A stretch of 64,000 bases of DNA. It comes from Thermococcus gammatolerans EJ3 (GTDB lineage: Archaea; Methanobacteriota_B; Thermococci; Thermococcales; Thermococcaceae). The position numbers and the translations under genes were made by a program. A model generated the notes under the pieces. It did no database searches. It was not told where the DNA came from and was given only the letters and a program-made list of their open reading frames with translations. The stretch spans positions 682,001 through 746,000 of the forward strand of contig NC_012804.1 in NCBI RefSeq assembly GCF_000022365.1, given 5' to 3'. Positions 1 through 64,000 of the stretch are shown one piece after another (position 1 is the first letter of the stretch; each line of letters begins with the position of its first letter).

Positions 1-128
1 CTGTGGGCGTTTATCTTCTTTAGAACTTTCATTATGCCCTCCGCTATCGGCCCGATGTCAGAAGACCTAGTCTCAAGCCGGGTTAATTCGTGGGTTGAGC
101 TCAACGCATCAAGGTTGCTCTCAGCCAT
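1..128 (-). CDS. N-terminal part of an unrecognised protein (runs off the window)
   Basis: An ATG on the minus strand at 128 opens a frame that stays open to the window edge, 42 codons. The visible peptide starts MAESNLDALSSTHEL and is hydrophilic and probably helical. A purine-rich GGGAAGAAAG lies just upstream as a possible ribosome binding site. The gene diverges from the amidotransferase-like gene that starts at 224. No family is recognisable from so short a piece. The open frame and divergent arrangement are the only support. Confidence 0.5.
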   Translation of the reverse strand, partial: MAESNLDALSSTHELTRLETRSSDIGPIAEGIMKVLKKINAH

Positions 129-223
129 GGCTTTCTTCCCATAAACTGTACTCCTCCCGCTAAAAAACGTTTTTGGTGAGAAACCTTTTATCCTTTCCCG
201 AGTACGGATGAAAGGTGATCAAT

Positions 224-1018
224 GTGTGCAGGGTTCTCTTCGCGGTGGGTGAGGGAGAAAAGATGGCCCCCCTCGTGGAGGCGATGGTCAGGGCCTCAGA
301 GAAAGACCCCTATAAAGAAGCGAGGGGGAAGGGAAGCCGGCATCGCGACGGCTGGGGCTACGTTCTGTTCAACGGAGGTTCCCTCCAGCACTACCGCTCG
401 ATCAGGCCCATCTTTGAGGACAGCCCGGGCGTTAAGACACTGGTGGAGTTGCTCGATGGTTTCTCGGTTCTTCTCGTGCACTCCAGGGCTGCCTCCCAGG
501 GAAGTAAGGGAATCCTCAACACCCAGCCGTTTTCCCTTTCCTCCACGGGGTTCTCGTGCTGGATCTACCACAACGGAGACCTCAACAAGGCAGGACTGGT
601 GGAGAGGGCCGGTCTTGATGAAAGCTCGCTGAAGAAGGCATCTGACAGCTACGTTATGGCCCTCTACGTCTGCAGGGCCCTCCATTCCGTCAGTAAAGGT
701 GAGCTCCTGAGGGTTTACTCTTCCATAATGCCCTTCGTGAACACCAGCCTTAACACGGGTTCGCTCTTCATTAGCCATGAATGGGTGAGGGGCTTCATCA
801 CCGCTTACTCCCGGCCTGAATACCTCCTGAAACGGGAGAACTGGGACTACGTGAGGCAGATACTCCTACGTAGCAGGGATGTCTTTGCGGTCGCCTCGTC
901 AACCCTTGAGCTTTACTACGAGGCCAAGTGGAACTCTCTGAGGAATGGGACGGCGCTGTACCTTGAGATCTCTCCTGAGGAAGGGCGCTTCACAGTGGAT
1001 GAACTCGTTATGGGATGA
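224..1018 (+). CDS. class II glutamine amidotransferase-like protein
   Basis: This 264-residue protein looks like a stand-alone N-terminal nucleophile amidotransferase of the YafJ/Gn_AT_II kind. I chose the GTG at 224 because it puts Cys at position 2, the expected nucleophile after Met removal, and because a GGTGAT ribosome site sits 5-10 bases upstream; a GTG nine bases earlier would bury that Cys. Other family marks are HRDGWG at 40-45, HSRAAS at 86-91 and HNGDL at 116-120. A TATA-like CCTTTTATC lies about 35 bases upstream. The acceptor of the released ammonia, if any, is unknown, since no synthetase partner is adjacent. Confidence 0.8.
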   Translation: MCRVLFAVGEGEKMAPLVEAMVRASEKDPYKEARGKGSRHRDGWGYVLFNGGSLQHYRSIRPIFEDSPGVKTLVELLDGFSVLLVHSRAASQGSKGILNTQPFSLSSTGFSCWIYHNGDLNKAGLVERAGLDESSLKKASDSYVMALYVCRALHSVSKGELLRVYSSIMPFVNTSLNTGSLFISHEWVRGFITAYSRPEYLLKRENWDYVRQILLRSRDVFAVASSTLELYYEAKWNSLRNGTALYLEISPEEGRFTVDELVMG

Positions 1019-1063
1019 GGTATCGTTTTATATTTTTGTGACGTATTCCCGCAGGTGATCGCT

Positions 1064-1474
1064 ATGGATATGAAGGCCCCCATCAGGGTTTACATGAGCA
1101 GGAAGCTCATAGGTATAAGGCCCGACGATACCGTTAAGCGGGCCGGCGAGATCATGACTGAGTTCGATATAGGTTCCCTCGTCGTGGTGGACGAGAACGG
1201 CGACGTCGTTGGATTTCTCACCAAGGGGGACATCATAAGGCGCCTCGTGGTTCCGGGCCTTCCGAACACAACCCCTGTGAGGGAGATAATGACGAAGAAC
1301 CTCGTTACAGTGCCAGCTGAAACGCCCCTCCAGGACGTCCTCGACGTTATGGCAAAGAAGGGGCTGAAGCACATCCTCATAGAGGAGAACGGCAAGATAG
1401 TTGGGATATTCTCGATAACGGATCTTCTCGAGGCGAGCAGGAGAAAGCTTGAAACGGCGATAGCAACGGAGTGA
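1064..1474 (+). CDS. two-CBS-domain protein
   Basis: A 136-residue protein made almost only of a CBS pair (Bateman module). The first repeat, about residues 10-65, has the typical hydrophobic VVVVDENG-type hairpin and a GFLTKGDI helix start; the second, about 75-130, ends with GIFSITDLLEA. Such modules bind adenine nucleotides or SAM and regulate partners; no partner domain is present. The ATG at 1064 is preferred over a GTG at 1055 because GGTGAT at 1054-1059 is then an ideally spaced ribosome site. TTTTATATT near 1025-1033 is a likely TATA box. Its stop lies five bases before the start of the phosphoesterase gene, so the two are probably co-transcribed. Confidence 0.88.
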   Translation: MDMKAPIRVYMSRKLIGIRPDDTVKRAGEIMTEFDIGSLVVVDENGDVVGFLTKGDIIRRLVVPGLPNTTPVREIMTKNLVTVPAETPLQDVLDVMAKKGLKHILIEENGKIVGIFSITDLLEASRRKLETAIATE

Positions 1475-1479
1475 TGGCG

Positions 1480-2982
1480 ATGATAAAGATAGCCCACATA
1501 AGTGACACCCACATAACGAACGAAGGGGCCTTCAAGGGCTACGCTTTCGACCTCATCGTGGAGGAGATCAACAGGGGGGACTTCGATTTCGTCGTTCACA
1601 CAGGGGACATAACCAACCAGGGACTGAGGGAGGAGTACGAGCAGGCTGCCTATCAGCTCGGCAAGATAAGGAAGCCGCTCGTTGTTATTCCCGGCAACCA
1701 CGACGTCAGGAACGTCGGCTACAAGCTGTTCGAGAAGTTTATAGGGCCCCTCAACGGGGTCTACGAGTTCGATAACGGGGTTCTGATCTGGGTGGACTCA
1801 ACGATTCCGGATTTGAGTGACGGCAGAATCGGGGGCCATAAGTTTCGCTGGCTCAAGGCAAAGCTCGAGGAGTACTCCGACAGGAGGTTCAAGATCGTCG
1901 CTGCCCATCACCACCTCGTTCCCCTTCCAGACACGGGGAGGGAGAGGAACGTTCTCTTCAACGCGGGAGACGTCCTCGATCTCCTCCTGAGGCACGAGGT
2001 GACCCTCTACACCTGCGGCCACAAGCATGTTCCCAACGTTTATCGCGTTGAGGATCTCGTTATCGACAACGCGGGTTGCACGTCCTGCCGGAAGACGAGG
2101 AGGGGTGATGTGAACAGCTATAACATCATCAAACTCCACGATGACGGCAGGGTAAGCGTCACGATAAGGCGTGTTACCGGCGATGAGGAGAGGAAGGATC
2201 ACAAGCCTATACGGCCGAAAATCTTTATCCCCTCTGGAAAAAGGGTCCTCCGCATCGTTCAGTTAAGCGAGAGCAACGTTTCTGACAGGGTCTACTTCAG
2301 GAGGAAGGTCTTTGAGAACGTCATCCGGATGATCAACGAGAGGCTTAAACCGGACCTCGTCATACACAACGGTGACGTTGTCGATGCGGGCATAGAGCGG
2401 TACTACGAGCGGGCCTATGAGTACTACCGCGCGATCTCTGCTGAAAAGCTCGTTGTCCCCGGTCACAACGACATAACTTACCTCGGCCACGAGCTCTTCG
2501 AGGAGTACTTCGGGGAGCCAGAAGTTATAGAATTCGACGGGTACGTTATAATACCCGTTCTGAGCGCCCAGTACGAGACGCCGATCGGAGTCGTCGGCAG
2601 GATGGGACAGAAGAAGCTGGAGAAAGTGCTTGAGGAATACGATGACAGGTTCCGCATCGTGGTTATGCATCACAACGTCATCCCAATCCCCAGGAGCAGG
2701 GAGATCGGCTTCCTCGAAGACGGCGGAGACGTTCTCAAACTCCTGACGAGGGAGGGAACCGAGCTCGTGCTGACCGGTCACGGCGGCAACGCTTACGGAG
2801 TCAAGGTTGAGAGAACGCCGATAGTTAACGCCGGCTCCGTGAGCTGGGAACTCCACAGAAATCCCTTTGGAAACAGCTTCAACCTGATAGACGTTTACAC
2901 TGACATGGTGGTGGTCTGGGAAGTTCAGGCAACGTGGGGTAGCAGAAAGCTCCTGGGAATATGGAAGAGGAAGGGCAACTAA
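1480..2982 (+). CDS. tandem calcineurin-like metallophosphoesterase, second copy degenerate
   Basis: This 500-residue protein holds two metallophosphoesterase folds in a row. The N-terminal copy has all five blocks: ISDTH, GDITNQG, PGNHD, AAHHH and CGHKH, so it should bind two metals. The C-terminal copy, from about residue 255, repeats the layout but reads LSESN, NGDVVD, PGHND, MHHN and TGHGGN, so first-block and last-block ligands are lost. Side-by-side stretches (for example [11 protein letters not shown] against [11 protein letters not shown]) show an internal duplication. I start at the ATG at 1480; GTG 1471 and ATG 1474 are in frame but would overlap its GGAGTGAT ribosome site. The substrate is unknown. 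Confidence 0.85.
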
Positions 2983-3851
2983 TCGACCTCTTTTTTCAAT
3001 CTTTTCATGAGATCTTCCATTATCGCTGTCACGGCCTTCTCCAGCTCGACGTTTTCAATAACGGGGATGCCCAGTTCCTTGGCACGATCGACGATGTAAT
3101 CCTGGATGCGCATTATCTTCTCGACGTTCTTTACGTACCTTTCAGCTCCCCTTGGGGAGTATCTGGCCCTTTCGTAGAAGTGTGCCAAAAGGCTCTCCCT
3201 GCCCGGAACGGTTATAACGTACATGAACTCGTTCTCGTCCAGCTCTATGAAACCTGGAACCACGTGGATCCCCTCGATAATGGCGTTCAGACCTTCCCTC
3301 CTAGATCTCTCCAAGACTGCCTTGATGCCCACCGATACGTGCTTCACCTGCGTTTCGAAGCCGTAGATAAGGGGGTCAATGCCCCTCGGCGCGTTTACCA
3401 CATTGCTTGCCAGGAAGGAGGAGACGTGTATGTCGGGGAGGAGCTCCCTTGCTATGACCTTTCTGAGAACCTCCCTTATCGTATCCGTTCCGATTATGCT
3501 CAGTATTCCCAGCCGGAAGGCCAGTTCCGTTGCTATCGTTGACTTTCCCACACCGGTTGCTCCACCCAGGAGAACTGTGAGCCGCACCTTCCTTCGCCTG
3601 AGGGTACGCCAGAAGAGGTACCTCTCTGCCTCCTCCCGAAGCCCCCTCTCTATGAGCGTTGAGTACGTCAGTTCTCTTATTTCATCCGTTGTCACGAATC
3701 TCTTTCCCCGCTTTATCAGCTCCTTCTGAACCGCAGAGGCTATCGCGTATGCCACGCCGACATCAACGCCCGAGAGCGTTATCGACCTCGTTAGTATTCC
3801 CCTTGAAAATGGCAGTTTCGCTCCGGTTTCCTTATCAACGACGAGTATCAT
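2979..3851 (-). CDS. pgk2: 2-phosphoglycerate kinase
   Basis: A 290-residue protein predicted to phosphorylate 2-phosphoglycerate to 2,3-diphosphoglycerate with ATP. The first ~90 residues resemble an ATP-cone-like regulatory domain; a Walker A motif, [10 protein letters not shown], follows near residue 100 with a P-loop kinase core after it. It is the downstream member of a two-gene operon: its ATG lies inside the last 17 bases of the cyclic 2,3-diphosphoglycerate synthetase gene, which takes its product to the cyclic solute. The stop overlaps by four bases with the convergent phosphoesterase gene. Family and pairing are those of the methanogen cDPG pathway. Confidence 0.88.
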
Positions 3852-5151
3852 CGGCCCGCCTCCCCAGAACCTTTTTGCCGAGTCTCAAAACGGCCTCCCT
3901 AAGGTTCTTCCCGTCTATGTTGACCGGTTCGTTGTCCAGGTAAATGACCTCGATTCCCCTCTCCAGGGCCCATCTTGTGACAACGTCAACCGCAGCCGCC
4001 TTGAGCTCCACAGCTATTCCCTCTATTCCGCTGAATCCCTCAAGATCCCTGAGGAGGGCCTTCCTCCGCGACAGGTTTCCAGATGAGTGCAGAACTTCCG
4101 CGCCCAGCGCTTCGAGGTGCCTCGCTGAGCTCTCTAGGGCCTCTTCAGACGTCATAACCAGCCCGATCCTCTTTCCCGAGACATCCCCCAGGGGTCTCGG
4201 CCTGAAGACAGTAACGTGGACCTCCGCCCTGGGAATTACCCCCTCGACGACCCCCACTATTTTCTCGATCTTTTCCTCTTTCACAAGATCAGCCATCGTG
4301 ACGACTACGAGATCAGCCAGGGAAAGCCTGAACGGGCCGAAGTAGTTTGCTATCGAGCTCAGTTCCTGCCGCGCTCCAACGACGACAACGTACGCGTCCG
4401 CCCGGTAGGGGGGGAACGTTGCACCACTTCCCTCCAGTATTATCAGATCGTGGGGAAGCGATTCCGCGAGGGAAATCCCCCTGTCAACGGCATCGAAGAA
4501 AGGAAACCCGGCCATTCCCCCGCCGCATCGCCTGCACCCGATCGTGGTGACCCTCGATGTGAGGGCGTCCTCGAAGTGATCCGATGCCGCGTGTCTTCCG
4601 CTCTCCGCTATCCTCAGGAGGAACTCCGGCGTTATCTCCAACTTTTCCCCGTCTATCAGCTCGGGCTCCTCCGGCCCTCCTCTGCCCATCGTTACTATCA
4701 CAGGCCTGGTAATGGCCTTGAGGGTTCTCGCGACGAAGCCGCTGACTGCGGTTTTTCCCACCCGCTTCCCAGTTCCTATGACCCCGATGCTCGGTTTTGA
4801 CGTTCTATTCAGGGGACGGGGTTTGAATACAAAATCTGCCCCCCTGTAGGTAACACCGTGAAGAAGGCAGAGTGATGCTATCCTGAACCGATCCTCGTAG
4901 CCAACGATAGGCTCGTCGCTGAGGTCCACTACTTCTTTTACTCCCGGGTTCTCAGCGAGGGCCCTCGCGAGGGCCGTTAGGTAATCATCGTGACGGTAGA
5001 TGGGCACACCGAGACGTCTTTCGACTTCCTCCAAGCTGCCTATTTTCTCCGAACCTCCGAGGAAAACCGCACAGCAAACGTTTCCAAGCTTATCAAGGGC
5101 CCATTTGACAACATCCGGGTAATGCTCGCCGTCTATGAGTGCTATCTTCAT
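3835..5151 (-). CDS. cpgS: cyclic 2,3-diphosphoglycerate synthetase
   Basis: A 438-residue enzyme predicted to cyclise 2,3-diphosphoglycerate with ATP, giving cyclic 2,3-diphosphoglycerate, a thermoprotectant or phosphate store in some hyperthermophilic methanogens. The N-terminal ~125 residues are a Rossmann-like domain starting [13 protein letters not shown]; a nucleotide-binding loop [13 protein letters not shown] follows near residue 130. I chose the ATG at 5151, with GGTG six bases upstream, over a TTG at 5163 and a GTG at 5160. A TATA-like stretch lies upstream on this strand (AGATTTAAC read on the opposite strand near 5182). It is followed, with overlap, by the kinase that supplies its substrate. 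Confidence 0.9.
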
Positions 5152-5234
5152 GGGGCCCACCAATAGGATTACCAGGGGAGAAGATTTAACCTTTTGTGTT
5201 GCGAGACTCTAAGGCTCTGTCTCGTTCAATGGGA

Positions 5235-5249
5235 AGAGTTATAAACTCT
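5235..5249. promoter_or_regulatory. inverted repeat over the TATA box of the DUF1931 gene, with a SurR-like GTT-N3-AAC core
   Basis: AGAGTT-ATA-AACTCT is a perfect 6-base inverted repeat whose centre is the TATA box of the small gene at 5308. The core GTT-ATA-AAC fits the GTTn3AAC half of the SurR consensus known from Pyrococcus furiosus, but the extra GTT five bases on is absent in both directions. Binding at this spot would block TBP, so a repressor role is the simpler reading. This is inference from sequence only. Confidence 0.4.
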
Positions 5250-5269
5250 CCATACCAGATATAGACGGC

Positions 5270-5286
5270 GCTGTCCACCGGACAGC
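5270..5286 (+). promoter_or_regulatory. hairpin in the 5' leader of the DUF1931 gene
   Basis: GCTGTCC-ACC-GGACAGC is a perfect 7-base-pair stem with a three-base loop, lying between the TATA box and the AAAGGAGGTG ribosome site of the gene at 5308. It would form in the mRNA leader just ahead of the ribosome site, or could be a protein-binding palindrome in DNA. Most leaders in this window are too short to hold such a structure. Confidence 0.45.
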
Positions 5287-5307
5287 CCGCAAAGGAGGTG
5301 TTGAAAA

Positions 5308-5487
5308 ATGGCCGAGATTATAGTTAAGTCAAAGGTTAAGGAGTTTGTTAAGAGCCTTGACGCAGAGATGAGGGTCAGCCCGGAGTTCTACGACGCCCTT
5401 GAGGCTGAGGTCAAGGTCCTCATCGAGAAGGCCGTCAAGAGGGCCAAGGAAGAGGGCAGAAAGACCCTCTATGCCAGGCACGTCTGA
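5308..5487 (+). CDS. DUF1931 small histone-fold protein
   Basis: A 59-residue, highly charged helical protein beginning MAEIIVKSKVKEF and ending GRKTLYARHV. It resembles the DUF1931 family, which belongs to the histone-fold group; the GRKTL segment near the C-terminus recalls GRKTVKAEDI in archaeal histones. The start is fixed by the strong ribosome site GGAGGTG eight bases upstream of the ATG. The gene stands alone behind its own TATA box (TTATAAAC), with an inverted repeat and a leader hairpin. A role in nucleoid structure or as a small DNA-binding regulator is possible but unproven. Confidence 0.8.
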   Translation: MAEIIVKSKVKEFVKSLDAEMRVSPEFYDALEAEVKVLIEKAVKRAKEEGRKTLYARHV

Positions 5488-5536
5488 TTTTTGGATACCC
5501 TTTTATTCTCCCTTTCCAATATTCTCAGGTGGTTTC

Positions 5537-6415
5537 ATGGGCCTTAGAAAACTGTCTGATTTTGCGTACCTTTATCCGGGCAGCCCTTCAACGCTCCTCC
5601 GCGTTCACAACGGGAAGCTAGTGATAGTTGATCCCGGTCACGGAAAGGGGAGGCACAAGGATCTAAAACGGGAATCCAGAAAGCTGGGTCTCGAGATCAA
5701 AGCCCAGCTCGTCACGCACGGGCACGCAGATCACGTTGCGGTTTCCACAAAGCTCGAAGCCCCTCTTTACATCCACAGGTTCGAGTTCTCCATCGCTGAA
5801 AGCCCGCTCGCAAGGGAGATCATAACCTTCGGGGCCAAAGCGCCCAAGGGATTCCTCGTCTTCCAGTTCCCTGAGGAAGTCAGGGTTCACGCGGTTTTCG
5901 AGTGGGGCGATGATCTCTTCGGTCTCAAGGCCCTGAACCTTAGCGGCCATTCACCGGGAATGACCGGTTTCTTTGACCTGGAGAGCGGGCTTATCTATGC
6001 GGGCGATGCCTTCTTCGGTGAGAGGGTTCTCGAAACCGTTGGCCTTCCCTATTTCGTCGATCTGGCCGGGTTTAAGGACTCCCTCGGGAGACTACTCCGC
6101 TATGCCGATGACGGTTATCTCCTGATTCCCTCTCACGGCAGGCCGGTGGTGGAGGAGGAAGCTCGATCCCTAATCATGAAGAACCTTGAACGGGTGGAGG
6201 AGATTGAGAGACTTGTCCAGGATCTTCTCGAAAGCCCCCTGGGAATCGACGAAATAGCGTTCAAGCTTATGCGCCTTTACTCAGTGGAGATAACGCCCCA
6301 GAAGCTCGCCCTGAACCTCGTTCCGGTTAGGGCAGTTATCGCCGAGTTTTACAACCGGGGTCTCATTGATGCAACTGTCGAAAAGGGGCTAAAATGGAGG
6401 GTCGTGAAGGGGTAG
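5537..6415 (+). CDS. metallo-beta-lactamase-fold hydrolase
   Basis: A 292-residue metallo-beta-lactamase superfamily protein. It shows the HxHxDH zinc motif (THGHADH near residue 55), a further ligand in LSGHSPG, the metal-bridging Asp in YAGDAFF and a final His in IPSHGRP. The C-terminal ~80 residues form a helical extension rather than an RNase J/CPSF beta-CASP domain. The ATG at 5537 follows CAGGTGG, a good ribosome site; an in-frame start further up would run through the DUF1931 gene. Substrate unknown; the layout is nearest to glyoxalase II-like or lactonase-like members. Confidence 0.85.
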   Translation: MGLRKLSDFAYLYPGSPSTLLRVHNGKLVIVDPGHGKGRHKDLKRESRKLGLEIKAQLVTHGHADHVAVSTKLEAPLYIHRFEFSIAESPLAREIITFGAKAPKGFLVFQFPEEVRVHAVFEWGDDLFGLKALNLSGHSPGMTGFFDLESGLIYAGDAFFGERVLETVGLPYFVDLAGFKDSLGRLLRYADDGYLLIPSHGRPVVEEEARSLIMKNLERVEEIERLVQDLLESPLGIDEIAFKLMRLYSVEITPQKLALNLVPVRAVIAEFYNRGLIDATVEKGLKWRVVKG

Positions 6416-6492
6416 TTACAGGACGGCATGATCTAGCAGAACCTGCCATCAAAACCTTGAAAGAATAAAGGAACAAAAACTTTCCGCAAGCG

Positions 6493-6507
6493 CTTTGCGA
6501 AGCAAAG
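6493..6507 (-). terminator. small hairpin between convergent genes
   Basis: CTTTGC-GAA-GCAAAG makes a six-base-pair stem with a three-base loop, directly after the asnS stop codon and about 80 bases past the beta-lactamase-fold gene that converges on it. A terminator role is plausible by position, but no strong U-tract follows on either side. Confidence 0.3.
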
Positions 6508-6510
6508 GGC

Positions 6511-7803
6511 TCATGGATACAGCCTGCTCGGCGTCCTCGGGAAGAGAGTGGCCCAGCGGACGTGGTCGAGCTTCAGAACCCAGGCGACGAGCCTTTCTAA
6601 GCCCAATCCAAAACCGCTGTGCGGAACTGAACCGTACTTCCTGAGGTCGAGGTACCACTCGTAATCCTTGGGATCCATCCCCTCTTCCAAAATGCGCTGA
6701 ATGAGCTTGTCGTAGTTGTCCTCACGCTGACTGCCCCCAATTATCTCGCCGTAGCCTTCGGGCGCGAGCATGTCAGCGGCCAGAACCTTTCTCGGGTCCT
6801 CCGGATCCTCCTTCATGTAGAAGGCCTTGATGTGCTTCGGATAGCCGTAGACGAAGAATGGAGCCTCAAACTCCTCGGTAAGAACCCTCTCCTCGTCGGC
6901 GCCCATGTCCTCGCCCCACTCTATCTCGACGCCCTTGCTCTGGAGTATGTCTATCGCCTCGTCGTAGCTTATCCTCGGGAACGGCGGAACCGCGTTCTTG
7001 AGCGTCGTCAGATCCTTCCTGAAGGTCTCAATCTCACTCCTCCTGAGCTCGAGCGTTCTCTGCACCATGTAGCTTACCAGCTCCTCCTCGACCTTCATGA
7101 TGTCCCAGAGGTCCATCCACGCGGCCTCAAGCTCGAGGTGCCAGAACTCGGTGAGGTGCCTCCTCGTCCTGCTCTTTTCGGCCCTAAAGCTCGGCGTGAG
7201 CGACCAGACCTTTTCGAGGCCAAATATAGCGGCCTCAAGGTAGAGCTGGGCCGACTGGCTGAGGTAAGCGGTCTTATCAAAGTACTTGAGCTTGAAGAGC
7301 GTTGAGCCACCCTCAACGGCCCCGGTGACGAGTATCGGCGGAAAGACCTCGTACCAGCCGTCCTGGAGGAGCCACTCACGGGCGGCCTGCATGAGCGTGC
7401 CCTTGACCTTCATTATGCTCGCGACCTTCGGCGAGCGGAGGTGCAGGTGCCTAACGTCGAGCAGGAACTCCGGGCTTGCATCCTTCGTTATCGGGAAGAA
7501 GTCAACGTTCTGAATTACCTGGAGCTTGTCCGCCTGAACCTCGGCTCCAGTTGGGGCACGCGGGTCAGCCTTGACGGTTCCCTCGATGATGACGCTCGAC
7601 TCGATGCCGAGCTTCTTTGCCTCCCTGTAGGCTTCCTCGTTGAGCTCCTTTGAAAAGACCACCTGAACGATCCCGCTCGAGTCCCTGAGCACTATGAAGA
7701 CCTTCTTTCCGACTTCCCTCTTCCTGTAAACCCATCCGGCGAGCTTAACCCTCTTTCCTTCCATTTCGGGCTTAACGTCGGCGCAGTAAACCTTATCAAT
7801 CAC
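6511..7803 (-). CDS. asnS: asparaginyl-tRNA synthetase
   Basis: A 430-residue class IIb synthetase that charges tRNA-Asn. It has an N-terminal OB-fold anticodon-binding domain (about 1-105, starting MIDKVYCADVKPEMEGK), then the class II core with motif 2 around FRAEKSRTRRHLTEFW and motif 3 GFGLGLERLVAW. It ends FPRTPSRLYP, as in the Pyrococcus AsnRS and unlike archaeal AspRS. I chose the GTG at 7803, since GGAGGTG lies six bases upstream and the protein then begins like the Pyrococcus enzyme; a TTG five codons earlier would use up that site. A TATA box (GTTATAAAC on this strand) lies near 7830. Confidence 0.95.
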   Translation of the reverse strand: MIDKVYCADVKPEMEGKRVKLAGWVYRKREVGKKVFIVLRDSSGIVQVVFSKELNEEAYREAKKLGIESSVIIEGTVKADPRAPTGAEVQADKLQVIQNVDFFPITKDASPEFLLDVRHLHLRSPKVASIMKVKGTLMQAAREWLLQDGWYEVFPPILVTGAVEGGSTLFKLKYFDKTAYLSQSAQLYLEAAIFGLEKVWSLTPSFRAEKSRTRRHLTEFWHLELEAAWMDLWDIMKVEEELVSYMVQRTLELRRSEIETFRKDLTTLKNAVPPFPRISYDEAIDILQSKGVEIEWGEDMGADEERVLTEEFEAPFFVYGYPKHIKAFYMKEDPEDPRKVLAADMLAPEGYGEIIGGSQREDNYDKLIQRILEEGMDPKDYEWYLDLRKYGSVPHSGFGLGLERLVAWVLKLDHVRWATLFPRTPSRLYP

Positions 7804-7961
7804 CTTTACCACCTCCAAAAGCTTTTCAGCGGGGTTTATAACGCTAACCCAATCAGAAGAGGCGATTCAACCAGAGTGACAGGACCCTTAACCTTGACTC
7901 AATCCGAACGAGCCGGGGCATGGTCGGAGTTTTTCGTTTTGGGATTTAAACCCTTTGGGCA

Positions 7962-7975
7962 TTTTGATGTCAAAA
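7962..7975. promoter_or_regulatory. candidate operator upstream of the deaminase gene
   Basis: TTTTGA-TG-TCAAAA is an inverted repeat that ends about ten bases before the GATTTAAG TATA box of the gene at 8024; a further GTCAAAAG half-site overlaps the BRE position. The location fits control of that gene. No known regulator motif is matched by eye. Confidence 0.3.
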
Positions 7976-8023
7976 CGTCAAAAGATTTAAGTTCTCCCCT
8001 GCCATATGTTCAACGGTGAGAAA

Positions 8024-9223
8024 ATGCTCGCACTGGTCGGGAAGCTCGTCGATTACCGTTCCGTTAGAAACGGAGCAGTCATCGTCGAGGACAACATCAT
8101 TCGGGCCGTCGTTCCGGTGGAGGAACTCAGGGAGTGGGGCGTTGACGAGGTTTACGGCGGGGAGAACTACCTCGTAATCCCCGGCCTAATCAACGCCCAC
8201 ACCCACGTGGCGATGGCGAAGTTCCGGGGGCTCGGCGAAGACCTGCCCACTGAGGAATGGCTTGAGAAAATCATCTGGCCGATGGAACTTGAGTGGACAC
8301 GGAGGGAAATCCGCAAGTGGGCCGAAATCGGCATTAAAGAGGCTTTAATGAACGGCTCGACGACAATAAACGATCACTACTTCTTTGCCGATGAAATAGC
8401 GAAGGTCGCTGAAAGGCTTGGCGTAAGGGCCTTCATCGGGCAGACGGTTATGGACGAGGTTGATTTTTCCCCGGCGAGTCCTGATGAGGGCTTTAGGTTC
8501 TTCAGACGCTGGCAAAACAAAAGCGAGCTCGTAAAACTTACTCTGGCACCGCATGCAACAAATACCGTTTCGCTAGACCTCCTCAGGGAAATCGCCGAGC
8601 TCTCGGAGGAAACCGGGGCGAGGGTTCACATCCATCTGGCCCAGAGCAGGGCGGAGGTTTCTGAGGTTAGAAGGCGCTATGGGCTCTCGCCTGTCGGTCT
8701 TCTCGAAAGGGCTGGGCTTTTGAACGGAAGGTTGATTGGAGTTCACGGCGTTTACCTGGACGATTCTGACTTCAGAAGTCTTGCCAAGGCTGGCCCAAGC
8801 CTCGTCCACTGCCCGACGAGCAACGTCAAGCTTGAGGCACAGACCGTGAACCTGAGAAAACTCCTTGACCTCGGCCTCAACGTGGCTTTGGGCAACGACT
8901 CGCCGAACCCGACGGGAATCCTCGACCCCTTCCTTGAGATGAGAACCGCCGGAATCGTTGCAAACCTCACAGCTGGAAGGGCTCATGCCGTTCCGGCGAG
9001 GGAGCTCTTTGGGATGGCGACGGTTAGAGGGGCCCACGCCCTCGGCCTGAAGGCGGGCCTTATAGAGCCCGGCTATCTCGCTGATTTAGTTCTCATAAAC
9101 GCAGATAAACCTTGGTTCAGGCCGATTGAGAACGTTTACTCGCTCCTCGTTTATTCGGTGAGGGGAAGCGACGTAGAAAAGGTTGTGGTGAACGGCAGGC
9201 CCGTCCACCGCAAAATTTATTAA
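8024..9223 (+). CDS. amidohydrolase, MTA/SAH deaminase-like (MtaD family)
   Basis: A 399-residue metal-dependent amidohydrolase of the MtaD/SsnA/TrzN group, which deaminates 5'-methylthioadenosine, S-adenosylhomocysteine or related purine nucleosides. Zinc ligands are His59 and His61 in NAHTHVAM, a His in HIHLAQS and one in VHGVYL, with the late Asp in ALGNDSPNPTG; WLEKIIWPME is typical of the group. The ATG at 8024 follows GGTGAG with good spacing; an ATG at 8006 would bury that site. Its own TATA box GATTTAAG is near 7984. It diverges from asnS. Exact substrate cannot be told from sequence alone. Confidence 0.85.
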   Translation: MLALVGKLVDYRSVRNGAVIVEDNIIRAVVPVEELREWGVDEVYGGENYLVIPGLINAHTHVAMAKFRGLGEDLPTEEWLEKIIWPMELEWTRREIRKWAEIGIKEALMNGSTTINDHYFFADEIAKVAERLGVRAFIGQTVMDEVDFSPASPDEGFRFFRRWQNKSELVKLTLAPHATNTVSLDLLREIAELSEETGARVHIHLAQSRAEVSEVRRRYGLSPVGLLERAGLLNGRLIGVHGVYLDDSDFRSLAKAGPSLVHCPTSNVKLEAQTVNLRKLLDLGLNVALGNDSPNPTGILDPFLEMRTAGIVANLTAGRAHAVPARELFGMATVRGAHALGLKAGLIEPGYLADLVLINADKPWFRPIENVYSLLVYSVRGSDVEKVVVNGRPVHRKIY

Positions 9224-9226
9224 CCT

Positions 9227-9242
9227 GAGTTAACTAAAACTC
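9227..9242. promoter_or_regulatory. GAGTT-N6-AACTC inverted repeat upstream of the CBS/HPF gene
   Basis: GAGTT-aactaa-AACTC lies just after the deaminase stop and about 20 bases ahead of the TTTAAATC TATA box of the gene at 9305. The half-sites equal those over the DUF1931 promoter but with six rather than three bases between them. The position fits an operator. The match is short and may be chance. Confidence 0.25.
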
Positions 9243-9304
9243 TGGCGGTTGCAAAGGTTTAAATCCCCAGAGAACCAATATATAAATTGCAGGAGGTGGC
9301 AGAA

Positions 9305-10477
9305 ATGGTCGGAATTCAGGTGCAGGAGGTAATGACCGACAGGTTCGAGAAGATAGACATTGACGCCCCCCTTTCTGAGGCGATAGGAATCTTCGAGAAG
9401 GAAGACCCCGACCTCATTCTCGTGTTCGATGGGAACCTGTACAAAGGTGTTCTAACGCAGGATTTGATTATCCGCTCCCACCTCAAGTGGGATCCAACTA
9501 AGGCCAAGGTCAGGGACGTTTACAAGCCCGCTCCCGTCATAAAACCGGATGAGGATCTCAGCAAGGCTGCCAAGCTCATGATGGAGGTTGACCTGCGCTC
9601 CCTCCCCGTTGGGGAGAGTAAGGCTGAAATCATCGGCGTTATAAACGATATAGCCCTCCTCGAGAGGGTTTCCGAGGGGGATTTCGGAAAGAGAAAGGTT
9701 GAGGAGTTCATGACCAAGGACGTCATAACCCTTAAGCCAGACGATACCGTCGCCAAGGCCCTCGCGACGATGCGCGACTATGCGATATCGAGGATTCCGA
9801 TAGTTGACGAGGAGGGCAGGCTTGAGGGTCTCGTCACGCTCCACGACCTCATAATCCGCTTCATAAAGCCCCGCTTCAGGGCCCAGGCCGGAGAGCTTGC
9901 CGGTGAAAAGATACCGCCCTTCAGCATGCCCCTTCGCGATGTCATGATAAAGGGCGTTATAACGATTCTTCCGGACGCGAAGGTCAGGGAAGCGGTCGCC
10001 ACGATGAGGGACAACGATATAGACGGTTTAATCGTTGTGAACGAGGACAACAAGGTCGTCGGAGTTCTTACAGTCAAGGACTTGCTCCTCCCCATATCAA
10101 AGATGACAGAGAAGGAGGCCCGCTTCTACCTCCAGCTCGGAGGGGATGCGGCAATACTCAGCGACTTCACGAGGGAGAGGATAATCAGCGACATCAGGCG
10201 CTTCGTCGATGGCTACGAGGATTTACTCGGCCAGGAGGGCATAATATATCTCTACATCAGGCGCTTCAAGGAGAAGTTCAGGGGAGTGCACCTCTACCAG
10301 GCTAGGATGAGGGTCGTGACTGACAGGGGCGTCTTCGTGGCCACCGGCGAGACGTGGGGTGCAATTCAGGCCGTCCACGACGCTCTCAGGGCCATTGAGA
10401 GGCAGCTCCTCCAGAAGGCCGAACTTGAAAAGGACATCAGGTACGCTAAGAGATTCCTCGAGAAGCTTGAGTTCTGA
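9305..10477 (+). CDS. four-CBS protein with C-terminal HPF-like (ribosome hibernation) domain
   Basis: A 390-residue protein with four CBS repeats in two Bateman pairs, about residues 5-125 and 135-275, and a C-terminal domain of about 100 residues. That tail (IIYLYIRRFKEKFRGVHLY, then RVVTDRGVFVATGE, ETWGAIQAVHDAL and ERQLLQK) has the beta-alpha-beta-beta-beta-alpha pattern of HPF/RaiA/YfiA hibernation factors. CBS pairs would sense adenine nucleotides, so the expected job is to link energy state to ribosome inactivation. The ATG at 9305 follows GGAGGTGG; an earlier TTG is rejected. TTTAAATC near 9258 is a likely TATA box. The HPF call rests on pattern and not on a search. Confidence 0.75.
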   Translation: MVGIQVQEVMTDRFEKIDIDAPLSEAIGIFEKEDPDLILVFDGNLYKGVLTQDLIIRSHLKWDPTKAKVRDVYKPAPVIKPDEDLSKAAKLMMEVDLRSLPVGESKAEIIGVINDIALLERVSEGDFGKRKVEEFMTKDVITLKPDDTVAKALATMRDYAISRIPIVDEEGRLEGLVTLHDLIIRFIKPRFRAQAGELAGEKIPPFSMPLRDVMIKGVITILPDAKVREAVATMRDNDIDGLIVVNEDNKVVGVLTVKDLLLPISKMTEKEARFYLQLGGDAAILSDFTRERIISDIRRFVDGYEDLLGQEGIIYLYIRRFKEKFRGVHLYQARMRVVTDRGVFVATGETWGAIQAVHDALRAIERQLLQKAELEKDIRYAKRFLEKLEF

Positions 10478-10518
10478 TCCCTTTCCTTTTGGGCTTAACT
10501 TTAATAACCCTTCTTCTC

Positions 10519-10535
10519 TATCACTCCCGGTGATT
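10519..10535. promoter_or_regulatory. Thermococcales glycolytic motif (TGM) before apgM
   Basis: TATCAC-TCCCG-GTGATT matches the TGM consensus TATCAC-N5-GTGATA at eleven of twelve fixed positions. It lies downstream of the CTTTAATAAC TATA box and its right half doubles as the ribosome site of apgM. TGMs are bound by the sugar-responsive regulator Tgr/TrmBL1 in Thermococcales; a site downstream of TATA is associated with repression. Confidence 0.75.
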
Positions 10536-10540
10536 AGGCG

Positions 10541-11776
10541 ATGAAGAAGAGAAAGGGGCTTCTCATAATCCTCGACGGTCTCGGAGACAGACCGATTAAA
10601 GAATTTGGAGGAAAGACCCCGCTGGAATATGCAAAAACGCCCAACATGGACAAGCTTGCGAAACTCGGAATCCTCGGCCAGCAGGATCCGATAAAGCCCG
10701 GTCAACCGGCGGGGAGCGACACAGCCCATTTGAGCATCTTCGGCTACGACCCCTACAAGGTCTACCGCGGAAGGGGCTTCCTTGAGGCCCTTGGTGTCGG
10801 CCTCGACCTCGACGAGGACGACTTAGCCTTCCGCGTCAACTTCGCCACCATCGAGAACGGCATCATAACCGACAGGCGCGCGGGCAGAATAAGCACTGAG
10901 GAGGCCCACGAGCTTGCGAAGGCCATCCAGGAGAACGTCAAACTGCCCGTCGACTTCATCTTCGTTGGAGCCACCGGGCACAGGGCCGTTCTGGTCCTCA
11001 AGGGCATGGCCAAGGGCTATCGCGTCGGCGAGAACGACCCGCATGAGGCAGGAAAGCCACCGCACAGGTTCACCTGGGAGGACGAGGAGAGCAAGCGCGT
11101 TGCGGAAATCCTTGAGGAGTTCGTCAGACAGGCGCACGAGGTTCTTGAGAGGCACCCGATAAACGAGAAGCGCAGGAAGGAGGGTAAGCCGGTAGCCAAC
11201 TACCTCCTAATAAGGGGAGCCGGAACATACCCTGACATTCCGATGAAGTTCACCGAGCAGTGGAAGGTCCGGGCAGGGGCCGTCATAGCGGTCTCACTCG
11301 TCAAAGGAGTAGCCAGAGCGATAGGCTTCGACGTTTACACCCCAGAGGGAGCAACCGGCGAGTACAACACCGACGAGATGGCCAAGGCCAAGAAGACCGT
11401 TGAACTGCTCAAGGAGTACGACTTCGTGTTCCTCCACTTCAAGCCAACTGATGCCGCCGGCCACGACAACAACCCGAAGCTCAAGGCCGAGATGATTGAG
11501 AAGGCCGACAGGATGATAGGCTACATCATCGAGCATATCAACCTAGAGGACGTTGTCATAGCGATAACGGGCGACCACAGCACACCGTGTGAGGTCATGA
11601 ACCACAGCGGAGACCCGGTTCCGCTCCTTATCGTGGGTGGTGGCGTCAGGCCCGACCACACCGAGAGCTTCGGCGAGCGTGAGTGCATGCGCGGCGGCCT
11701 CGGCAGGATAAGGGGCCACGACATAGTGCCGGTAATGATGGACCTAATGAACCGCTCCGAGAAGTTCGGGGCTTGA
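10541..11776 (+). CDS. apgM: cofactor-independent phosphoglycerate mutase, archaeal type
   Basis: A 411-residue enzyme that interconverts 3- and 2-phosphoglycerate without 2,3-diphosphoglycerate as cofactor. It belongs to the archaeal branch of the alkaline phosphatase superfamily. Metal and catalytic marks are LDGLGD near residue 11, the Ser in GSDTAHLSIFG near residue 59, HFKPTDAAGHDNN and ITGDHSTPC near residue 350. The ATG at 10541 is six bases after the GGTGATT ribosome site, which overlaps a glycolytic motif. It stands alone, with a T-rich stretch after the stop. Its product 2-phosphoglycerate is also the substrate of the kinase encoded at 2979-3851. Confidence 0.95.
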   Translation: MKKRKGLLIILDGLGDRPIKEFGGKTPLEYAKTPNMDKLAKLGILGQQDPIKPGQPAGSDTAHLSIFGYDPYKVYRGRGFLEALGVGLDLDEDDLAFRVNFATIENGIITDRRAGRISTEEAHELAKAIQENVKLPVDFIFVGATGHRAVLVLKGMAKGYRVGENDPHEAGKPPHRFTWEDEESKRVAEILEEFVRQAHEVLERHPINEKRRKEGKPVANYLLIRGAGTYPDIPMKFTEQWKVRAGAVIAVSLVKGVARAIGFDVYTPEGATGEYNTDEMAKAKKTVELLKEYDFVFLHFKPTDAAGHDNNPKLKAEMIEKADRMIGYIIEHINLEDVVIAITGDHSTPCEVMNHSGDPVPLLIVGGGVRPDHTESFGERECMRGGLGRIRGHDIVPVMMDLMNRSEKFGA

Positions 11777-11805
11777 ACCCTTAGGGCCAAGCCTCTCAAC
11801 CAGCT

Positions 11806-11827
11806 CTTTAGCTTTTCTTTTCAGTTT
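11806..11827 (+). terminator. T-rich terminator-like stretch after apgM
   Basis: About 30 bases after the apgM stop the sequence reads CTCTTTAGCTTTTCTTTTCAG, a clustered T-tract with no strong hairpin. Thermococcales terminate transcription at such tracts. Position is the main support. Confidence 0.35.
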
Positions 11828-12021
11828 CCAAGAGAGGCCCATGAAGGTTTTCTCTCAATATGATCTTGCCCTTTATTCTTTATGAGTTGCCAAAGCTGGC
11901 ACCTGGGGGATATCCCGAGGCCTCCTCCAGCCTTTCGAGTTTTTACTTGGTTGGACAATGAGCAGGATACGACCAAAATGTTTATATTGCTGATTTCCGG
12001 GTAATGTAAGGATGATGAACC

Positions 12022-12528
12022 GTGCACGGGAGAAAAAAGGCCCTTATCGGAGTCCTTGCTGGTTTGCTGCCCCTTATCTCGATCGTATTGGGAGGGTTCT
12101 GGGAAGGGTACGACGACGTGATGTTCCTGACGTCTTTCCTGATTTACGCGCTTTTACTGCCGTGGACAGTGGAAGAGCAAGGAGAAGAGACGATCCTCCT
12201 CCTGATCGGATCCATGGCCCTTATGGCACCTGCCATGGACATGCTCCTCAATCAGCCGGGGATTGTGGCCATAACCGATGACTCCGTAGGGCTCAGCTTC
12301 TCAGCTCCGGATTACCTTCTCAGCTCCGCCTCAGGCGTTGCGTACTACACCGCCCTGTCGAGGATATCAAAGAAAACTGGCACTTCTGCCTTCAGAGTCC
12401 AAGGGCTTTCGTATCTAATCGCCACGGTGGGCTCTGTAACTCCACTTGGAATCCTAGGCTTTCTGGGATGGATATTCGGAGTTCCAGTCTCTCATTTCAT
12501 CCACTACCGGGGGCGTGGAACGGACTGA
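12022..12528 (+). CDS. small multi-span membrane protein, function unknown
   Basis: A 168-residue protein with about four or five hydrophobic segments (near residues 8-25, 35-50, 58-75 and 125-155). I recognise no family. It starts at a GTG with GGATGATG upstream; a TATA box GTTTATATTG lies near 11979. It stands alone between apgM and the aldo-keto reductase, with about 245 bases of non-coding sequence before it and about 140 after. The T-rich CATTTTTCC just after the stop may end transcription. Confidence 0.65.
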   Translation: MHGRKKALIGVLAGLLPLISIVLGGFWEGYDDVMFLTSFLIYALLLPWTVEEQGEETILLLIGSMALMAPAMDMLLNQPGIVAITDDSVGLSFSAPDYLLSSASGVAYYTALSRISKKTGTSAFRVQGLSYLIATVGSVTPLGILGFLGWIFGVPVSHFIHYRGRGTD

Positions 12529-12667
12529 CCTTTCATTTTTCCTACTTCTCCAATTTCCTAGGTAGAATCCCTCTCCGAGCCATGCCCTCAGGCTCTATCC
12601 AATATCTTAGCGTTCAGACGGAAACGTTAATTAAATTCAATCCCTAACTATTATGATGGTGTTGAAA

Positions 12668-13495
12668 ATGGTAAAAATTTCTGACCTCAAGATTATAGGC
12701 GACGACAAGGTCACTGCCATCGGTATGGGCACCTGGGGGATAGGTGGCTACGAGAGCCCCGACTACTCCAGGGACGAGGAGAATGTTGAGGTTCTCCGCT
12801 ACGGCCTCGAACTCGGCATAAACCTCATAGACACCGCCGAGTTCTACGGCGCTGGTCATTCCGAGGAGCTCGTCGGAAGGGCTATTGAGGGTTTTGACCG
12901 AGACGAGCTCTTCATCATCAGCAAGGTCTGGCCAACGAACTTCGGCTACGAAAGGGCGAAGAGAGCGGTAAGGGCGAGCGCTAAGAGGTTAGGGACTTAC
13001 ATAGACCTCTACCTCCTCCACTGGCCCGGGACGGAGTGGAGGAAGATAGAGGAAACCCTCCACGCCCTTGAAGAGCTCGTTGATGAGGGACTCATTCGCT
13101 ACATCGGCGTCAGCAACTTCGACCTTGAACTCCTCAAGCGCTCTCAGGAGGCGATGAGAAAGTATGAGATAGTCGCCAACGAGGTGAAGTACTCCCTCCG
13201 CGACCGCTGGCCCGAGACGAGCGGTCTGCTCGACTACATGAAGAAGGAAAAGATTGCCCTCATAGCCTACACCCCGCTGGAGAAGGGTTCCCTCGCGAGG
13301 AACCCCTGCCTGGCCGAGATTGGAAGAAAATACGGCAAGAGCGCCGCCCAGGTCGCGCTCAACTACCTCATCTGGGAGGAAAACGTTATCGCTATTCCCA
13401 AGGCCGGCAGGAAGGAGCACGTGGAAGAGAACGCGGGAGCGATGGGCTGGAGGTTGAGCAGGGAAGATAGGGAGAGGGCAAGGGGGTGCGTCTGA
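12668..13495 (+). CDS. adhD: aldo-keto reductase, AdhD-like
   Basis: A 275-residue NAD(P)H-dependent aldo-keto reductase. The tetrad is visible as Asp and Tyr in DTAEFYG, Lys in ISKVWP and His in LLHWPG. From memory it matches P. furiosus AdhD (PF1960) closely over its whole length, including GMGTWGIGG and AYTPLEKG. I start at the ATG at 12668, six bases after GGTG; the ATGs at 12653 and 12656 leave no ribosome site. Its TGA shares a base with the ATG of the next gene, a WOR4-like oxidoreductase, the same pairing I recall in P. furiosus, so both may act on one aldehyde or alcohol pool. Confidence 0.9.
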   Translation: MVKISDLKIIGDDKVTAIGMGTWGIGGYESPDYSRDEENVEVLRYGLELGINLIDTAEFYGAGHSEELVGRAIEGFDRDELFIISKVWPTNFGYERAKRAVRASAKRLGTYIDLYLLHWPGTEWRKIEETLHALEELVDEGLIRYIGVSNFDLELLKRSQEAMRKYEIVANEVKYSLRDRWPETSGLLDYMKKEKIALIAYTPLEKGSLARNPCLAEIGRKYGKSAAQVALNYLIWEENVIAIPKAGRKEHVEENAGAMGWRLSREDRERARGCV

Positions 13496-15355
13496 TGTTC
13501 ACTTACCACAACAGGATAGCGAGGGTGAACCTGACCGAGGGAACGGTCACCTACGAGGAACTGCCCGACGAGGTGATAAGGAAGTTCATCGGCGGAAAGG
13601 GACTCGGATACTATCTGATTTATTGGGAGGTTCCACCGGGAACCGACCCGCTCAGCCCGGCCAACAAGTTCGTATTTGCAACTGGCGGTTTGACCGGGTT
13701 AATTCCGGGTTCGAGCAAGGTCATAGCGGTCAGCAAGAGCCCCGAAACCAGATTAATCAGCGATTCCAGCGGTGGAGACGCCTTCGGACCCAAGCTCAAG
13801 GGCCACTTCGATGCGCTCATTATCGAAGGGAAAGCCGAGGAGCCCGTCTACCTTTACGTCCACGATGGGGAGGTGGAAATCAGGAATGCAGAGCACCTGT
13901 GGGGCAGGGGCAACTATGAAGTGGCCAAAGAACTCTGGAGGGAGCACCCGAAGGCGAGCTTGGCTTTAATTGGCCCGGCCGGCGAGAGGCTCAGCAGGAT
14001 TGCCAACGTGATTTACGACACCGAGCGCGCGAGCGGGAGGGGCGGTCTTGGAGCCGTCCTCGGAAGCAAGAAGGTTAAAGCAATTGTAGTTGAGCCCGGG
14101 GAGAAGCCACCGGTTGCCAACCCGGAGGAGTTCCAGAAACTGTGGCAGGAGTTCTACGAGCACTTCGCGACCGACCCAAAGTACGAGCACAGCAGAAAAT
14201 ACGGGACGAGCGATGGGCTGAGAAGCTCGGCCTCCCTCGGCATGAGCCCGGCCTACAACTTCTCAAGGCCCTACATTCCCGATGAGCTTGCCAGCAAACT
14301 CGGGGGTGATGAGGTCAAGAAGTACGAGGTTGAACCGGAGTGGTTCGTCCACGGCAAGAGCTGTCCGATTAAGTGCGCCCGCTACGTAGAGGTCGAGTAT
14401 AGGGGCAGGAGAATCCGCGTCAAGCCGGAATACGAGAGCATCGCGATGCTCGGAGCGGCGACTGGAGTATTCAACTTTCCTGCCGTTGCCTACTTCAACT
14501 GGCTCGTCAACAACCTCGGCCTCGACAGCATAGCGACGGGCAACACAATAGCCTGGTTCTTCGAGCTGGTCGAGAGGGGTCTCATAAGCGAGGAGGAGAT
14601 AGGCTTCCCTGTCAAGGGCTTCGGCGACGAGGAGGCGGAGGAGAGGCTCATCAGGCTGATGGCCGAGAGGAAGGGAATCGGAGCGATTTTAGCGGACGGC
14701 GTAAAGAGGGCCTGTGAGAGGCTCGGCAGGGGTTGCGAGTTCGCGGTGCACGTGAAGGGCATGGAAAGTCCAGCTTGGGACCCCCGCGGGAGGAGAACCT
14801 ACGCGCTCAGCTACGCCACCGCTGACGTTGGAGCGAGCCATTTAAGGGGCTGGCCAAGACCCCATCAGCTACCCGAACCAGGGACCCGCTAAGGAGCTTG
14901 TGCCGTCGATGATAGAGAGCAGGGACGAGAGCTACATCACCGACATGCTCGGGGTCTGCAAGTTCGTGCCTTACAGGATGGAGGACTTGGCCGAGCTCTA
15001 CTCGCTCGCAACCGGGGAGGAGTGGACGGTCGAGAGGCTCAGAAAAATTGCCCAGGCAGTTGAGAGCATAGCAAGGATACACAACGCCCTCGACTGGGTG
15101 ACGCCTCCACTCGACGATACGATTCCGCCTCGCTGGTGGGAACCCGAGCCGGACGGGCCGGCCAAGGGCAACGCGGCCTTCATAGACTACGACGACTTCC
15201 TCGAGGCGAGGAGAGAGTTCTACAGGCTCAGGGGCTGGCACGAGGAGCTCGGTGTCCCGCTGCCGGAGACGATGGAGGAGCTTGGCTATCCGGAGTTTAA
15301 GGAAGACGCGGAGCGGGCGTTGAAAGTTGTAAAGAAGAGAATGGGCGTGGAGTGA
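13495..15355 (+). pseudogene. wor4: tungsten aldehyde:ferredoxin oxidoreductase family, WOR4-like, frameshifted
   Basis: Together the two frames give about 619 residues, the normal length for the AOR family, whose members oxidise aldehydes with ferredoxin using a tungstopterin and an Fe-S cluster. Frame one runs to a TAA at 14890-14892 and reaches SHLRGWPRPHQLP; frame two carries on as NQGPAKELVPSMIE and DMLGVCKFVPY to 15355. Removing one base from CCCG at about 14872-14875 joins them. The cluster motif lacks the first Cys: Gly287 stands three residues before Cys290, with Cys294 after. The AdhD-like gene before it supports a WOR4 call. It may be truly broken or a base-call error. Confidence 0.82.
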
Positions 15356-15429
15356 GGTTCTATCGTCTCTTTACTTCGCACTCAAAAGCCGAGCTGGGAG
15401 AATAAGGAAAATGATGCATTTATCCCCCA

Positions 15430-16008
15430 TTACTCCTCTTCTGCCACTTCTTCCCCGGCGAGCTTCCTGAGCTTGTCGAGATCGGGGCTCACCGCTATGA
15501 GAACGTCGCCCTCCTGTATCACGTCGTCCTTTCCGGGGTTGTAGATGTACCTAGTTCCGCGCTTTATCGCCAGAATCCTCGTCCCTATCTTGCTCGGAAG
15601 CTTGAGCTGCTGCAGGGTTTTGCCTATGAGCACCGAGCCGGGCCTGACGGTAACGCGGCCGAGCTCCTCCTCTGTGTCCTCCATTATCCTTCTTATTATC
15701 GGGTGGGGCTCGATGTCGCGCAGGATTATGTCCGCTATCGCGTAGGCGGCATCGCTTATGCGCTCGTTGATGTCGGCCAGATCTATGATGCTCAAAAGGC
15801 TCTCGGGGTCTTCCTCGCTCTTCGCGGCCCTCAGGGCCAGCTTTTTGACCTTTAAAGTTAGGTCGTCCATCTTCTCCTCAAGGAGGTAGACCTCCTCCGC
15901 TATGTCCTCGCTGTTGTAGAGGACCGATGAAAAGGCGAGGTCAACCATTAGGGCCGACAAATCTTTCATCTCCACGAGGCAGTTCCTGATTTCGTCGAGC
16001 TCACTCAT
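15430..16008 (-). CDS. PhoU/TrkA-C (RCK-C) regulatory protein, copy 2
   Basis: A 192-residue soluble protein with an N-terminal PhoU-like helical domain (about 1-110) and a C-terminal TrkA-C/RCK-C ligand domain (about 115-185, with VRPGSVLIGKTLQQL and EGDVLIAVS). It is a paralogue of the protein encoded just upstream, and its ATG lies in the last eight bases of that gene, after GGTGATGAAAC. The two diverge from two MgtE/SLC41-like transporter genes. RCK-C domains bind nucleotides or ions and gate membrane partners, so these are probably regulatory subunits of those transporters. Confidence 0.85.
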   Translation of the reverse strand: MSELDEIRNCLVEMKDLSALMVDLAFSSVLYNSEDIAEEVYLLEEKMDDLTLKVKKLALRAAKSEEDPESLLSIIDLADINERISDAAYAIADIILRDIEPHPIIRRIMEDTEEELGRVTVRPGSVLIGKTLQQLKLPSKIGTRILAIKRGTRYIYNPGKDDVIQEGDVLIAVSPDLDKLRKLAGEEVAEEE

Positions 16009-16606
16009 GTTTCATCACCTTCAGGATTCCCCTCGCTATCTCCTTCAGGTAGTCCAGGGCAGTCCTCGTGCCCCTGCCTATGAGGATGTCCCCGGGCATT
16101 ATCTTGGTGTCCTCGTCGGGGTCAAAAATCCAGCGCTTGCCCCTCCTTATCGCAGACACCCAAACGCCGGTGTTTGTTGCCAAGTCAAGCTCTTCCAGCG
16201 TTTTTCCGACGAGTATGGACTCGGGGGAAACCTGCACCTTGCCGATGGTCTCCTCGCTTTCGAGTATGGCGTCCCTCACCACCGGATGGAGCTTCTCTTC
16301 GAGAACCATCTTCGCGAGGTCGGCGGCCGCGTTGGATATCTCGTCTATTGCTCTCCCCATCTGGAGAATTGCCGTTATCTGCTCGGCCTCCTTCGGGCTC
16401 CTCGCCGCGAGCACTGCCTTAACCATCAGGTGGTAGTTGAGAAGGTCGAGGTACTCCTCGAGCTCAAGGACTTCCTCCGCTATCTCCTTCTCCTGGAACA
16501 GGACCGAGGAGTAGGCCAGGTCAACCATCAGCTCGGCGGTGTTCTTCATCTCGACGAAGATGTCCTTGACGTTGTTGGGAACCTCAATCTCGTCCCATTC
16601 TTCCAC
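16001..16606 (-). CDS. PhoU/TrkA-C (RCK-C) regulatory protein, copy 1
   Basis: A 201-residue paralogue of the downstream protein, with a PhoU-like helical region (about 5-115) and a TrkA-C domain (about 120-195, VSPESILVGKTLEEL and PGDILIGRG). The start is a GTG at 16606 after GGTGAGAACGG; no in-frame ATG precedes the conserved part. The fold type matches the structurally studied P. horikoshii PH0236 family. It heads a two-gene operon reading away from the transporter pair, with about 105 bases between the divergent starts, enough for two back-to-back promoters. Confidence 0.82.
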   Translation of the reverse strand: MEEWDEIEVPNNVKDIFVEMKNTAELMVDLAYSSVLFQEKEIAEEVLELEEYLDLLNYHLMVKAVLAARSPKEAEQITAILQMGRAIDEISNAAADLAKMVLEEKLHPVVRDAILESEETIGKVQVSPESILVGKTLEELDLATNTGVWVSAIRRGKRWIFDPDEDTKIMPGDILIGRGTRTALDYLKEIARGILKVMKHE

Positions 16607-16712
16607 CCCGTTCTCACCGAAGGGGAAAAGGAGGGGAATTTTATTTAGTTTTCGCCGAAAAATTTATACTCCTTCCACCTATTGAAGCTCGGGGTGGCAG
16701 TGGTGGAGAGTG

Positions 16713-17903
16713 ATGGCGGTGATAGTCTCGAAGGGAACGGCCGGCTACAGTGGCTGGCGCGAACGCCTGAAAGGGACGTTTCTCATCACGTTTCCAGCCC
16801 TTCTCCTGTGCCTAGCCCTTGATTTCGTTGGGGGCGGAATCCTGGGAAAGAACTTTGAGAAGATACTGACCCATTATCCCCTCATTCTCGTTATTCTTCC
16901 CGGAATGATGGACCTCAGGGGGAACGTTTTTGGGGCTCTGGCATCGAGGCTGACCACCGCCTTATACTTGGGAAAAATAAGCCGCATAAGGGACCCCGAC
17001 GTTACGACCAACATCACGATGGCGATAACGAGCTCCACGATTCCACTGATAATCCTCTGGGTGGCCGGAGCCGTCCAGCTGGGCCTCTCGCACTCGGCGA
17101 TTGTTGTCCTCGCCATCGTGGTTTCTTCGGCCCTTTTTATAGGCCTCGTCCTCGGCTACTCCACCGCCTTCATCACGGTTGTGCCTTACAAACACTCCAT
17201 TGACCCGGACACAATCGCGGCTCCACTGATAACCTCTGTGGCTGACCTCATAACCATACCGAGCCTCGTCTACCTGATATTCTTCTACGAGAGGCACCCG
17301 GATGAGTTTTACGCCTTTACGGCCCTCATGGTTGCCCTGCTATTGGTGCTCATCTACCGGTCGAGGTTTACGGGGGAATACCGGAAGTCCTTCAGGGAGA
17401 TAACGCTGATACTCACCGCCTTGGCGATGATAGAAATTTTCTCGGGTTCCACGCTTGAGCACTACGGTGAGGTCATATCCAAGGTCATAATCCTGAGCAT
17501 AATGTATCCCTCAATCCTGGACAGCGTTGGTAACTTCTCCTCGATTGTTGCGGCAACAACCTCAACCCGCCTGAACCTTGCGGGCCCCTCCGAACTGCGG
17601 AGCCGGGATTTTGTCGCGGACGTCGGTTCGGTTTTACTGCTCTCGCCAGTCATAGGCCTTCTCACCAACCTCATAGCAGTCTACGTTTCTCACCTCGCAG
17701 GACTTGAAGGAGGCATGATATGGGCATTCGTTGCAACGTATCCAATCCTCGTCATCGTTAACGCGCTGGTGGGAATTGGAGTTGCTTACGTTGCCTACAC
17801 ACACTCGATAGACCCCGACAACGTCGCGATTCCGACTGTGACGACTATCTCCGATGTCCTCGGTACTGTGTACGTCGTTCTGCTCGCGGAGAGCCTCGCA
17901 TAA
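16713..17903 (+). CDS. MgtE/SLC41-like divalent cation transporter, copy 1
   Basis: A 396-residue polytopic membrane protein made of two MgtE-type halves. Each half has a GN motif (LPGMMDLRGNVFG near 65; YPSILDSVGNFSS near 265) and a later acidic motif (HSIDPDTIAAP near 165; HSIDPDNVAIP near 365), the places where MgtE binds Mg2+. It has no cytoplasmic N or CBS domain, so gating must come from elsewhere, likely the divergent PhoU/TrkA-C proteins. I start at the ATG at 16713 after GGTGGAG. TATA-like AAAATTTATAC lies near 16661. The paralogue follows after 44 bases. Confidence 0.85.
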   Translation: MAVIVSKGTAGYSGWRERLKGTFLITFPALLLCLALDFVGGGILGKNFEKILTHYPLILVILPGMMDLRGNVFGALASRLTTALYLGKISRIRDPDVTTNITMAITSSTIPLIILWVAGAVQLGLSHSAIVVLAIVVSSALFIGLVLGYSTAFITVVPYKHSIDPDTIAAPLITSVADLITIPSLVYLIFFYERHPDEFYAFTALMVALLLVLIYRSRFTGEYRKSFREITLILTALAMIEIFSGSTLEHYGEVISKVIILSIMYPSILDSVGNFSSIVAATTSTRLNLAGPSELRSRDFVADVGSVLLLSPVIGLLTNLIAVYVSHLAGLEGGMIWAFVATYPILVIVNALVGIGVAYVAYTHSIDPDNVAIPTVTTISDVLGTVYVVLLAESLA

Positions 17904-17947
17904 ATTTTAATAGCCTACCTTTCTATTCTCTAGAAGGTTGGAAATCC

Positions 17948-19132
17948 ATGAGAGAATCAATGCTCTCAGAACTCCGGGGTAAAATTGGAGAAGCCTACAG
18001 GGTTACTCTACCTTCCCTGTTCACGTCCCAGATATTCGGCCTGTTCGGGGGCACCTTCTTGGGTAAGTACTTCGAGACGGTGAGGCTCAGGTTTCCGGGC
18101 CTCCTCGTCGTCCTGCCGGGTATCATGGGGCTTCGCGGGAACGTTTTCGGCTCGATGGCCTCGCGCTTCTCCACGATGCTCTACCTCGGTGAGCTCGAGC
18201 CGTCTCTGGGGGACAGGAGGATTCTGAAGGAAATAGTCCTGAGGATGGTGCTCTCCCTAATCCCGGTTTTCCTCCTCTGGGCGATTGGAGTCCTCACGGG
18301 CATTAAAAAGAACGCCTTTGACGTCCTCCTCATTGTGATAACCTCAACGATACTCGTCTCCTTCATACTCGGCTACTTCACCTCCTTCGTCACGATATTC
18401 GCTTTCAGGCGCGGTACAGACCCGGACAGCGTTGCCGCACCGCTGGTTGCATCTATGGGCGATTTCCTCACAGTTCCGTCGCTCGTCCTTTTCATCCTCC
18501 TGATAGAGCGCTCCCCCTGGGCCTTTAAGGCCTTCAACTACGTCACCATAGCTTTTTTCCTGTTCGTGACAGCGTTAAGCAGGGTGAGGCTCGAGGAGTT
18601 CTCGGAGCTCAGGCAGGTGTTCGTGACGATAACCGCCCTGGCGCTTCTATCTACCGTCTCGGGCTCGATACTCGCCAGGTTCAGCGGGATTATCCAGGCC
18701 TCGGTGATACTGAGCTTCATCTACCCCTCGCTCCTCAGCAGCTTCGGAAACTACGGCTCCATAATAGCCGCGAAAACCTCGACGAAGCTCCACCTCGGTG
18801 AGATAGAGAGCTTCCTCTGCCCAAAGGCCTTCACCGACGTCATAGCCCTGTTCACGACGGCGCCGGTTATAGGGCTGACCAAGATACTCATCGGCGGTGC
18901 CCTTATGACCCTCATCACGGGGAACCCGATTCCGCGCTCCGCTTATCTGGTGGTCCTGACCTACCCGTTCATGGTGCTCTTCATCATGCTCTACTCCTAC
19001 ACGCTCTCATACTTCCTCTTCCAGAGGAGCATAGACCCTGACCACGTGGCGATACCGCTCATCTCGAACAACAGCGATATATTCGGAACAATATACGTCG
19101 TCCTGATGGCCAGGCTGATGGTGGGAGCATGA
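17948..19132 (+). CDS. MgtE/SLC41-like divalent cation transporter, copy 2
   Basis: A 394-residue paralogue of the preceding gene with the same internal duplication: LPGIMGLRGNVFGS and YPSLLSSFGNYGS for the GN motifs, RGTDPDSVAAP and RSIDPDHVAIP for the acidic motifs. About ten membrane spans are likely. The pair may form a heterodimer; MgtE itself is a homodimer. The ATG at 17948 follows AGGTTGG. The last four bases, ATGA, are shared with the start of a sugar-isomerase-like gene, so the three are co-translated. Confidence 0.85.
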   Translation: MRESMLSELRGKIGEAYRVTLPSLFTSQIFGLFGGTFLGKYFETVRLRFPGLLVVLPGIMGLRGNVFGSMASRFSTMLYLGELEPSLGDRRILKEIVLRMVLSLIPVFLLWAIGVLTGIKKNAFDVLLIVITSTILVSFILGYFTSFVTIFAFRRGTDPDSVAAPLVASMGDFLTVPSLVLFILLIERSPWAFKAFNYVTIAFFLFVTALSRVRLEEFSELRQVFVTITALALLSTVSGSILARFSGIIQASVILSFIYPSLLSSFGNYGSIIAAKTSTKLHLGEIESFLCPKAFTDVIALFTTAPVIGLTKILIGGALMTLITGNPIPRSAYLVVLTYPFMVLFIMLYSYTLSYFLFQRSIDPDHVAIPLISNNSDIFGTIYVVLMARLMVGA

Positions 19133-19902
19133 TAGGGCTCTCGATGACGTCTTACAAGGGCAGGACTCCCGAGGAGTTCGAACGCTGGCTTGAGGAAGCG
19201 GAAGGGCTCGGCTTCGACTTCGTCGAGCTGGTTAGCGAGTGGCCGAACTTCCTGACGAGGGAAACCTGGAAAACCTACGCCGACGTTCTCGGAAGCTTCG
19301 AGCTTAAGGTTACCGTTCACGCCCCGTTCAGCGACGTCAACATAGGCTCGCTCAACGAGAAGCTTAGAAAGGCTTCCCTTGAAGTTTTGGCCGAGACGCT
19401 TGACGTTGCTTCCCGCTTGAACGCGCTCGCCGTCACGGTTCATCCCGGCCATTGCTCGCCGGCGAGCAGGAAGTTCAGGGAGGACTACAACAGAGTTCAC
19501 CGCGATTCCCTTCGGGAGCTTGAGAGGTTTTCCGGGGAGTTTGGCATTAGGGTTGGCGTTGAGAACATGCCGGCCTTTCTCATACTCGACGCTCAAACCC
19601 CTGAGAGGCTGGCCGAGCTTCTGGACGGCATCAATCTCGGCGTTACCCTTGACCTCGGCCACCTCAACACCGTCGGCTTTCCCTTCGAGCGCTTTATGGA
19701 GCTCCTCGGCGACAGGATCGTTCACGTCCACCTCCACGACAACTCGGGGAAGAGCGACGAGCACCTGCCCCTCGGAAAGGGAACCGTCCCCTGGCGGGAG
19801 GTTCTGCCCCAGCTTGGTGGACTGACCTGGGCCCTTGAAGTGTCGGGTCTCGACGACGCCCGGGTCAGTCTGGCCTTTCTCAGGGACATTGGTGAGCTTT
19901 GA
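19129..19902 (+). CDS. AP endonuclease-2 family TIM-barrel protein (sugar isomerase/epimerase-like)
   Basis: A 257-residue TIM barrel of the xylose-isomerase-like/endonuclease IV superfamily. Metal-site marks are VTVHPGH near 105, GVENMP near 140, TLDLGHLN near 175 and VHVHLHDN near 205. The length is short for endonuclease IV (about 280) and the Zn-cluster pattern is incomplete, so a sugar-phosphate isomerase-like activity is at least as likely. It overlaps the second transporter gene by four bases, which is odd company for such an enzyme and suggests either a shared regulator or simple packing. Confidence 0.78.
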   Translation: MIGLSMTSYKGRTPEEFERWLEEAEGLGFDFVELVSEWPNFLTRETWKTYADVLGSFELKVTVHAPFSDVNIGSLNEKLRKASLEVLAETLDVASRLNALAVTVHPGHCSPASRKFREDYNRVHRDSLRELERFSGEFGIRVGVENMPAFLILDAQTPERLAELLDGINLGVTLDLGHLNTVGFPFERFMELLGDRIVHVHLHDNSGKSDEHLPLGKGTVPWREVLPQLGGLTWALEVSGLDDARVSLAFLRDIGEL

Positions 19903-19989
19903 AGCTCATTGGGGTTCACTTTTACAAAACGCAACCCTTTTATACATCCCCACCCAATGAACTCTCGATAACTTCTGGAGGGAACGAGC

Positions 19990-21414
19990 ATGGCTGAAAA
20001 AATCGTTGAGGAACTGAGGCCCTTCTTCGACCCGAAGGCGGTCGCTATCATCGGTGCAACCAACAAGAAGGGGAAAGTTGGCAACGTCATCTTCGAGAAC
20101 TTCAGGATGAACAAGGAGCGCGGTATTTTCAAAGGTAATATCTACCCCGTTAACCCCAAGCTCGACGAGATTGAGGGATACAAGGTCTATCACAGCGTTG
20201 AAGAGCTTCCCGATGACACCGATTTGGCAGTTATTTCGATTCCCGCCCCGTTCGTGCCCGACACCATGAGGCAGATAGCGGAGAAGGGAATAAAGGCCGT
20301 TATCATAATCACCGGCGGTTTCGGAGAGCTCGGTGAGGAGGGCAAGAAGCTCGAGAGGGAGATCTACGAGATAGCCAAGGCCAACGGGATAAGGGTCATC
20401 GGCCCGAACTGTGTCGGCGTTTACGTCCCAGACACCGGCGTTGACACCGTCTTCCTGCCCGAGAGCAAGATGGACAGGCCTCAGAGCGGGCCGATAGCCT
20501 TCGTCAGCCAGAGCGGTGCATTTGCCGCCGCGATGCTCGACTGGGCGGCGATGGCAGGAATAGGCATAGGAAAGATGGTTAGCTATGGCAACAAGATTGA
20601 CGTTGACGATGCAGATTTGATGGACTACTTCATTCACGACGATGGCATAAACGTCGTCACCTTCTACATCGAGGGAGTCAAGGACGGAAGGAAGTTCATG
20701 GAGAGCGCCAAGAGGATAACCAGGGTCAAGCCCGTCATCGCTCTCAAGAGCGGAAGGACCGAGTACGGAGCAAAGGCCGCCTCGAGCCACACCGGTTCCT
20801 TAGCCGGAGCGGACACGATTTACGACGCAGTTTTCAAGCAGACGGGCATCATAAGGGCTGAGGACTTCGAGCACATGTTCGACTTAGCTAAGGCCTTCGC
20901 CGCGCTCAAGGACAAGCTCCCGAAGGGTGACAGGATAGGCATAATCACCGACGGCGGTGGCGCCGGAGTCATGGCCAGTGATGCCGTTGCCAAATTCGGT
21001 CTCAGGATGGCCGAGCTGAGCGAGGAGACGATAAAGTTCCTCAAGGAAAACTTCCCGCCGCACGCGGTGGCAGGAAACCCGACCGACGTCGTTGGAGATA
21101 CCGACGCCGAGCGCTACAGGGTGGCCATCGAGGGCTTCGTGAACGACCCCAACGTTGACGCGATACTCGTCATAGTGCTCTTCCAGGTCCCGCTCCTCGA
21201 GGAGGAGAAGATAATCGACATTCTCGCCGAGTACCAGAAGAAGAGCGACAAACCGATTGTGGCCGTAGCTATGGGCGGTAAGAAGACCGACCGCTACGCT
21301 AGAATGCTGGAGGAGAAGGGCGTTCCCGTTTACCCGACTCCCGAGAGGGGCGTCCGCGCTCTGGCGGGTCTCGTGAGGTACGCCGAATATTTGAAAAAAG
21401 TTAAAGGTGAGTGA
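19990..21414 (+). CDS. acyl/acetyl-CoA synthetase (ADP-forming), alpha subunit
   Basis: A 474-residue alpha subunit of the archaeal ADP-forming acyl-CoA synthetases, which turn acyl-CoA, ADP and phosphate into acid, CoA and ATP. It has the CoA-binding Rossmann domain (FFDPKAVAIIGATNKKGKVGN), the succinyl-CoA-ligase-like domain with IGPNCVGVY, and the phosphohistidine loop SSHTGSLAG near residue 260. The ATG follows GGAGGG; the TATA box TTTTATAC is near 19937. The beta subunit follows after 24 bases, unlike P. furiosus ACD I, where alpha and beta genes are apart. Substrate range (acetyl, branched or aryl acids, succinyl) cannot be told here. Confidence 0.92.
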   Translation: MAEKIVEELRPFFDPKAVAIIGATNKKGKVGNVIFENFRMNKERGIFKGNIYPVNPKLDEIEGYKVYHSVEELPDDTDLAVISIPAPFVPDTMRQIAEKGIKAVIIITGGFGELGEEGKKLEREIYEIAKANGIRVIGPNCVGVYVPDTGVDTVFLPESKMDRPQSGPIAFVSQSGAFAAAMLDWAAMAGIGIGKMVSYGNKIDVDDADLMDYFIHDDGINVVTFYIEGVKDGRKFMESAKRITRVKPVIALKSGRTEYGAKAASSHTGSLAGADTIYDAVFKQTGIIRAEDFEHMFDLAKAFAALKDKLPKGDRIGIITDGGGAGVMASDAVAKFGLRMAELSEETIKFLKENFPPHAVAGNPTDVVGDTDAERYRVAIEGFVNDPNVDAILVIVLFQVPLLEEEKIIDILAEYQKKSDKPIVAVAMGGKKTDRYARMLEEKGVPVYPTPERGVRALAGLVRYAEYLKKVKGE

Positions 21415-21438
21415 TGTTTACCCACTGGTGGTGGTAGT

Positions 21439-22200
21439 ATGAAGGAGGAAGCCCTCAAAGTTATCGAGTCCGTCCTGTCCCAGGGCAGGACGGCTATGGT
21501 TGAGTATGAGGCCAAGCAGGTTTTAAAAGCTTACGGCCTTCCGGTTCCGGAAGAAAAGCTCGCCAAGACCCTCGATGAGGCTCTCAAGTATGCGGAGGAG
21601 ATAGGCTATCCCGTTGCCCTAAAACTCATGTCGCCTCAGATACTCCACAAGAGCGACGCGAAGGTCGTCATGCTGAACATAAAGAGCCCCGAGGAGCTCA
21701 AGCAGAAGTGGGAGGAGATACACGAGAACGCGAGGAAGTACCGCCCCGACGCCGAAATCCTCGGCGTTCTGGTTGCCCCGATGCTCAGGCCCGGCAGGGA
21801 GATAATCATAGGCGTTACAGAAGACCCGCAGTTTGGCCACGCGATAATGTTCGGTCTAGGCGGAATATTCGTCGAGGTCCTCAAGGACGTCACCTTCCGC
21901 ATAATCCCGATAACCGAGCGCGACGCCAGAAAGATGATAACGGAAATCAAGGGCTATCCGATTCTCGCGGGGGCGCGTGGAGAGGAGCCTGCCGACATAG
22001 ACGCCATCGTTGACCTTCTTCTCAAGGTCAGCCAGCTGGTTGATGAGCTCAGGGACTACATCAAGGAGATGGACCTCAACCCGGTCTTCGTCTACGAGAA
22101 GGGCAAGGGCGCGGTTATAGTCGACGCTAGGATCATTCTCAAGGAGCCGGAGGAAAAGAAGCCCGAGGTAAGCTCCGAGTACAAGGAGAGGTGTGCCTGA
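21439..22200 (+). CDS. acyl/acetyl-CoA synthetase (ADP-forming), beta subunit
   Basis: A 253-residue ATP-grasp subunit that carries the nucleotide-binding site of the ADP-forming synthetase. Visible are the N-terminal helix (EYEAKQVLKAYGLPVPEE), the YPVALKL strand, SPQILHKSD, and GLGGIFVEVLKDV, all typical of the family. It is some 20 residues longer than the ~232-residue P. furiosus ACD I beta, mostly as a charged C-terminal tail after DARIILKEP. The ATG at 21439 follows GGTGGTGG. It sits directly after alpha, so the two should assemble as one enzyme. Confidence 0.92.
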   Translation: MKEEALKVIESVLSQGRTAMVEYEAKQVLKAYGLPVPEEKLAKTLDEALKYAEEIGYPVALKLMSPQILHKSDAKVVMLNIKSPEELKQKWEEIHENARKYRPDAEILGVLVAPMLRPGREIIIGVTEDPQFGHAIMFGLGGIFVEVLKDVTFRIIPITERDARKMITEIKGYPILAGARGEEPADIDAIVDLLLKVSQLVDELRDYIKEMDLNPVFVYEKGKGAVIVDARIILKEPEEKKPEVSSEYKERCA

Positions 22201-22339
22201 CTTTTTCTCCCATTCTACCCTTTTCGTGAAGTCGTCGTTGTTTAGTGTAAGTCTTGAGAATAAGCCTGGAGGAATACCAGAGATCCCAAAGCGAACTCTT
22301 GCAGAGAAGTTGCAAAAAGGGAAGTATAAATAAAAACCA

Positions 22340-23338
22340 TCACTCAATCTTTGCACCGCAGACAGGGCAGAACTTCGCTCCCTCTGGAACTATGTGGCCG
22401 TTGGGACAGCGCTTGATTTCATGGCCGCAGTAGGGACAGAAGCGCGCCCCCGGTGGAATCGGCTTGCCGCAGTAGGGGCAGATTTCCTGCTGTTGGGTCT
22501 GGGCAGGTGCCGCTTGCTGGGGTTGCTGTGGTGCTGGAGGGGTGCCCCCACCCGCGTAGGGCTGGGCCGGTGGAATCGGCTGGGCCTGCTGCTGGAAGAG
22601 CTGCGGCACGAGTACCATCCCGGTTCCCATACCGGCCCCGGGACTTTTGCCGAGCTCGGCCGCGACCTGCTTCACCGTGTCCATCTGCATAACCGCTTGA
22701 GCGTTGCCAGTCTGCATTAGCCAGAAGAGCCTCTGACGCCACTCGTCGGTGGTATTTACTCCCTCGATTTTAACGTCAACGAGCTCAAGGCCGAGTCTCC
22801 TGAAGTCCTCCATGAGTTTAACTTTGACCTGCGTGCTGACCACGTCGAGGTTCTGGAAGAGATCGACTATTGAGTAGGTAGAGAGGTGCTTCATCATGCC
22901 CTCGTTGAAGTATGCCCTGATGAACTTTGTAACGTCCTGGGCGTCGTAGAGGCTCTGGCCGCCGACAACTTCAGTGATGAAGAGAACCGGATCGGCGACC
23001 TTGAACCAGTAGACGCCGTAGTACTTGACGGGCGCCAGTTCCCTCGTCTGCGTTTCGCCGCCGTAGCGCCCCTGGAACTGCTTCATGCTGACAAAGATTA
23101 CCGTTGCCTTAAAGGGGCTGTTTGAACCGCCGACGAGCTTGTAGAGGAGAGGTAAATTCTGCGTTGTCAGCGTGTGCCTTCCCGGCCCGAGGACGTCGTA
23201 GATCTTGCCGTCGCGCATAAACACAGCGACTTCGTACTCGTGGACTATGAGCTGGGCACCCCATTTTATGACTTCGTTGGGGTAGCGCCAGATTATCTCG
23301 TCCTCTCCGGGGTTAACCCACTCTATTACCTGGACCAT
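22340..23338 (-). CDS. SPFH-domain protein with C-terminal double zinc ribbon
   Basis: A 332-residue protein whose first ~210 residues form an SPFH (band 7)-like domain (ADPVLFITEVVGGQ, LEDVKIEGVNTTDEWRQR-type region), followed by a Gln/Pro/Ala-rich linker (about 245-285) and two zinc knuckle pairs (CPYCGKPIPPGARFCPYCG and CPNGH with CPVCG). It resembles the YdjI/virion-core-protein group. I start at the ATG at 23338, six bases after GGTGA; an earlier GTG would consume that site. It is the last gene of a four-gene operon with two zinc-ribbon membrane proteins and a coiled-coil protein. A membrane-scaffold role is inferred. Confidence 0.8.
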   Translation of the reverse strand: MVQVIEWVNPGEDEIIWRYPNEVIKWGAQLIVHEYEVAVFMRDGKIYDVLGPGRHTLTTQNLPLLYKLVGGSNSPFKATVIFVSMKQFQGRYGGETQTRELAPVKYYGVYWFKVADPVLFITEVVGGQSLYDAQDVTKFIRAYFNEGMMKHLSTYSIVDLFQNLDVVSTQVKVKLMEDFRRLGLELVDVKIEGVNTTDEWRQRLFWLMQTGNAQAVMQMDTVKQVAAELGKSPGAGMGTGMVLVPQLFQQQAQPIPPAQPYAGGGTPPAPQQPQQAAPAQTQQQEICPYCGKPIPPGARFCPYCGHEIKRCPNGHIVPEGAKFCPVCGAKIE

Positions 23339-23340
23339 TT

Positions 23341-23835
23341 TCACTCACCCGCCGCGAAGCTCATTCTCTGGCTTAAAACTTCCTCGAGGTTCACAAGCTT
23401 CTCATCCAGACCCAGAACTGCCATACCAAGGGCCTGGGGATTGGCGATCTGGGCGTTTAAAGCCTTGGCCTCGTTAAGTATCCCCTCGGCCAGCTCGATC
23501 ATCTTGGCGTCGTACTCGATGAGCCTTTCAAGTTCCTTCTCCTTAAACTTGACCCTGTCAAAGTAACCCCGGTAGCCGGCCTCGGCGTGCCGGATCCTGC
23601 TTTCAAGCATCATAAGCTTCTTCCTCATGCCTTCTATGGCCATCAGCTGGTTGCAGTTCACCATCGCACATCTCTGGAGGGCTCTTTCAAGTTCCCTCTT
23701 TGCCTGGGCCAAGAGGTCGGCCACCTTTCCCCTTATCAGTCTGTCGTCTTCCCTGAGGAGTTCCTTCTTTTTGTAGCCGTGAAAGCCCGGCACTATAAGT
23801 TCGAGTTTTTCAATTATTGACGTTTCCTTTCCCAT
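23341..23835 (-). CDS. coiled-coil protein of the SPFH/zinc-ribbon operon, unknown function
   Basis: A 164-residue, almost wholly helical and charged protein, with long coiled-coil-like stretches (about 35-120). No catalytic motif, signal peptide or membrane span is seen. It has three Cys/His-poor segments and so is not a zinc ribbon like its neighbours. The ATG at 23835 follows GAGGTGATAG. The gene lies nine bases after the second zinc-ribbon gene and three bases before the SPFH gene. General shape recalls PspA/ESCRT-III-like helical proteins, which often travel with membrane scaffolds, but I cannot show homology. Confidence 0.75.
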   Translation of the reverse strand: MGKETSIIEKLELIVPGFHGYKKKELLREDDRLIRGKVADLLAQAKRELERALQRCAMVNCNQLMAIEGMRKKLMMLESRIRHAEAGYRGYFDRVKFKEKELERLIEYDAKMIELAEGILNEAKALNAQIANPQALGMAVLGLDEKLVNLEEVLSQRMSFAAGE

Positions 23836-23844
23836 GCTATCACC

Positions 23845-24741
23845 TCAAACCGGCTGGAAATAAACGTTACCCCTTCCAGCCTTGATGACCTCGCTAACCG
23901 TTCTCTTTTTAACCGAGCCTTTCATGAAAATTCCAATTCCCCCGGCGACGCCACCGGCTAGTCCGCCTATAATGCCCCAGGGGCTACCTCCCACCGCCGA
24001 CGCGATGATTCCCAGTATGAGACCTGACCCTATCACCCCGGAACCCAGGAGGGTTGCCTTTTTTCTTGCCTCGCTCATGAGAGGGTACTCTGCTCGGATC
24101 ACTCTCCCATCGGTTCCGTCTACGAAGTTAACGAACCTCTCGCCGCCGTACTCGTAGTGAATCTCCCAGAGAGGGTAGTGAACCAGGCCCTGAAACTTCA
24201 CGTTGAGCTCCAGCTCTCCTGCATACGCACTCTCCTCACTGGCCTCTTTCTTCAGCGCGCTTTCAAGCCTCGAACGTGCTATCCGCTCCGCTTCCTCCCT
24301 GTCAACGTCCGGCTCGTAGTACTTCCCTTTCTTAACAACGGCCTCATCGAAGAAGCGCTTTCCCCTGATCGGGAAGGGATACTCTGCGAGGAGGGTTTTA
24401 AAGGGGGAACCCGCTGGAATTCCAAGGAACTCAACTTCTTCAACTGTTTCCCTGCTCTTGCTCCTCCCGTGGAGGTAGAAGAAGTAAACCGGAACCCAGT
24501 GGAGTTCCTTTTTCGTGACCTTCGCGTCGACGATATCCGCGGGGGCACCGTACTGCCGTGAGAGGAACTTCAACAGCTTTCCTGCCGGGTCTTCCCTCAT
24601 CGGCGGAAAGAAGAAGTGATCGACCTTGCTCTCCTCACCGGTTTGAACGTGGAATGTGGTACCGCAGTAGGGACATGTTGCGATGCTCACGGTATCTGGA
24701 ACCTTGAATCTCGCCGAGCACGTCGGACAGGTGACCTCCAT
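23845..24741 (-). CDS. zinc-ribbon protein with C-terminal membrane hairpin, copy 2
   Basis: A 298-residue protein with an N-terminal zinc ribbon (CPTCSARFKVP and CPYCGTTFHV, residues 5-30), a soluble middle region with a WVPVYFFYLHG segment and repeated charged strands, and a C-terminal glycine-rich membrane hairpin (about 235-280). It shares this order with the gene upstream, so the two are distant paralogues. I take the ATG at 24741, five bases after the upstream stop, with GGTGAT as ribosome site; an ATG at 24747 is also possible. The middle region would be cytosolic. Function unknown. Confidence 0.78.
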   Translation of the reverse strand: MEVTCPTCSARFKVPDTVSIATCPYCGTTFHVQTGEESKVDHFFFPPMREDPAGKLLKFLSRQYGAPADIVDAKVTKKELHWVPVYFFYLHGRSKSRETVEEVEFLGIPAGSPFKTLLAEYPFPIRGKRFFDEAVVKKGKYYEPDVDREEAERIARSRLESALKKEASEESAYAGELELNVKFQGLVHYPLWEIHYEYGGERFVNFVDGTDGRVIRAEYPLMSEARKKATLLGSGVIGSGLILGIIASAVGGSPWGIIGGLAGGVAGGIGIFMKGSVKKRTVSEVIKAGRGNVYFQPV

Positions 24742-24746
24742 CACCA

Positions 24747-25736
24747 TCACCCCATCAGGCCTTTCCTTTCCCTTTCGATCCTCTGTCCTTCGAGCACCTT
24801 GCTTCCGGCCAGCCAGCTTACCGCAGAACCGCCGACGATGGCCAAAAGCGCGAAGACAGGTGAACTTGAGAAGAAAGCCGCGCCGAAAGCGGCGGTAGCT
24901 ATGCCAGCACCCGCACCGACTAGGTACTGTGCCTGTCTCAGCACGTTCATCGGCTCGGTTGCGGCGACTCTCTTCCCGTCCCAGCCCGCAAAAACCGTCT
25001 GGAATATCGAGTTGCCGTAGCGGTAGTAAACCGTCCACATCGGCAGGAGGACCAGCTTGACGTTTTCGGGTTCATCGGCGTGGAGGTTGAACATTTCTAT
25101 TCTGTCAGATTTTGCCAGGAAGCGATTTCTGATGACGTCTATCGCGTCCTCACGCATTATCAGCTTCGCCTGCCTCTCGTCCATTTCGGTGTTCAGGATC
25201 TCGAGCTTTATTCTCTCCCATTCCCCCTCCTCCAGATCGAGCAGCCTCTTACCTTTGGGCCACGTTTTCGAGTAATGGGTTATCAGGTCATCGACACCAA
25301 AGCTCTTTACCTGTCTCCTGGCCGATCCCAGGAGTCGTAGATTCTCATCGACGCTCTCGGTGTAGTGTCTCTCCACCGTGTGACAGCGGGTGTTTCCCTT
25401 TGAGTCCGTGTGGCACTCTTCCTCACGCCTCATGTAGCGGACCGTTCCGTAGACGTGAACCAGACCGATCCAGTAGGGGGCGTAGTGGCCCTCTATGCCG
25501 ACTATTTCGATCTCGTCCTTTATTCTTCTGAGGTCGAAATCGCTTTCCACGTTCTTCCAAAAGGCCTGGGCTATGGCGTTCTTGTCCAAGGAGGGTATGA
25601 TGTGGATTTCATCGGTTTTGATGTTGCCGCTCACGTGGTTTGGAAAGCCGCAGTATGGGCAGACCGCCACGATAGTCTCGGGCGACACCTCTAGGGGCGC
25701 ACCACACCTTTCGCACTTAAAGGCCAGGGCCTCCAT
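24747..25736 (-). CDS. zinc-ribbon protein with C-terminal membrane hairpin, copy 1
   Basis: A 329-residue protein with an N-terminal zinc ribbon (CERCGAPLEV and CPYCGFPNHV, residues 8-35), a long soluble domain (about 40-265) that includes a Cys/His-bearing insertion (EECHTDSKGNTRCHTVERHY), and a C-terminal pair of hydrophobic segments (about 270-315) rich in Gly and Ala. It opens a four-gene operon. I start at the ATG at 25736, after GTGAGTGAT; upstream in-frame ATG and GTG lie inside that site. A strong inverted repeat covers the start-site region of its promoter. Confidence 0.78.
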   Translation of the reverse strand: MEALAFKCERCGAPLEVSPETIVAVCPYCGFPNHVSGNIKTDEIHIIPSLDKNAIAQAFWKNVESDFDLRRIKDEIEIVGIEGHYAPYWIGLVHVYGTVRYMRREEECHTDSKGNTRCHTVERHYTESVDENLRLLGSARRQVKSFGVDDLITHYSKTWPKGKRLLDLEEGEWERIKLEILNTEMDERQAKLIMREDAIDVIRNRFLAKSDRIEMFNLHADEPENVKLVLLPMWTVYYRYGNSIFQTVFAGWDGKRVAATEPMNVLRQAQYLVGAGAGIATAAFGAAFFSSSPVFALLAIVGGSAVSWLAGSKVLEGQRIERERKGLMG

Positions 25737-25749
25737 CGTCATCACTCAC

Positions 25750-25769
25750 AGTAGTTAGGCAAAACTACT
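25750..25769. promoter_or_regulatory. inverted repeat operator of the SPFH/zinc-ribbon operon
   Basis: AGTAGTT-AGGCAA-AACTACT is a perfect 7-base inverted repeat. On the minus strand it follows the CCTTAAATAG TATA box directly and ends about 14 bases before the start codon at 25736, so it should overlap the transcription start. That is the classic place for an archaeal repressor site. The spacing of its GTT and AAC parts is six, so it is not the SurR core. Confidence 0.55.
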
Positions 25770-25852
25770 ATTTAAGGGTGTCTATGGGAATTGGGATGAA
25801 TTCTGATGTTTTCGCCTTTTTCCATAACGACACGCAAGTAAGAATGAAAAAG

Positions 25853-26284
25853 TCAACCCCGCATCTTTTCTCTATGTTCTTTGAGTTTCTCCCTCAGTCT
25901 TTCATCCCTCAGCGCGAGGATCTCGATGGCAAGAAGGGCCGCGTTCTTACCGTTGTCTATCCCCACCGTTGCAACGGGCACTCCCGGCGGAAGCTGTGCC
26001 ATGCTTAGGAGCGCGTCGAGACCACCGAGCTTGGCCGAGACTGGAACCCCTATAACCGGTTTGATTGTGTGGGCCGCTATCACTCCGGGCAACGCGGCGC
26101 TCAGGCCGGCTATCGCTATGAATACGTCGTAGTCCTTTCTGGCCAGCTCCTCGACTTTCTTGGGATTTCTGTGGGCGGAAGCAACTTCGATGTCGTATTC
26201 AACCCCGAACTCATCGAGAACTGAAGTTACCTTCTCAGCTACATGGCTGTCACTCTTGCTTCCCATAACCACCAGGACTTTCAC
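25853..26284 (-). CDS. purE: N5-CAIR mutase / AIR carboxylase, PurE
   Basis: A 143-residue PurE, acting in the sixth step of purine synthesis to give 4-carboxy-5-aminoimidazole ribonucleotide. Core motifs are GSKSD near residue 8, ASAHRNP near 35, GLSAALPG near 65 and the [10 protein letters not shown] loop. I start at the GTG at 26284, six bases after GGTG, so the protein opens [12 protein letters not shown]; a GTG three codons earlier overlaps that site. No purK is adjacent; whether this is a class I or class II PurE cannot be settled by eye. An AT-rich promoter with ACATGT elements lies upstream. Confidence 0.93.
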
Positions 26285-26356
26285 CGGAACCACCGTTCAC
26301 AGAAACATGTCTAAAATTTAAAAAATTTGCGAGTAAATTAACGTTGAAATGTCAAC

Positions 26357-27106
26357 TCATTGGAAGTGAATCCGTCCTCCTTTGAAGTCGTACTCCAGTG
26401 TTGTAACGTCCCCCAGCTCGGGGGCTTTGACGATGTGAAGGTACCTTTTAATTTTGTCGTCCTCTATTCTGCTCTCCGTCTTGAGAACGTAATCAGCTTT
26501 GCGGTAGAGGAGGGGCAGTACCATCGTGTCCTCGCCGGTGTATGTCCACACGTTCGTCCCCGCGGGGTACTTTTTATATATCTCGGATCTACTTCTCTGG
26601 AGGTCGGCGATCTCCAGATACCTCTGGGTTGCCTTGGGGGTGAATATGGAGAGATAATCCGACATAGAAACTGTAATACCCCACAGCTCCCTCCCCTTGA
26701 ACATCCCCATCTCTGCCCACTTCTGCTTGTGGGCTCCGATTACCCGGATGTATTTCTCGTTCAGTGTATCGATGTCAATAGGCTTTCTGAGGTACCACAC
26801 GTTTTCAAGATCGCCCTTTATGTCATATATACTTCCGAAGGTGTCGATGATCATGAGTCTGCCCTCTTGGAGGTGTCTTCTCCAGTCAACCCCTGCCTTT
26901 TCCATAACGCTTAGTGTAATCGAGAGGGGAGTGCCTATGTTAAAATACCCCACGAGGTTATCGGACTCGAGCTTCTCCCTCATGATCTCGAAGGCTAAAA
27001 ACTTCCCCAGGGAGCGGGGGTCTGCTTCGTGGATGAGAATGAGGCTTCTCTCGACAATGCCCCCGAGGGCCTCGTCTAATTCCCTAATTCCAAGCGTTAG
27101 GGTCAT
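26357..27106 (-). CDS. KaiC/RecA-fold-like protein of the Thermococcales DUF257-type group
   Basis: A 249-residue protein with the strand-helix pattern of a RecA/KaiC core: an opening GIRELDEALGGIVERSLILIHE, then a degenerate Walker A (EADPRSLGKF, with GK kept but no GxxxxGKT), and a Walker B-like LMIIDTFGS near 85. It is paralogous in layout to the upstream gene and shares ATGA with it. Loss of a proper P-loop argues against normal ATPase action; such proteins may be signalling or scaffold partners. The pair lies divergent to purD, but no functional tie is shown. Confidence 0.68.
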   Translation of the reverse strand: MTLTLGIRELDEALGGIVERSLILIHEADPRSLGKFLAFEIMREKLESDNLVGYFNIGTPLSITLSVMEKAGVDWRRHLQEGRLMIIDTFGSIYDIKGDLENVWYLRKPIDIDTLNEKYIRVIGAHKQKWAEMGMFKGRELWGITVSMSDYLSIFTPKATQRYLEIADLQRSRSEIYKKYPAGTNVWTYTGEDTMVLPLLYRKADYVLKTESRIEDDKIKRYLHIVKAPELGDVTTLEYDFKGGRIHFQ

Positions 27107-27738
27107 TCTTCATCACCCTTGGTCATTATAACCCTTCTGAGACCGTTCTCCACAACACCCTCAAAGACGTAGTCGGAGTAGAGGTAGATAAACTCCTCGA
27201 GGGCCGGACACTCCGGTTTTATGTACGTTATCAGCCCTGCGGTTTTTACTCTGGACTCTTCACGGAGATTCCATAGCAGTTTCTGGGCCCTTATCGGGTT
27301 ATCGAAGAGCCTGCACATTCCGGACTCGAGGTAACCCACCACTATGACATCCTCCGGCCCAAGTTCCGACAGCAGATCCTGTATTAGCGTCCTGTACTTG
27401 AGGATGAACACCCTGTCGTCAAGATAACCTGACAAAACGAACACTCCATTGACTCCCGAATCTATGTGTCTCATCGAGCCAAAAACGTCAAGGACGTAGA
27501 GGTTTTTGCCGAGATGACTTTCGTAATCCAGTCCCGCCCTCCTGAAGTCCCTGAAGAGACTCTGAAGGGGCTCATACGACACAACCCATATGTACCTGCC
27601 TTCTTCCAGCGGTTTTTTGAGGCTTCTAAGGGCTGGGATATAAGTGAACGCTGAAAAATCCCGATCTACAATACCCACAATCTTACCTTTGAGAAATGAT
27701 TCTGATATTATCGCCATTAGTTTTTCCTCGCCGTCCAT
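27103..27738 (-). CDS. DUF257-type RecA-like protein, function unknown
   Basis: A 211-residue protein starting MDGEEKLMAIISESFLKGKIVGIVDRD. The alternating hydrophobic strands (KIVGIVDRD, RYIWVVSYE, NLYVLDVFGS, DVIVVGYLE) fit a RecA-like core without a P-loop, as in the Thermococcales DUF257 family. The ATG at 27738 follows GGAGGG; the frame runs 55 codons further upstream, but that part is AT-rich promoter sequence. The gene shares four bases with the paralogue downstream. A TATA-like GTATTTAGCC lies near 27775 on this strand, and the promoter region is shared with the divergent purD. Confidence 0.7.
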   Translation of the reverse strand: MDGEEKLMAIISESFLKGKIVGIVDRDFSAFTYIPALRSLKKPLEEGRYIWVVSYEPLQSLFRDFRRAGLDYESHLGKNLYVLDVFGSMRHIDSGVNGVFVLSGYLDDRVFILKYRTLIQDLLSELGPEDVIVVGYLESGMCRLFDNPIRAQKLLWNLREESRVKTAGLITYIKPECPALEEFIYLYSDYVFEGVVENGLRRVIMTKGDEE

Positions 27739-27847
27739 AGTTTGTCCCTCCTGTAATGATGGGTCTAAGTGGCTAAATACTTTATGGTGGATGAAAAGAT
27801 CCTCTGGCGTTAGGCGGCTTGTTAGTTGGTATGTTCTTGCCGAATTA

Positions 27848-27885
27848 ATGTAAAAACAAACCTTAAAAAGCAAAAATTTTGACAT
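27848..27885 (+). promoter_or_regulatory. purD promoter with paired ATGT/ACAT elements
   Basis: The TATA box CCTTAAAAAG (27861-27870) is flanked by ATGTAAAAAC (27848-27857) and, inverted, TTTTGACAT (27877-27885). TTTTGACAT begins 14 bases after the first T of TTAAAAAG and ends 16 bases before the start codon. TTTTTACAT stands at the same distance from TATA before purS. A shared purine regulator is inferred. Confidence 0.4.
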
Positions 27886-27901
27886 ATAAATGGTGAAGCT
27901 C

Positions 27902-29218
27902 ATGAGGGTTCTGCTCGTTGGCGGAGGGGGAAGGGAGCACGCTATTGGGGAGGCCCTCGTAAGGGGAGGTGCCGAGCTCTACGTCGTCTCGAAGCACAAA
28001 AACCCTGGCCTCGCGAGGCTCGCGAGGGGCTACGGCCTGGCAAAAGAGACAGATATCAAAAAGGTTCTCGAATATGCCGAAAAATTTGGCGTCGAGCTGG
28101 CATTCATTGGCCCAGAAGCGCCGCTTGAGAAGGGCATCGTTGATGCCCTTGAGGAAAACGGCATCCCCGCAGTCGGACCGAGCAGGGAGGCAGCTAAGCT
28201 CGAAACCGACAAGGCCTTCGCGAGAACCTTCATGGAGCGCAACGAAATCCCTGGGAGAAAGGTCTTCCGCGTCTTCACCGACGTTTCGAAGATGCGCTCG
28301 TGGGTTGACGACTTTGGAAGGCCTGTCGTGGTAAAACCCATCGGTCTGACCGGCGGGAAGGGCGTTAAGGTCGTTGGCTACCAGCTGAGGGACAACGAGG
28401 AAGCTAAGTCCTACGCCGAGGAGCTCATCAGGCGCGACGGAAGGGTTCTTATCGAAGAACGCACAAACGGTGTCGAGTTCACCTTCCAGGTCTTCACTGA
28501 CGGAAAAAGGGTTCTCCCGATGCCCCTCGCCCAGGACTACCCCCACGCCTACGAGAACGACGAAGGTCCGATAACCGGCGGGATGGGGAGCTACTCCTGC
28601 TCAAACGGCCTGCTTCCCTTCGTGACGCGGGAAGACTACGAGAAGGCCCTTGAGACGCTCAAAGCCACTGTCGAGGCCATGAGGAAGGAGGGGACGCCCT
28701 ACAAGGGAATCCTCTACGGCCAGTTCATGCTTTCCAAAGGCGGGCCGGTTCTCATAGAATACAACGCCCGCTTCGGCGACCCAGAGGCAATAAACGTTCT
28801 CCCTCTCCTCGAGACGAGCCTGCTTGAGGTTGCGGAGGGAATAGTTGACGGCAACCTTCAGGGAGCGGAGTTCGAGAAAAAGGCAACGGTCGTCAAGTAC
28901 CTCGCGCCGAAAGGTTACCCAACGAACCCAGTTAGAGGCGTAAAGGTGGAGGTCAACGAGAAGGCCGTTGAAGAGGTCGGTGCAAGGCTCTACTACGCTT
29001 CAATTGACGAGAACTTCACTCTCCTAGGCTCGAGGGCCATAGCGGTCGTTGGAATCGCCGATAGCCTTGAGGAGGCTGAGAGGATAGCCAAGAGCGTGAT
29101 TCCGCACGTAAAAGGCGAGCTGTTCTACAGGCGCGACGTCGGAACCCGGAAGAGTGTCGAGAAGAGGATTGAGCTGATGAAGGAGTTTGGAAAGGAATTC
29201 GAGCCGAACCCGTGCTGA
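27902..29218 (+). CDS. purD: phosphoribosylamine-glycine ligase (GAR synthetase)
   Basis: A 438-residue ATP-grasp ligase that joins glycine to 5-phosphoribosylamine in the second step of purine synthesis. It opens with LLVGGGGREHAIGEALVRGG; the ATP-grasp core has PVVVKPIGLTGGKGV near 145 and EYNARFGDPEAINVLP near 285. The in-frame ATG at 27890 is rejected because GGTGA between it and 27902 is the ribosome site. The leader is very short (TATA box 27861-27870). It is followed by a PurP-like gene after ten bases, giving a two-gene purine operon. Confidence 0.95.
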   Translation: MRVLLVGGGGREHAIGEALVRGGAELYVVSKHKNPGLARLARGYGLAKETDIKKVLEYAEKFGVELAFIGPEAPLEKGIVDALEENGIPAVGPSREAAKLETDKAFARTFMERNEIPGRKVFRVFTDVSKMRSWVDDFGRPVVVKPIGLTGGKGVKVVGYQLRDNEEAKSYAEELIRRDGRVLIEERTNGVEFTFQVFTDGKRVLPMPLAQDYPHAYENDEGPITGGMGSYSCSNGLLPFVTREDYEKALETLKATVEAMRKEGTPYKGILYGQFMLSKGGPVLIEYNARFGDPEAINVLPLLETSLLEVAEGIVDGNLQGAEFEKKATVVKYLAPKGYPTNPVRGVKVEVNEKAVEEVGARLYYASIDENFTLLGSRAIAVVGIADSLEEAERIAKSVIPHVKGELFYRRDVGTRKSVEKRIELMKEFGKEFEPNPC

Positions 29219-29228
29219 GGTGATGGGA

Positions 29229-30371
29229 ATGATAAGCCGCGATGAGATTCTGGGAATACTCGAGAGGTACGACCCCGAGAAAATAACCGTTGGCGTCCTT
29301 GGAAGTCATTCGGCTCTGGACATAGCCGACGGTGCTAAAGAGGAAGGTTTGCCCGTTCTCGTCGTCGCCCAGAGGGGCAGGCACAAAACTTACGCCGAGT
29401 ACTTCAGGCTGAGGAAGACGAGGGACGGCATAACCAAGGGCTTCATCGACGAGGTCATCGTCCTTGAAAAGTTCGCCCGGATAATAGACGTCCAGGATGA
29501 GCTTGTTAAGAGGAACGTCATCTTCGTCCCCAACCGCTCTTTTGTTGTGTACACTGGTATAGACAGGGTTGAGAACGACTTTAAGGTTCCTCTCTTCGGC
29601 AGCAGGAACCTCCTCAGGAGCGAGGAGAGGAGCGAGGAGAAGAGCTACTACTGGCTCCTTGAGAAGGCCGGGCTCCCATATCCGGAACCTGTGAAGCCGG
29701 AAGAGATTGACGAGGTCGGCCTCGTCATAGTCAAGCTTCCGCACGCCAAGAAGAGGCTCGAACGCGGATTCTTCACGGCCGCGAGCTACAAGGAGTTCCG
29801 CGAGAAGGCTGAGAAGCTCATCAAGCTCGGCGTAATCACGGAAGAGGACCTCGCGAGGGCCAGAATCGAGCGCTACATCATTGGACCGGTGTTCAACTTC
29901 GACTTCTTCTACTCGCCGATAGATGGGGAAATAGAGCTTTTGGGAATAGACTGGCGCTTTGAAACGAGCCTGGACGGTCACGTAAGGCTTCCAGCGGCCC
30001 AGCAACTGACCCTCCCTGAGTGGCAGTTCGAACCCGAATACACCGTAACGGGCCATGCATCCTCAACGCTCCGCGAGTCCCTCCTTGAGAAGGTCTTCGA
30101 TATGGCCGAGAAGTACGTGAAGGCGACGCAGGAGTACTACTCTCCAGGCATAATCGGGCCCTTCACGCTCCAGACGGCGGTTGACAAGGACCTGAACTTC
30201 TACATCTACGACGTCGCCCCGAGAACCGGCGGCGGGACGAACATCCATATGGCGATGGGTCACCCCTACGGAAACGCCCTCTGGAGAAAGCCGATGAGCA
30301 CGGGAAGGAGGGTTGCCCTCGAGATAAAGCGCGCAATCGAGCTCGACGAGCTTGAGAGGGTGGTGACTTAA
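29229..30371 (+). CDS. purP: PurP-like ATP-grasp ligase (FAICAR synthetase paralogue)
   Basis: A 380-residue paralogue of archaeal PurP, which makes FAICAR from AICAR, formate and ATP. It has VGVLGSHSALDIADGA at the start, the SRNLLRSEERSEEK loop, GPFNFDFFYS-type segment (GPVFNFDFFYS) and a C-terminal PRTGGGTNIHM. It is some 50 residues longer than the second PurP at 35730-36725, and the two differ in the N-terminal and ATP-binding regions. Genomes with two copies are known; often only one has clear FAICAR synthetase activity. I start at the ATG at 29229 after GAGGTGAT. It forms an operon with purD. Confidence 0.88.
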   Translation: MISRDEILGILERYDPEKITVGVLGSHSALDIADGAKEEGLPVLVVAQRGRHKTYAEYFRLRKTRDGITKGFIDEVIVLEKFARIIDVQDELVKRNVIFVPNRSFVVYTGIDRVENDFKVPLFGSRNLLRSEERSEEKSYYWLLEKAGLPYPEPVKPEEIDEVGLVIVKLPHAKKRLERGFFTAASYKEFREKAEKLIKLGVITEEDLARARIERYIIGPVFNFDFFYSPIDGEIELLGIDWRFETSLDGHVRLPAAQQLTLPEWQFEPEYTVTGHASSTLRESLLEKVFDMAEKYVKATQEYYSPGIIGPFTLQTAVDKDLNFYIYDVAPRTGGGTNIHMAMGHPYGNALWRKPMSTGRRVALEIKRAIELDELERVVT

Positions 30372-30439
30372 TCACAGTTTTAATCTTTTAAGACGAAACA
30401 TTTTTAACTTACAATGCGTAAAGAAGTAGGGCAATTTCA

Positions 30440-31251
30440 ATGAGAAAAGTTGTGGGGGTTCTTTTACTAATCGGATTGATTGCGACAGTTTGCGTGTTCT
30501 TCACCCACAGTGCTCATTACGGGAAGAAAAATAATCCCATAGATTTCAGGCCAGTTTACCTTTCCAACGTTTCCCTAAACGCCAGATTCTCAAACGAGGG
30601 GCCGGGGATTCTCGTTGTCCAGTACTCTGACATTGAAAAGGCACCGATTAACTTGAGCAAGCCGGTTCTTGTGGTTGGAGAGATCAACGTCACACGGCTC
30701 TTAATTACCTTCAACATAACGACACCGCTTGCTTCCATTGAACCTTCCCCCAAGGCCGTCTTTGTGTACAACAGAGGGTTACTTTTCCTCGAATCTGGAG
30801 ATGTGAGGAAGTTCCTTGTCTGGACTCGCGAAGTCATACGATATGAAGCCCACTGGAGCTTTGGAATTTACTCTGAACACTCGGGAATCCTGCTGGCCGT
30901 TAGATCATCTCACATTGAGCCACCTAAGAACTGGAGCTCCGTTGGAGGCACCCTTCCAGAGTACTTCGTTTCTGTGGAGATAACTGTTCCCGGGAACGAG
31001 AACGTTGAGCTCTCCCTTGTCCCCCTGAATGGGAAACTATCCAATTACCATCCAACAACATCTAAGGGGCAGACTTCACCATCCACGACAGGTCGAGCTT
31101 TTTCAGGAACACCGCGGCGTGGACAGTGAAAAACAACGGAGATCATGACGTCCAGCTCAGTGCAACCATTGGTGCCGAGTCTCCCCAACTAACTCTCCAG
31201 TACTTCCTCAACTATGTAGAGGGCTCTCTGCACGTTCGGATGGGCCCATGA
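30440..31251 (+). pseudogene. secreted/membrane-anchored protein of unknown function, frameshifted
   Basis: The frame from ATG 30440 begins with a signal anchor (KVVGVLLLIGLIATVCVFF) and gives about 210 residues of extracellular-type beta-rich sequence before turning at SKGQTSPSTTGRAF into a stop at 31129. The frame one base over continues as ADFTIHDRSSFFRN and AAWTVKNNGDHDVQL to a TGA at 31249-31251. One extra G in the GGGG run at 31066-31069 would join them as SKGADFTIHD; an in-frame TAA just before that run fixes the spot. The full protein would be about 270 residues. No family is recognised. Confidence 0.65.
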
Positions 31252-31395
31252 CCTCTTAGAAAATTTTTTATTCTTTGCCAGATAATCCCTCATCTCTTTC
31301 TGTTCAGCTTATTAAAGCCGCATCTCATTCGGGAAACGTTTTTAAGAGAGGAAGAGCCGCTTTTCCTGTCGATCAACGATCTGGGGGTTGAAACC

Positions 31396-32592
31396 ATGGA
31401 TAACCGCTGGAGAACGGTCATTCTTAACACCCTCGTTGTTGCCTCAGGTTTCGGAACGATGCACATGCTGGAGAAGTTTAAGGATGCAGTTGTGAATCAC
31501 TACGGGATCACCGAGACAATGATGGGCTACCAGCAGACAGCCTACGTCGTTGGCCTCTTCGTTGCTTTCCTCCTCGGCGGAACGACCCTCTTCAAGGGTT
31601 CCTTCAAGAGGAGTGTGGCTTTAATCGTCAGTTTCGCCGCGATTCCACAGTTCCTGATTCCATTCATGCCAAACTGGTGGGGAGTGGTTGCGCTCCGCTT
31701 TTTCCAGGGCTTCATCGTCGCCCTCATAGCAGTGTTCAGCAACCAGATTGGAAGGCTCTTTGTGGCAGAGAGGCCCTTTGCAAAGGGTATAATACTGTCA
31801 GGCATTTTCTGGGGCGGGATCTATGGAATAAGCCTGGCCAAATGGGCTGATGGGAGTGATGCGAGCTGGTCCTCCGTCACCCAGGCTTTTCTGATCTCAG
31901 CCGTTCTCATGTACGTCATGCTCGCAATCTGGTGGTTCTTTACGGAGGACTTTGAGATCCCCAAGGAGAAGCGCTCCTCTAAGGCAAACGTCTGGAAGAT
32001 GCCGTTCACCTGGGTCTTCGGCTTCACATTCTTCCCGGCCCTGTGGATTATCTTTACCCTCGGCTCTTTCACCCTCCACAATGTGGACTTCAGCGAGGCG
32101 CAGGTGGCAAACCTCGTCAGGGCGCTGGAGGTTTCGATGGGTCTGTGGTCGATAATCATGGGGTATCTCGGCTACCGCCTATCGAGGGGGAACCCGAGCA
32201 ACAGGGGTCTCTTCAAGGCCATCGTCAGCGTCATGACTCTCTCCTACGCGGTAACCTTCCTCGGGATCTTTATTGTCTGGAAAGCCATACTTGCCAATGA
32301 TTACACCCTCGCCCTCATTGGAATAGCAATAACGGGAATCGTCCAGGGGACTGGCCCGGCCTTCTGGACAACCGCCCCAGCGGCCTACCCAAGGGAGATA
32401 TATCCCGAGGCCAGCTTTGCCCTCGGACTCATCTCGAACTCCGCCAACGCCGTCGCTCCGAACGTCATGTTCGTCCTCGTGCACAGCGTGAACACTGGGA
32501 TGGTAATCTACCTGCTCATGGCTGCCCTCGGCATTGCCACCCTTCTCCTCTCGAGCCGCATGAAGCTCCCGGTCGAAGAACTCTCGGGATGA
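31396..32592 (+). CDS. major facilitator superfamily transporter
   Basis: A 398-residue membrane protein with about twelve spans and an MFS layout: a charged loop after span 2-3 (LFKGSFKRS), a central basic loop near residue 195 (PKEKRSSKAN) and a second bundle. The ATG follows GGGGGTTG; TATA-like CGTTTTTAAG is near 31340. It lies between purine genes, but its promoter lacks the TTTT-N-ACAT element seen at purS and purD, and no substrate can be named. A T-rich tract after the stop separates it from purS. Confidence 0.85.
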   Translation: MDNRWRTVILNTLVVASGFGTMHMLEKFKDAVVNHYGITETMMGYQQTAYVVGLFVAFLLGGTTLFKGSFKRSVALIVSFAAIPQFLIPFMPNWWGVVALRFFQGFIVALIAVFSNQIGRLFVAERPFAKGIILSGIFWGGIYGISLAKWADGSDASWSSVTQAFLISAVLMYVMLAIWWFFTEDFEIPKEKRSSKANVWKMPFTWVFGFTFFPALWIIFTLGSFTLHNVDFSEAQVANLVRALEVSMGLWSIIMGYLGYRLSRGNPSNRGLFKAIVSVMTLSYAVTFLGIFIVWKAILANDYTLALIGIAITGIVQGTGPAFWTTAPAAYPREIYPEASFALGLISNSANAVAPNVMFVLVHSVNTGMVIYLLMAALGIATLLLSSRMKLPVEELSG

Positions 32593-32596
32593 AATC

Positions 32597-32614
32597 TTTC
32601 TTTTTTGCATTTTC
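32597..32614 (+). terminator. T-rich terminator-like tract after the MFS gene
   Basis: CTTTCTTTTTTGCATTTT starts five bases after the MFS stop codon and precedes the purS promoter. Clustered T-tracts of this kind end transcription in Thermococcales. No hairpin is present. Confidence 0.4.
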
Positions 32615-32629
32615 TTGTTAAAATAACTC

Positions 32630-32652
32630 TTAAAAACTCCCAATTTTTACAT
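32630..32652 (+). promoter_or_regulatory. purS-purQ-purL-purP promoter with TTTTTACAT element
   Basis: The TATA box TTAAAAAC begins at 32630, and TTTTTACAT lies at 32644-32652, starting 14 bases further on. The purD promoter has TTTTGACAT at the same distance from its TTAAAAAG. The element sits about where transcription starts. Confidence 0.4.
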
Positions 32653-32674
32653 TTTTCTGGCAAGGGTGGTCGCG

Positions 32675-32917
32675 ATGAAGTGGAGGGTTACCGTCACCGT
32701 TCGCCTCAAGGAAGGCCTCAACGACCCCGAGGGAAGGGTCATAGGGAAGGCACTCAGAAACCTCGGCTACGCGGTTGATGGCCTGAGAGTTCCGAAGTGC
32801 TTCGAGTTCGAGCTTGAGAGCGAGAGGCCGGAGGAAGAGGTAGAGGAGATGTGCAGGAAGCTCCTCGCCAACCCGCTCATCCACAGCTGGGAGTATAGGA
32901 TAGAGCCGGTGAGCTGA
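32675..32917 (+). CDS. purS: FGAM synthetase, PurS subunit
   Basis: An 80-residue PurS, the small bridging subunit of the three-part formylglycinamidine ribonucleotide synthetase. It has the ferredoxin-like pattern and the [22 protein letters not shown]-type first helix ([13 protein letters not shown]). I start at the ATG at 32675, six bases after GGTGG, not the GTG at 32666. It heads the purS-purQ-purL-purP operon: purQ begins one base after its stop. Confidence 0.93.
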
Positions 32918-32918
32918 G

Positions 32919-33590
32919 ATGGTGCGCTTTGCCGTTGTGGTCTTCCCTGGAACCAACTGCGACTTCGAGACTGAGAGGGCCATAAGGAAGGCCGGCGCCG
33001 AGGCCGAGCGCGTCTGGTACAGAGCCAGTCTCAAGGACTTCGACGGCGTGGTTTTGCCTGGCGGCTTCAGCTACGCCGACTACCTAAGGGCAGGTGCGAT
33101 AGCCGCCCGTCAGAAGATAATGGAGGAGGTTAAGGAGTTTGCCGAGGAGGGACGGCCGGTTCTCGGGATATGCAACGGCTTTCAAATCCTCACCGAGGCG
33201 GGCCTCCTTCCAGGGGCGTTGAGGCCCAACAGGGTTCCGCGCTTCCTCTGCAGGTGGGTTCACCTCCGCGTAAACGATGTGGAAACGCCGTTCACTTCCC
33301 TCTACGAGCCGGGTGAGGTAATAAGGATGCCGATTGCCCACGCGGAGGGCAACTACTACATTGACGACCCGTCGAAGGTTAGAATCGTCTTCCAGTACAG
33401 CGACGAGAACGGGAATGTGAGCGAAGAAGTCAATCCCAACGGCTCGGTTCTCAACATAGCGGCGATAGCCAACGAACGTGGAAACGTTCTCGGAACGATG
33501 CCGCACCCGGAGCGTGCGAGTGATCGCTTTTTAGGCAGTGAGGACGGCCTGAGGCTGTTCAAAAGCATGGTTGAGTGGGCGAGGAGGTGA
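32919..33590 (+). CDS. purQ: FGAM synthetase, PurQ glutaminase subunit
   Basis: A 223-residue class I glutamine amidotransferase that supplies ammonia to PurL. The nucleophile is Cys in VLGICNGFQ near residue 86; the His-Glu pair is in MPHPERA near residue 197. It opens [16 protein letters not shown], the usual PurQ start. GGTGAGCTGAG ahead of the ATG is its ribosome site and lies in the end of purS. The next start, purL, follows after four bases. Confidence 0.95.
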
Positions 33591-33594
33591 GGAA

Positions 33595-37770
<4,176 letters not shown>

Positions 37771-37824
37771 CTTTGCCCCCAAGGATGTTGGGGGAGTCCC
37801 TTTAAAACCTTCCGCAAACCTTAA

Positions 37825-39330
<1,506 letters not shown>

Positions 39331-39391
39331 ATGCTAAGATCGCCAAATTTTTAAATTGTTTTTGTCATTTAAACGCTGAATGGTGATGTTC

Positions 39392-40315
39392 ATGTGGAAG
39401 GACTTCATCAGGGAGAAGGTTGAGGAGATAAGGGAAACCGTCGGCGATGGGAAGGCGATAATAGCGCTCAGCGGTGGTGTTGACAGCTCAACCGCCGCTG
39501 TACTCGCGCACAAAGCTATAGGTGATAGACTTCACGCGGTGTTCGTTAACACGGGCTTCATGCGCAAGGGCGAGCCCGAGTTCGTTGTCAAGACCTTCCG
39601 CGACGAGTTCGGCCTCAACCTGCACTACGTTGACGCGAGCGAGCGCTTTTTCAAGGCTTTGAAGGGCGTTACCGACCCGGAGGAGAAGAGGAAGATAATA
39701 GGTCGCGTTTTCATCGAGGTCTTCGAAGAAATAGCTAAGGAAATCAACGCCGACTTCCTGATTCAGGGAACCATCGCCCCGGACTGGATTGAGAGCAAGG
39801 GGAAGATCAAGAGCCACCACAACGTCGGAGGTCTGCCAGAGAGGCTCAACCTCAAGCTCATTGAACCGCTCCGTGACCTCTACAAGGACGAGGTTCGGGA
39901 GCTGGCGAAGGAGCTCGGCCTTCCCGAGAAGATTTACAACAGAATGCCCTTCCCGGGGCCGGGCCTCGCCGTCAGGGTTCTTGGTGAGGTCACGCCGGAG
40001 AAGATAGCGATAGTCAGGGAAGCAAACGCAATAGTCGAGGAGGAAATCGAGAAGGCCGGGCTCAGACCCTGGCAGGCTTTCGCGGTTCTCCTTGGAGTTA
40101 AAACCGTCGGTGTTCAGGGCGACATAAGGGCCTACAAGGAAACGATAGCGGTTAGGGTCGTTGAGAGCCTCGACGGAATGACTGCTAATGCTATGAACGT
40201 CCCCTTCGAGGTTCTTCAGAGGATAGCCTTCAGGATAACGAGCGAGATTCCCGAGGTCGGGAGAGTCCTCTACGACATCACCAACAAGCCACCCGCTACC
40301 ATAGAGTTCGAGTGA
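39392..40315 (+). CDS. guaA: GMP synthetase, ATP-pyrophosphatase subunit (subunit B)
   Basis: A 307-residue subunit that adenylates XMP and transfers ammonia to give GMP. The PP-loop [10 protein letters not shown] is near residue 30; the dimerisation domain ends PPATIEFE, as in the C-terminal part of bacterial GuaA. I start at the ATG at 39392, after GGTGATG; an ATG 12 bases earlier would use up that site. In most Thermococcales the glutaminase subunit follows closely; here a DUF104/PIN toxin-antitoxin pair comes between. TATA-like AATTTTTAAA is near 39346. Confidence 0.95.
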
Positions 40316-40356
40316 AGGCTTATTTACCTCCGTTTCCAACTTTAAGCGGTGGGAGC

Positions 40357-40566
40357 ATGGGTGAGATTATCGAGGTGATTTACGAGAACGGCGTGCTGAA
40401 GCCCCTCAAGCCCCTCAAGCTGAAGGAGGGGCAGAGGCTCAGGGTAAGGATTTACCACGAGGACTTCCTTGAGCTGGCAAGGGAGATGAGGAAAAGAGTA
40501 ACGCCCGAAAAGTTCAGGGAAGACCCGACGGACTATCTCCTTCGCTTGAGGGAGGAGGAAACATGA
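40357..40566 (+). CDS. antitoxin, AF2212-like (DUF104) family
   Basis: A 69-residue protein starting MGEIIEVIYENGVLKPL with LKEGQRLRVRIY, the typical beta-rich DNA-binding start of DUF104/AF2212-like antitoxins. The C-terminal part is charged and helical and would neutralise the toxin. The ATG at 40357 follows GGTGGG; the longer frame upstream lacks family likeness. Four bases, ATGA, are shared with the PIN-domain toxin gene. It lies 41 bases after the GMP synthetase subunit B gene. Confidence 0.85.
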   Translation: MGEIIEVIYENGVLKPLKPLKLKEGQRLRVRIYHEDFLELAREMRKRVTPEKFREDPTDYLLRLREEET

Positions 40567-41009
40567 AGGTCGTGGTTGACACCTCCGTTGTTTTCCATCT
40601 GTTTTCTAGCTTCTATCCTGAAAGGGCAGAAGTCGCCGAAAGAATCATAGAGTATGCACAGTTAGGCTCGCTTGAGCTTTACGCTCCCCGCTTGGGGGAA
40701 GTTGAGTTCGTTGCTGTTCTCTCAAGGTATTTTGAGCGGGAGCAGGTTGAGAAGGCGCTAACCTACTACAGCGAAATAGTTGCGTGGGTTCCTGAGGAAC
40801 TGCTCATCGAGGAGCTTCGAGAAGTGGCCTTTCAGACGCATCACAAGGCTTCTGATATCTATTTCATTGCGACAGCCCGATACCTTGACGGGGTTCTTGT
40901 TACGAATGACAGGAAGATGGCCGAGCTGGCCAAGTCCCTTGGTTTGAGGGCTTTTTATCTCGTTGAAGAACACGATGCCTTCTTCAAACTCCTGGAGGTG
41001 GGCTCATGA
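40563..41009 (+). CDS. vapC: PIN-domain ribonuclease toxin, VapC family
   Basis: A 148-residue PIN-domain protein with the acidic metal-binding set in place: Asp6 in VVDTS, Glu in GEVEFVA near 45, Asp in [11 protein letters not shown] near 98 and Asp in VTNDRKMAE near 117. Such enzymes cut RNA, often tRNA, when released from their antitoxin. Its gene is sandwiched with four-base overlaps between the DUF104 antitoxin and the GMP synthetase glutaminase gene, so its translation is coupled on both sides. Confidence 0.88.
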
Positions 41010-41572
41010 TAGTTATAATGGACAACGGCGGACAGTACGTCCACAGGATTTGGAGAACGCTCCGCTATCTGGGCGTCGAGGCGAAGATAATTCCGAACAC
41101 AACCCCGCTTGAGGAAATCAAGGCGATGGAGCCGAAGGGAATAATCTTCTCAGGTGGCCCCGACATAAACAAGACGGGCAACTGCGATGCCATTCTAGAG
41201 CACTACGACGAGTTCAACGTCCCAATCCTCGGGATCTGTCTCGGTCACCAACTCATAGCGAGGCACTTCGGTGGAAAGGTCGGTAGGGGCAAGAAGGCCG
41301 AGTACAGCTTGGTTGAGATTGAAATAGTCGAGGAAAACGACCTCTTTAAGGGCTTTCCAAGGAAGCTGAAGGTGTGGGAGAGCCACATGGATGAGGTGAA
41401 GGAGCTCCCGCCGGGCTTTAAACTGCTCGCGAGGAGCGAGACCTGTCCGATTGAGGCCATGAAGCACGAAACGCTCCCAATCTACGGCGTCCAGTTCCAT
41501 CCCGAGGTCTCCCACACCGAGCGCGGGGCCGAGGTTTACAGGAACTTCGCGAGGCTCTGCGGGGAGCTCTAG
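41006..41572 (+). CDS. guaA: GMP synthetase, glutamine amidotransferase subunit (subunit A)
   Basis: A 188-residue class I glutaminase that feeds ammonia to the ATP-pyrophosphatase subunit. Catalytic Cys is in GICLGHQ near residue 76; His and Glu are in [10 protein letters not shown] near residue 165. The start ATG shares four bases with the toxin stop. Because the toxin-antitoxin pair has no evident terminator or separate promoter, this essential subunit is probably made from the same mRNA as the toxin. Confidence 0.95.
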
Positions 41573-41686
41573 CTCAGCTAGTCGGTCCTCTCTTCACCTT
41601 TCCGCAACGGATTTACTCATCATCGCATCCACTACTTTTAGGGAAAAACTTTTTAAGGTTTGCTTGTTACTATTTTTGGTGATATC

Positions 41687-41962
41687 TTGGGACATACGAT
41701 CTACTATAAAACTTCAATCCATCGGTGGGAAGAGTTTCTGAGTTTCATTGGTAGAGTTTGTCAGGGGCTGGGCTATGAAGTGGCACCTGTGGGGGAGTCC
41801 GTCAGTGTATTTCCCACCTGTTCGCTAGTGGAGCCCCTCCTCATTCCGCGAAGTGGGGAGGGCTTCGTAAAAACTAACCTTATTGAACCCTGCCACTCAA
41901 TTTATCTCCTTATCCTTCACTCGGTGTCGTCCTTTGGCTCGGTCTCGGTGTGGGAGGATTGA
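41687..41962 (+). CDS. small protein of unknown function
   Basis: A 91-residue protein starting at a TTG with a well-spaced GGTGAT; a TATA box, CTTTTTAAGG, lies about 35 bases upstream. The sequence has a helical, aromatic start (YYKTSIHRWEEFLSFIGRVC), a short strand region (SVSVFPTC) and a GEGFVKTNLIEPC segment before a hydrophobic helix. I recognise no family with certainty. Its 3' end overlaps the convergent DUF2101-like gene by 46 bases, which is unusual here. Promoter and ribosome site are the best support. Confidence 0.55.
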   Translation: MGHTIYYKTSIHRWEEFLSFIGRVCQGLGYEVAPVGESVSVFPTCSLVEPLLIPRSGEGFVKTNLIEPCHSIYLLILHSVSSFGSVSVWED

Positions 41963-42672
41963 TCTAGGTAGACCTCGATTACTCTGACCGGCACCGAACC
42001 TTTCAAAGTTCTCTCCTCCACCAGTAGCTTCACGACCCTGCCCGGCTCGGCATCAGGAACGGCGGGAACCCAGTACCGTCCCGGCTTGACGTTTGCAGCT
42101 AAATCATCGTTCACGAAGACCCTTATGAGGTCACCTCTTACCTCTTCGACGATCCCGTAGGTGTATTCCCTTCCGTACCGCCCCTTAAAGTACCATCTGA
42201 AGAGCAGAACCACTATCAGAACGCCTATGAGGTAGCCATAGTAGTAGTAAACGCTCGTTGCAAGCTTTCTCAGGAGGAGGTATCCCAGAAAGGAGAGAAA
42301 CGATATCACTGAAATCACGCTGTAAAAGAAGTAGTACGGCTCGGCCTCAACGAAAAAGTTCCAGTTCCTTTTTATCAGGTACCTTAGGTAGGCTATCTCT
42401 CCAATAAACAGAAGGGCAAGGAGATAAGGACTTCTTAAGGTCAGGACTATCAGGAGGGAAAGCAGAAGATAACCCACGAGTACGAGCTGGAGCTTGAGGC
42501 TGAGGAGCTCGTGGACTGTCACTTCTCTCCTCACGAGCCGCCGCAGGATCCTGAATTCCGGTGGTTTAGACTGGGGGGTCGGGCTTACAAGCTCTCTGAT
42601 ACTGTGAACGGCTTTTCTAGAAAACTCCTCTACCGCTTCGCCAATTGAGTAAAAAAGATCCAGGAGAGACAT
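41917..42672 (-). CDS. DUF2101-like membrane protein
   Basis: A 251-residue protein with a short helical N-terminus, about four membrane spans between residues 55 and 160 and a C-terminal beta-rich soluble domain (about 170-240, including a Lys/Arg-Val-Ile pattern GSVPVRVIEVY). The layout fits the DUF2101 family of Thermococcales; I give that with moderate confidence. The ATG follows GGTGATC. It starts nine bases after the large DUF2341 surface protein gene and so is probably the last gene of the pilin operon. Confidence 0.68.
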   Translation of the reverse strand: MSLLDLFYSIGEAVEEFSRKAVHSIRELVSPTPQSKPPEFRILRRLVRREVTVHELLSLKLQLVLVGYLLLSLLIVLTLRSPYLLALLFIGEIAYLRYLIKRNWNFFVEAEPYYFFYSVISVISFLSFLGYLLLRKLATSVYYYYGYLIGVLIVVLLFRWYFKGRYGREYTYGIVEEVRGDLIRVFVNDDLAANVKPGRYWVPAVPDAEPGRVVKLLVEERTLKGSVPVRVIEVYLDQSSHTETEPKDDTE

Positions 42673-42681
42673 TTGATCACC

Positions 42682-45072
42682 TCACGGACAGGTGTAGCCG
42701 TAGAGAAGGTCACACGTCCCCTGTGGCCCTAAGATCTCCTCGCTGGTCTGAGGATCCAGGAAGAACGGTATTTCTTCGAGGTTGCTTGTTCCTATTGTCC
42801 CCTCTGAGACACCCCATACACGATATCCCTGAACCTTGGTTCCGTCTCCGAAGTAATAGTTGAGGAAGTAGTAGTCGGTGCTGGATTGCCCCTCTTCCAC
42901 TGAAATTCCGAGGGTGAGGAACAGATTGAAGAGCTTCCTGTCGTAGGTGGGATCAGGTATCATGAAGCTCACCAGTCCAATGGGGTAGTACTGGTTTCCA
43001 TATTTGTAACCCATCTCATCCTGCATCTGATGGGAAAGTGTAACGTAAGCGGCGTGATTGGCGTCGCTTCCCTCGAGCCTCTCGAAGAAGGACCACCCGT
43101 TTTCGGTGGCTATGTACCTCTGGTCCAGGATGCAGTTGAGAAGGGGCTGTATGTCGTAAACGGTTGCGTTGCTCGATGACGGCGCGGATGTGGAGGGAGC
43201 CGGCTTGGACTCTATGATCTGACTCAGCGTCGTGGTCTGCCAGTAAAGGGTTATTCCATTGAAATGGGGATCCTCAAGCAGATCGGTGGAGGTATCGTAC
43301 TTGCGGACTGCTATCCACTGGTAGTCTGTCTTTCTGTACCAGAACTCACTGTCGGTTACTGCGTAAACGTATGCCAGGGGTTCAGTCCATGTCCTGTAGT
43401 AGTTATCGTTGTTGACCCTCCCCTCTGTTATATCCTTGAATTTGGAATCCTTGGAAGTTGTGGAGTACGGTTTCATAAGGGCCTCGTAGACGTGGAATGT
43501 GTCTATTGGATCCCTCCCCCCGATCTCCGAAAGATATACCCACCAGGGTCTGTGGATCGCAAGGCCGTCGTCGCTCCAGGTTCCATCATCCGTAAACAGG
43601 AGCATTCTGCCGCTTGAGTCCTCAACACCAACGCCGGAATCCCAGTCATAATAGTTCCTCTCTGCCCTCATCCTGAACCTGACGGCAAAGCCTCCGTAGA
43701 GATCGAGGGAGTTCTGGTTCAGTTTGATCTCAACCTCATTTCCGCCGTCGATTGTCAGAGAGTCCTCAAAAAATTCAAACACGGCGTTTCCGTCTCCCTT
43801 AGTTGGCGCGGTTTCGTTGCCGAAGTACATCTCCACCGTCACGCGGCCGTTGACCGGAATCGATAGCCTGAGCCACACCAAGGCTGTTTCCGTCGTTGGA
43901 TCCCAATACTCTATCCAGAACGGAACTGGATTGCAGTTTGTGTCGTAGAAGGCTATGGAGGCGTTTGTTTGGTATGGGTCTCCTAAGTACGTGTTCTGAG
44001 TGTTCTGGAAGATGAAGTCCAGCATCTGGGTTGTGAAGCCCTTGGCGGTGCTTATCAGGAGGGGAATCTGGTAGTCGTTGAGGTCTATTCCCACGTTGTT
44101 CTCGATGGTCAGGTTTATACGATAGCCTAGGATGGAGCACCATCCCGATGGAAGTCCCGTTCCGGTTCCGGAGGAGGTAACGTTGCCAAATTTAAGGATT
44201 CCAACGTCTCCGCTGTTAAGGATGACGTCCCTTGTCGTTGTGGGGATTCCGTCAACTGTCAGGTTAGAGACGTGGTCGCCGGAGGAGTCCCATATGTCCG
44301 TTAGGTTGTACTGAAAGTCCGTTCCAAAGTAGCCAATGACCGTGGATGATGTGCCAACTCCGGTGCCGTTGGCTATGGTGAGGGGTCTTGATCCAAGCTC
44401 GGGGTAGGCGTAGGGGCAGGCTCTTAGAGACCTCTGGTACCTTCCTCCAGTCATCGCCGAGAATATTGGGTCCTCCAGATCGCGAATGTCAACGGTTGAG
44501 TACACGTATCCGCCGGTTGAGGGTATCGGTCCGTCGTAGACTACGAGACCAGATGAATCGGTAATCCTCACCCTGGGTATGCGAGCCTTGATAACAACTG
44601 TAAACGCGTCGAGGGGAGCCACAGTTATTTCCGTGGAACTGACGATATCGCTTATTGAGGGGTAGATGCTGTAACCCTGATCCTGAAGAAGTTTGCTCAC
44701 GTTTGAAAGCCATGTTTTGAGGGTTTGACCGCCCATAACGCGAAGTGTATCGTATCCAGTAACCGCGGGTGAGGTTCCGCTCTTTATGAAATCGCGGATG
44801 GTGTTGTTCGCCTTGTATGTTGGACTTATGAAGTTGCCAGTAACGGCCACGTAATCGACCGCGGCAACAACGGCCCTCTTTCCTGACAGCTCTAACGCCT
44901 TCTGGAATTCGAGATTCAGGAAGTTGATGACATCGTATGTCCTCCCAAACTGGGTTCTCTCGCTCTGGGCCTTGATTATCGAGGAGGAAACGTCCTCGTA
45001 AGTAGCCAGAAGAAGGAGGAGGGGAATAAGGAGCACAATGACGGCCGAATTGAGAAGGAAGCCCCGCCTCAT
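42682..45072 (-). CDS. large secreted surface protein with DUF2341 domain and pilin-like leader
   Basis: A 796-residue protein that opens MRRGFLLNSAVIVLLIPLLLLL, a short basic start and one hydrophobic helix as in archaeal pilin-like or signal-anchor proteins. The middle (about 315-460) fits DUF2341: YRINLTIENNVGIDLNDYQIPLLIS, then VWLRLSIPVNGRVTVEMYFGN. Asn/Thr/Ser-rich composition and aromatic content fit an extracellular beta-sandwich protein. I start at the ATG at 45072 after GGAGGG; it shares a base with the upstream stop. It is probably an adhesin or filament-associated protein of this operon. Confidence 0.75.
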   Translation of the reverse strand: MRRGFLLNSAVIVLLIPLLLLLATYEDVSSSIIKAQSERTQFGRTYDVINFLNLEFQKALELSGKRAVVAAVDYVAVTGNFISPTYKANNTIRDFIKSGTSPAVTGYDTLRVMGGQTLKTWLSNVSKLLQDQGYSIYPSISDIVSSTEITVAPLDAFTVVIKARIPRVRITDSSGLVVYDGPIPSTGGYVYSTVDIRDLEDPIFSAMTGGRYQRSLRACPYAYPELGSRPLTIANGTGVGTSSTVIGYFGTDFQYNLTDIWDSSGDHVSNLTVDGIPTTTRDVILNSGDVGILKFGNVTSSGTGTGLPSGWCSILGYRINLTIENNVGIDLNDYQIPLLISTAKGFTTQMLDFIFQNTQNTYLGDPYQTNASIAFYDTNCNPVPFWIEYWDPTTETALVWLRLSIPVNGRVTVEMYFGNETAPTKGDGNAVFEFFEDSLTIDGGNEVEIKLNQNSLDLYGGFAVRFRMRAERNYYDWDSGVGVEDSSGRMLLFTDDGTWSDDGLAIHRPWWVYLSEIGGRDPIDTFHVYEALMKPYSTTSKDSKFKDITEGRVNNDNYYRTWTEPLAYVYAVTDSEFWYRKTDYQWIAVRKYDTSTDLLEDPHFNGITLYWQTTTLSQIIESKPAPSTSAPSSSNATVYDIQPLLNCILDQRYIATENGWSFFERLEGSDANHAAYVTLSHQMQDEMGYKYGNQYYPIGLVSFMIPDPTYDRKLFNLFLTLGISVEEGQSSTDYYFLNYYFGDGTKVQGYRVWGVSEGTIGTSNLEEIPFFLDPQTSEEILGPQGTCDLLYGYTCP

Positions 45073-47180
45073 CAGCCTTCCCTCCACACGCGTAGGGTTA
45101 TCTGAATCGGTTTGAAGAGACCTGGAATATTCCCCATTGATGCGACCTCAATCTGAACCGTTGAGGGCAGCTCAACGAGGATCGGGTTGCTCTGTGTGCC
45201 ATCACCGCCGAGGTTGTTGAACAGTCTTACTATTGCGTCGTCAACGGCGTACGTGTTTCTTCCGTCGAGAAGATCCTGTGCGGTTAGATCGCAGTAGGGT
45301 TCCTCTCCAGCTAATATATGATGTGGGGAGTTGTCCCCCACCCAGTAGTATGTGATATTGTATCCGTTGCACCCATCGCGGATGTACTTGGGGAAGACAT
45401 CTCCGTAGCCTGCATAGGCCTGGATTACATATGTGAGCTCTCCGTTTCCGTTTTTTGGTTGCAGCCAGTACCCATATCCTAGTGATATTGTAAGTTTGTT
45501 AAACCCCTTGGATATTGCATTTGGCAGTGGTCTGTATCTCCAATCGAACGTATCTTTGGTATATCCCACCCTTGCTAGGGCGTAGATGAAGGGGCTTGAA
45601 GGATTGCAACCTCCCCCGTGGCAGTGAATATAAGTGGGTGATATCTCGTCATTATCGATCTGTATTTTCTGATACGGGTCGTAGCCGGTGTAATAGAGCC
45701 AAGGAAATTGGAACTTTGCCCAAAGGGGAGTTGCACCAGAGGGCACTCTGAACTGTATGGTGAGGTAGCTGGTCCAGTCGGAGCGTGGCATTGGTATTGG
45801 CTCGGTAATGTCTATTGTGTAGGCTGTGAGAAGAACCTCAGAGCGATAATCAGCCTCTACAAAGGAGTTGTCCCCGATCAGGTGTATTCTTGGGGAGTAC
45901 TCTGTATCGCTCTCTCCAGCTTGGACAATGATAGTTGTATACCTACTAGATATCTGATTGTAGTTGTAGCCCTCATGTGCCAGTGTAGTTGAAATCGTGG
46001 AGTTGGTCCAGTAGCAGGTTTTCGTTTTACTTGCTTGGTCGTAGGTACACCTCGTTGCTGGAATCTTTATTTCTCTATCAAACATGAAGGAAAGGGTTAT
46101 GGGAGTGCCTGAGGATATGTTGCCTACAGAGATCTGCACGCTGAGAGACTTCAGTAATCCTGGCACGAACAGGTACTTCCATGCGGTTATCCCGTACCTT
46201 GCACTTACATCTTCAAAGTGGAATTTCTGCGGGAACCTTAATGTGGAGGGTTTTGAAGTCTGGTACTTTATCCTTATGTACTGGGCCCCATCTTCTCCAC
46301 CATCATACCAAGACTTGTAGACCCTAACCTCAAATGTGTTCCTCTCTCCCGGTTTGAAGTTTTCTATTAGCCTAAGTCCTCCACTAGGATCCGTATCGGT
46401 TAGAAGGCGGTTGTTGTCAACGTATCCTGACCAGATCTTATTCCCATTCAGATACACCTCGTACTCTGATCCGACCCACGCTGGCTCTAGGAACCAGTCT
46501 ATTTCCTCTATTGTGGCGTCGGGTGGGATTGCACCTGCGGGCACTGTATACTTGATAATAACTTCATCGTCTGAACTATACGTCTTAGCGTAGATGTAAC
46601 CACCTCTTATTATATATGTATTCTCTTTACTTCCCAGCTTTGTTAGATATGCCCTCGCCATGTATCCCCTCGGCGTCTGGTTGTAGGCATAGCCGCTCAT
46701 TATCAGGGTCGCGGGGGAGACATCGGGTGCTCTTGAGTAGTTTGATCCGAGCTTTCTCAGGTAGGGACTAGTGTAGTTGTTGATGAGGAGCTCGTAGTTG
46801 TACCTCTGAAGTGTCTTGTTGAGGATGTACCCGAGTATAACCTCGGCCTTGTGCCTCAAGTTTGCGGAGGGATATATCGGAGCGGTCGCCCAGTACGTTG
46901 AAACTATGTCCAGTGGACTCATATCCGGATTGACAAGGCTCAGGTTCAGGGTTCCGTTCTGAATCCACCCCTGAATAACGCCCGGATCAACGAGTTCGTT
47001 GAGGGGTACTGTTCTGAGAGTTAGAAGGGTGCTTGAGGCCAGCTCCTTTGACTGGGACCTCATGTAGGTGGAGTAAACCTTTGAGCTGTTTTCGGTAACG
47101 GCGACTATCCCCGTGATGAATAGGGTGACGAGTATGAGCGATAGCAAAGCGTCAAGCGTGAACACGAAACCTCGCCTCAT
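45072..47180 (-). CDS. large secreted surface protein with pilin-like leader
   Basis: A 702-residue protein that opens MRRGFVFTLDALLSLILVTLF: a basic tip, an acidic residue a few positions into the hydrophobic helix, as in type IV pilin-like leaders. The rest is Ser/Thr/Tyr/Asn-rich beta sequence without a domain I can name; repeated VPAGAIPPDAT and VPSGATPLWA strands hint at jelly-roll modules. The ATG at 47180 lies two bases after the upstream stop. Base composition is more AT-rich than the core genes around it, which fits a fast-changing surface protein. Confidence 0.72.
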   Translation of the reverse strand: MRRGFVFTLDALLSLILVTLFITGIVAVTENSSKVYSTYMRSQSKELASSTLLTLRTVPLNELVDPGVIQGWIQNGTLNLSLVNPDMSPLDIVSTYWATAPIYPSANLRHKAEVILGYILNKTLQRYNYELLINNYTSPYLRKLGSNYSRAPDVSPATLIMSGYAYNQTPRGYMARAYLTKLGSKENTYIIRGGYIYAKTYSSDDEVIIKYTVPAGAIPPDATIEEIDWFLEPAWVGSEYEVYLNGNKIWSGYVDNNRLLTDTDPSGGLRLIENFKPGERNTFEVRVYKSWYDGGEDGAQYIRIKYQTSKPSTLRFPQKFHFEDVSARYGITAWKYLFVPGLLKSLSVQISVGNISSGTPITLSFMFDREIKIPATRCTYDQASKTKTCYWTNSTISTTLAHEGYNYNQISSRYTTIIVQAGESDTEYSPRIHLIGDNSFVEADYRSEVLLTAYTIDITEPIPMPRSDWTSYLTIQFRVPSGATPLWAKFQFPWLYYTGYDPYQKIQIDNDEISPTYIHCHGGGCNPSSPFIYALARVGYTKDTFDWRYRPLPNAISKGFNKLTISLGYGYWLQPKNGNGELTYVIQAYAGYGDVFPKYIRDGCNGYNITYYWVGDNSPHHILAGEEPYCDLTAQDLLDGRNTYAVDDAIVRLFNNLGGDGTQSNPILVELPSTVQIEVASMGNIPGLFKPIQITLRVWREG

Positions 47181-47182
47181 GG

Positions 47183-48178
47183 TCAATCCCACACGACCAG
47201 TTTTATTATCCCCTCATCGAACTTGGGCTTGAGCAGCCACTTAAGTGACGGGATGATGGTTATTTCAATCTCATTTCGGGCCCAGCCGTTGAGAGAGTAC
47301 AACCATATACCCACAACACTGTTGACGTTATCGCCAATGACATTAGTAAGAGGTATCGAAATTGAGGATGTGTTCCCTGAGTAATTGATCACCGTTCCGT
47401 TCTCGACCAGCGTTGCTGAGAGGGGATTGCCAGTCTCATTACGATAAATGAGGATGGCCTTTAGCCCGGATCCTGCCAGTACTACCAGCGTTAGGTTACC
47501 CGCCACGTCTGGTGCGGTTATCTCCATGTGGGAATTTATTGGGGGCTTCTGGGCGAGTACCCCATAAACGATGGGCTCTTCGGTGGAGGGACCGGCGGAG
47601 AGGTTGTACTCGAAGCGTTCCACGACGAACTTCTTCTGGGACACGTCTATCCAGCTTGACTCATTGAGCGAGCTTGAAATCGTGGTGTAATCTGTTACGA
47701 TAGTCCTGTTCACTATCGCGAAGGAATACGTCGGCTGGTTGAGCTCCACGAATGTTGACGCGAGGGTGTAATTTCCATTAATGGTGGGAAATGTTCCGGC
47801 GAGCTCAAATTTTGATATGTATGTTGACATCATGATGTTCCTACCTAGAGACATGTTCACCAGCGAGCCAAGGACGCTGGGAAGGTTCTCATTCATAACC
47901 ACTATCTTGCGGTAGCTGATGGCAAACGTGTTATTAACGCTCCTCAATCCAATGACCCTGAAAGCGGATGGATTGAGCTCCCAGTCCACGGGATCCCCCG
48001 GGCTCTTTGTTAAAACGTCGAGCATGTTGTCAGCTATGTTCGACCTCTCGTACCAGCCGATCATCGATGTTATCTCGCCTTTCAACGTAGTGGACGTGTT
48101 TATGACCGCCGCGAACACGAACATCATGATTATCAGCGACAGCATCGCATCGAGCGATAGTAGCTGGGCCCTTCTCAC
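47183..48178 (-). CDS. pilin-like-leader surface protein
   Basis: A 331-residue protein that opens MRRAQLLSLDAMLSLIIMMF, with Asp at the fifth residue after Gln, close to the class III (prepilin-type) signal pattern. The exported part is beta-rich with many Asn-X-Thr/Ser sites. The start is the GTG at 48178 after GGTGAG, sharing four bases with the gene before. It is intermediate in size between the pilin-like proteins and the two giants of the same operon, and may be a minor pilin or connector. Confidence 0.72.
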   Translation of the reverse strand: MRRAQLLSLDAMLSLIIMMFVFAAVINTSTTLKGEITSMIGWYERSNIADNMLDVLTKSPGDPVDWELNPSAFRVIGLRSVNNTFAISYRKIVVMNENLPSVLGSLVNMSLGRNIMMSTYISKFELAGTFPTINGNYTLASTFVELNQPTYSFAIVNRTIVTDYTTISSSLNESSWIDVSQKKFVVERFEYNLSAGPSTEEPIVYGVLAQKPPINSHMEITAPDVAGNLTLVVLAGSGLKAILIYRNETGNPLSATLVENGTVINYSGNTSSISIPLTNVIGDNVNSVVGIWLYSLNGWARNEIEITIIPSLKWLLKPKFDEGIIKLVVWD

Positions 48179-48645
48179 GCTCTCACCACCTTCACGGTTA
48201 TGCTCACGGTTTTACCTCCATAGGATAGGGCCCCGTTCACCCGGGAGAATCCCTTTGATTCAAGCCAGTTTTCAATGAACCCGGAGATCGCATTCTCGAC
48301 CTTACTAACCTCGAGCGGCCCCGAGTAAATCACAGTAACGTTGAGGTTTATCGAACTTTCCGTTGAGGAGTCTATGAAAGTCCTGGACACCTTGCACTGA
48401 ATCGATGAGTAGTTTGCCTCCTTTATCACAGCATTGAGTGACGAATAGGCGGGCTCATTGACTTCAACCCCAGTCCCCAGGTACGAGCATGCATTGTCGG
48501 CCGCGTTCTTCACGTGCATCAGCACGACAGTGTCGGTGTTGGTATTCATGTACCCGGGGAGGAGTATTGCAGCGCCGATAAGTATGATCCCTGCTATGAA
48601 AAGAACTTCAAGAGCAGTCTGAGCTTTAGCCCTGGAGGAGGACAT
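48175..48645 (-). CDS. class III signal-peptide pilin-like protein
   Basis: A 156-residue protein with a prepilin leader: a charged tip ending in KA, then QTALEVLFIAGIILIGAAILL, with Gln at +1 and Glu at +5, the signature cut by archaeal prepilin peptidases. Two Cys at about 58 and 90 could form a disulphide. The ATG at 48645 follows GGTGAGATCC. It overlaps the neighbouring pilin-like gene by about 20 bases and shares four bases with the next gene. Confidence 0.82.
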   Translation of the reverse strand: MSSSRAKAQTALEVLFIAGIILIGAAILLPGYMNTNTDTVVLMHVKNAADNACSYLGTGVEVNEPAYSSLNAVIKEANYSSIQCKVSRTFIDSSTESSINLNVTVIYSGPLEVSKVENAISGFIENWLESKGFSRVNGALSYGGKTVSITVKVVRA

Positions 48646-49066
48646 GGATCTCACCCCCAACGTTTTGGGCTGTCACGTTGAAGTCCCTCTCCCCCTGTCC
48701 GAGTGTAATCGAGCTCGTTGCGTAGAGTGGGACCTGCAATCTCTGCGCGACTTTGAATGTCTTACCGCCGAGCGTCGCCGCTATTTCAACCCTGTTCGTC
48801 GTCGAGTTCAGCGTTATGGTTACGCTGTCACCAGCTTTGAGCTCAAAGGGAAGCTCCTTCCTCACCGTGAAGCCGTCGCCAGCGGCATAGACCTGGGTGA
48901 CGGTGTCCCGCAGATCCACTGCGAGGATCTTCAGCTTGGCCGCGCTGTCGAAGGTTCTGGCGTTTGCAGTCTCCCCCGATGCAATGGAAACAATACCAGC
49001 TACCGTAACGGTCACGAGCATTATGGCAATGAGGAAATCAAAGGTTATCTGGGCTTTTCTTTTCAT
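48626..49066 (-). CDS. class III signal-peptide pilin-like protein
   Basis: A 146-residue protein opening MKRKAQITFDFLIAIMLVTVTVAGIV; Gln at +1 and Asp at +5 after the basic tip fit the class III leader. The mature part is beta-rich with few Cys. The ATG at 49066 follows GGTGGGTGAG in the end of the preceding gene. It forms a run of three small pilin-like genes, so these may be alternative or minor subunits of one filament. Confidence 0.82.
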   Translation of the reverse strand: MKRKAQITFDFLIAIMLVTVTVAGIVSIASGETANARTFDSAAKLKILAVDLRDTVTQVYAAGDGFTVRKELPFELKAGDSVTITLNSTTNRVEIAATLGGKTFKVAQRLQVPLYATSSITLGQGERDFNVTAQNVGGEIHVLLQG

Positions 49067-49067
49067 C

Positions 49068-49709
49068 TCACCCACCGGGGTTTATGTTTATCATGAGCTC
49101 GCCGGCGGTCGAGTTGAAGACCCACGAGTTCGGAAGGTCTGGGTTCCACTCTACGACCACTTTGAGGACCTGGGGGATCGTTGATGGATCCAGCCTGAGG
49201 CCGTACACTGTTGTCACTCCAGTGCCAAAATCAACGCTGGCACTCGAACCGCCCCACACCGTTGAGTTTCCCAGGAGATCCCTCTGGTAGAGCGCCCTAG
49301 TCCAGAAGGCGTTCTTGTTTCCCCCCGTCAGGATGACTTTCGTTGTTCCGGTGCCGTTGAGGACCATCACGTACGTTCCGTTCCCATCGTTTAGATGCTG
49401 GCCATAGGTTACGAAGATCATGGGATCTGCAACGCCCCACACTTTCTCTAGGTAGTACGGCTTTCTAAGGTACACGAGCTTTACGTAAACGGTCGTCTTC
49501 GAGCCCGGTCCCTGGGAGTACGCCTGGCTTATGGCTCCGGATATGGTGTTGGCCAGCTCCTTCTCTTCAAGGGCTATCTGTACCCTTAGTGTTTCGATTG
49601 ACTGGGAACCCTGCTGGAACGTCGTGTTTTTGACTGAGTAAGCTAACAGGATGAGCAGGATTGCGAAGATGAACAGGAATTCGAGGGAGATCTGACCCTT
49701 CTTGCCCAT
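49068..49709 (-). CDS. class III signal-peptide pilin-like protein, first gene of the surface operon
   Basis: A 213-residue protein opening MGKKGQISLEFLFIFAILLILLAYS, the textbook archaeal pattern of a basic tip, G|QxSxEF and a hydrophobic helix. The exported part is beta-rich with Asn-X-Thr sites. The ATG at 49709 follows AGAGTGAGG; a TATA-like GTTAAATAGG lies near 49742 on this strand, so the pilin operon has its own promoter and ends at about 41917. No assembly ATPase or platform protein gene is in the window. Confidence 0.85.
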   Translation of the reverse strand: MGKKGQISLEFLFIFAILLILLAYSVKNTTFQQGSQSIETLRVQIALEEKELANTISGAISQAYSQGPGSKTTVYVKLVYLRKPYYLEKVWGVADPMIFVTYGQHLNDGNGTYVMVLNGTGTTKVILTGGNKNAFWTRALYQRDLLGNSTVWGGSSASVDFGTGVTTVYGLRLDPSTIPQVLKVVVEWNPDLPNSWVFNSTAGELMININPGG

Positions 49710-49773
49710 AGCCCTCACTCTGAGTATGTTATGGATTTTGCCTATTTAACGCTTGCTCAACAAAAATATGGGG

Positions 49774-50400
49774 TCATTCCACATCATTGAGGGGTTCGGC
49801 AATGGCAAAGGATTCCCTTCCGATTTTAATCCTCCTGACACCGAAATAATCGTCGTTGAACAGTTTGAACCTGTACCTCTCCGGGTTGAGGTTGTATCTG
49901 CTCAGAAGGGCCCTCATCTCATCGATGAAGAACTGGGTCAGCTGATGGTAGATGAGGTCGCTCTTCTCCCTGGCTCGATCTAAGACCCAGAGCACCAAGG
50001 GCAGTAGTCCCAGCCCTGGGAGGACGAAGTACCACGAGAAGAGCAGTCCGGCGGTGATTGAAAAGATAACGCCGATACCTATAAGTGAAAGGAGGAAGTA
50101 CTTGGCTTTTCTGACGTCCTTGAGCTCCTCGACCTTGGCCTCCCATATGTCTAGAAGGGCTGGGTTGTAGAAATCGAAGGCGGTATGCCTCTTTCCTTTT
50201 CTGATGCGTTCCCTTATCAGGCTGTCCCAATCGTCATGGTAATATACGAGGAAGCCCTTCTTCTGGGCCCTCTCCGCGTCTATTGATGAAATTATCCGCC
50301 TTATGTCCTCCGCGCTCTCGTGGGCTATGTGGGAGTATACCTCCCGCTCATCGAGCTCCAGCGCGACTTCTACCGAATCCCTTATCCCCTCACTCGGCAT
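49774..50400 (-). CDS. two-helix membrane protein translated with CetZ, function unknown
   Basis: A 208-residue protein with a charged, helical N-terminal half (about 1-115), two close membrane spans (about 118-155) and a charged C-terminal tail (about 160-208). Both tails should lie on the same side, probably in the cytoplasm. The ATG at 50400 follows GGTGGTGAG and lies 11 bases before the end of cetZ, so the two are translationally coupled. It could anchor CetZ to the membrane; that is inference from arrangement only. Confidence 0.72.
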   Translation of the reverse strand: MPSEGIRDSVEVALELDEREVYSHIAHESAEDIRRIISSIDAERAQKKGFLVYYHDDWDSLIRERIRKGKRHTAFDFYNPALLDIWEAKVEELKDVRKAKYFLLSLIGIGVIFSITAGLLFSWYFVLPGLGLLPLVLWVLDRAREKSDLIYHQLTQFFIDEMRALLSRYNLNPERYRFKLFNDDYFGVRRIKIGRESFAIAEPLNDVE

Positions 50401-51487
50401 TCTCACCACCGGGGTAGAGATCATCGAAATCAGGAAGGCCTGAAAGCAGTTCCCTCTTCTTCTCCTCTGCTTCTTTCTTTGCCCTCATAAACGAGCTTGC
50501 GTACTCCTTGGCGGTTCTGATGATTCTTTCTATGCTCTCGCTCTCGTAGATGCCACTGAGAAGCGTTACAACCTCAACCTCGCGCGTTCTTGGATCAGGA
50601 TAAAAGCCCCTGAAGATCTGTTTTCCTTTGATTCTGTCTGTGAGCTCGTCAAGGGCCTCGAAGATCTCCTTCGCCTTGAGGACTTCGGGTGGGCCGTGAA
50701 CTGCTACGAGACCGTAAAGGGCTGACTCAACGTTGGCCTCGAGATAAAGCCCCTCACTCTCGAACGACCTGACTATCAGCTTCGAGAGGCTCTTGAGCTG
50801 ATCCGCCCGGGCCTTCGCGTAGCCGACTGTTGCAAAACTTCCAAAGGCTTTGAGGACGAACTTCAGATCGCTTGCGTCGAGGGTCTGCTCCCCAGGAACG
50901 TCAATCAGGGCGAGAAGTGAGGCGATCCTCTCTACGATAGTGTAGTTTATCATCTCGTAGGCCTGGGATATGTCGAGGTCGCCCTCCTTGAGCTTGTTGT
51001 TGTCTATGGCTATTATTGAGTCCGCCACCTTGGAAAGCTTGTCTATCGTGATGGCGGCGTTGATGGTAGGCCGTATACCCTCCTCCTTTAGTGGCAGGGC
51101 TCCGATGGCAACTACCAGTGAATCCGGGTACTCCTCCTTGAGGGCCTCCGCCAAAACCGGCGTTCCGCCCGCTCCGGTTCCACCACCAAAGCCGAAGGTA
51201 AGGAAGAAGATGTCAACGTCCTCGTAGCCGACCATTGAGGAGATCTTCCTCATAACCATCGGAAGGTCTCTCTTCATGGCCTCCCTTCCGAGGACGGGGT
51301 TCGCGTTAACGCCCTTCCCACCGGTTAGGCTCTCCCCTATGAGGATCCTCCTGTCGGAGGGGATGTGCTTGAGATAGTCGAGATCACCCCTGGAAGTGTT
51401 TATCGCCAAAGCCTCAAAATCGACTAAAGAAAAGAGGTCGGCTATCTTGGTTCCGCACTGGCCGACCCCTATGATTATAGCTCTCAC
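50390..51487 (-). CDS. cetZ: tubulin-like GTPase CetZ
   Basis: A 365-residue tubulin/FtsZ-superfamily protein. It opens MRAIIIGVGQCGTKIADLFS and has the tubulin signature GFGGGTGAGGTP near residue 100, with the N-terminal GQCG loop of the CetZ branch rather than FtsZ. The C-terminus ends in a short acidic tail, LPDFDDLYPGGENAE. CetZ proteins polymerise and govern cell shape and motility in haloarchaea; the role in Thermococcales is little known. The start is a GTG after GGTGAGATC. It lies between a secreted toroid protein gene and a membrane protein gene in one operon. Confidence 0.9.
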   Translation of the reverse strand: MRAIIIGVGQCGTKIADLFSLVDFEALAINTSRGDLDYLKHIPSDRRILIGESLTGGKGVNANPVLGREAMKRDLPMVMRKISSMVGYEDVDIFFLTFGFGGGTGAGGTPVLAEALKEEYPDSLVVAIGALPLKEEGIRPTINAAITIDKLSKVADSIIAIDNNKLKEGDLDISQAYEMINYTIVERIASLLALIDVPGEQTLDASDLKFVLKAFGSFATVGYAKARADQLKSLSKLIVRSFESEGLYLEANVESALYGLVAVHGPPEVLKAKEIFEALDELTDRIKGKQIFRGFYPDPRTREVEVVTLLSGIYESESIERIIRTAKEYASSFMRAKKEAEEKKRELLSGLPDFDDLYPGGENAE

Positions 51488-51496
51488 GATCTCACC

Positions 51497-53761
51497 TCAT
51501 CCAACTGTCTCGGCGGTTACCTCGTTGAGCTCTATCTTTCCGTCCCCGTTCCTGTCCTCATAGTGAACCACAACCGCAGGCCCCTGCATGTACTTGACGT
51601 AGCCTATCTTGAACACGAGCTTCGCTATCTCCGAGGAGTCCTCGTCGTAGAGGACGAAGAGCATAACTCCCTTCGCGGTTCTTCCCGGGATCAGGAGAAC
51701 CGTGTCTTGGCGCGGATAAGTGGAGTTTTTGAGCCCTATCTCGTTTCCTGAAATGTCTAGGACTATGTAACGGTTGTAGCGGGAGACGTTTACGTCATCG
51801 AAGCCCGCCAGCACAATGGAGTTCCCCTCCTCCATTAGCGAGAGGGGTCCTAGGTCAAAGCGGTAGCCAAAGGTTTCACGGAGGTAGTTTATGACATCCT
51901 TTGCGTCACTTATCCTATCTTCGGGGCAGACCACGTTGAAAGTTGAGGTTTCAAGGGCGTTTCTAACGTCCGAGAGATCCACCATTGGCATTTTGTTGAA
52001 GCTTGAAAGGTATATCACCGCAAAGGCGGTCTCCAGTGTGTCGTTGGCGATCAATCCGGAATCCCTGGCCTTCTTCACGAAATCGAGGGTCTGCTGGGTG
52101 TAGTCAAAGCCGTAGTGCATGAGCAGGAGAGTTGCCTCGACGGTAAGATCCACGCGGGGCCTTCCTTCGATCTTGGTTCCATTGATATTGGTGTGTTCCT
52201 TCATGTAGGGCCAGCCACCGTCGACCCTCTGGGAGATAAGCCACTTCAGATGAGCCTCGAGTTCCGGTCTGGTCGCTATTGGTTCCAGGGCCTTTAGAAC
52301 GGTGAGCGTGTCAAGGACGTTCACCTCGAGCATGAAAGGATAGAGGCCGCTCTGGTAGTAGAGGCCCCAGCCCGTTGAACTTATCGAGAGGAGCCACTTC
52401 TTGGCGGCAATAACATCGGGGTCGGATCTATTGATCCCAAGGGCCATGAGAGCGCTCAGGGCCATAGCCGTCTCGGCCGGCTGAGGACCGAGGTTCTCGA
52501 CGCCCCACTTTCCAGTGTCCATCTTAACAGACTTTATAACCTCTATCGCGTGTTCCCTCTCACTCTCGTTGAGCCGATTGAAGTGAAGTAGGGTCATGAG
52601 GGCGTAGTAGTAACCAACCGTAAGCCTGCCCTCATTGAGGACTACCCTCTCGTCTTCCTTAAGCCTCTCCTCCGTCCAGTTCAGGGCTTTTTCAACGATA
52701 TCTGGAGCGGGATAGCAGGCTTCTATAGCTATAAGAGCGTAGTACGTTGCCTTCTCGTTGGAGGGGGAGCCGCGGTAGATTCCCCATCCCCCATCTGGGT
52801 TCTGGTAGGATATCAACTGGTCGCAGGGCATCTCATTGGGGTTGATCGTTACCTCCCTTATCGGTGGTACGAGCTCGGAAACTGCGAGGAGAGCGTAGGC
52901 CGTTGGCGTTACAGTATCCGTTACCGAGATAGGATACTTCGGGGTGTCCGCCCAGAAGACCATGTTGGCCCCGGTGTGCTTTATCTGGTCGAGCCTTGCT
53001 ATCGTCGCCACGACTTCGAAAGTTGGCTCCGAGTAGAGGGTCAGGGCATATGTAAGCAGTGCCCTCTGGGCCGGAGAAAGATCGTCTCCGTTGAGTATTT
53101 CTATGAGCTCTTTTACCTCGGACTTGTCAACGGGCTCTCCAACCGCTTTGAAGGCTATGAGTCTCAGGCCGAGGGCGGTGTAATCGTCGATGTACCTCGG
53201 CAGTTCGGGTAGGGATGAGACCGCAGATGAGACCACTGGACTTGATGAGTTGTGGCCGTTCTCTCCCAGGGCCCAGAGCGCCAGAACCGTCGGATAGAAC
53301 ATGGGCGTGCTGTTGGGAATGTAGCCCCATGTATTCCCCGTTTTGGAACTTACCAGGAACTTAACTCCCTTCTTACGGGCGTCATCTACCTTGAAAAGGT
53401 CATCGGTCCCCTCGAAAAACTTCTCCGCCTTTGAGAGGGCTATCAGGGCATAGGAGGTATCGAGAACGTTGCTCACGCTTCCGGGGAAGTAGCCCCAGCC
53501 GCCGTCCGGATTCTGGTAGGAGATCAGTTCCCTAGTGAACTCTCTAACCTTCGGCGTCAGATCCTCGTTTACCCTACCGCTGGCTTCCGCGAGGGCGATG
53601 ATAGTAAGGCTCAGGGTCCTTATCTGCCCACTGCTGTCTCCAAACTTCTTGAGAAAGTTTGCAGAGCCCTCAGTAATGGAAAGGGCTGCAGTGAGGGGAG
53701 CAAAAACGATTACACCGATGAGAATTAGGGGAATAATTTTCAGGGGCCACCTTTTCACCAT
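51497..53761 (-). CDS. secreted alpha/alpha-toroid (prenyltransferase/squalene-oxidase-repeat) protein with C-terminal EF-hand-like loop
   Basis: A 754-residue protein with an N-terminal signal or anchor (IIPLILIGVIVFAPLTAAL) and many helical repeats of the terpenoid-cyclase/protein-prenyltransferase toroid, seen as YQNPDGGWGYFPG near 85 and YQNPDGGWGIYRG near 325 with WGVENLGPQPAETAMAL later. The last 19 residues hold a Ca2+-loop-like DRNGDGKIELNE. No catalytic DxDD of squalene cyclases is seen. The ATG at 53761 follows GGTGTGG. It heads the operon with CetZ ten bases downstream. An extracellular binding or structural role is more likely than cyclase action. Confidence 0.8.
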   Translation of the reverse strand: MVKRWPLKIIPLILIGVIVFAPLTAALSITEGSANFLKKFGDSSGQIRTLSLTIIALAEASGRVNEDLTPKVREFTRELISYQNPDGGWGYFPGSVSNVLDTSYALIALSKAEKFFEGTDDLFKVDDARKKGVKFLVSSKTGNTWGYIPNSTPMFYPTVLALWALGENGHNSSSPVVSSAVSSLPELPRYIDDYTALGLRLIAFKAVGEPVDKSEVKELIEILNGDDLSPAQRALLTYALTLYSEPTFEVVATIARLDQIKHTGANMVFWADTPKYPISVTDTVTPTAYALLAVSELVPPIREVTINPNEMPCDQLISYQNPDGGWGIYRGSPSNEKATYYALIAIEACYPAPDIVEKALNWTEERLKEDERVVLNEGRLTVGYYYALMTLLHFNRLNESEREHAIEVIKSVKMDTGKWGVENLGPQPAETAMALSALMALGINRSDPDVIAAKKWLLSISSTGWGLYYQSGLYPFMLEVNVLDTLTVLKALEPIATRPELEAHLKWLISQRVDGGWPYMKEHTNINGTKIEGRPRVDLTVEATLLLMHYGFDYTQQTLDFVKKARDSGLIANDTLETAFAVIYLSSFNKMPMVDLSDVRNALETSTFNVVCPEDRISDAKDVINYLRETFGYRFDLGPLSLMEEGNSIVLAGFDDVNVSRYNRYIVLDISGNEIGLKNSTYPRQDTVLLIPGRTAKGVMLFVLYDEDSSEIAKLVFKIGYVKYMQGPAVVVHYEDRNGDGKIELNEVTAETVG

Positions 53762-53835
53762 AGTCCACACCTCTAAAATCGCTAAACGGTGGCGGAATAA
53801 ATAAAGTTTTCCTCGGGGCAAAAATTGGAGAGAGT

Positions 53836-54837
53836 TCAATCCTTGATGAACCTTCCCTCAAGCCCCCTGCCCTTTGGATTAACATCGTCGCGCATGATGA
53901 GAACGACCCTGCTCGGCTCGTACTCGTCTTCAATGTGGTAGCCGGGGAGGTGCTTCACGAGCTCCTCGGCGAAGGCCCTGATTTCCTCGTGCCTCGGCAT
54001 GTTGTTGATGGTGAGCCTGTTCCGCGAGAAGCCGACGAACATGTAGGCTTTAGCCTCGACGAACATCGGGTTCGCTATCTTAATCAGCTCGGCGTACTTT
54101 TCTGGACTGTGCATGTTCTCGCCCTTCACAAGGGTGAGCCTTATCACCGTCCTCGTTTCCGCGTCGCGCATGAGCCTGAGCGTCTCCATAATCCTCTCCC
54201 AGCCGTCGGGAATCATGGGGACGTTGACGCGATTGTAGGTCTCGATGTCCGGAGCCGTGAGCGAGACGTAGAGCTGGGTCGGGAGCTTGTCCTCCTTAAT
54301 CATCTCCTCCAGCCGCTCCGGAACGGTTCCGTTGGTGACTATGAAGGTCGTGAAACCGCGCTTGTGGAACTCCTCAACGAGGTCGCCCATGTAGGGGTAG
54401 AGCATCGGCTCGCCCGAGAGACTAATCGCCGCGTGCTTCGGGTTCCAGGCCTCCTCGAACTTCTCCTTCGGAACCTTGGGGTTGCCCTTGTAGCCCACTA
54501 AAAGCTTCCTCTGGGCCTTTATGCTCTCCTCGACGATGAAGGCAGGGTCGTCCCAGGGTTCTGGCAGTTCAGTGCCGAGGAAGCTCTCCATCGGACGCCA
54601 GCAGAAGATGCAGTTGTGGGTGCACCAAGCTAAAACGGGCGTCATCTGTAGACAGCGGTGGCTCGCTATGCCGTAGAACTTCTGCTTGTAGCAGAAGCGA
54701 CCCTTAGTAAGGCTTTCCTTGAGCCAGTGGCAGAGCTTAACCCCGCTGTGCCTCCCAACGAGCTCGTAGTGCTGTTTCCTGAAGAGGAGCGCGATTTCCT
54801 CCGGCATGTTCGGGTTGGCCTTAACCACTATCGCCAT
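53836..54837 (-). CDS. taw1: tRNA 4-demethylwyosine synthase, radical SAM
   Basis: A 333-residue archaeal TYW1 homologue that condenses pyruvate with N1-methylguanosine at position 37 of tRNA-Phe. The radical SAM motif CTHNCIFCW is near residue 70; additional Cys upstream (LCHWLKESL and RFCYKQKFYGI) can hold the second cluster. SLSGEPMLYP and FIVTNGTVP fit the SAM-binding barrel. The ATG at 54837 follows GGTGAGACTA; a GTG three codons earlier is rejected. The TATA box TTTTTAAAAT lies near 54880 on this strand. Confidence 0.93.
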   Translation of the reverse strand: MAIVVKANPNMPEEIALLFRKQHYELVGRHSGVKLCHWLKESLTKGRFCYKQKFYGIASHRCLQMTPVLAWCTHNCIFCWRPMESFLGTELPEPWDDPAFIVEESIKAQRKLLVGYKGNPKVPKEKFEEAWNPKHAAISLSGEPMLYPYMGDLVEEFHKRGFTTFIVTNGTVPERLEEMIKEDKLPTQLYVSLTAPDIETYNRVNVPMIPDGWERIMETLRLMRDAETRTVIRLTLVKGENMHSPEKYAELIKIANPMFVEAKAYMFVGFSRNRLTINNMPRHEEIRAFAEELVKHLPGYHIEDEYEPSRVVLIMRDDVNPKGRGLEGRFIKD

Positions 54838-55231
54838 TAGTCTCACCTAATTCTCTTCTCTGGCCTAAGTGCGCGGAGCATTTTAAAAATCTGATTGGTC
54901 AGTGTTGTTCAGGGTGTTACCTACGATATCGTGAGGGAGCCTATCGGGCTTCCGTTAAAGCCACTGATCCGTTTTAGCTCTATGAGTAAGGTTTTCAGAT
55001 TTAAGAAGGAAGGCTTTCCTCATGGAGGAGAGATTTTTGCAGTTCGGGAAGTTCCGTTCTCATGCGGACGATTTTTGAGGCCCTTTCAAGAGAGCTTTGG
55101 GAACGCGCTGGTAGTTACGAGGCACGGCTATGCCTTTTCTCAACCCGACCGGATAAAGTGGTATTTTCTGACCCTTTATCTCTGGAACTGAAAGAGAAAA
55201 AGAAACTAACGGGAACGAGCATGAACTCTGG
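54838..55231. other. gene-poor stretch with a possible coding remnant
   Basis: About 390 bases hold no convincing gene. The left end is the taw1 promoter. From an ATG at 55022 with AGGAAGG upstream, a plus frame reads MEERFLQFGKFRSHADDF and stops at 55075-55077; removing one T from the TTTTT run joins it to EALSRELWERAGSYEARLC, which looks protein-like up to about 55215. This could be a decayed or frameshifted small gene. Competing frames look nearly as good and third-base composition does not decide, so I do not call a CDS. Confidence 0.3.
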
Positions 55232-55603
55232 TCATAGCGGTTGTTGGAGAACCCCCCGCCGGCGCTTTTGGAAACGCCGGTACTCATCAACGGCCAGAGC
55301 AAAGGTGAGAGCCGCAAGGAATATTGCCTCCTCGGGGTCTTCCTGTCCAAGGTAAGCGCGGTAAATTGTTGCTCCCACACCGATTACAAGAAGCCACGTC
55401 CCCAGCAGAAACTCTCTGGCAAAAACTGCCCTTCTGTCCCTTGAGAACATTTTAACATACTCGCCTTCCCTCATCACAACTTTCTCGCTACCCGGAACAA
55501 ACTCTAAAAGAGTTATTGGAACAATGACGAGCAGGAGACAAGGGCTAAGCCATGCAAAGAGGGCGTATGCTAAGGCCAGATAAAAGACCCTGCCGATGCC
55601 CAC
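55232..55603 (-). CDS. small membrane protein, possibly the C-terminal part of the next gene
   Basis: A 123-residue frame with two or three hydrophobic segments (about 5-35, 68-90 and 95-110) and a basic end. The only usable start is a GTG at 55603 without a ribosome site, and the frame overlaps the upstream gene by 59 bases. Deleting one A from the seven-A run just before it would fuse it to the upstream frame at ILMLQKK. It may thus be the membrane part of a single protein of about 235 residues. Function unknown. Confidence 0.5.
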   Translation of the reverse strand: MGIGRVFYLALAYALFAWLSPCLLLVIVPITLLEFVPGSEKVVMREGEYVKMFSRDRRAVFAREFLLGTWLLVIGVGATIYRAYLGQEDPEEAIFLAALTFALAVDEYRRFQKRRRGVLQQPL

Positions 55604-55946
55604 GTTTCCACTTTTTTTGAAGCATTAAAATTCTCCTAAAGGGGTCAATGAGGTGAAGCTTAACCCTCCTCGCTACGGCCTTTCTCTTTCCCTCAAACCG
55701 AGCGACGCGGTTGCCGAGAACGGGAAGCTTCAGAGTGACTGTGGAAGCAAGAAGGAAGCTCTCCTCCTCGAAGTCCACCAGATAAAAGTGTCCCTCGTAG
55801 CGCTCCCGGATAAAGTCCGGCGCAAGGCTCCATATCTCTCCGTTGGGCCCTTTAACCCAGTAAACGAATGTGTTCTCCCCGAGGAACTTTTCGAGGTTTT
55901 CGGGGCTTCCCTCAACGACCACTACGCGCTCAAACGTTACTCGCAT
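55545..55946 (-). CDS. small protein of unknown function, leaderless transcript likely
   Basis: A 133-residue frame opening MRVTFERVVVVEGSPENLEKF. The first ~112 residues look like a real beta-rich domain; the tail after ILMLQKK (WKRGHRQGLLSG) reads through what looks like coding sequence in another frame. There is no ribosome site before the ATG, but a TATA box (CTATAAAAAG) is centred about 25 bases upstream, so transcription should begin at or next to the ATG. I recognise no family. Confidence 0.6.
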   Translation of the reverse strand: MRVTFERVVVVEGSPENLEKFLGENTFVYWVKGPNGEIWSLAPDFIRERYEGHFYLVDFEEESFLLASTVTLKLPVLGNRVARFEGKRKAVARRVKLHLIDPFRRILMLQKKWKRGHRQGLLSGLSIRPLCMA

Positions 55947-55966
55947 GTGTTTCTGTTGTATTATCC

Positions 55967-55976
55967 CTTTTTATAG
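55967..55976 (-). promoter_or_regulatory. TATA box giving a leaderless start at 55946
   Basis: CTATAAAAAG on the minus strand is centred about 25 bases before the ATG at 55946, the normal TATA to start-site distance in archaea. With no Shine-Dalgarno sequence between, a leaderless mRNA is expected, in contrast to most genes here. Confidence 0.5.
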
Positions 55977-56036
55977 TTAACGATAGGCGGGAAAAACCGA
56001 TAAATACTCCAAACCCAATGATATTAGGGTGAAATC

Positions 56037-56666
56037 ATGGGTTTGAGCAAGAGGGAGCTAATAAGAAAGCTCTGGCACGTTTCGCCCGGAATCCTCGGGG
56101 CGCCGATAATACTCTTCACGCCGAGATGGGTTACCCTGCTTGTGGTCTGGTCGCTGGCTTTCCTCTACACGCTCCAGCACCTCAAGCTCAGGCGGGGCTG
56201 GAAGTTCACCGTTCCGATAGCGGAGCTGAGTTACCGGACGATGGCGAGGGAAGACGAGCGCGACAACTTCCTCGGGAGCTTCCTCTTCTGGGTGACGATG
56301 GGGATTATCTGCACGGTCTTTCCGAAGCTCATGGCGCTCTCGGCCCTATGGGTCTCGACTTTCGGCGACTGCTTCAACGCCATAACTGGACAGGCTCTCG
56401 GTGGGCCGAGGATTCCCTGGAACCGGAAGAAGACCCTAATCGGAAGCGCAACGATGTTCATTGTTTCAGTTCTGGTCCTCTGGACTGCCCACAGTGTTCT
56501 CTCGCTCGACCCAAGCTGGAGCCTTATCACTGGCGTCGCCCTTGTCGCTACTGCCCTTGAGAGCCTTCCCCTCCGCTCGGCCTACGATGAGTTCACGGTT
56601 CCCTTCGCGACAGCTTTCCTCCTGTGGCTCGCCTACGGCGGGTCCCTGCTGTCGCCGGTGTGGTGA
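56037..56666 (+). CDS. dolichol/phytol kinase-like (CTP-dependent) membrane protein
   Basis: A 209-residue membrane protein with about six spans. It fits the SEC59/DGK1/VTE5 family: RKLWHVSPGILGAP at the start, WVSTFGDCFNAITG in the middle and IPWNRKKTLIGS, where an Asp and Lys bind CTP or substrate. The likely reaction is phosphorylation of an isoprenoid alcohol, for example dolichol or geranylgeraniol, in lipid salvage or glycan carrier supply. The ATG follows GGGTGAAATC; a TATA-like ATAAATAC lies near 56000. It abuts the convergent radical SAM gene. Confidence 0.82.
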   Translation: MGLSKRELIRKLWHVSPGILGAPIILFTPRWVTLLVVWSLAFLYTLQHLKLRRGWKFTVPIAELSYRTMAREDERDNFLGSFLFWVTMGIICTVFPKLMALSALWVSTFGDCFNAITGQALGGPRIPWNRKKTLIGSATMFIVSVLVLWTAHSVLSLDPSWSLITGVALVATALESLPLRSAYDEFTVPFATAFLLWLAYGGSLLSPVW

Positions 56667-57467
56667 TTAAATCCGCACAAACCCCCAACCTCTAAAGTGC
56701 GTCTCTATGCCCTCCGTTTTTATCCCCAGCGAACGAACCTCGTCGCGGAGCTCCGAGATGAAGGCCCCGAAGAGCTCTTCGCTGGTTAGGATGCAGTAGC
56801 TCTCAGGGAACTCGGAGCGGAGCGTTTCCTGAAATTCATTTCCGGCCTTTTTGAGGTTTAGAACTTCGAAGAAGTAGTAATCGACAAAACCACGCGTTTC
56901 CTTAACAATCCTCGAAACGTCTGTAACTCCAGGGATTATTGGGCTAACGAAGGTGTAAGTCCGTATTCCCTCCTCGTGGAGCTTCTGAAGGGCGTTTACG
57001 CGGGCTTTCATAACCGGTGTCAAGGGTTCCAGGAGGGACTTTTCCCGGCCGTCGAAGGAGTTGAGGGTTAAGCCGACCTCAATCGAGCGGAAGAGCTTGA
57101 AAAGGGCAATATCCCTCGTAACTAGGGGCGATTTGGTAAGGATTGAAAGCTCGTTCCTCTTGTCCATGAACCGGAGCGTCGCTCTGGTAAGCTTAAGTTT
57201 GGCCTCAACAGGCTGGTAGGGGTCACTTACTGTGGACATCACGATTTTCCCGGAAACGTGCTTTCTCGCTAGCTCGGGCGCGTTGATTTTGGCTATCACC
57301 CAGCTCCCCCATTCTCTCTCCCCAAACTCCCGGACTACGTTTTTGGCGTAGCAGTATGGACAGGCGAAGGAACAGCCGACGTACTGGTTGGCGCTCCACG
57401 AAACGCCGGGAATTCGCGAACGGGTGTAGAGGGATTTGGCCCTCCGCTTTATGACCTCAACCTTCAT
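56667..57467 (-). CDS. radical SAM protein, SplB-like
   Basis: A 266-residue radical SAM protein with CSFACPYCYAK near residue 33, then STVSDPYQPVEAKLKLTR, the pattern of the spore-photoproduct-lyase-like/Rv2578c-type radical SAM group (COG1533). Other marks are ILTKSPLVTRDI and SPIIPGVTD. Substrate unknown. The start at ATG 57467 has no ribosome site; a palindromic TATA box centred about 25 bases upstream suggests a leaderless transcript. The gene abuts the end of the phytol-kinase-like gene. Confidence 0.82.
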   Translation of the reverse strand: MKVEVIKRRAKSLYTRSRIPGVSWSANQYVGCSFACPYCYAKNVVREFGEREWGSWVIAKINAPELARKHVSGKIVMSTVSDPYQPVEAKLKLTRATLRFMDKRNELSILTKSPLVTRDIALFKLFRSIEVGLTLNSFDGREKSLLEPLTPVMKARVNALQKLHEEGIRTYTFVSPIIPGVTDVSRIVKETRGFVDYYFFEVLNLKKAGNEFQETLRSEFPESYCILTSEELFGAFISELRDEVRSLGIKTEGIETHFRGWGFVRI

Positions 57468-57485
57468 AAGCACGGGTAGGGACTA

Positions 57486-57499
57486 CACCTTAAAAGGTG
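57486..57499. promoter_or_regulatory. palindromic TATA element in a 37-base divergent gap
   Basis: CACCTT-AA-AAGGTG is a 14-base palindrome in the short gap between the divergent starts at 57467 and 57505. On the minus strand it lies about 25 bases before the ATG and can act as the TATA/BRE. On the plus strand its AAGGTGG part is the ribosome site of the gene at 57505. Confidence 0.4.
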
Positions 57500-57504
57500 G
57501 TCGC

Positions 57505-58152
57505 ATGGAGGTTGAGGTTCGGCACCGGCCTGTCCGCTATGCGAGGCTCGAAATCAAACCCGACGGGAGAATCGTCGTGACGGCGCCGGAAGGCTTTGAT
57601 GTGGAGGCGTTCATCAAAAAGCACGAAAGGTGGCTGAGAAACCGGCTGAGGGAGCTTGAGGAGGTAAGGAGGGAATCTGCGAGGGGCTTCCCGTTCTTCG
57701 GCGAGTTCTACAGGCTTGAGCTGGGGAACGTTCGGAAAGTTGAGCTCAGGGACGGCAAGCTAATCCTCCCGGCCGAGCGCGAGCGGGCGCGGAAGGCTCT
57801 GAAGGAGCTCCTGCGGGACAAGGTAGCAGCTCTCGTCACCCTCTACTCCGTCCTGATGGGCGTCTCCCCGGGCAAAATATACATCAGGAACCAGAGAACG
57901 AAGTGGGCGAGCTGCTCAAGCAGGGGAAACCTGAGCTTCAACCTCCGTCTCGCGGCTTTGCCCGAGAAACTTATCGAATACGTCGTGATCCACGAGCTCG
58001 CCCACCTGCGCTACCTCGACCATTCCAGGGCTTTCTGGAGGTTCGTGGGACGGTTTTATCCGGACTATGGAACCGCTAGGAGGGAGCTGAGGCGCTGGTG
58101 GGGAGTAATTGAGGTCAACGAGGGGTGGAGATGGCTGGAGGGAAGGGAGTAA
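57505..58152 (+). CDS. YgjP/DUF45-like (SprT/M48-type) zinc metallopeptidase
   Basis: A 215-residue protein with the zinc motif VIHELAHLRYLDHSRAFW: His-Glu-x-x-His plus a third His six residues later, near residue 170. The upstream NQRTKWASCSSRGNLSFNLRL block is typical of the DUF45/YgjP family. The N-terminal half (VRYARLEIKPDGRIVVTAP) is a beta-rich lead. Substrate unknown. The ATG at 57505 follows AGGTGG. The last 22 bases overlap the NfeD-like gene. Confidence 0.88.
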   Translation: MEVEVRHRPVRYARLEIKPDGRIVVTAPEGFDVEAFIKKHERWLRNRLRELEEVRRESARGFPFFGEFYRLELGNVRKVELRDGKLILPAERERARKALKELLRDKVAALVTLYSVLMGVSPGKIYIRNQRTKWASCSSRGNLSFNLRLAALPEKLIEYVVIHELAHLRYLDHSRAFWRFVGRFYPDYGTARRELRRWWGVIEVNEGWRWLEGRE

Positions 58153-58541
58153 GTCTGCTCAAGCTCATCGCGCTGATTGCAGACGAGATAATCGTTGGTG
58201 TTTTCCTTCTCGTTGTTCTTCCAGCCCTTGGAATGGGGGTACCGGTTTTGGTCACGGGGCTGGTTCTGGGAGTCCTCCTCGTCAAGGACGTTCTGATAGC
58301 CCCGTACGTGCTCGGAGGCGGGCTCGAAAAACGGCCCAAGGCCGGGCCAGAATCTCTCGTCGGCAGAACCGCTGTGGTCGTGGATGACCTCTCGCCGGAA
58401 GGCCTCGTGAAGCTCGACGGCGAGCTCTGGCGGGCAAGATGCTTTCACGGAACCGCGAGGAGGGGAGAAAAGGTTAGGGTTGTTGAAGTTGATGGAACTA
58501 AGCTCCTCGTTGAACTCCCAGCGAGCGAAGAACCTCGATAA
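58131..58541 (+). CDS. NfeD-like membrane protein
   Basis: A 136-residue protein with two membrane spans (about 8-55) and a C-terminal OB-fold-like NfeD domain: SLVGRTAVVVDDLSPEGLVKLDGELWRAR, then VRVVEVDGTKLLVELP. NfeD proteins work beside SPFH proteins and membrane proteases; here neither is adjacent, though an SPFH protein is encoded at 22340-23338. I start at the ATG at 58131 after GGGGTGG. The 3' end overlaps the convergent gene by 44 bases. Confidence 0.82.
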   Translation: MAGGKGVSLLKLIALIADEIIVGVFLLVVLPALGMGVPVLVTGLVLGVLLVKDVLIAPYVLGGGLEKRPKAGPESLVGRTAVVVDDLSPEGLVKLDGELWRARCFHGTARRGEKVRVVEVDGTKLLVELPASEEPR

Positions 58542-58932
58542 TTTCCTCCGGCCTGTTGGTCGAGAAGGAGACGTCCCAGCCCTTCTTTCGCTTGATGTAG
58601 ACGCAGGCCTTTGCAGGAAGGGTGAAGTGAATCTTCGCCGGACAGCTCATCCAGCCTTCCCTGACCGCGAACCACTCGATTTCGTCAACCCTAACCGTCT
58701 TCCTGAGGAAGAGGCCGAGGAAACCGCTGAGAAATATCCTATCCTCGTAGACCCTAACGCGAAAGGCCATGACCTCAATGAGTATCGTGACGGTAAGGAC
58801 CGTTGAAACAGCCATTATGGGAACTGCCTCCCCCGTTTTGAGGCTCTCGTAGAGCCCGATGGGCATAAGAACCAAAGGCGGGAGGAGCAAGAGCGTTATC
58901 CACTTCGAGTAGAGCGTTTCCTCGTAGAGCAT
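58498..58932 (-). CDS. small membrane protein with a PH-like soluble part, function unknown
   Basis: A 144-residue protein with two membrane spans (about 12-30 and 38-58) and a C-terminal beta-rich region (AFRVRVYEDRIFLSG, CVYIKRKKGWDVSFS, then a helix PEEIIEVLRSLG) that resembles small bacterial PH-like modules. I recognise no exact family. The start is probably the ATG at 58932 after GTGATGG; an ATG two codons earlier is possible. It converges on the NfeD-like gene with a 44-base overlap. Confidence 0.65.
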   Translation of the reverse strand: MLYEETLYSKWITLLLLPPLVLMPIGLYESLKTGEAVPIMAVSTVLTVTILIEVMAFRVRVYEDRIFLSGFLGLFLRKTVRVDEIEWFAVREGWMSCPAKIHFTLPAKACVYIKRKKGWDVSFSTNRPEEIIEVLRSLGVQRGA

Positions 58933-58995
58933 GGCCATCACGGTGAATTCTCGTTAGGGCTTTAAACCCCTTCCCAAACCTATGGTGGTGATACG

Positions 58996-59424
58996 ATGGT
59001 TAACGCGATTGCCGTCGACGGACTGACCGACGATGAAGTTAGGGAAATCCTGACGAGGTATCGGAAGATAGCCCTCGTTGGAGCCTCTCCGAAGCCCGAG
59101 CGCGACGCGAACGAGGTCATGCGCTACCTCATTGAGAAGGGCTACGAGGTCTATCCGGTCAACCCCCGCTACTCAGAGGTTCTCGGGCGGAAGTGTTACC
59201 CGAGCGTCCTCGACATCCCCGAGGAAGTCGAGATAGTTGACCTCTTCGTTCGCCCGGAGTTCGCGAGGGACTACGTTGAGCAGGCGATAAAGAAGGGTGC
59301 GAAAGTTGTCTGGTTCCAGTTCGGGACGTTCGACGAAGAAGCCTTTAGAAGAGCCAGGGAAGCGGGCTTAACCGCTGTCGCCCACCGCTGTATCAAGCAG
59401 GAACATGAGAGGCTTATCGGGTGA
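58996..59424 (+). CDS. CoA-binding protein (YccU-like)
   Basis: A 142-residue Rossmann-fold CoA-binding domain protein (CoA_binding_2). It has IALVGASPKPERDANEVMRYL, YPVNPRYSEVLGRKCYPS and WFQFGTFDEEA, typical of this small family. Known members bind CoA; the physiological role is unclear. The ATG follows GGTGGTGAT with good spacing. The 3' end overlaps the end of the damaged vapC gene by 11 bases. Confidence 0.88.
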   Translation: MVNAIAVDGLTDDEVREILTRYRKIALVGASPKPERDANEVMRYLIEKGYEVYPVNPRYSEVLGRKCYPSVLDIPEEVEIVDLFVRPEFARDYVEQAIKKGAKVVWFQFGTFDEEAFRRAREAGLTAVAHRCIKQEHERLIG

Positions 59425-59838
59425 TGCCGAGCAGTTTCAGTACCTCTCCGGTGTTCAGGACTTTAATCTCTCTAATCTCCTTTAGCCTTCTGTCATTGCT
59501 CCACAGTGGAGCGTTCACCTTGAGGGAGAGGGCAACGAAGTCGGCGTCATCTTTGTCGGGGCATATCTCCAGCGCAAGGGGTATGAACTCTGAGTAGAAC
59601 TCTTCTGGGACGAAAATAACGTGTTCCCTCAGAATTTCGAGCATTCCCTGGAAAGTCCCCTTATCTATTTTGGCTTTGCGAAGAACTTCTTCCTTGTGTT
59701 CTTCCAGTTCTGAAATCGCAAACTCAGGGCTGATTAGTCTTCCTGAGAGGAGGAATACCAGCTCGCGGGTGGTTGTGGATTTCCGAAGAAAGAGAACAGC
59801 ACGTTCGTGTTAACGACGAGAAGAATATCTTCTCTCAA
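59414..59838 (-). pseudogene. vapC: PIN-domain toxin VapC, frameshifted and lacking the first catalytic Asp
   Basis: From a TTG at 59838 the frame reads LREDILLVVNTNVLFSFF and then loses sense. One base over, the frame continues RKSTTTRELVFLLSG through KVNAPLWSNDRRLKEI to a stop at 59414. Adding one C in TTCTTCGG at about 59783-59790 joins them into about 141 residues. PIN domains normally read VVDTNVL; here Asp is Asn, a loss of a metal ligand independent of the frameshift. The later acidic residues (DDADFVALS and SNDRRL) remain. Thus the toxin is probably inactive even if the frameshift were an error. Confidence 0.72.
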
Positions 59839-60025
59839 GGTATTTCCCTCTGCCCTTTTTTGCCAGCCGACCAAGCTCTACGGCGTCTTCCTCGGACAGC
59901 CTAGAATCCTTAAGGGCCTCGTTTATCTCCACGAGCGTTTTGAGCCTCTCCGAAATTGTTCTGGCAATCAGCAGGGCTATCCTATCGTCCACGCCCTGCG
60001 GGACTTTAACAACAATACCACCCAA
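59810..60025 (-). CDS. vapB: VapB-type antitoxin partner of the damaged VapC
   Basis: A 71-residue protein, VVKVPQGVDDRIALLIARTISERLKTLVEIN and a basic C-terminus, resembling archaeal VapB-like antitoxins. It overlaps the toxin start by 29 bases, as expected for a coupled pair. I take a TTG at 60025 after GGTGGT as the start; a GTG five codons upstream is also possible. It seems intact, so it may still bind its promoter or neutralise a related toxin. Confidence 0.65.
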   Translation of the reverse strand: MGGIVVKVPQGVDDRIALLIARTISERLKTLVEINEALKDSRLSEEDAVELGRLAKKGRGKYLERRYSSRR

Positions 60026-60066
60026 GACTACCACCAACACCGGTTGGTTCCCGTGTTATATAACCT

Positions 60067-61167
60067 TTAGCCCCTCTTCCTTATCACGTGAATATCCCTA
60101 ACGAGCCTGTGCCTCTCCTCGTAGTCAGGATATCTCCCCAGAACCTCGAAGCCCAGCTTACCGAGCCACCTCCGCTCCTTCCGGTAGATGCTCCCGTCCC
60201 TCAGCCTGTAGGCGGGGAAGACGAAGACGACCCTTCCGTTCCTCTTCAAAACCTCGGAGAAGCTCTCGAAGACCGAAAAGTACAGCCTGTCCAGCTCGTT
60301 CGCTAACTTTATCGCCTCTCCCCTGCCCGGGTTCCTCTTCAGGGGCTTCCCGAGGTAGGGCTCGGTGACTATGGCATCGAACCTCTCGCGGAAACAGCGC
60401 TTCAGCTTCCTCGCGTCGCAGACCTCTATCCTCGCCGAGTTCTTGAGCCTGAACTCCCGCCTGAGCCACTCGATGTTTTTACGTGCTTCCCTAACCCTCT
60501 CGGGGTCGCGGTCGCTCCCGTAAGCGGGCAACCCCTGGAGGACGAACTCCTGAAGGACAGTTCCGATACCGCAGAATGGGTCAAGGAAAAGGCCCCTCCT
60601 CACCTCGGTGAGGTTCACCATTATTCGAGCGAGCCTCGGTGGAATCGAGAGGATTGGCCTCTGAACCGGTCTTTCCACGTCGAGCTTCTTCAGCTCGAAG
60701 GGATCGGTAACCTTAACCGTCTCGCCAACCAGAAAGCTCCCGTCGTCGCGGAACAGGAAAACGACGTCCTTAACTTCAGGAAAGCCCTTTAGAATCAGCT
60801 CTGCCGGCATGGAGTAAACCTTAGCGGGCTTGAAGAACTTGGCAGGGCCCTCCTGCTTGAACTCCCTCTTTACGGCGCTTCCCAGCTTCCGCCAGAGCCT
60901 CCAGTCGTCCCTCCCGTAGAGGCTTACCGTGAAGAGCTTGGCGTATTCGAGGTCTTTTATCGCCTCTTCCCCCTCGCCGACGATTCTGACAAGCTTTAAG
61001 GAACCTCCGAGCCACCGGAAATGCCTCTCTATCGAGGGTCTTGCCTCGATGAGCAACCAGTTAGAATGTTCCTCGAGTAGTTTAACCTTTAGACCGAATC
61101 TCCTGCCGAAACTGTAAAATTCCGCCCTGCTCAGCTCTGGATTCTTGCCAAGAATTACCCCGTACAT
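60067..61167 (-). CDS. Trm11/TrmG10-like RNA methyltransferase
   Basis: A 366-residue protein with an N-terminal THUMP-like region (about 1-150) and a C-terminal Rossmann methyltransferase: LFLDPFCGIGTVLQEF near 210 binds SAM and VTEPYLGKPL near 285 holds the place of the D/N-PPY catalytic motif. The layout fits archaeal tRNA guanine-N2 methyltransferases (Trm-G10/Trm11 group), but EPYLG is not the usual DPPYG, so the target base is open. The ATG at 61167 has no strong ribosome site. It diverges from the helical-repeat gene. Confidence 0.78.
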   Translation of the reverse strand: MYGVILGKNPELSRAEFYSFGRRFGLKVKLLEEHSNWLLIEARPSIERHFRWLGGSLKLVRIVGEGEEAIKDLEYAKLFTVSLYGRDDWRLWRKLGSAVKREFKQEGPAKFFKPAKVYSMPAELILKGFPEVKDVVFLFRDDGSFLVGETVKVTDPFELKKLDVERPVQRPILSIPPRLARIMVNLTEVRRGLFLDPFCGIGTVLQEFVLQGLPAYGSDRDPERVREARKNIEWLRREFRLKNSARIEVCDARKLKRCFRERFDAIVTEPYLGKPLKRNPGRGEAIKLANELDRLYFSVFESFSEVLKRNGRVVFVFPAYRLRDGSIYRKERRWLGKLGFEVLGRYPDYEERHRLVRDIHVIRKRG

Positions 61168-61228
61168 GAAAAAGCCTTTACTCGGGCTTTTAAAAGCCTT
61201 TGGGCCGATAATGTTAAGAACCTTTATT

Positions 61229-61245
61229 CCGTAAGGATTTTACGG
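61229..61245. promoter_or_regulatory. inverted repeat at the start region of the helical-repeat gene
   Basis: CCGTAA-GGATT-TTACGG is a perfect six-base inverted repeat just after the CCTTTATT TATA-like box and directly before the GGGGGTG ribosome site of the gene at 61257. Placement fits an operator or a leader hairpin. Confidence 0.35.
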
Positions 61246-61256
61246 GGGTGTTTTGG

Positions 61257-62543
61257 TTGCTCATCCGTGAAATAATCGAGACGGCTGAAGTCATCCGCGA
61301 TCCTTATCTCCGGGCAACCACGTATGCTAAAATCGGGGAGCGGCTCGCCCGGGTCAGGGATGCGAAATTCAAGCTAGTTTTTCTAAAGGCAATCGAGACC
61401 ACGAGGGAGATTGATGATCCCGTCAAGACCTTCAGGGCGCTCCTCTCAATAGGGTATTCTATGAAGAAGGCAGGCCTCCGCTCTGCAAAAAAGATCTACC
61501 AGAGGGTTCTTGAGGACTCGCGCGAGCTCCCGGATCCGGTTAGGGATGACCTCATGGTTCTCGCGGCGCGCTACATGCTCGGTCTTGGCGAGATAAACGA
61601 GGCCATAATCTACGCGATGGAGGTCAAGAACCCCTCCCTCAGGGATACCGTTCTCCTCCAAATAATACGAAGGAATACCTCCCTCATAGGCACCGAGAAG
61701 GTCAGGGTTGCCTACAGGATACGGAAGAGCAAAATGGCCCTCGAAAACATCTCTACGGAACCCCACCGCTCGAAGGCTCTCATTGAGATAATGAAGTCGT
61801 ACTTCCTCCTGAGTAGCTACGAGAACGGGATAGCCACGATCAGGGAGATTGAGCAGAGGGAGTGGGCCAAGTACGCCTTTAAGGAGGCCCTGTTCTTCCT
61901 CAAGGAGAGGGGGGTTATTGAGAAGTACGTTCCAAACCTCAAGGAACTCGCCAAGTATCTCGTTGGGAAGTTTGGGGATGATTTCAAGATAGAGCTGGGC
62001 GTTGCCTTTGCACTCGCAGAGGAACCCGTTGAGGCGGCGGACCTGTTGAGGAAGCTCGACGGTGACAAAGCCCTCGTTGAAGTCGCCATCAGGCTCCTTG
62101 AGGTTGCCCCGAGGTACCTCCCCTCGTTCATCCGCGTTCTGAACGAGCGCGAGGCGACAGAAGTTGGAAGGGCCCTCATGAACCGCTTCCTTGAGAACCC
62201 CGACGAGGGGGAGTGGGAAACGATCAGGGCGATATGGGAGCGCTCCCGGAGCGAGGAGATCAGGGTTAAGATAGCGCGCTATTCCCTCGTCAAGGGCGAC
62301 ATAGACGGCGCCATGAAGGTCGTTGAGCACATAGAGAACGAAAGGCTCCGCTCGATAGTCTTGGCAGATATAGCCCACAGGTTACTCAAGATGGGGGACG
62401 TTTCAAGGGCTATTGACGTTGCCCTTGAAGTTAGGGATCCGAAGTTCTCTTCCATTCTGATAGCTGAAATCCTGATCGGAGCCCTTGACAGGGAGATAGA
62501 GGCCAAGGTGATAGTCAATGGAAAGGCTAAGAATCACTCTTAG
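61257..62543 (+). CDS. alpha-helical repeat (TPR/HEAT-like) protein
   Basis: A 428-residue protein built of short helix pairs, each about 33-38 residues (for example ARYMLGLGEINEAIIYAMEV and ADIAHRLLKMGDVSRAIDVA). No catalytic motif, membrane span or signal is present. It should be a cytosolic scaffold. I start at a TTG at 61257, six bases after GGTG; a GTG nine bases earlier is in frame but leaves no spacing. A 26-base overlap couples it to the next small gene. Similar solenoids are frequent in Thermococcales. Confidence 0.75.
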   Translation: MLIREIIETAEVIRDPYLRATTYAKIGERLARVRDAKFKLVFLKAIETTREIDDPVKTFRALLSIGYSMKKAGLRSAKKIYQRVLEDSRELPDPVRDDLMVLAARYMLGLGEINEAIIYAMEVKNPSLRDTVLLQIIRRNTSLIGTEKVRVAYRIRKSKMALENISTEPHRSKALIEIMKSYFLLSSYENGIATIREIEQREWAKYAFKEALFFLKERGVIEKYVPNLKELAKYLVGKFGDDFKIELGVAFALAEEPVEAADLLRKLDGDKALVEVAIRLLEVAPRYLPSFIRVLNEREATEVGRALMNRFLENPDEGEWETIRAIWERSRSEEIRVKIARYSLVKGDIDGAMKVVEHIENERLRSIVLADIAHRLLKMGDVSRAIDVALEVRDPKFSSILIAEILIGALDREIEAKVIVNGKAKNHS

Positions 62544-62808
62544 ACGAAAGAAGAGCGATCCCGTTGATTATGCAAGGGACCTTGCGGAGGCCCTGCTTGA
62601 GGGCAGGGTTATTGGGGAGGACGTTCTCTTCAGGGACGCGGTGAACGAGATCTACACCACCCTGAAGGAGGCTCTCTTCAAGGGAAAGGAGGGAAACGAG
62701 AACCTGATCCAGGCCTATGAGCTCGCCGTCGTACTCCGCTACCTTGTACAGGATGGCGTTAAGACCTCAAGGGAGATACTTGAGGAACTCGTTCAGATCC
62801 TCGAATGA
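62518..62808 (+). CDS. small helical protein, function unknown
   Basis: A 96-residue, charged, all-helical protein (ARDLAEALLEGRVIGEDVLF, LIQAYELAVVLRYLVQDG). The ATG lies in the end of the helical-repeat gene with GGTGATAG as ribosome site. Tight overlap suggests it partners the repeat protein. The next gene, yjbQ, starts 38 bases on. No family recognised. Confidence 0.72.
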   Translation: MERLRITLRRKKSDPVDYARDLAEALLEGRVIGEDVLFRDAVNEIYTTLKEALFKGKEGNENLIQAYELAVVLRYLVQDGVKTSREILEELVQILE

Positions 62809-62846
62809 GTTTTAAGCTCTTTTTCCAACTTTCCCCGGTGGTCCCG

Positions 62847-63272
62847 ATGTTGCTGAGTTTTGAAGTGTCCACGACTGAAAGGTTTCAGATCATTGACGTG
62901 ACCGACGAGGTTCAGCGGCTCGTGTGGAAGGGGAAGCTGAGGCACGGCATAGCTGTTGTTTTTACAAAGCATACGACAACCGGCCTGATGATAAACGAGC
63001 CGGAAAAAGGACTTCTTGAGGACATCAAGGCCAAGATGAAGGAACTAATTCCGAGGGGTGCCGGTTACAAACATGACAGGATTGACAGCAACGCCCACTC
63101 CCACCTCAGGGCAAGCCTGTTCCTGAACACCGAACTAGTCGTTCCCGTTGATGAGGGCGAGCTGGTTCTCGGCACGTGGCAGAGAATACTCTTCGTTGAG
63201 CTCGATGGGCCGAGACACCGGAAGATCATGGTTATGCTCTGTCCCTGTCCTGAGTATCCGGAGGAGGAGTGA
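62847..63272 (+). CDS. yjbQ: YjbQ family protein (UPF0047)
   Basis: A 141-residue protein of the small trimeric UPF0047/YjbQ family, with VFTKHTTTGLMINEPEKG near residue 45, HDRIDSNAHSHLRAS near 85 and LGTWQRILFVELDGPR near the end; the three conserved His lie in these blocks. Some members show weak thiamine-phosphate synthase activity. I start at the ATG at 62847 after GGTGG; an earlier in-frame ATG at 62805 lies in the preceding gene. The D-aminopeptidase gene begins one base after its stop. Confidence 0.9.
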   Translation: MLLSFEVSTTERFQIIDVTDEVQRLVWKGKLRHGIAVVFTKHTTTGLMINEPEKGLLEDIKAKMKELIPRGAGYKHDRIDSNAHSHLRASLFLNTELVVPVDEGELVLGTWQRILFVELDGPRHRKIMVMLCPCPEYPEEE

Positions 63273-63273
63273 A

Positions 63274-64000
63274 ATGAGGGCGTTTATCTCGGTTGACCTG
63301 GAGGGCCTTCCCCATGTCGTCAGCAGGGAGCACCTCTTCGTTAAGGGGGCCCTGTACAGCGAGGCCCGGAGGATAGCGACTGAAGTCGTCAAAACCGCGG
63401 CCGAGGCCTTATACCAGAACGGTTTTGACGAGGTTGTGGTGGCTGACAGTCACGGCCCCATGGTGAACGTCATCCCGGAGGAGATGCCGGACTACGTGGA
63501 GCTCGTGAGGGGCTTTCCTAGGCCCCTGAGCATGGTCGCCTTCGCGAAGGGAAGCGATGCGGCAATTTTTCTCGGCTACCACGCTAAGGCGGGAACAGGC
63601 TACGCAACCTTCGACCATACATACAGCGGCTCGACCATTGATCGGCTCGAGATAAACGGAATCGAGGTCAGCGAGTTCCTCCTCAACGCGTACCTCCTCG
63701 GTAGCTGGGGGGTTCCAGTGATACTTGTCGGTGGGGACGCGAGGCTCATAGAGGATGTCAAAAAGTTTGCCCCTTGGGCGGTTGGAATAGCCTTCAAGGA
63801 GAGCCTCTCCCGTTACGCCGCCAAGAGCCCGAGCCTTGGGAAGGTGAAGGCTTTACTCAAGGCTGGTGTTACGGAGGCGGTCATCAAGCTTGAGGAAGGA
63901 GAAGCAAAGCCCCTAAAGGCAAAGGAACCCGTTGAGGTTAAGCTTCGCTTCCTGAGCAGCGCCTTCGCCGACGCGGCTGAACTGCTGCCCATCATCGAGC
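63274..64000 (+). CDS. DppA-like M55 D-aminopeptidase (runs off the window)
   Basis: The first 242 residues of a zinc D-aminopeptidase of family M55. It opens MRAFISVDLEGLPHV, with the metal ligands Asp8 and Glu10, and carries VVVADSHGPM with a His near 60 and FLGYHAKAG with a His near 104, then LLGSWGVPVILVGGD. These enzymes trim D-amino-acid peptides. GGAGGAGTG before the ATG is a good ribosome site. The frame is open to the window edge; full-length members have about 275 residues. It follows yjbQ in the same transcription unit. Confidence 0.92.
   Translation, partial: MRAFISVDLEGLPHVVSREHLFVKGALYSEARRIATEVVKTAAEALYQNGFDEVVVADSHGPMVNVIPEEMPDYVELVRGFPRPLSMVAFAKGSDAAIFLGYHAKAGTGYATFDHTYSGSTIDRLEINGIEVSEFLLNAYLLGSWGVPVILVGGDARLIEDVKKFAPWAVGIAFKESLSRYAAKSPSLGKVKALLKAGVTEAVIKLEEGEAKPLKAKEPVEVKLRFLSSAFADAAELLPIIE

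Follow-up and report, generated by a model that had tools for sequence, protein, structure and literature searches.

A cetZ and minor-pilin locus conserved across the Thermococcales, with a possible role for CetZ at the base of a type IV pilus

Genes, promoter-like elements and products of the locus

The window analysed here, a stretch of 64,000 nucleotides, lies in the single-contig, 2.05 Mb genome of a member of the Thermococcales (Thermococcus gammatolerans EJ3; G000). Its open reading frames and their Pfam matches outline a block of ten co-directional genes on the minus strand, which runs from 53761 to 41917. The first gene (51497..53761) encodes a secreted double alpha/alpha-toroid protein of 754 aa with a Sec-type signal peptide and matches to the Pfam toroid families SQHop_cyclase, Prenyltrans and TED. 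It is followed after 9 nt by cetZ (50390..51487), encoding a tubulin/FtsZ-superfamily GTPase of 365 aa, and then by the gene of a two-span membrane protein (49774..50424, 216 aa, hydrophobic segments at residues 110-128 and 130-148). As the residues of this last protein are conserved from 16 onward, a shorter version is plausible, with its probable start at Met9 (50400); the overlap with cetZ is 11 nt from this start and 35 nt from the first ATG.

A gap of 55 nt separates the cetZ unit from the pilin unit. The latter opens with three genes for class III pilin-like proteins, located at 49068..49718 (216 aa, or 213 aa from the ATG at 49709; Pfam Class_IIIsignal E=1.2e-6, leader KKGQISLEF), 48626..49075 (149 aa, leader KRKAQITFDF, one N-terminal hydrophobic segment) and 48175..48660 (161 aa, leader RAKAQTALEVLF), the second and third of which have an ortholog in the same place in 40 loci. 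Two large pilin-like proteins of 331 aa (47183..48178, leader MRRAQLLSLDAMLSL) and 706 aa (45072..47192, leader MRRGFVFTLDALLSL) come next, together with an 801-aa protein with a pilin-like leader and a DUF2341 domain (42682..45087, E=8.9e-20). The last gene of the block encodes a DUF2101 membrane protein of 251 aa (41917..42672, Pfam E=2.2e-76).

Each unit is preceded by a conserved promoter-like element on the minus strand, and both elements look like archaeal BRE/TATA promoters. The element 5' of the toroid gene, GGAAAACTTTATTTATT at 53796..53812, is near-identical in most loci and takes the form GGAAAAnnTTTATTTATT across them. The element 5' of the pilin operon, AAGCGTTAAATA at 49743..49754, contains a TTAAATA that is found in 39 of 40 relatives at 33-70 nt ahead of the class III motif, compared with 0.012 occurrences per 100 nt over the full length of these loci; it reads AAnnRTTAAATA in nearly all of them and frequently overlaps the stop codon of the two-span gene. 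The block would thus comprise two transcription units, each with a promoter-like element of its own, which implies that the cetZ and pilin units may be regulated apart. No promoter element was found that the pilin operon has in common with the genes of the motor or of the major pilins.

An earlier note on this DNA had described the gene content as a secreted 754-residue toroid protein, CetZ, a two-span protein, three class III pilin-like proteins and three larger proteins, one with DUF2341. All of these are present as named, with the DUF2101 gene as the one omission from its listing of the block. Its division into two abutting minus-strand operons agrees with the short gap and the TATA-like element in 39 of 40 relatives, and its 11-base overlap of the two-span gene and cetZ applies to the Met9 start but not to the first ATG.

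CetZ scores above the cut-off of both the Tubulin (110 bits, E=1.7e-31) and the CetZ_C (60 bits, E=2e-16) Pfam profiles, while its NCBIfam ftsZ score of 129 bits falls far below the cut-off of 295. Its best PDB sequence matches, 4b46, 4b45 and 3zid, which we take to be CetZ structures, outscore every other FtsZ entry, and by this measure the window protein appears nearer to CetZ than to FtsZ. Identity across the order is 78-98%, and the C-terminal GLPDFDD motif is invariant in the 13 sequences aligned in full. The Thermococcales proteins form the deepest CetZ branch (PMC9856176).

The two-span protein consists of a cytosolic block, of which residues 16-102 are nearly invariant among relatives, a hydrophobic hairpin and a C-terminal part that contains strands. 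A fold search of the PDB with its structural model (mean pLDDT 77.5) gave no match at E <= 0.001, the best having an E of 0.35. Outside the Thermococcales, weak matches to the C-terminal part alone (E ~2e-4) occur in two genomes (G096 and G113) which have no CetZ, and in which the matching genes lie away from any pilus gene; these were not accepted as members of the family. Proteins from two other families of the class, encoded in genomes without CetZ, resemble the C-terminal half (L057:6135-6836 and L058:10639-11379).

The AlphaFold model of the toroid protein (mean pLDDT 87.8) is helical over residues 29-605 and rich in strands in its C-terminal part. Squalene-hopene cyclase is the nearest PDB fold (best Foldseek match 3sqc), with the complement TED about equally good. 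The DxDDTA cyclase signature and a GCGEQ-type thioester motif are each found in 0 of 39 toroid homologues, DxDD is found in 2 of the 39, and the alignment of homologues has no invariant Asp. Cyclase and thioester functions were rejected because the motifs are missing in the homologues, and we infer that the protein is non-enzymatic. Its C-terminus (51497-51560) reads EDRNGDGKIELNE, which is similar to an EF-hand or dockerin calcium loop and partly conserved.

The three large proteins (42682-48178) exist as length alleles that are scattered over the tree of cetZ and the two-span gene. The 331-aa protein of the window is a short allele, as its relatives range from 342 to 818 aa, and it is missing a stretch of ~145 aa found in 480-aa relatives. 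An 850-878 aa protein in the middle position is paired with a 361-374 aa protein in the DUF2341 position at four separate places in the tree (L007, L025, L027, L028+L042), and at each of them both genes have changed; the alleles of L041 are intermediate (811/720 aa). This pattern suggests that the two proteins may act together at the tip of the fibre and are swapped as a pair. The 366-367 aa and 485 aa alleles gave no match to DUF2341. In its long forms (L004:9590-11695, L007:8367-10823), the first large pilin-like protein matches bactofilin weakly and below threshold (E 3e-4 to 8e-4).

Conservation across the Thermococcales

The locus was surveyed in 94 Thermococcales genomes from six genera, with gene order read in 40 regions and then in 14 more. 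Of the 94 genomes, 89 have cetZ, and these also have the two-span gene; the toroid gene was detected in 90. cetZ and its two-span neighbour are missing only from five fragmented assemblies (G052, G056, G061, G063, G088), which do not cover the region and were not counted as losses. Apart from single-gene exceptions, the order of toroid, cetZ, two-span, three class III pilin, two large pilin-like and DUF2341 genes is fixed in 54 of 54 regions. DUF2101 nearly always follows in these regions. Of the 76 genomes in which a single contig holds both it and cetZ, 75 have it on the strand of cetZ at a distance of 7.2-10.1 kb downstream. The two-span gene adjoins cetZ wherever the 3' side of cetZ is assembled, and among the 94 genomes searched, none with a good assembly has cetZ and the pilin operon at distant sites.

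Two exceptions concern the ends of the block. In the sister genomes G019 and G072 the toroid gene has been deleted in place; cetZ, the two-span gene and the pilins stay, and the promoter-like element of the toroid gene is retained, now directly before cetZ. The toroid protein is therefore dispensable. In G008 (genus g3), DUF2101 alone has been relocated by ~35 kb and lies on the opposite strand (L065:6242-6970), for which reason it was rejected as an obligate member of the block.

The flanks are well conserved: of the 40 regions, 37 keep tyw1 upstream and 34 keep guaA downstream, and some of the synteny must accordingly reflect a stable chromosomal backbone. Breaks in synteny in the 40 regions fall at both flanks, never between the cetZ and pilin units, and on the far side of tyw1 none of the 40 shares the adjacent genes over the ~1.6 kb covered. 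The arrangement of the block is not due to chance. Between two GMP synthase subunit genes lies an antitoxin-like and PIN-domain pair (40312-41009) which, being present in only 16 of 40 relatives, seems to have been inserted or lost more than once.

Median pairwise identity falls from 86% in CetZ to 58% in the two-span protein, and stands at 34-48% in the pilins, 38% in the toroid protein and 31-39% in the large pilin-like proteins, a gradient consistent with a cytosolic core and a surface-exposed rim.

The pilus motor, the archaellum and the possible role of CetZ

The combination of pilins with class III signal peptides and DUF2341 proteins is that of clade 1 type IV pili, and a DUF2341 domain in a large pilus-associated protein is the mark of a putative PilY-like tip adhesin. 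No ATPase or TadC gene lies inside the block, and in this respect it differs from a clade 1 pilus system encoded at a single locus. A clade 1 operon with two TadC genes (T2SSF), an ATPase gene (T2SSE) bearing an intein and the gene of a DUF515 protein is found at 184.7-192.9 kb of the source genome, ~540 kb from the block; in relatives, likewise, the ATPase gene is not linked to cetZ. Further loci encode short class III proteins with the size of major pilins, so the system is split three ways into motor, candidate major pilins and the block, which we read as a satellite of the distant ATPase/TadC system. The intein of the ATPase (L053:10738-14370; G000:C1:186740-190369) covers residues ~525-1045 with splicing and LAGLIDADG domains, and occurs in some but not all relatives.

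All 94 genomes have the motor ATPase of clade 1, while 20 of them have no archaellum ATPase. Six of these 20 are single-contig assemblies (G017, G019, G026, G031, G073, G087), and all six retain the locus, G019 lacking only the toroid gene. The locus therefore tracks the pilus rather than the archaellum.

We therefore interpret the block as the minor-pilin and tip-adhesin locus of a clade 1 archaeal type IV pilus, into which a CetZ module has been incorporated. That this module positions or braces the base of the pilus is put at roughly even odds (about 0.5), and published proposals lean the same way (PMC9856176, PMC4858521). CetZ would polymerise beneath the membrane, where the two-span protein, whose termini would both face the cytosol, would anchor it in the membrane or on the pilus platform, possibly by way of the C-terminal GLPDFDD motif of CetZ. 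The polymer could then position or brace the ATPase/TadC machine encoded elsewhere. Primer and tip of the fibre would be made up of the class III proteins together with the three large pilin-like ones. The secreted toroid would be an accessory, dispensable envelope protein around the fibre. A stronger version, which we hold only tentatively, is that CetZ and the two-span protein constitute a tubulin-type cytoskeleton dedicated to type IV pili, in which the hairpin protein recruits the polymer through the C-terminal motif and so fixes the site of fibre assembly by the separately encoded motor. If this were true, the two-span hairpin would be a previously undescribed CetZ receptor. Against a role at the pilus base count the separate promoter-like elements, the conserved flanks and the position of CetZ genes in other orders; in the papers available, likewise, no function of the clade 1 pilus in Thermococcales was found.

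The main rival to a role at the pilus base is that CetZ and the two-span protein form a general module for cell shape or the envelope, which shares a surface regulon with the pilins and does not act on the pilus. We consider this possible if somewhat unlikely: separate conserved promoter-like elements would suit it, as would the shaping of cells by CetZ1 in Haloferax (PMC9856176, PMC11621097) and the position of CetZ genes in other orders, which lie mostly away from pilus genes, for example in Archaeoglobales and Methanosarcinales (PMC9856176). It is harder to reconcile with two units that are never separated over the whole order, though gene order just outside them changes, and with the independent link of cetZ to pilus genes in Haloferacales and Halobacteriales. 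Inherited backbone synteny without a shared function would account for the conservation of tyw1 and guaA, but as the breaks spare the junction of the two units, genes past the flanks are not shared and the block holds across six genera, we regard this as improbable.

Two further readings assign the locus to other systems. CetZ1 has been implicated in the assembly and positioning of the archaellum in Haloferax volcanii (PMC11621097), and CetZ of the Thermococcales could serve the archaellum likewise; the retention of the locus in the six single-contig genomes without the archaellum ATPase makes this very improbable. Even less credence is given to the toroid being a terpene cyclase or lipid-modifying enzyme whose operon links CetZ to the modification of membrane lipids. 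Its squalene-hopene cyclase domains in Pfam, the Foldseek match to 3sqc and the published name 'squalene cyclase' speak for such an enzyme, while the absent DxDDTA signature, the rarity of DxDD, the missing invariant Asp, the export of the protein and the comparable match to complement TED folds speak against it.

The significance of the locus lies in a single-copy cetZ which, throughout an order, stays with the same membrane gene and the same pilus locus, and this in the genetically tractable genus Thermococcus. It bears on how CetZ attaches to the membrane and on the role of CetZ outside Haloferax, both of which can be tested by deletions. Because the locus survives the loss of the archaellum, it also allows roles in the pilus to be distinguished from roles in the archaellum, a distinction that is difficult in Haloferax.

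Comparison with described systems

The co-location of cetZ and the toroid gene with pilus genes is already published. Makarova 2016 (PMC4858521, crediting Szabo 2007) reports that most Thermococci have an FtsZ-family GTPase and a squalene cyclase in their clade 1 pilus loci, and suggests that DUF2341 proteins are tip adhesins. The GTPase arCOG02202, the squalene cyclase-like arCOG03396, the class III pilins and DUF2341 identify these as the same locus. That paper does not settle the role of the GTPase and the cyclase, and promoters, loss of the toroid and independence from the archaellum were not found in its available part. Brown & Duggin 2023 (PMC9856176) report that 15 of 15 cetZ regions of Thermococcales are associated with pilus genes in conserved order and suggest CetZ as a scaffold for type IV systems; the present analysis extends to 94 genomes and adds the two-span partner, a pair of promoter-like elements and checks of the motor locus and the archaellum. 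That the two-span gene is a constant partner of cetZ, that each unit has its own promoter-like element, that the toroid can be lost, that the locus is independent of the archaellum and that the tip alleles are paired was not found in the papers available; supplementary tables may hold some of this.

Against this background, the earlier note's view of one conserved surface locus stands, as all 54 regions have the same gene order but for the single-gene exceptions, and the comparison of cetZ neighbourhoods across the order revealed neither a cetZ without its two-span gene where the 3' side is assembled nor a separation of the two operons. Its statement that no described system has this set of genes is contradicted by the association given in both papers (PMC4858521 and PMC9856176). 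The 'exported scaffold' it proposed is weakened by the loss of the toroid in place in two related genomes which keep cetZ, the two-span gene and the pilins, and the absence from the block of the pilus motor, which is encoded ~540 kb away, had escaped it.

With squalene-hopene cyclases and the complement TED, the toroid protein shares the alpha/alpha-toroid fold and has QxxDGGW repeats; it differs from them as a secreted toroid with neither the catalytic motif of the cyclases nor a thioester. The closest parallel to the locus as a whole is cetZ2 beside the pilB2/pilC2 regulons of Haloferacales and Halobacteriales, where a CetZ gene likewise adjoins a type IV pilus set (PMC9856176). The haloarchaeal locus contains the genes of the ATPase and the platform, and the link there is patchily distributed and apparently mobile (PMC9856176), whereas in the Thermococcales the motor is encoded elsewhere and the link between cetZ and the pilus genes is universal.
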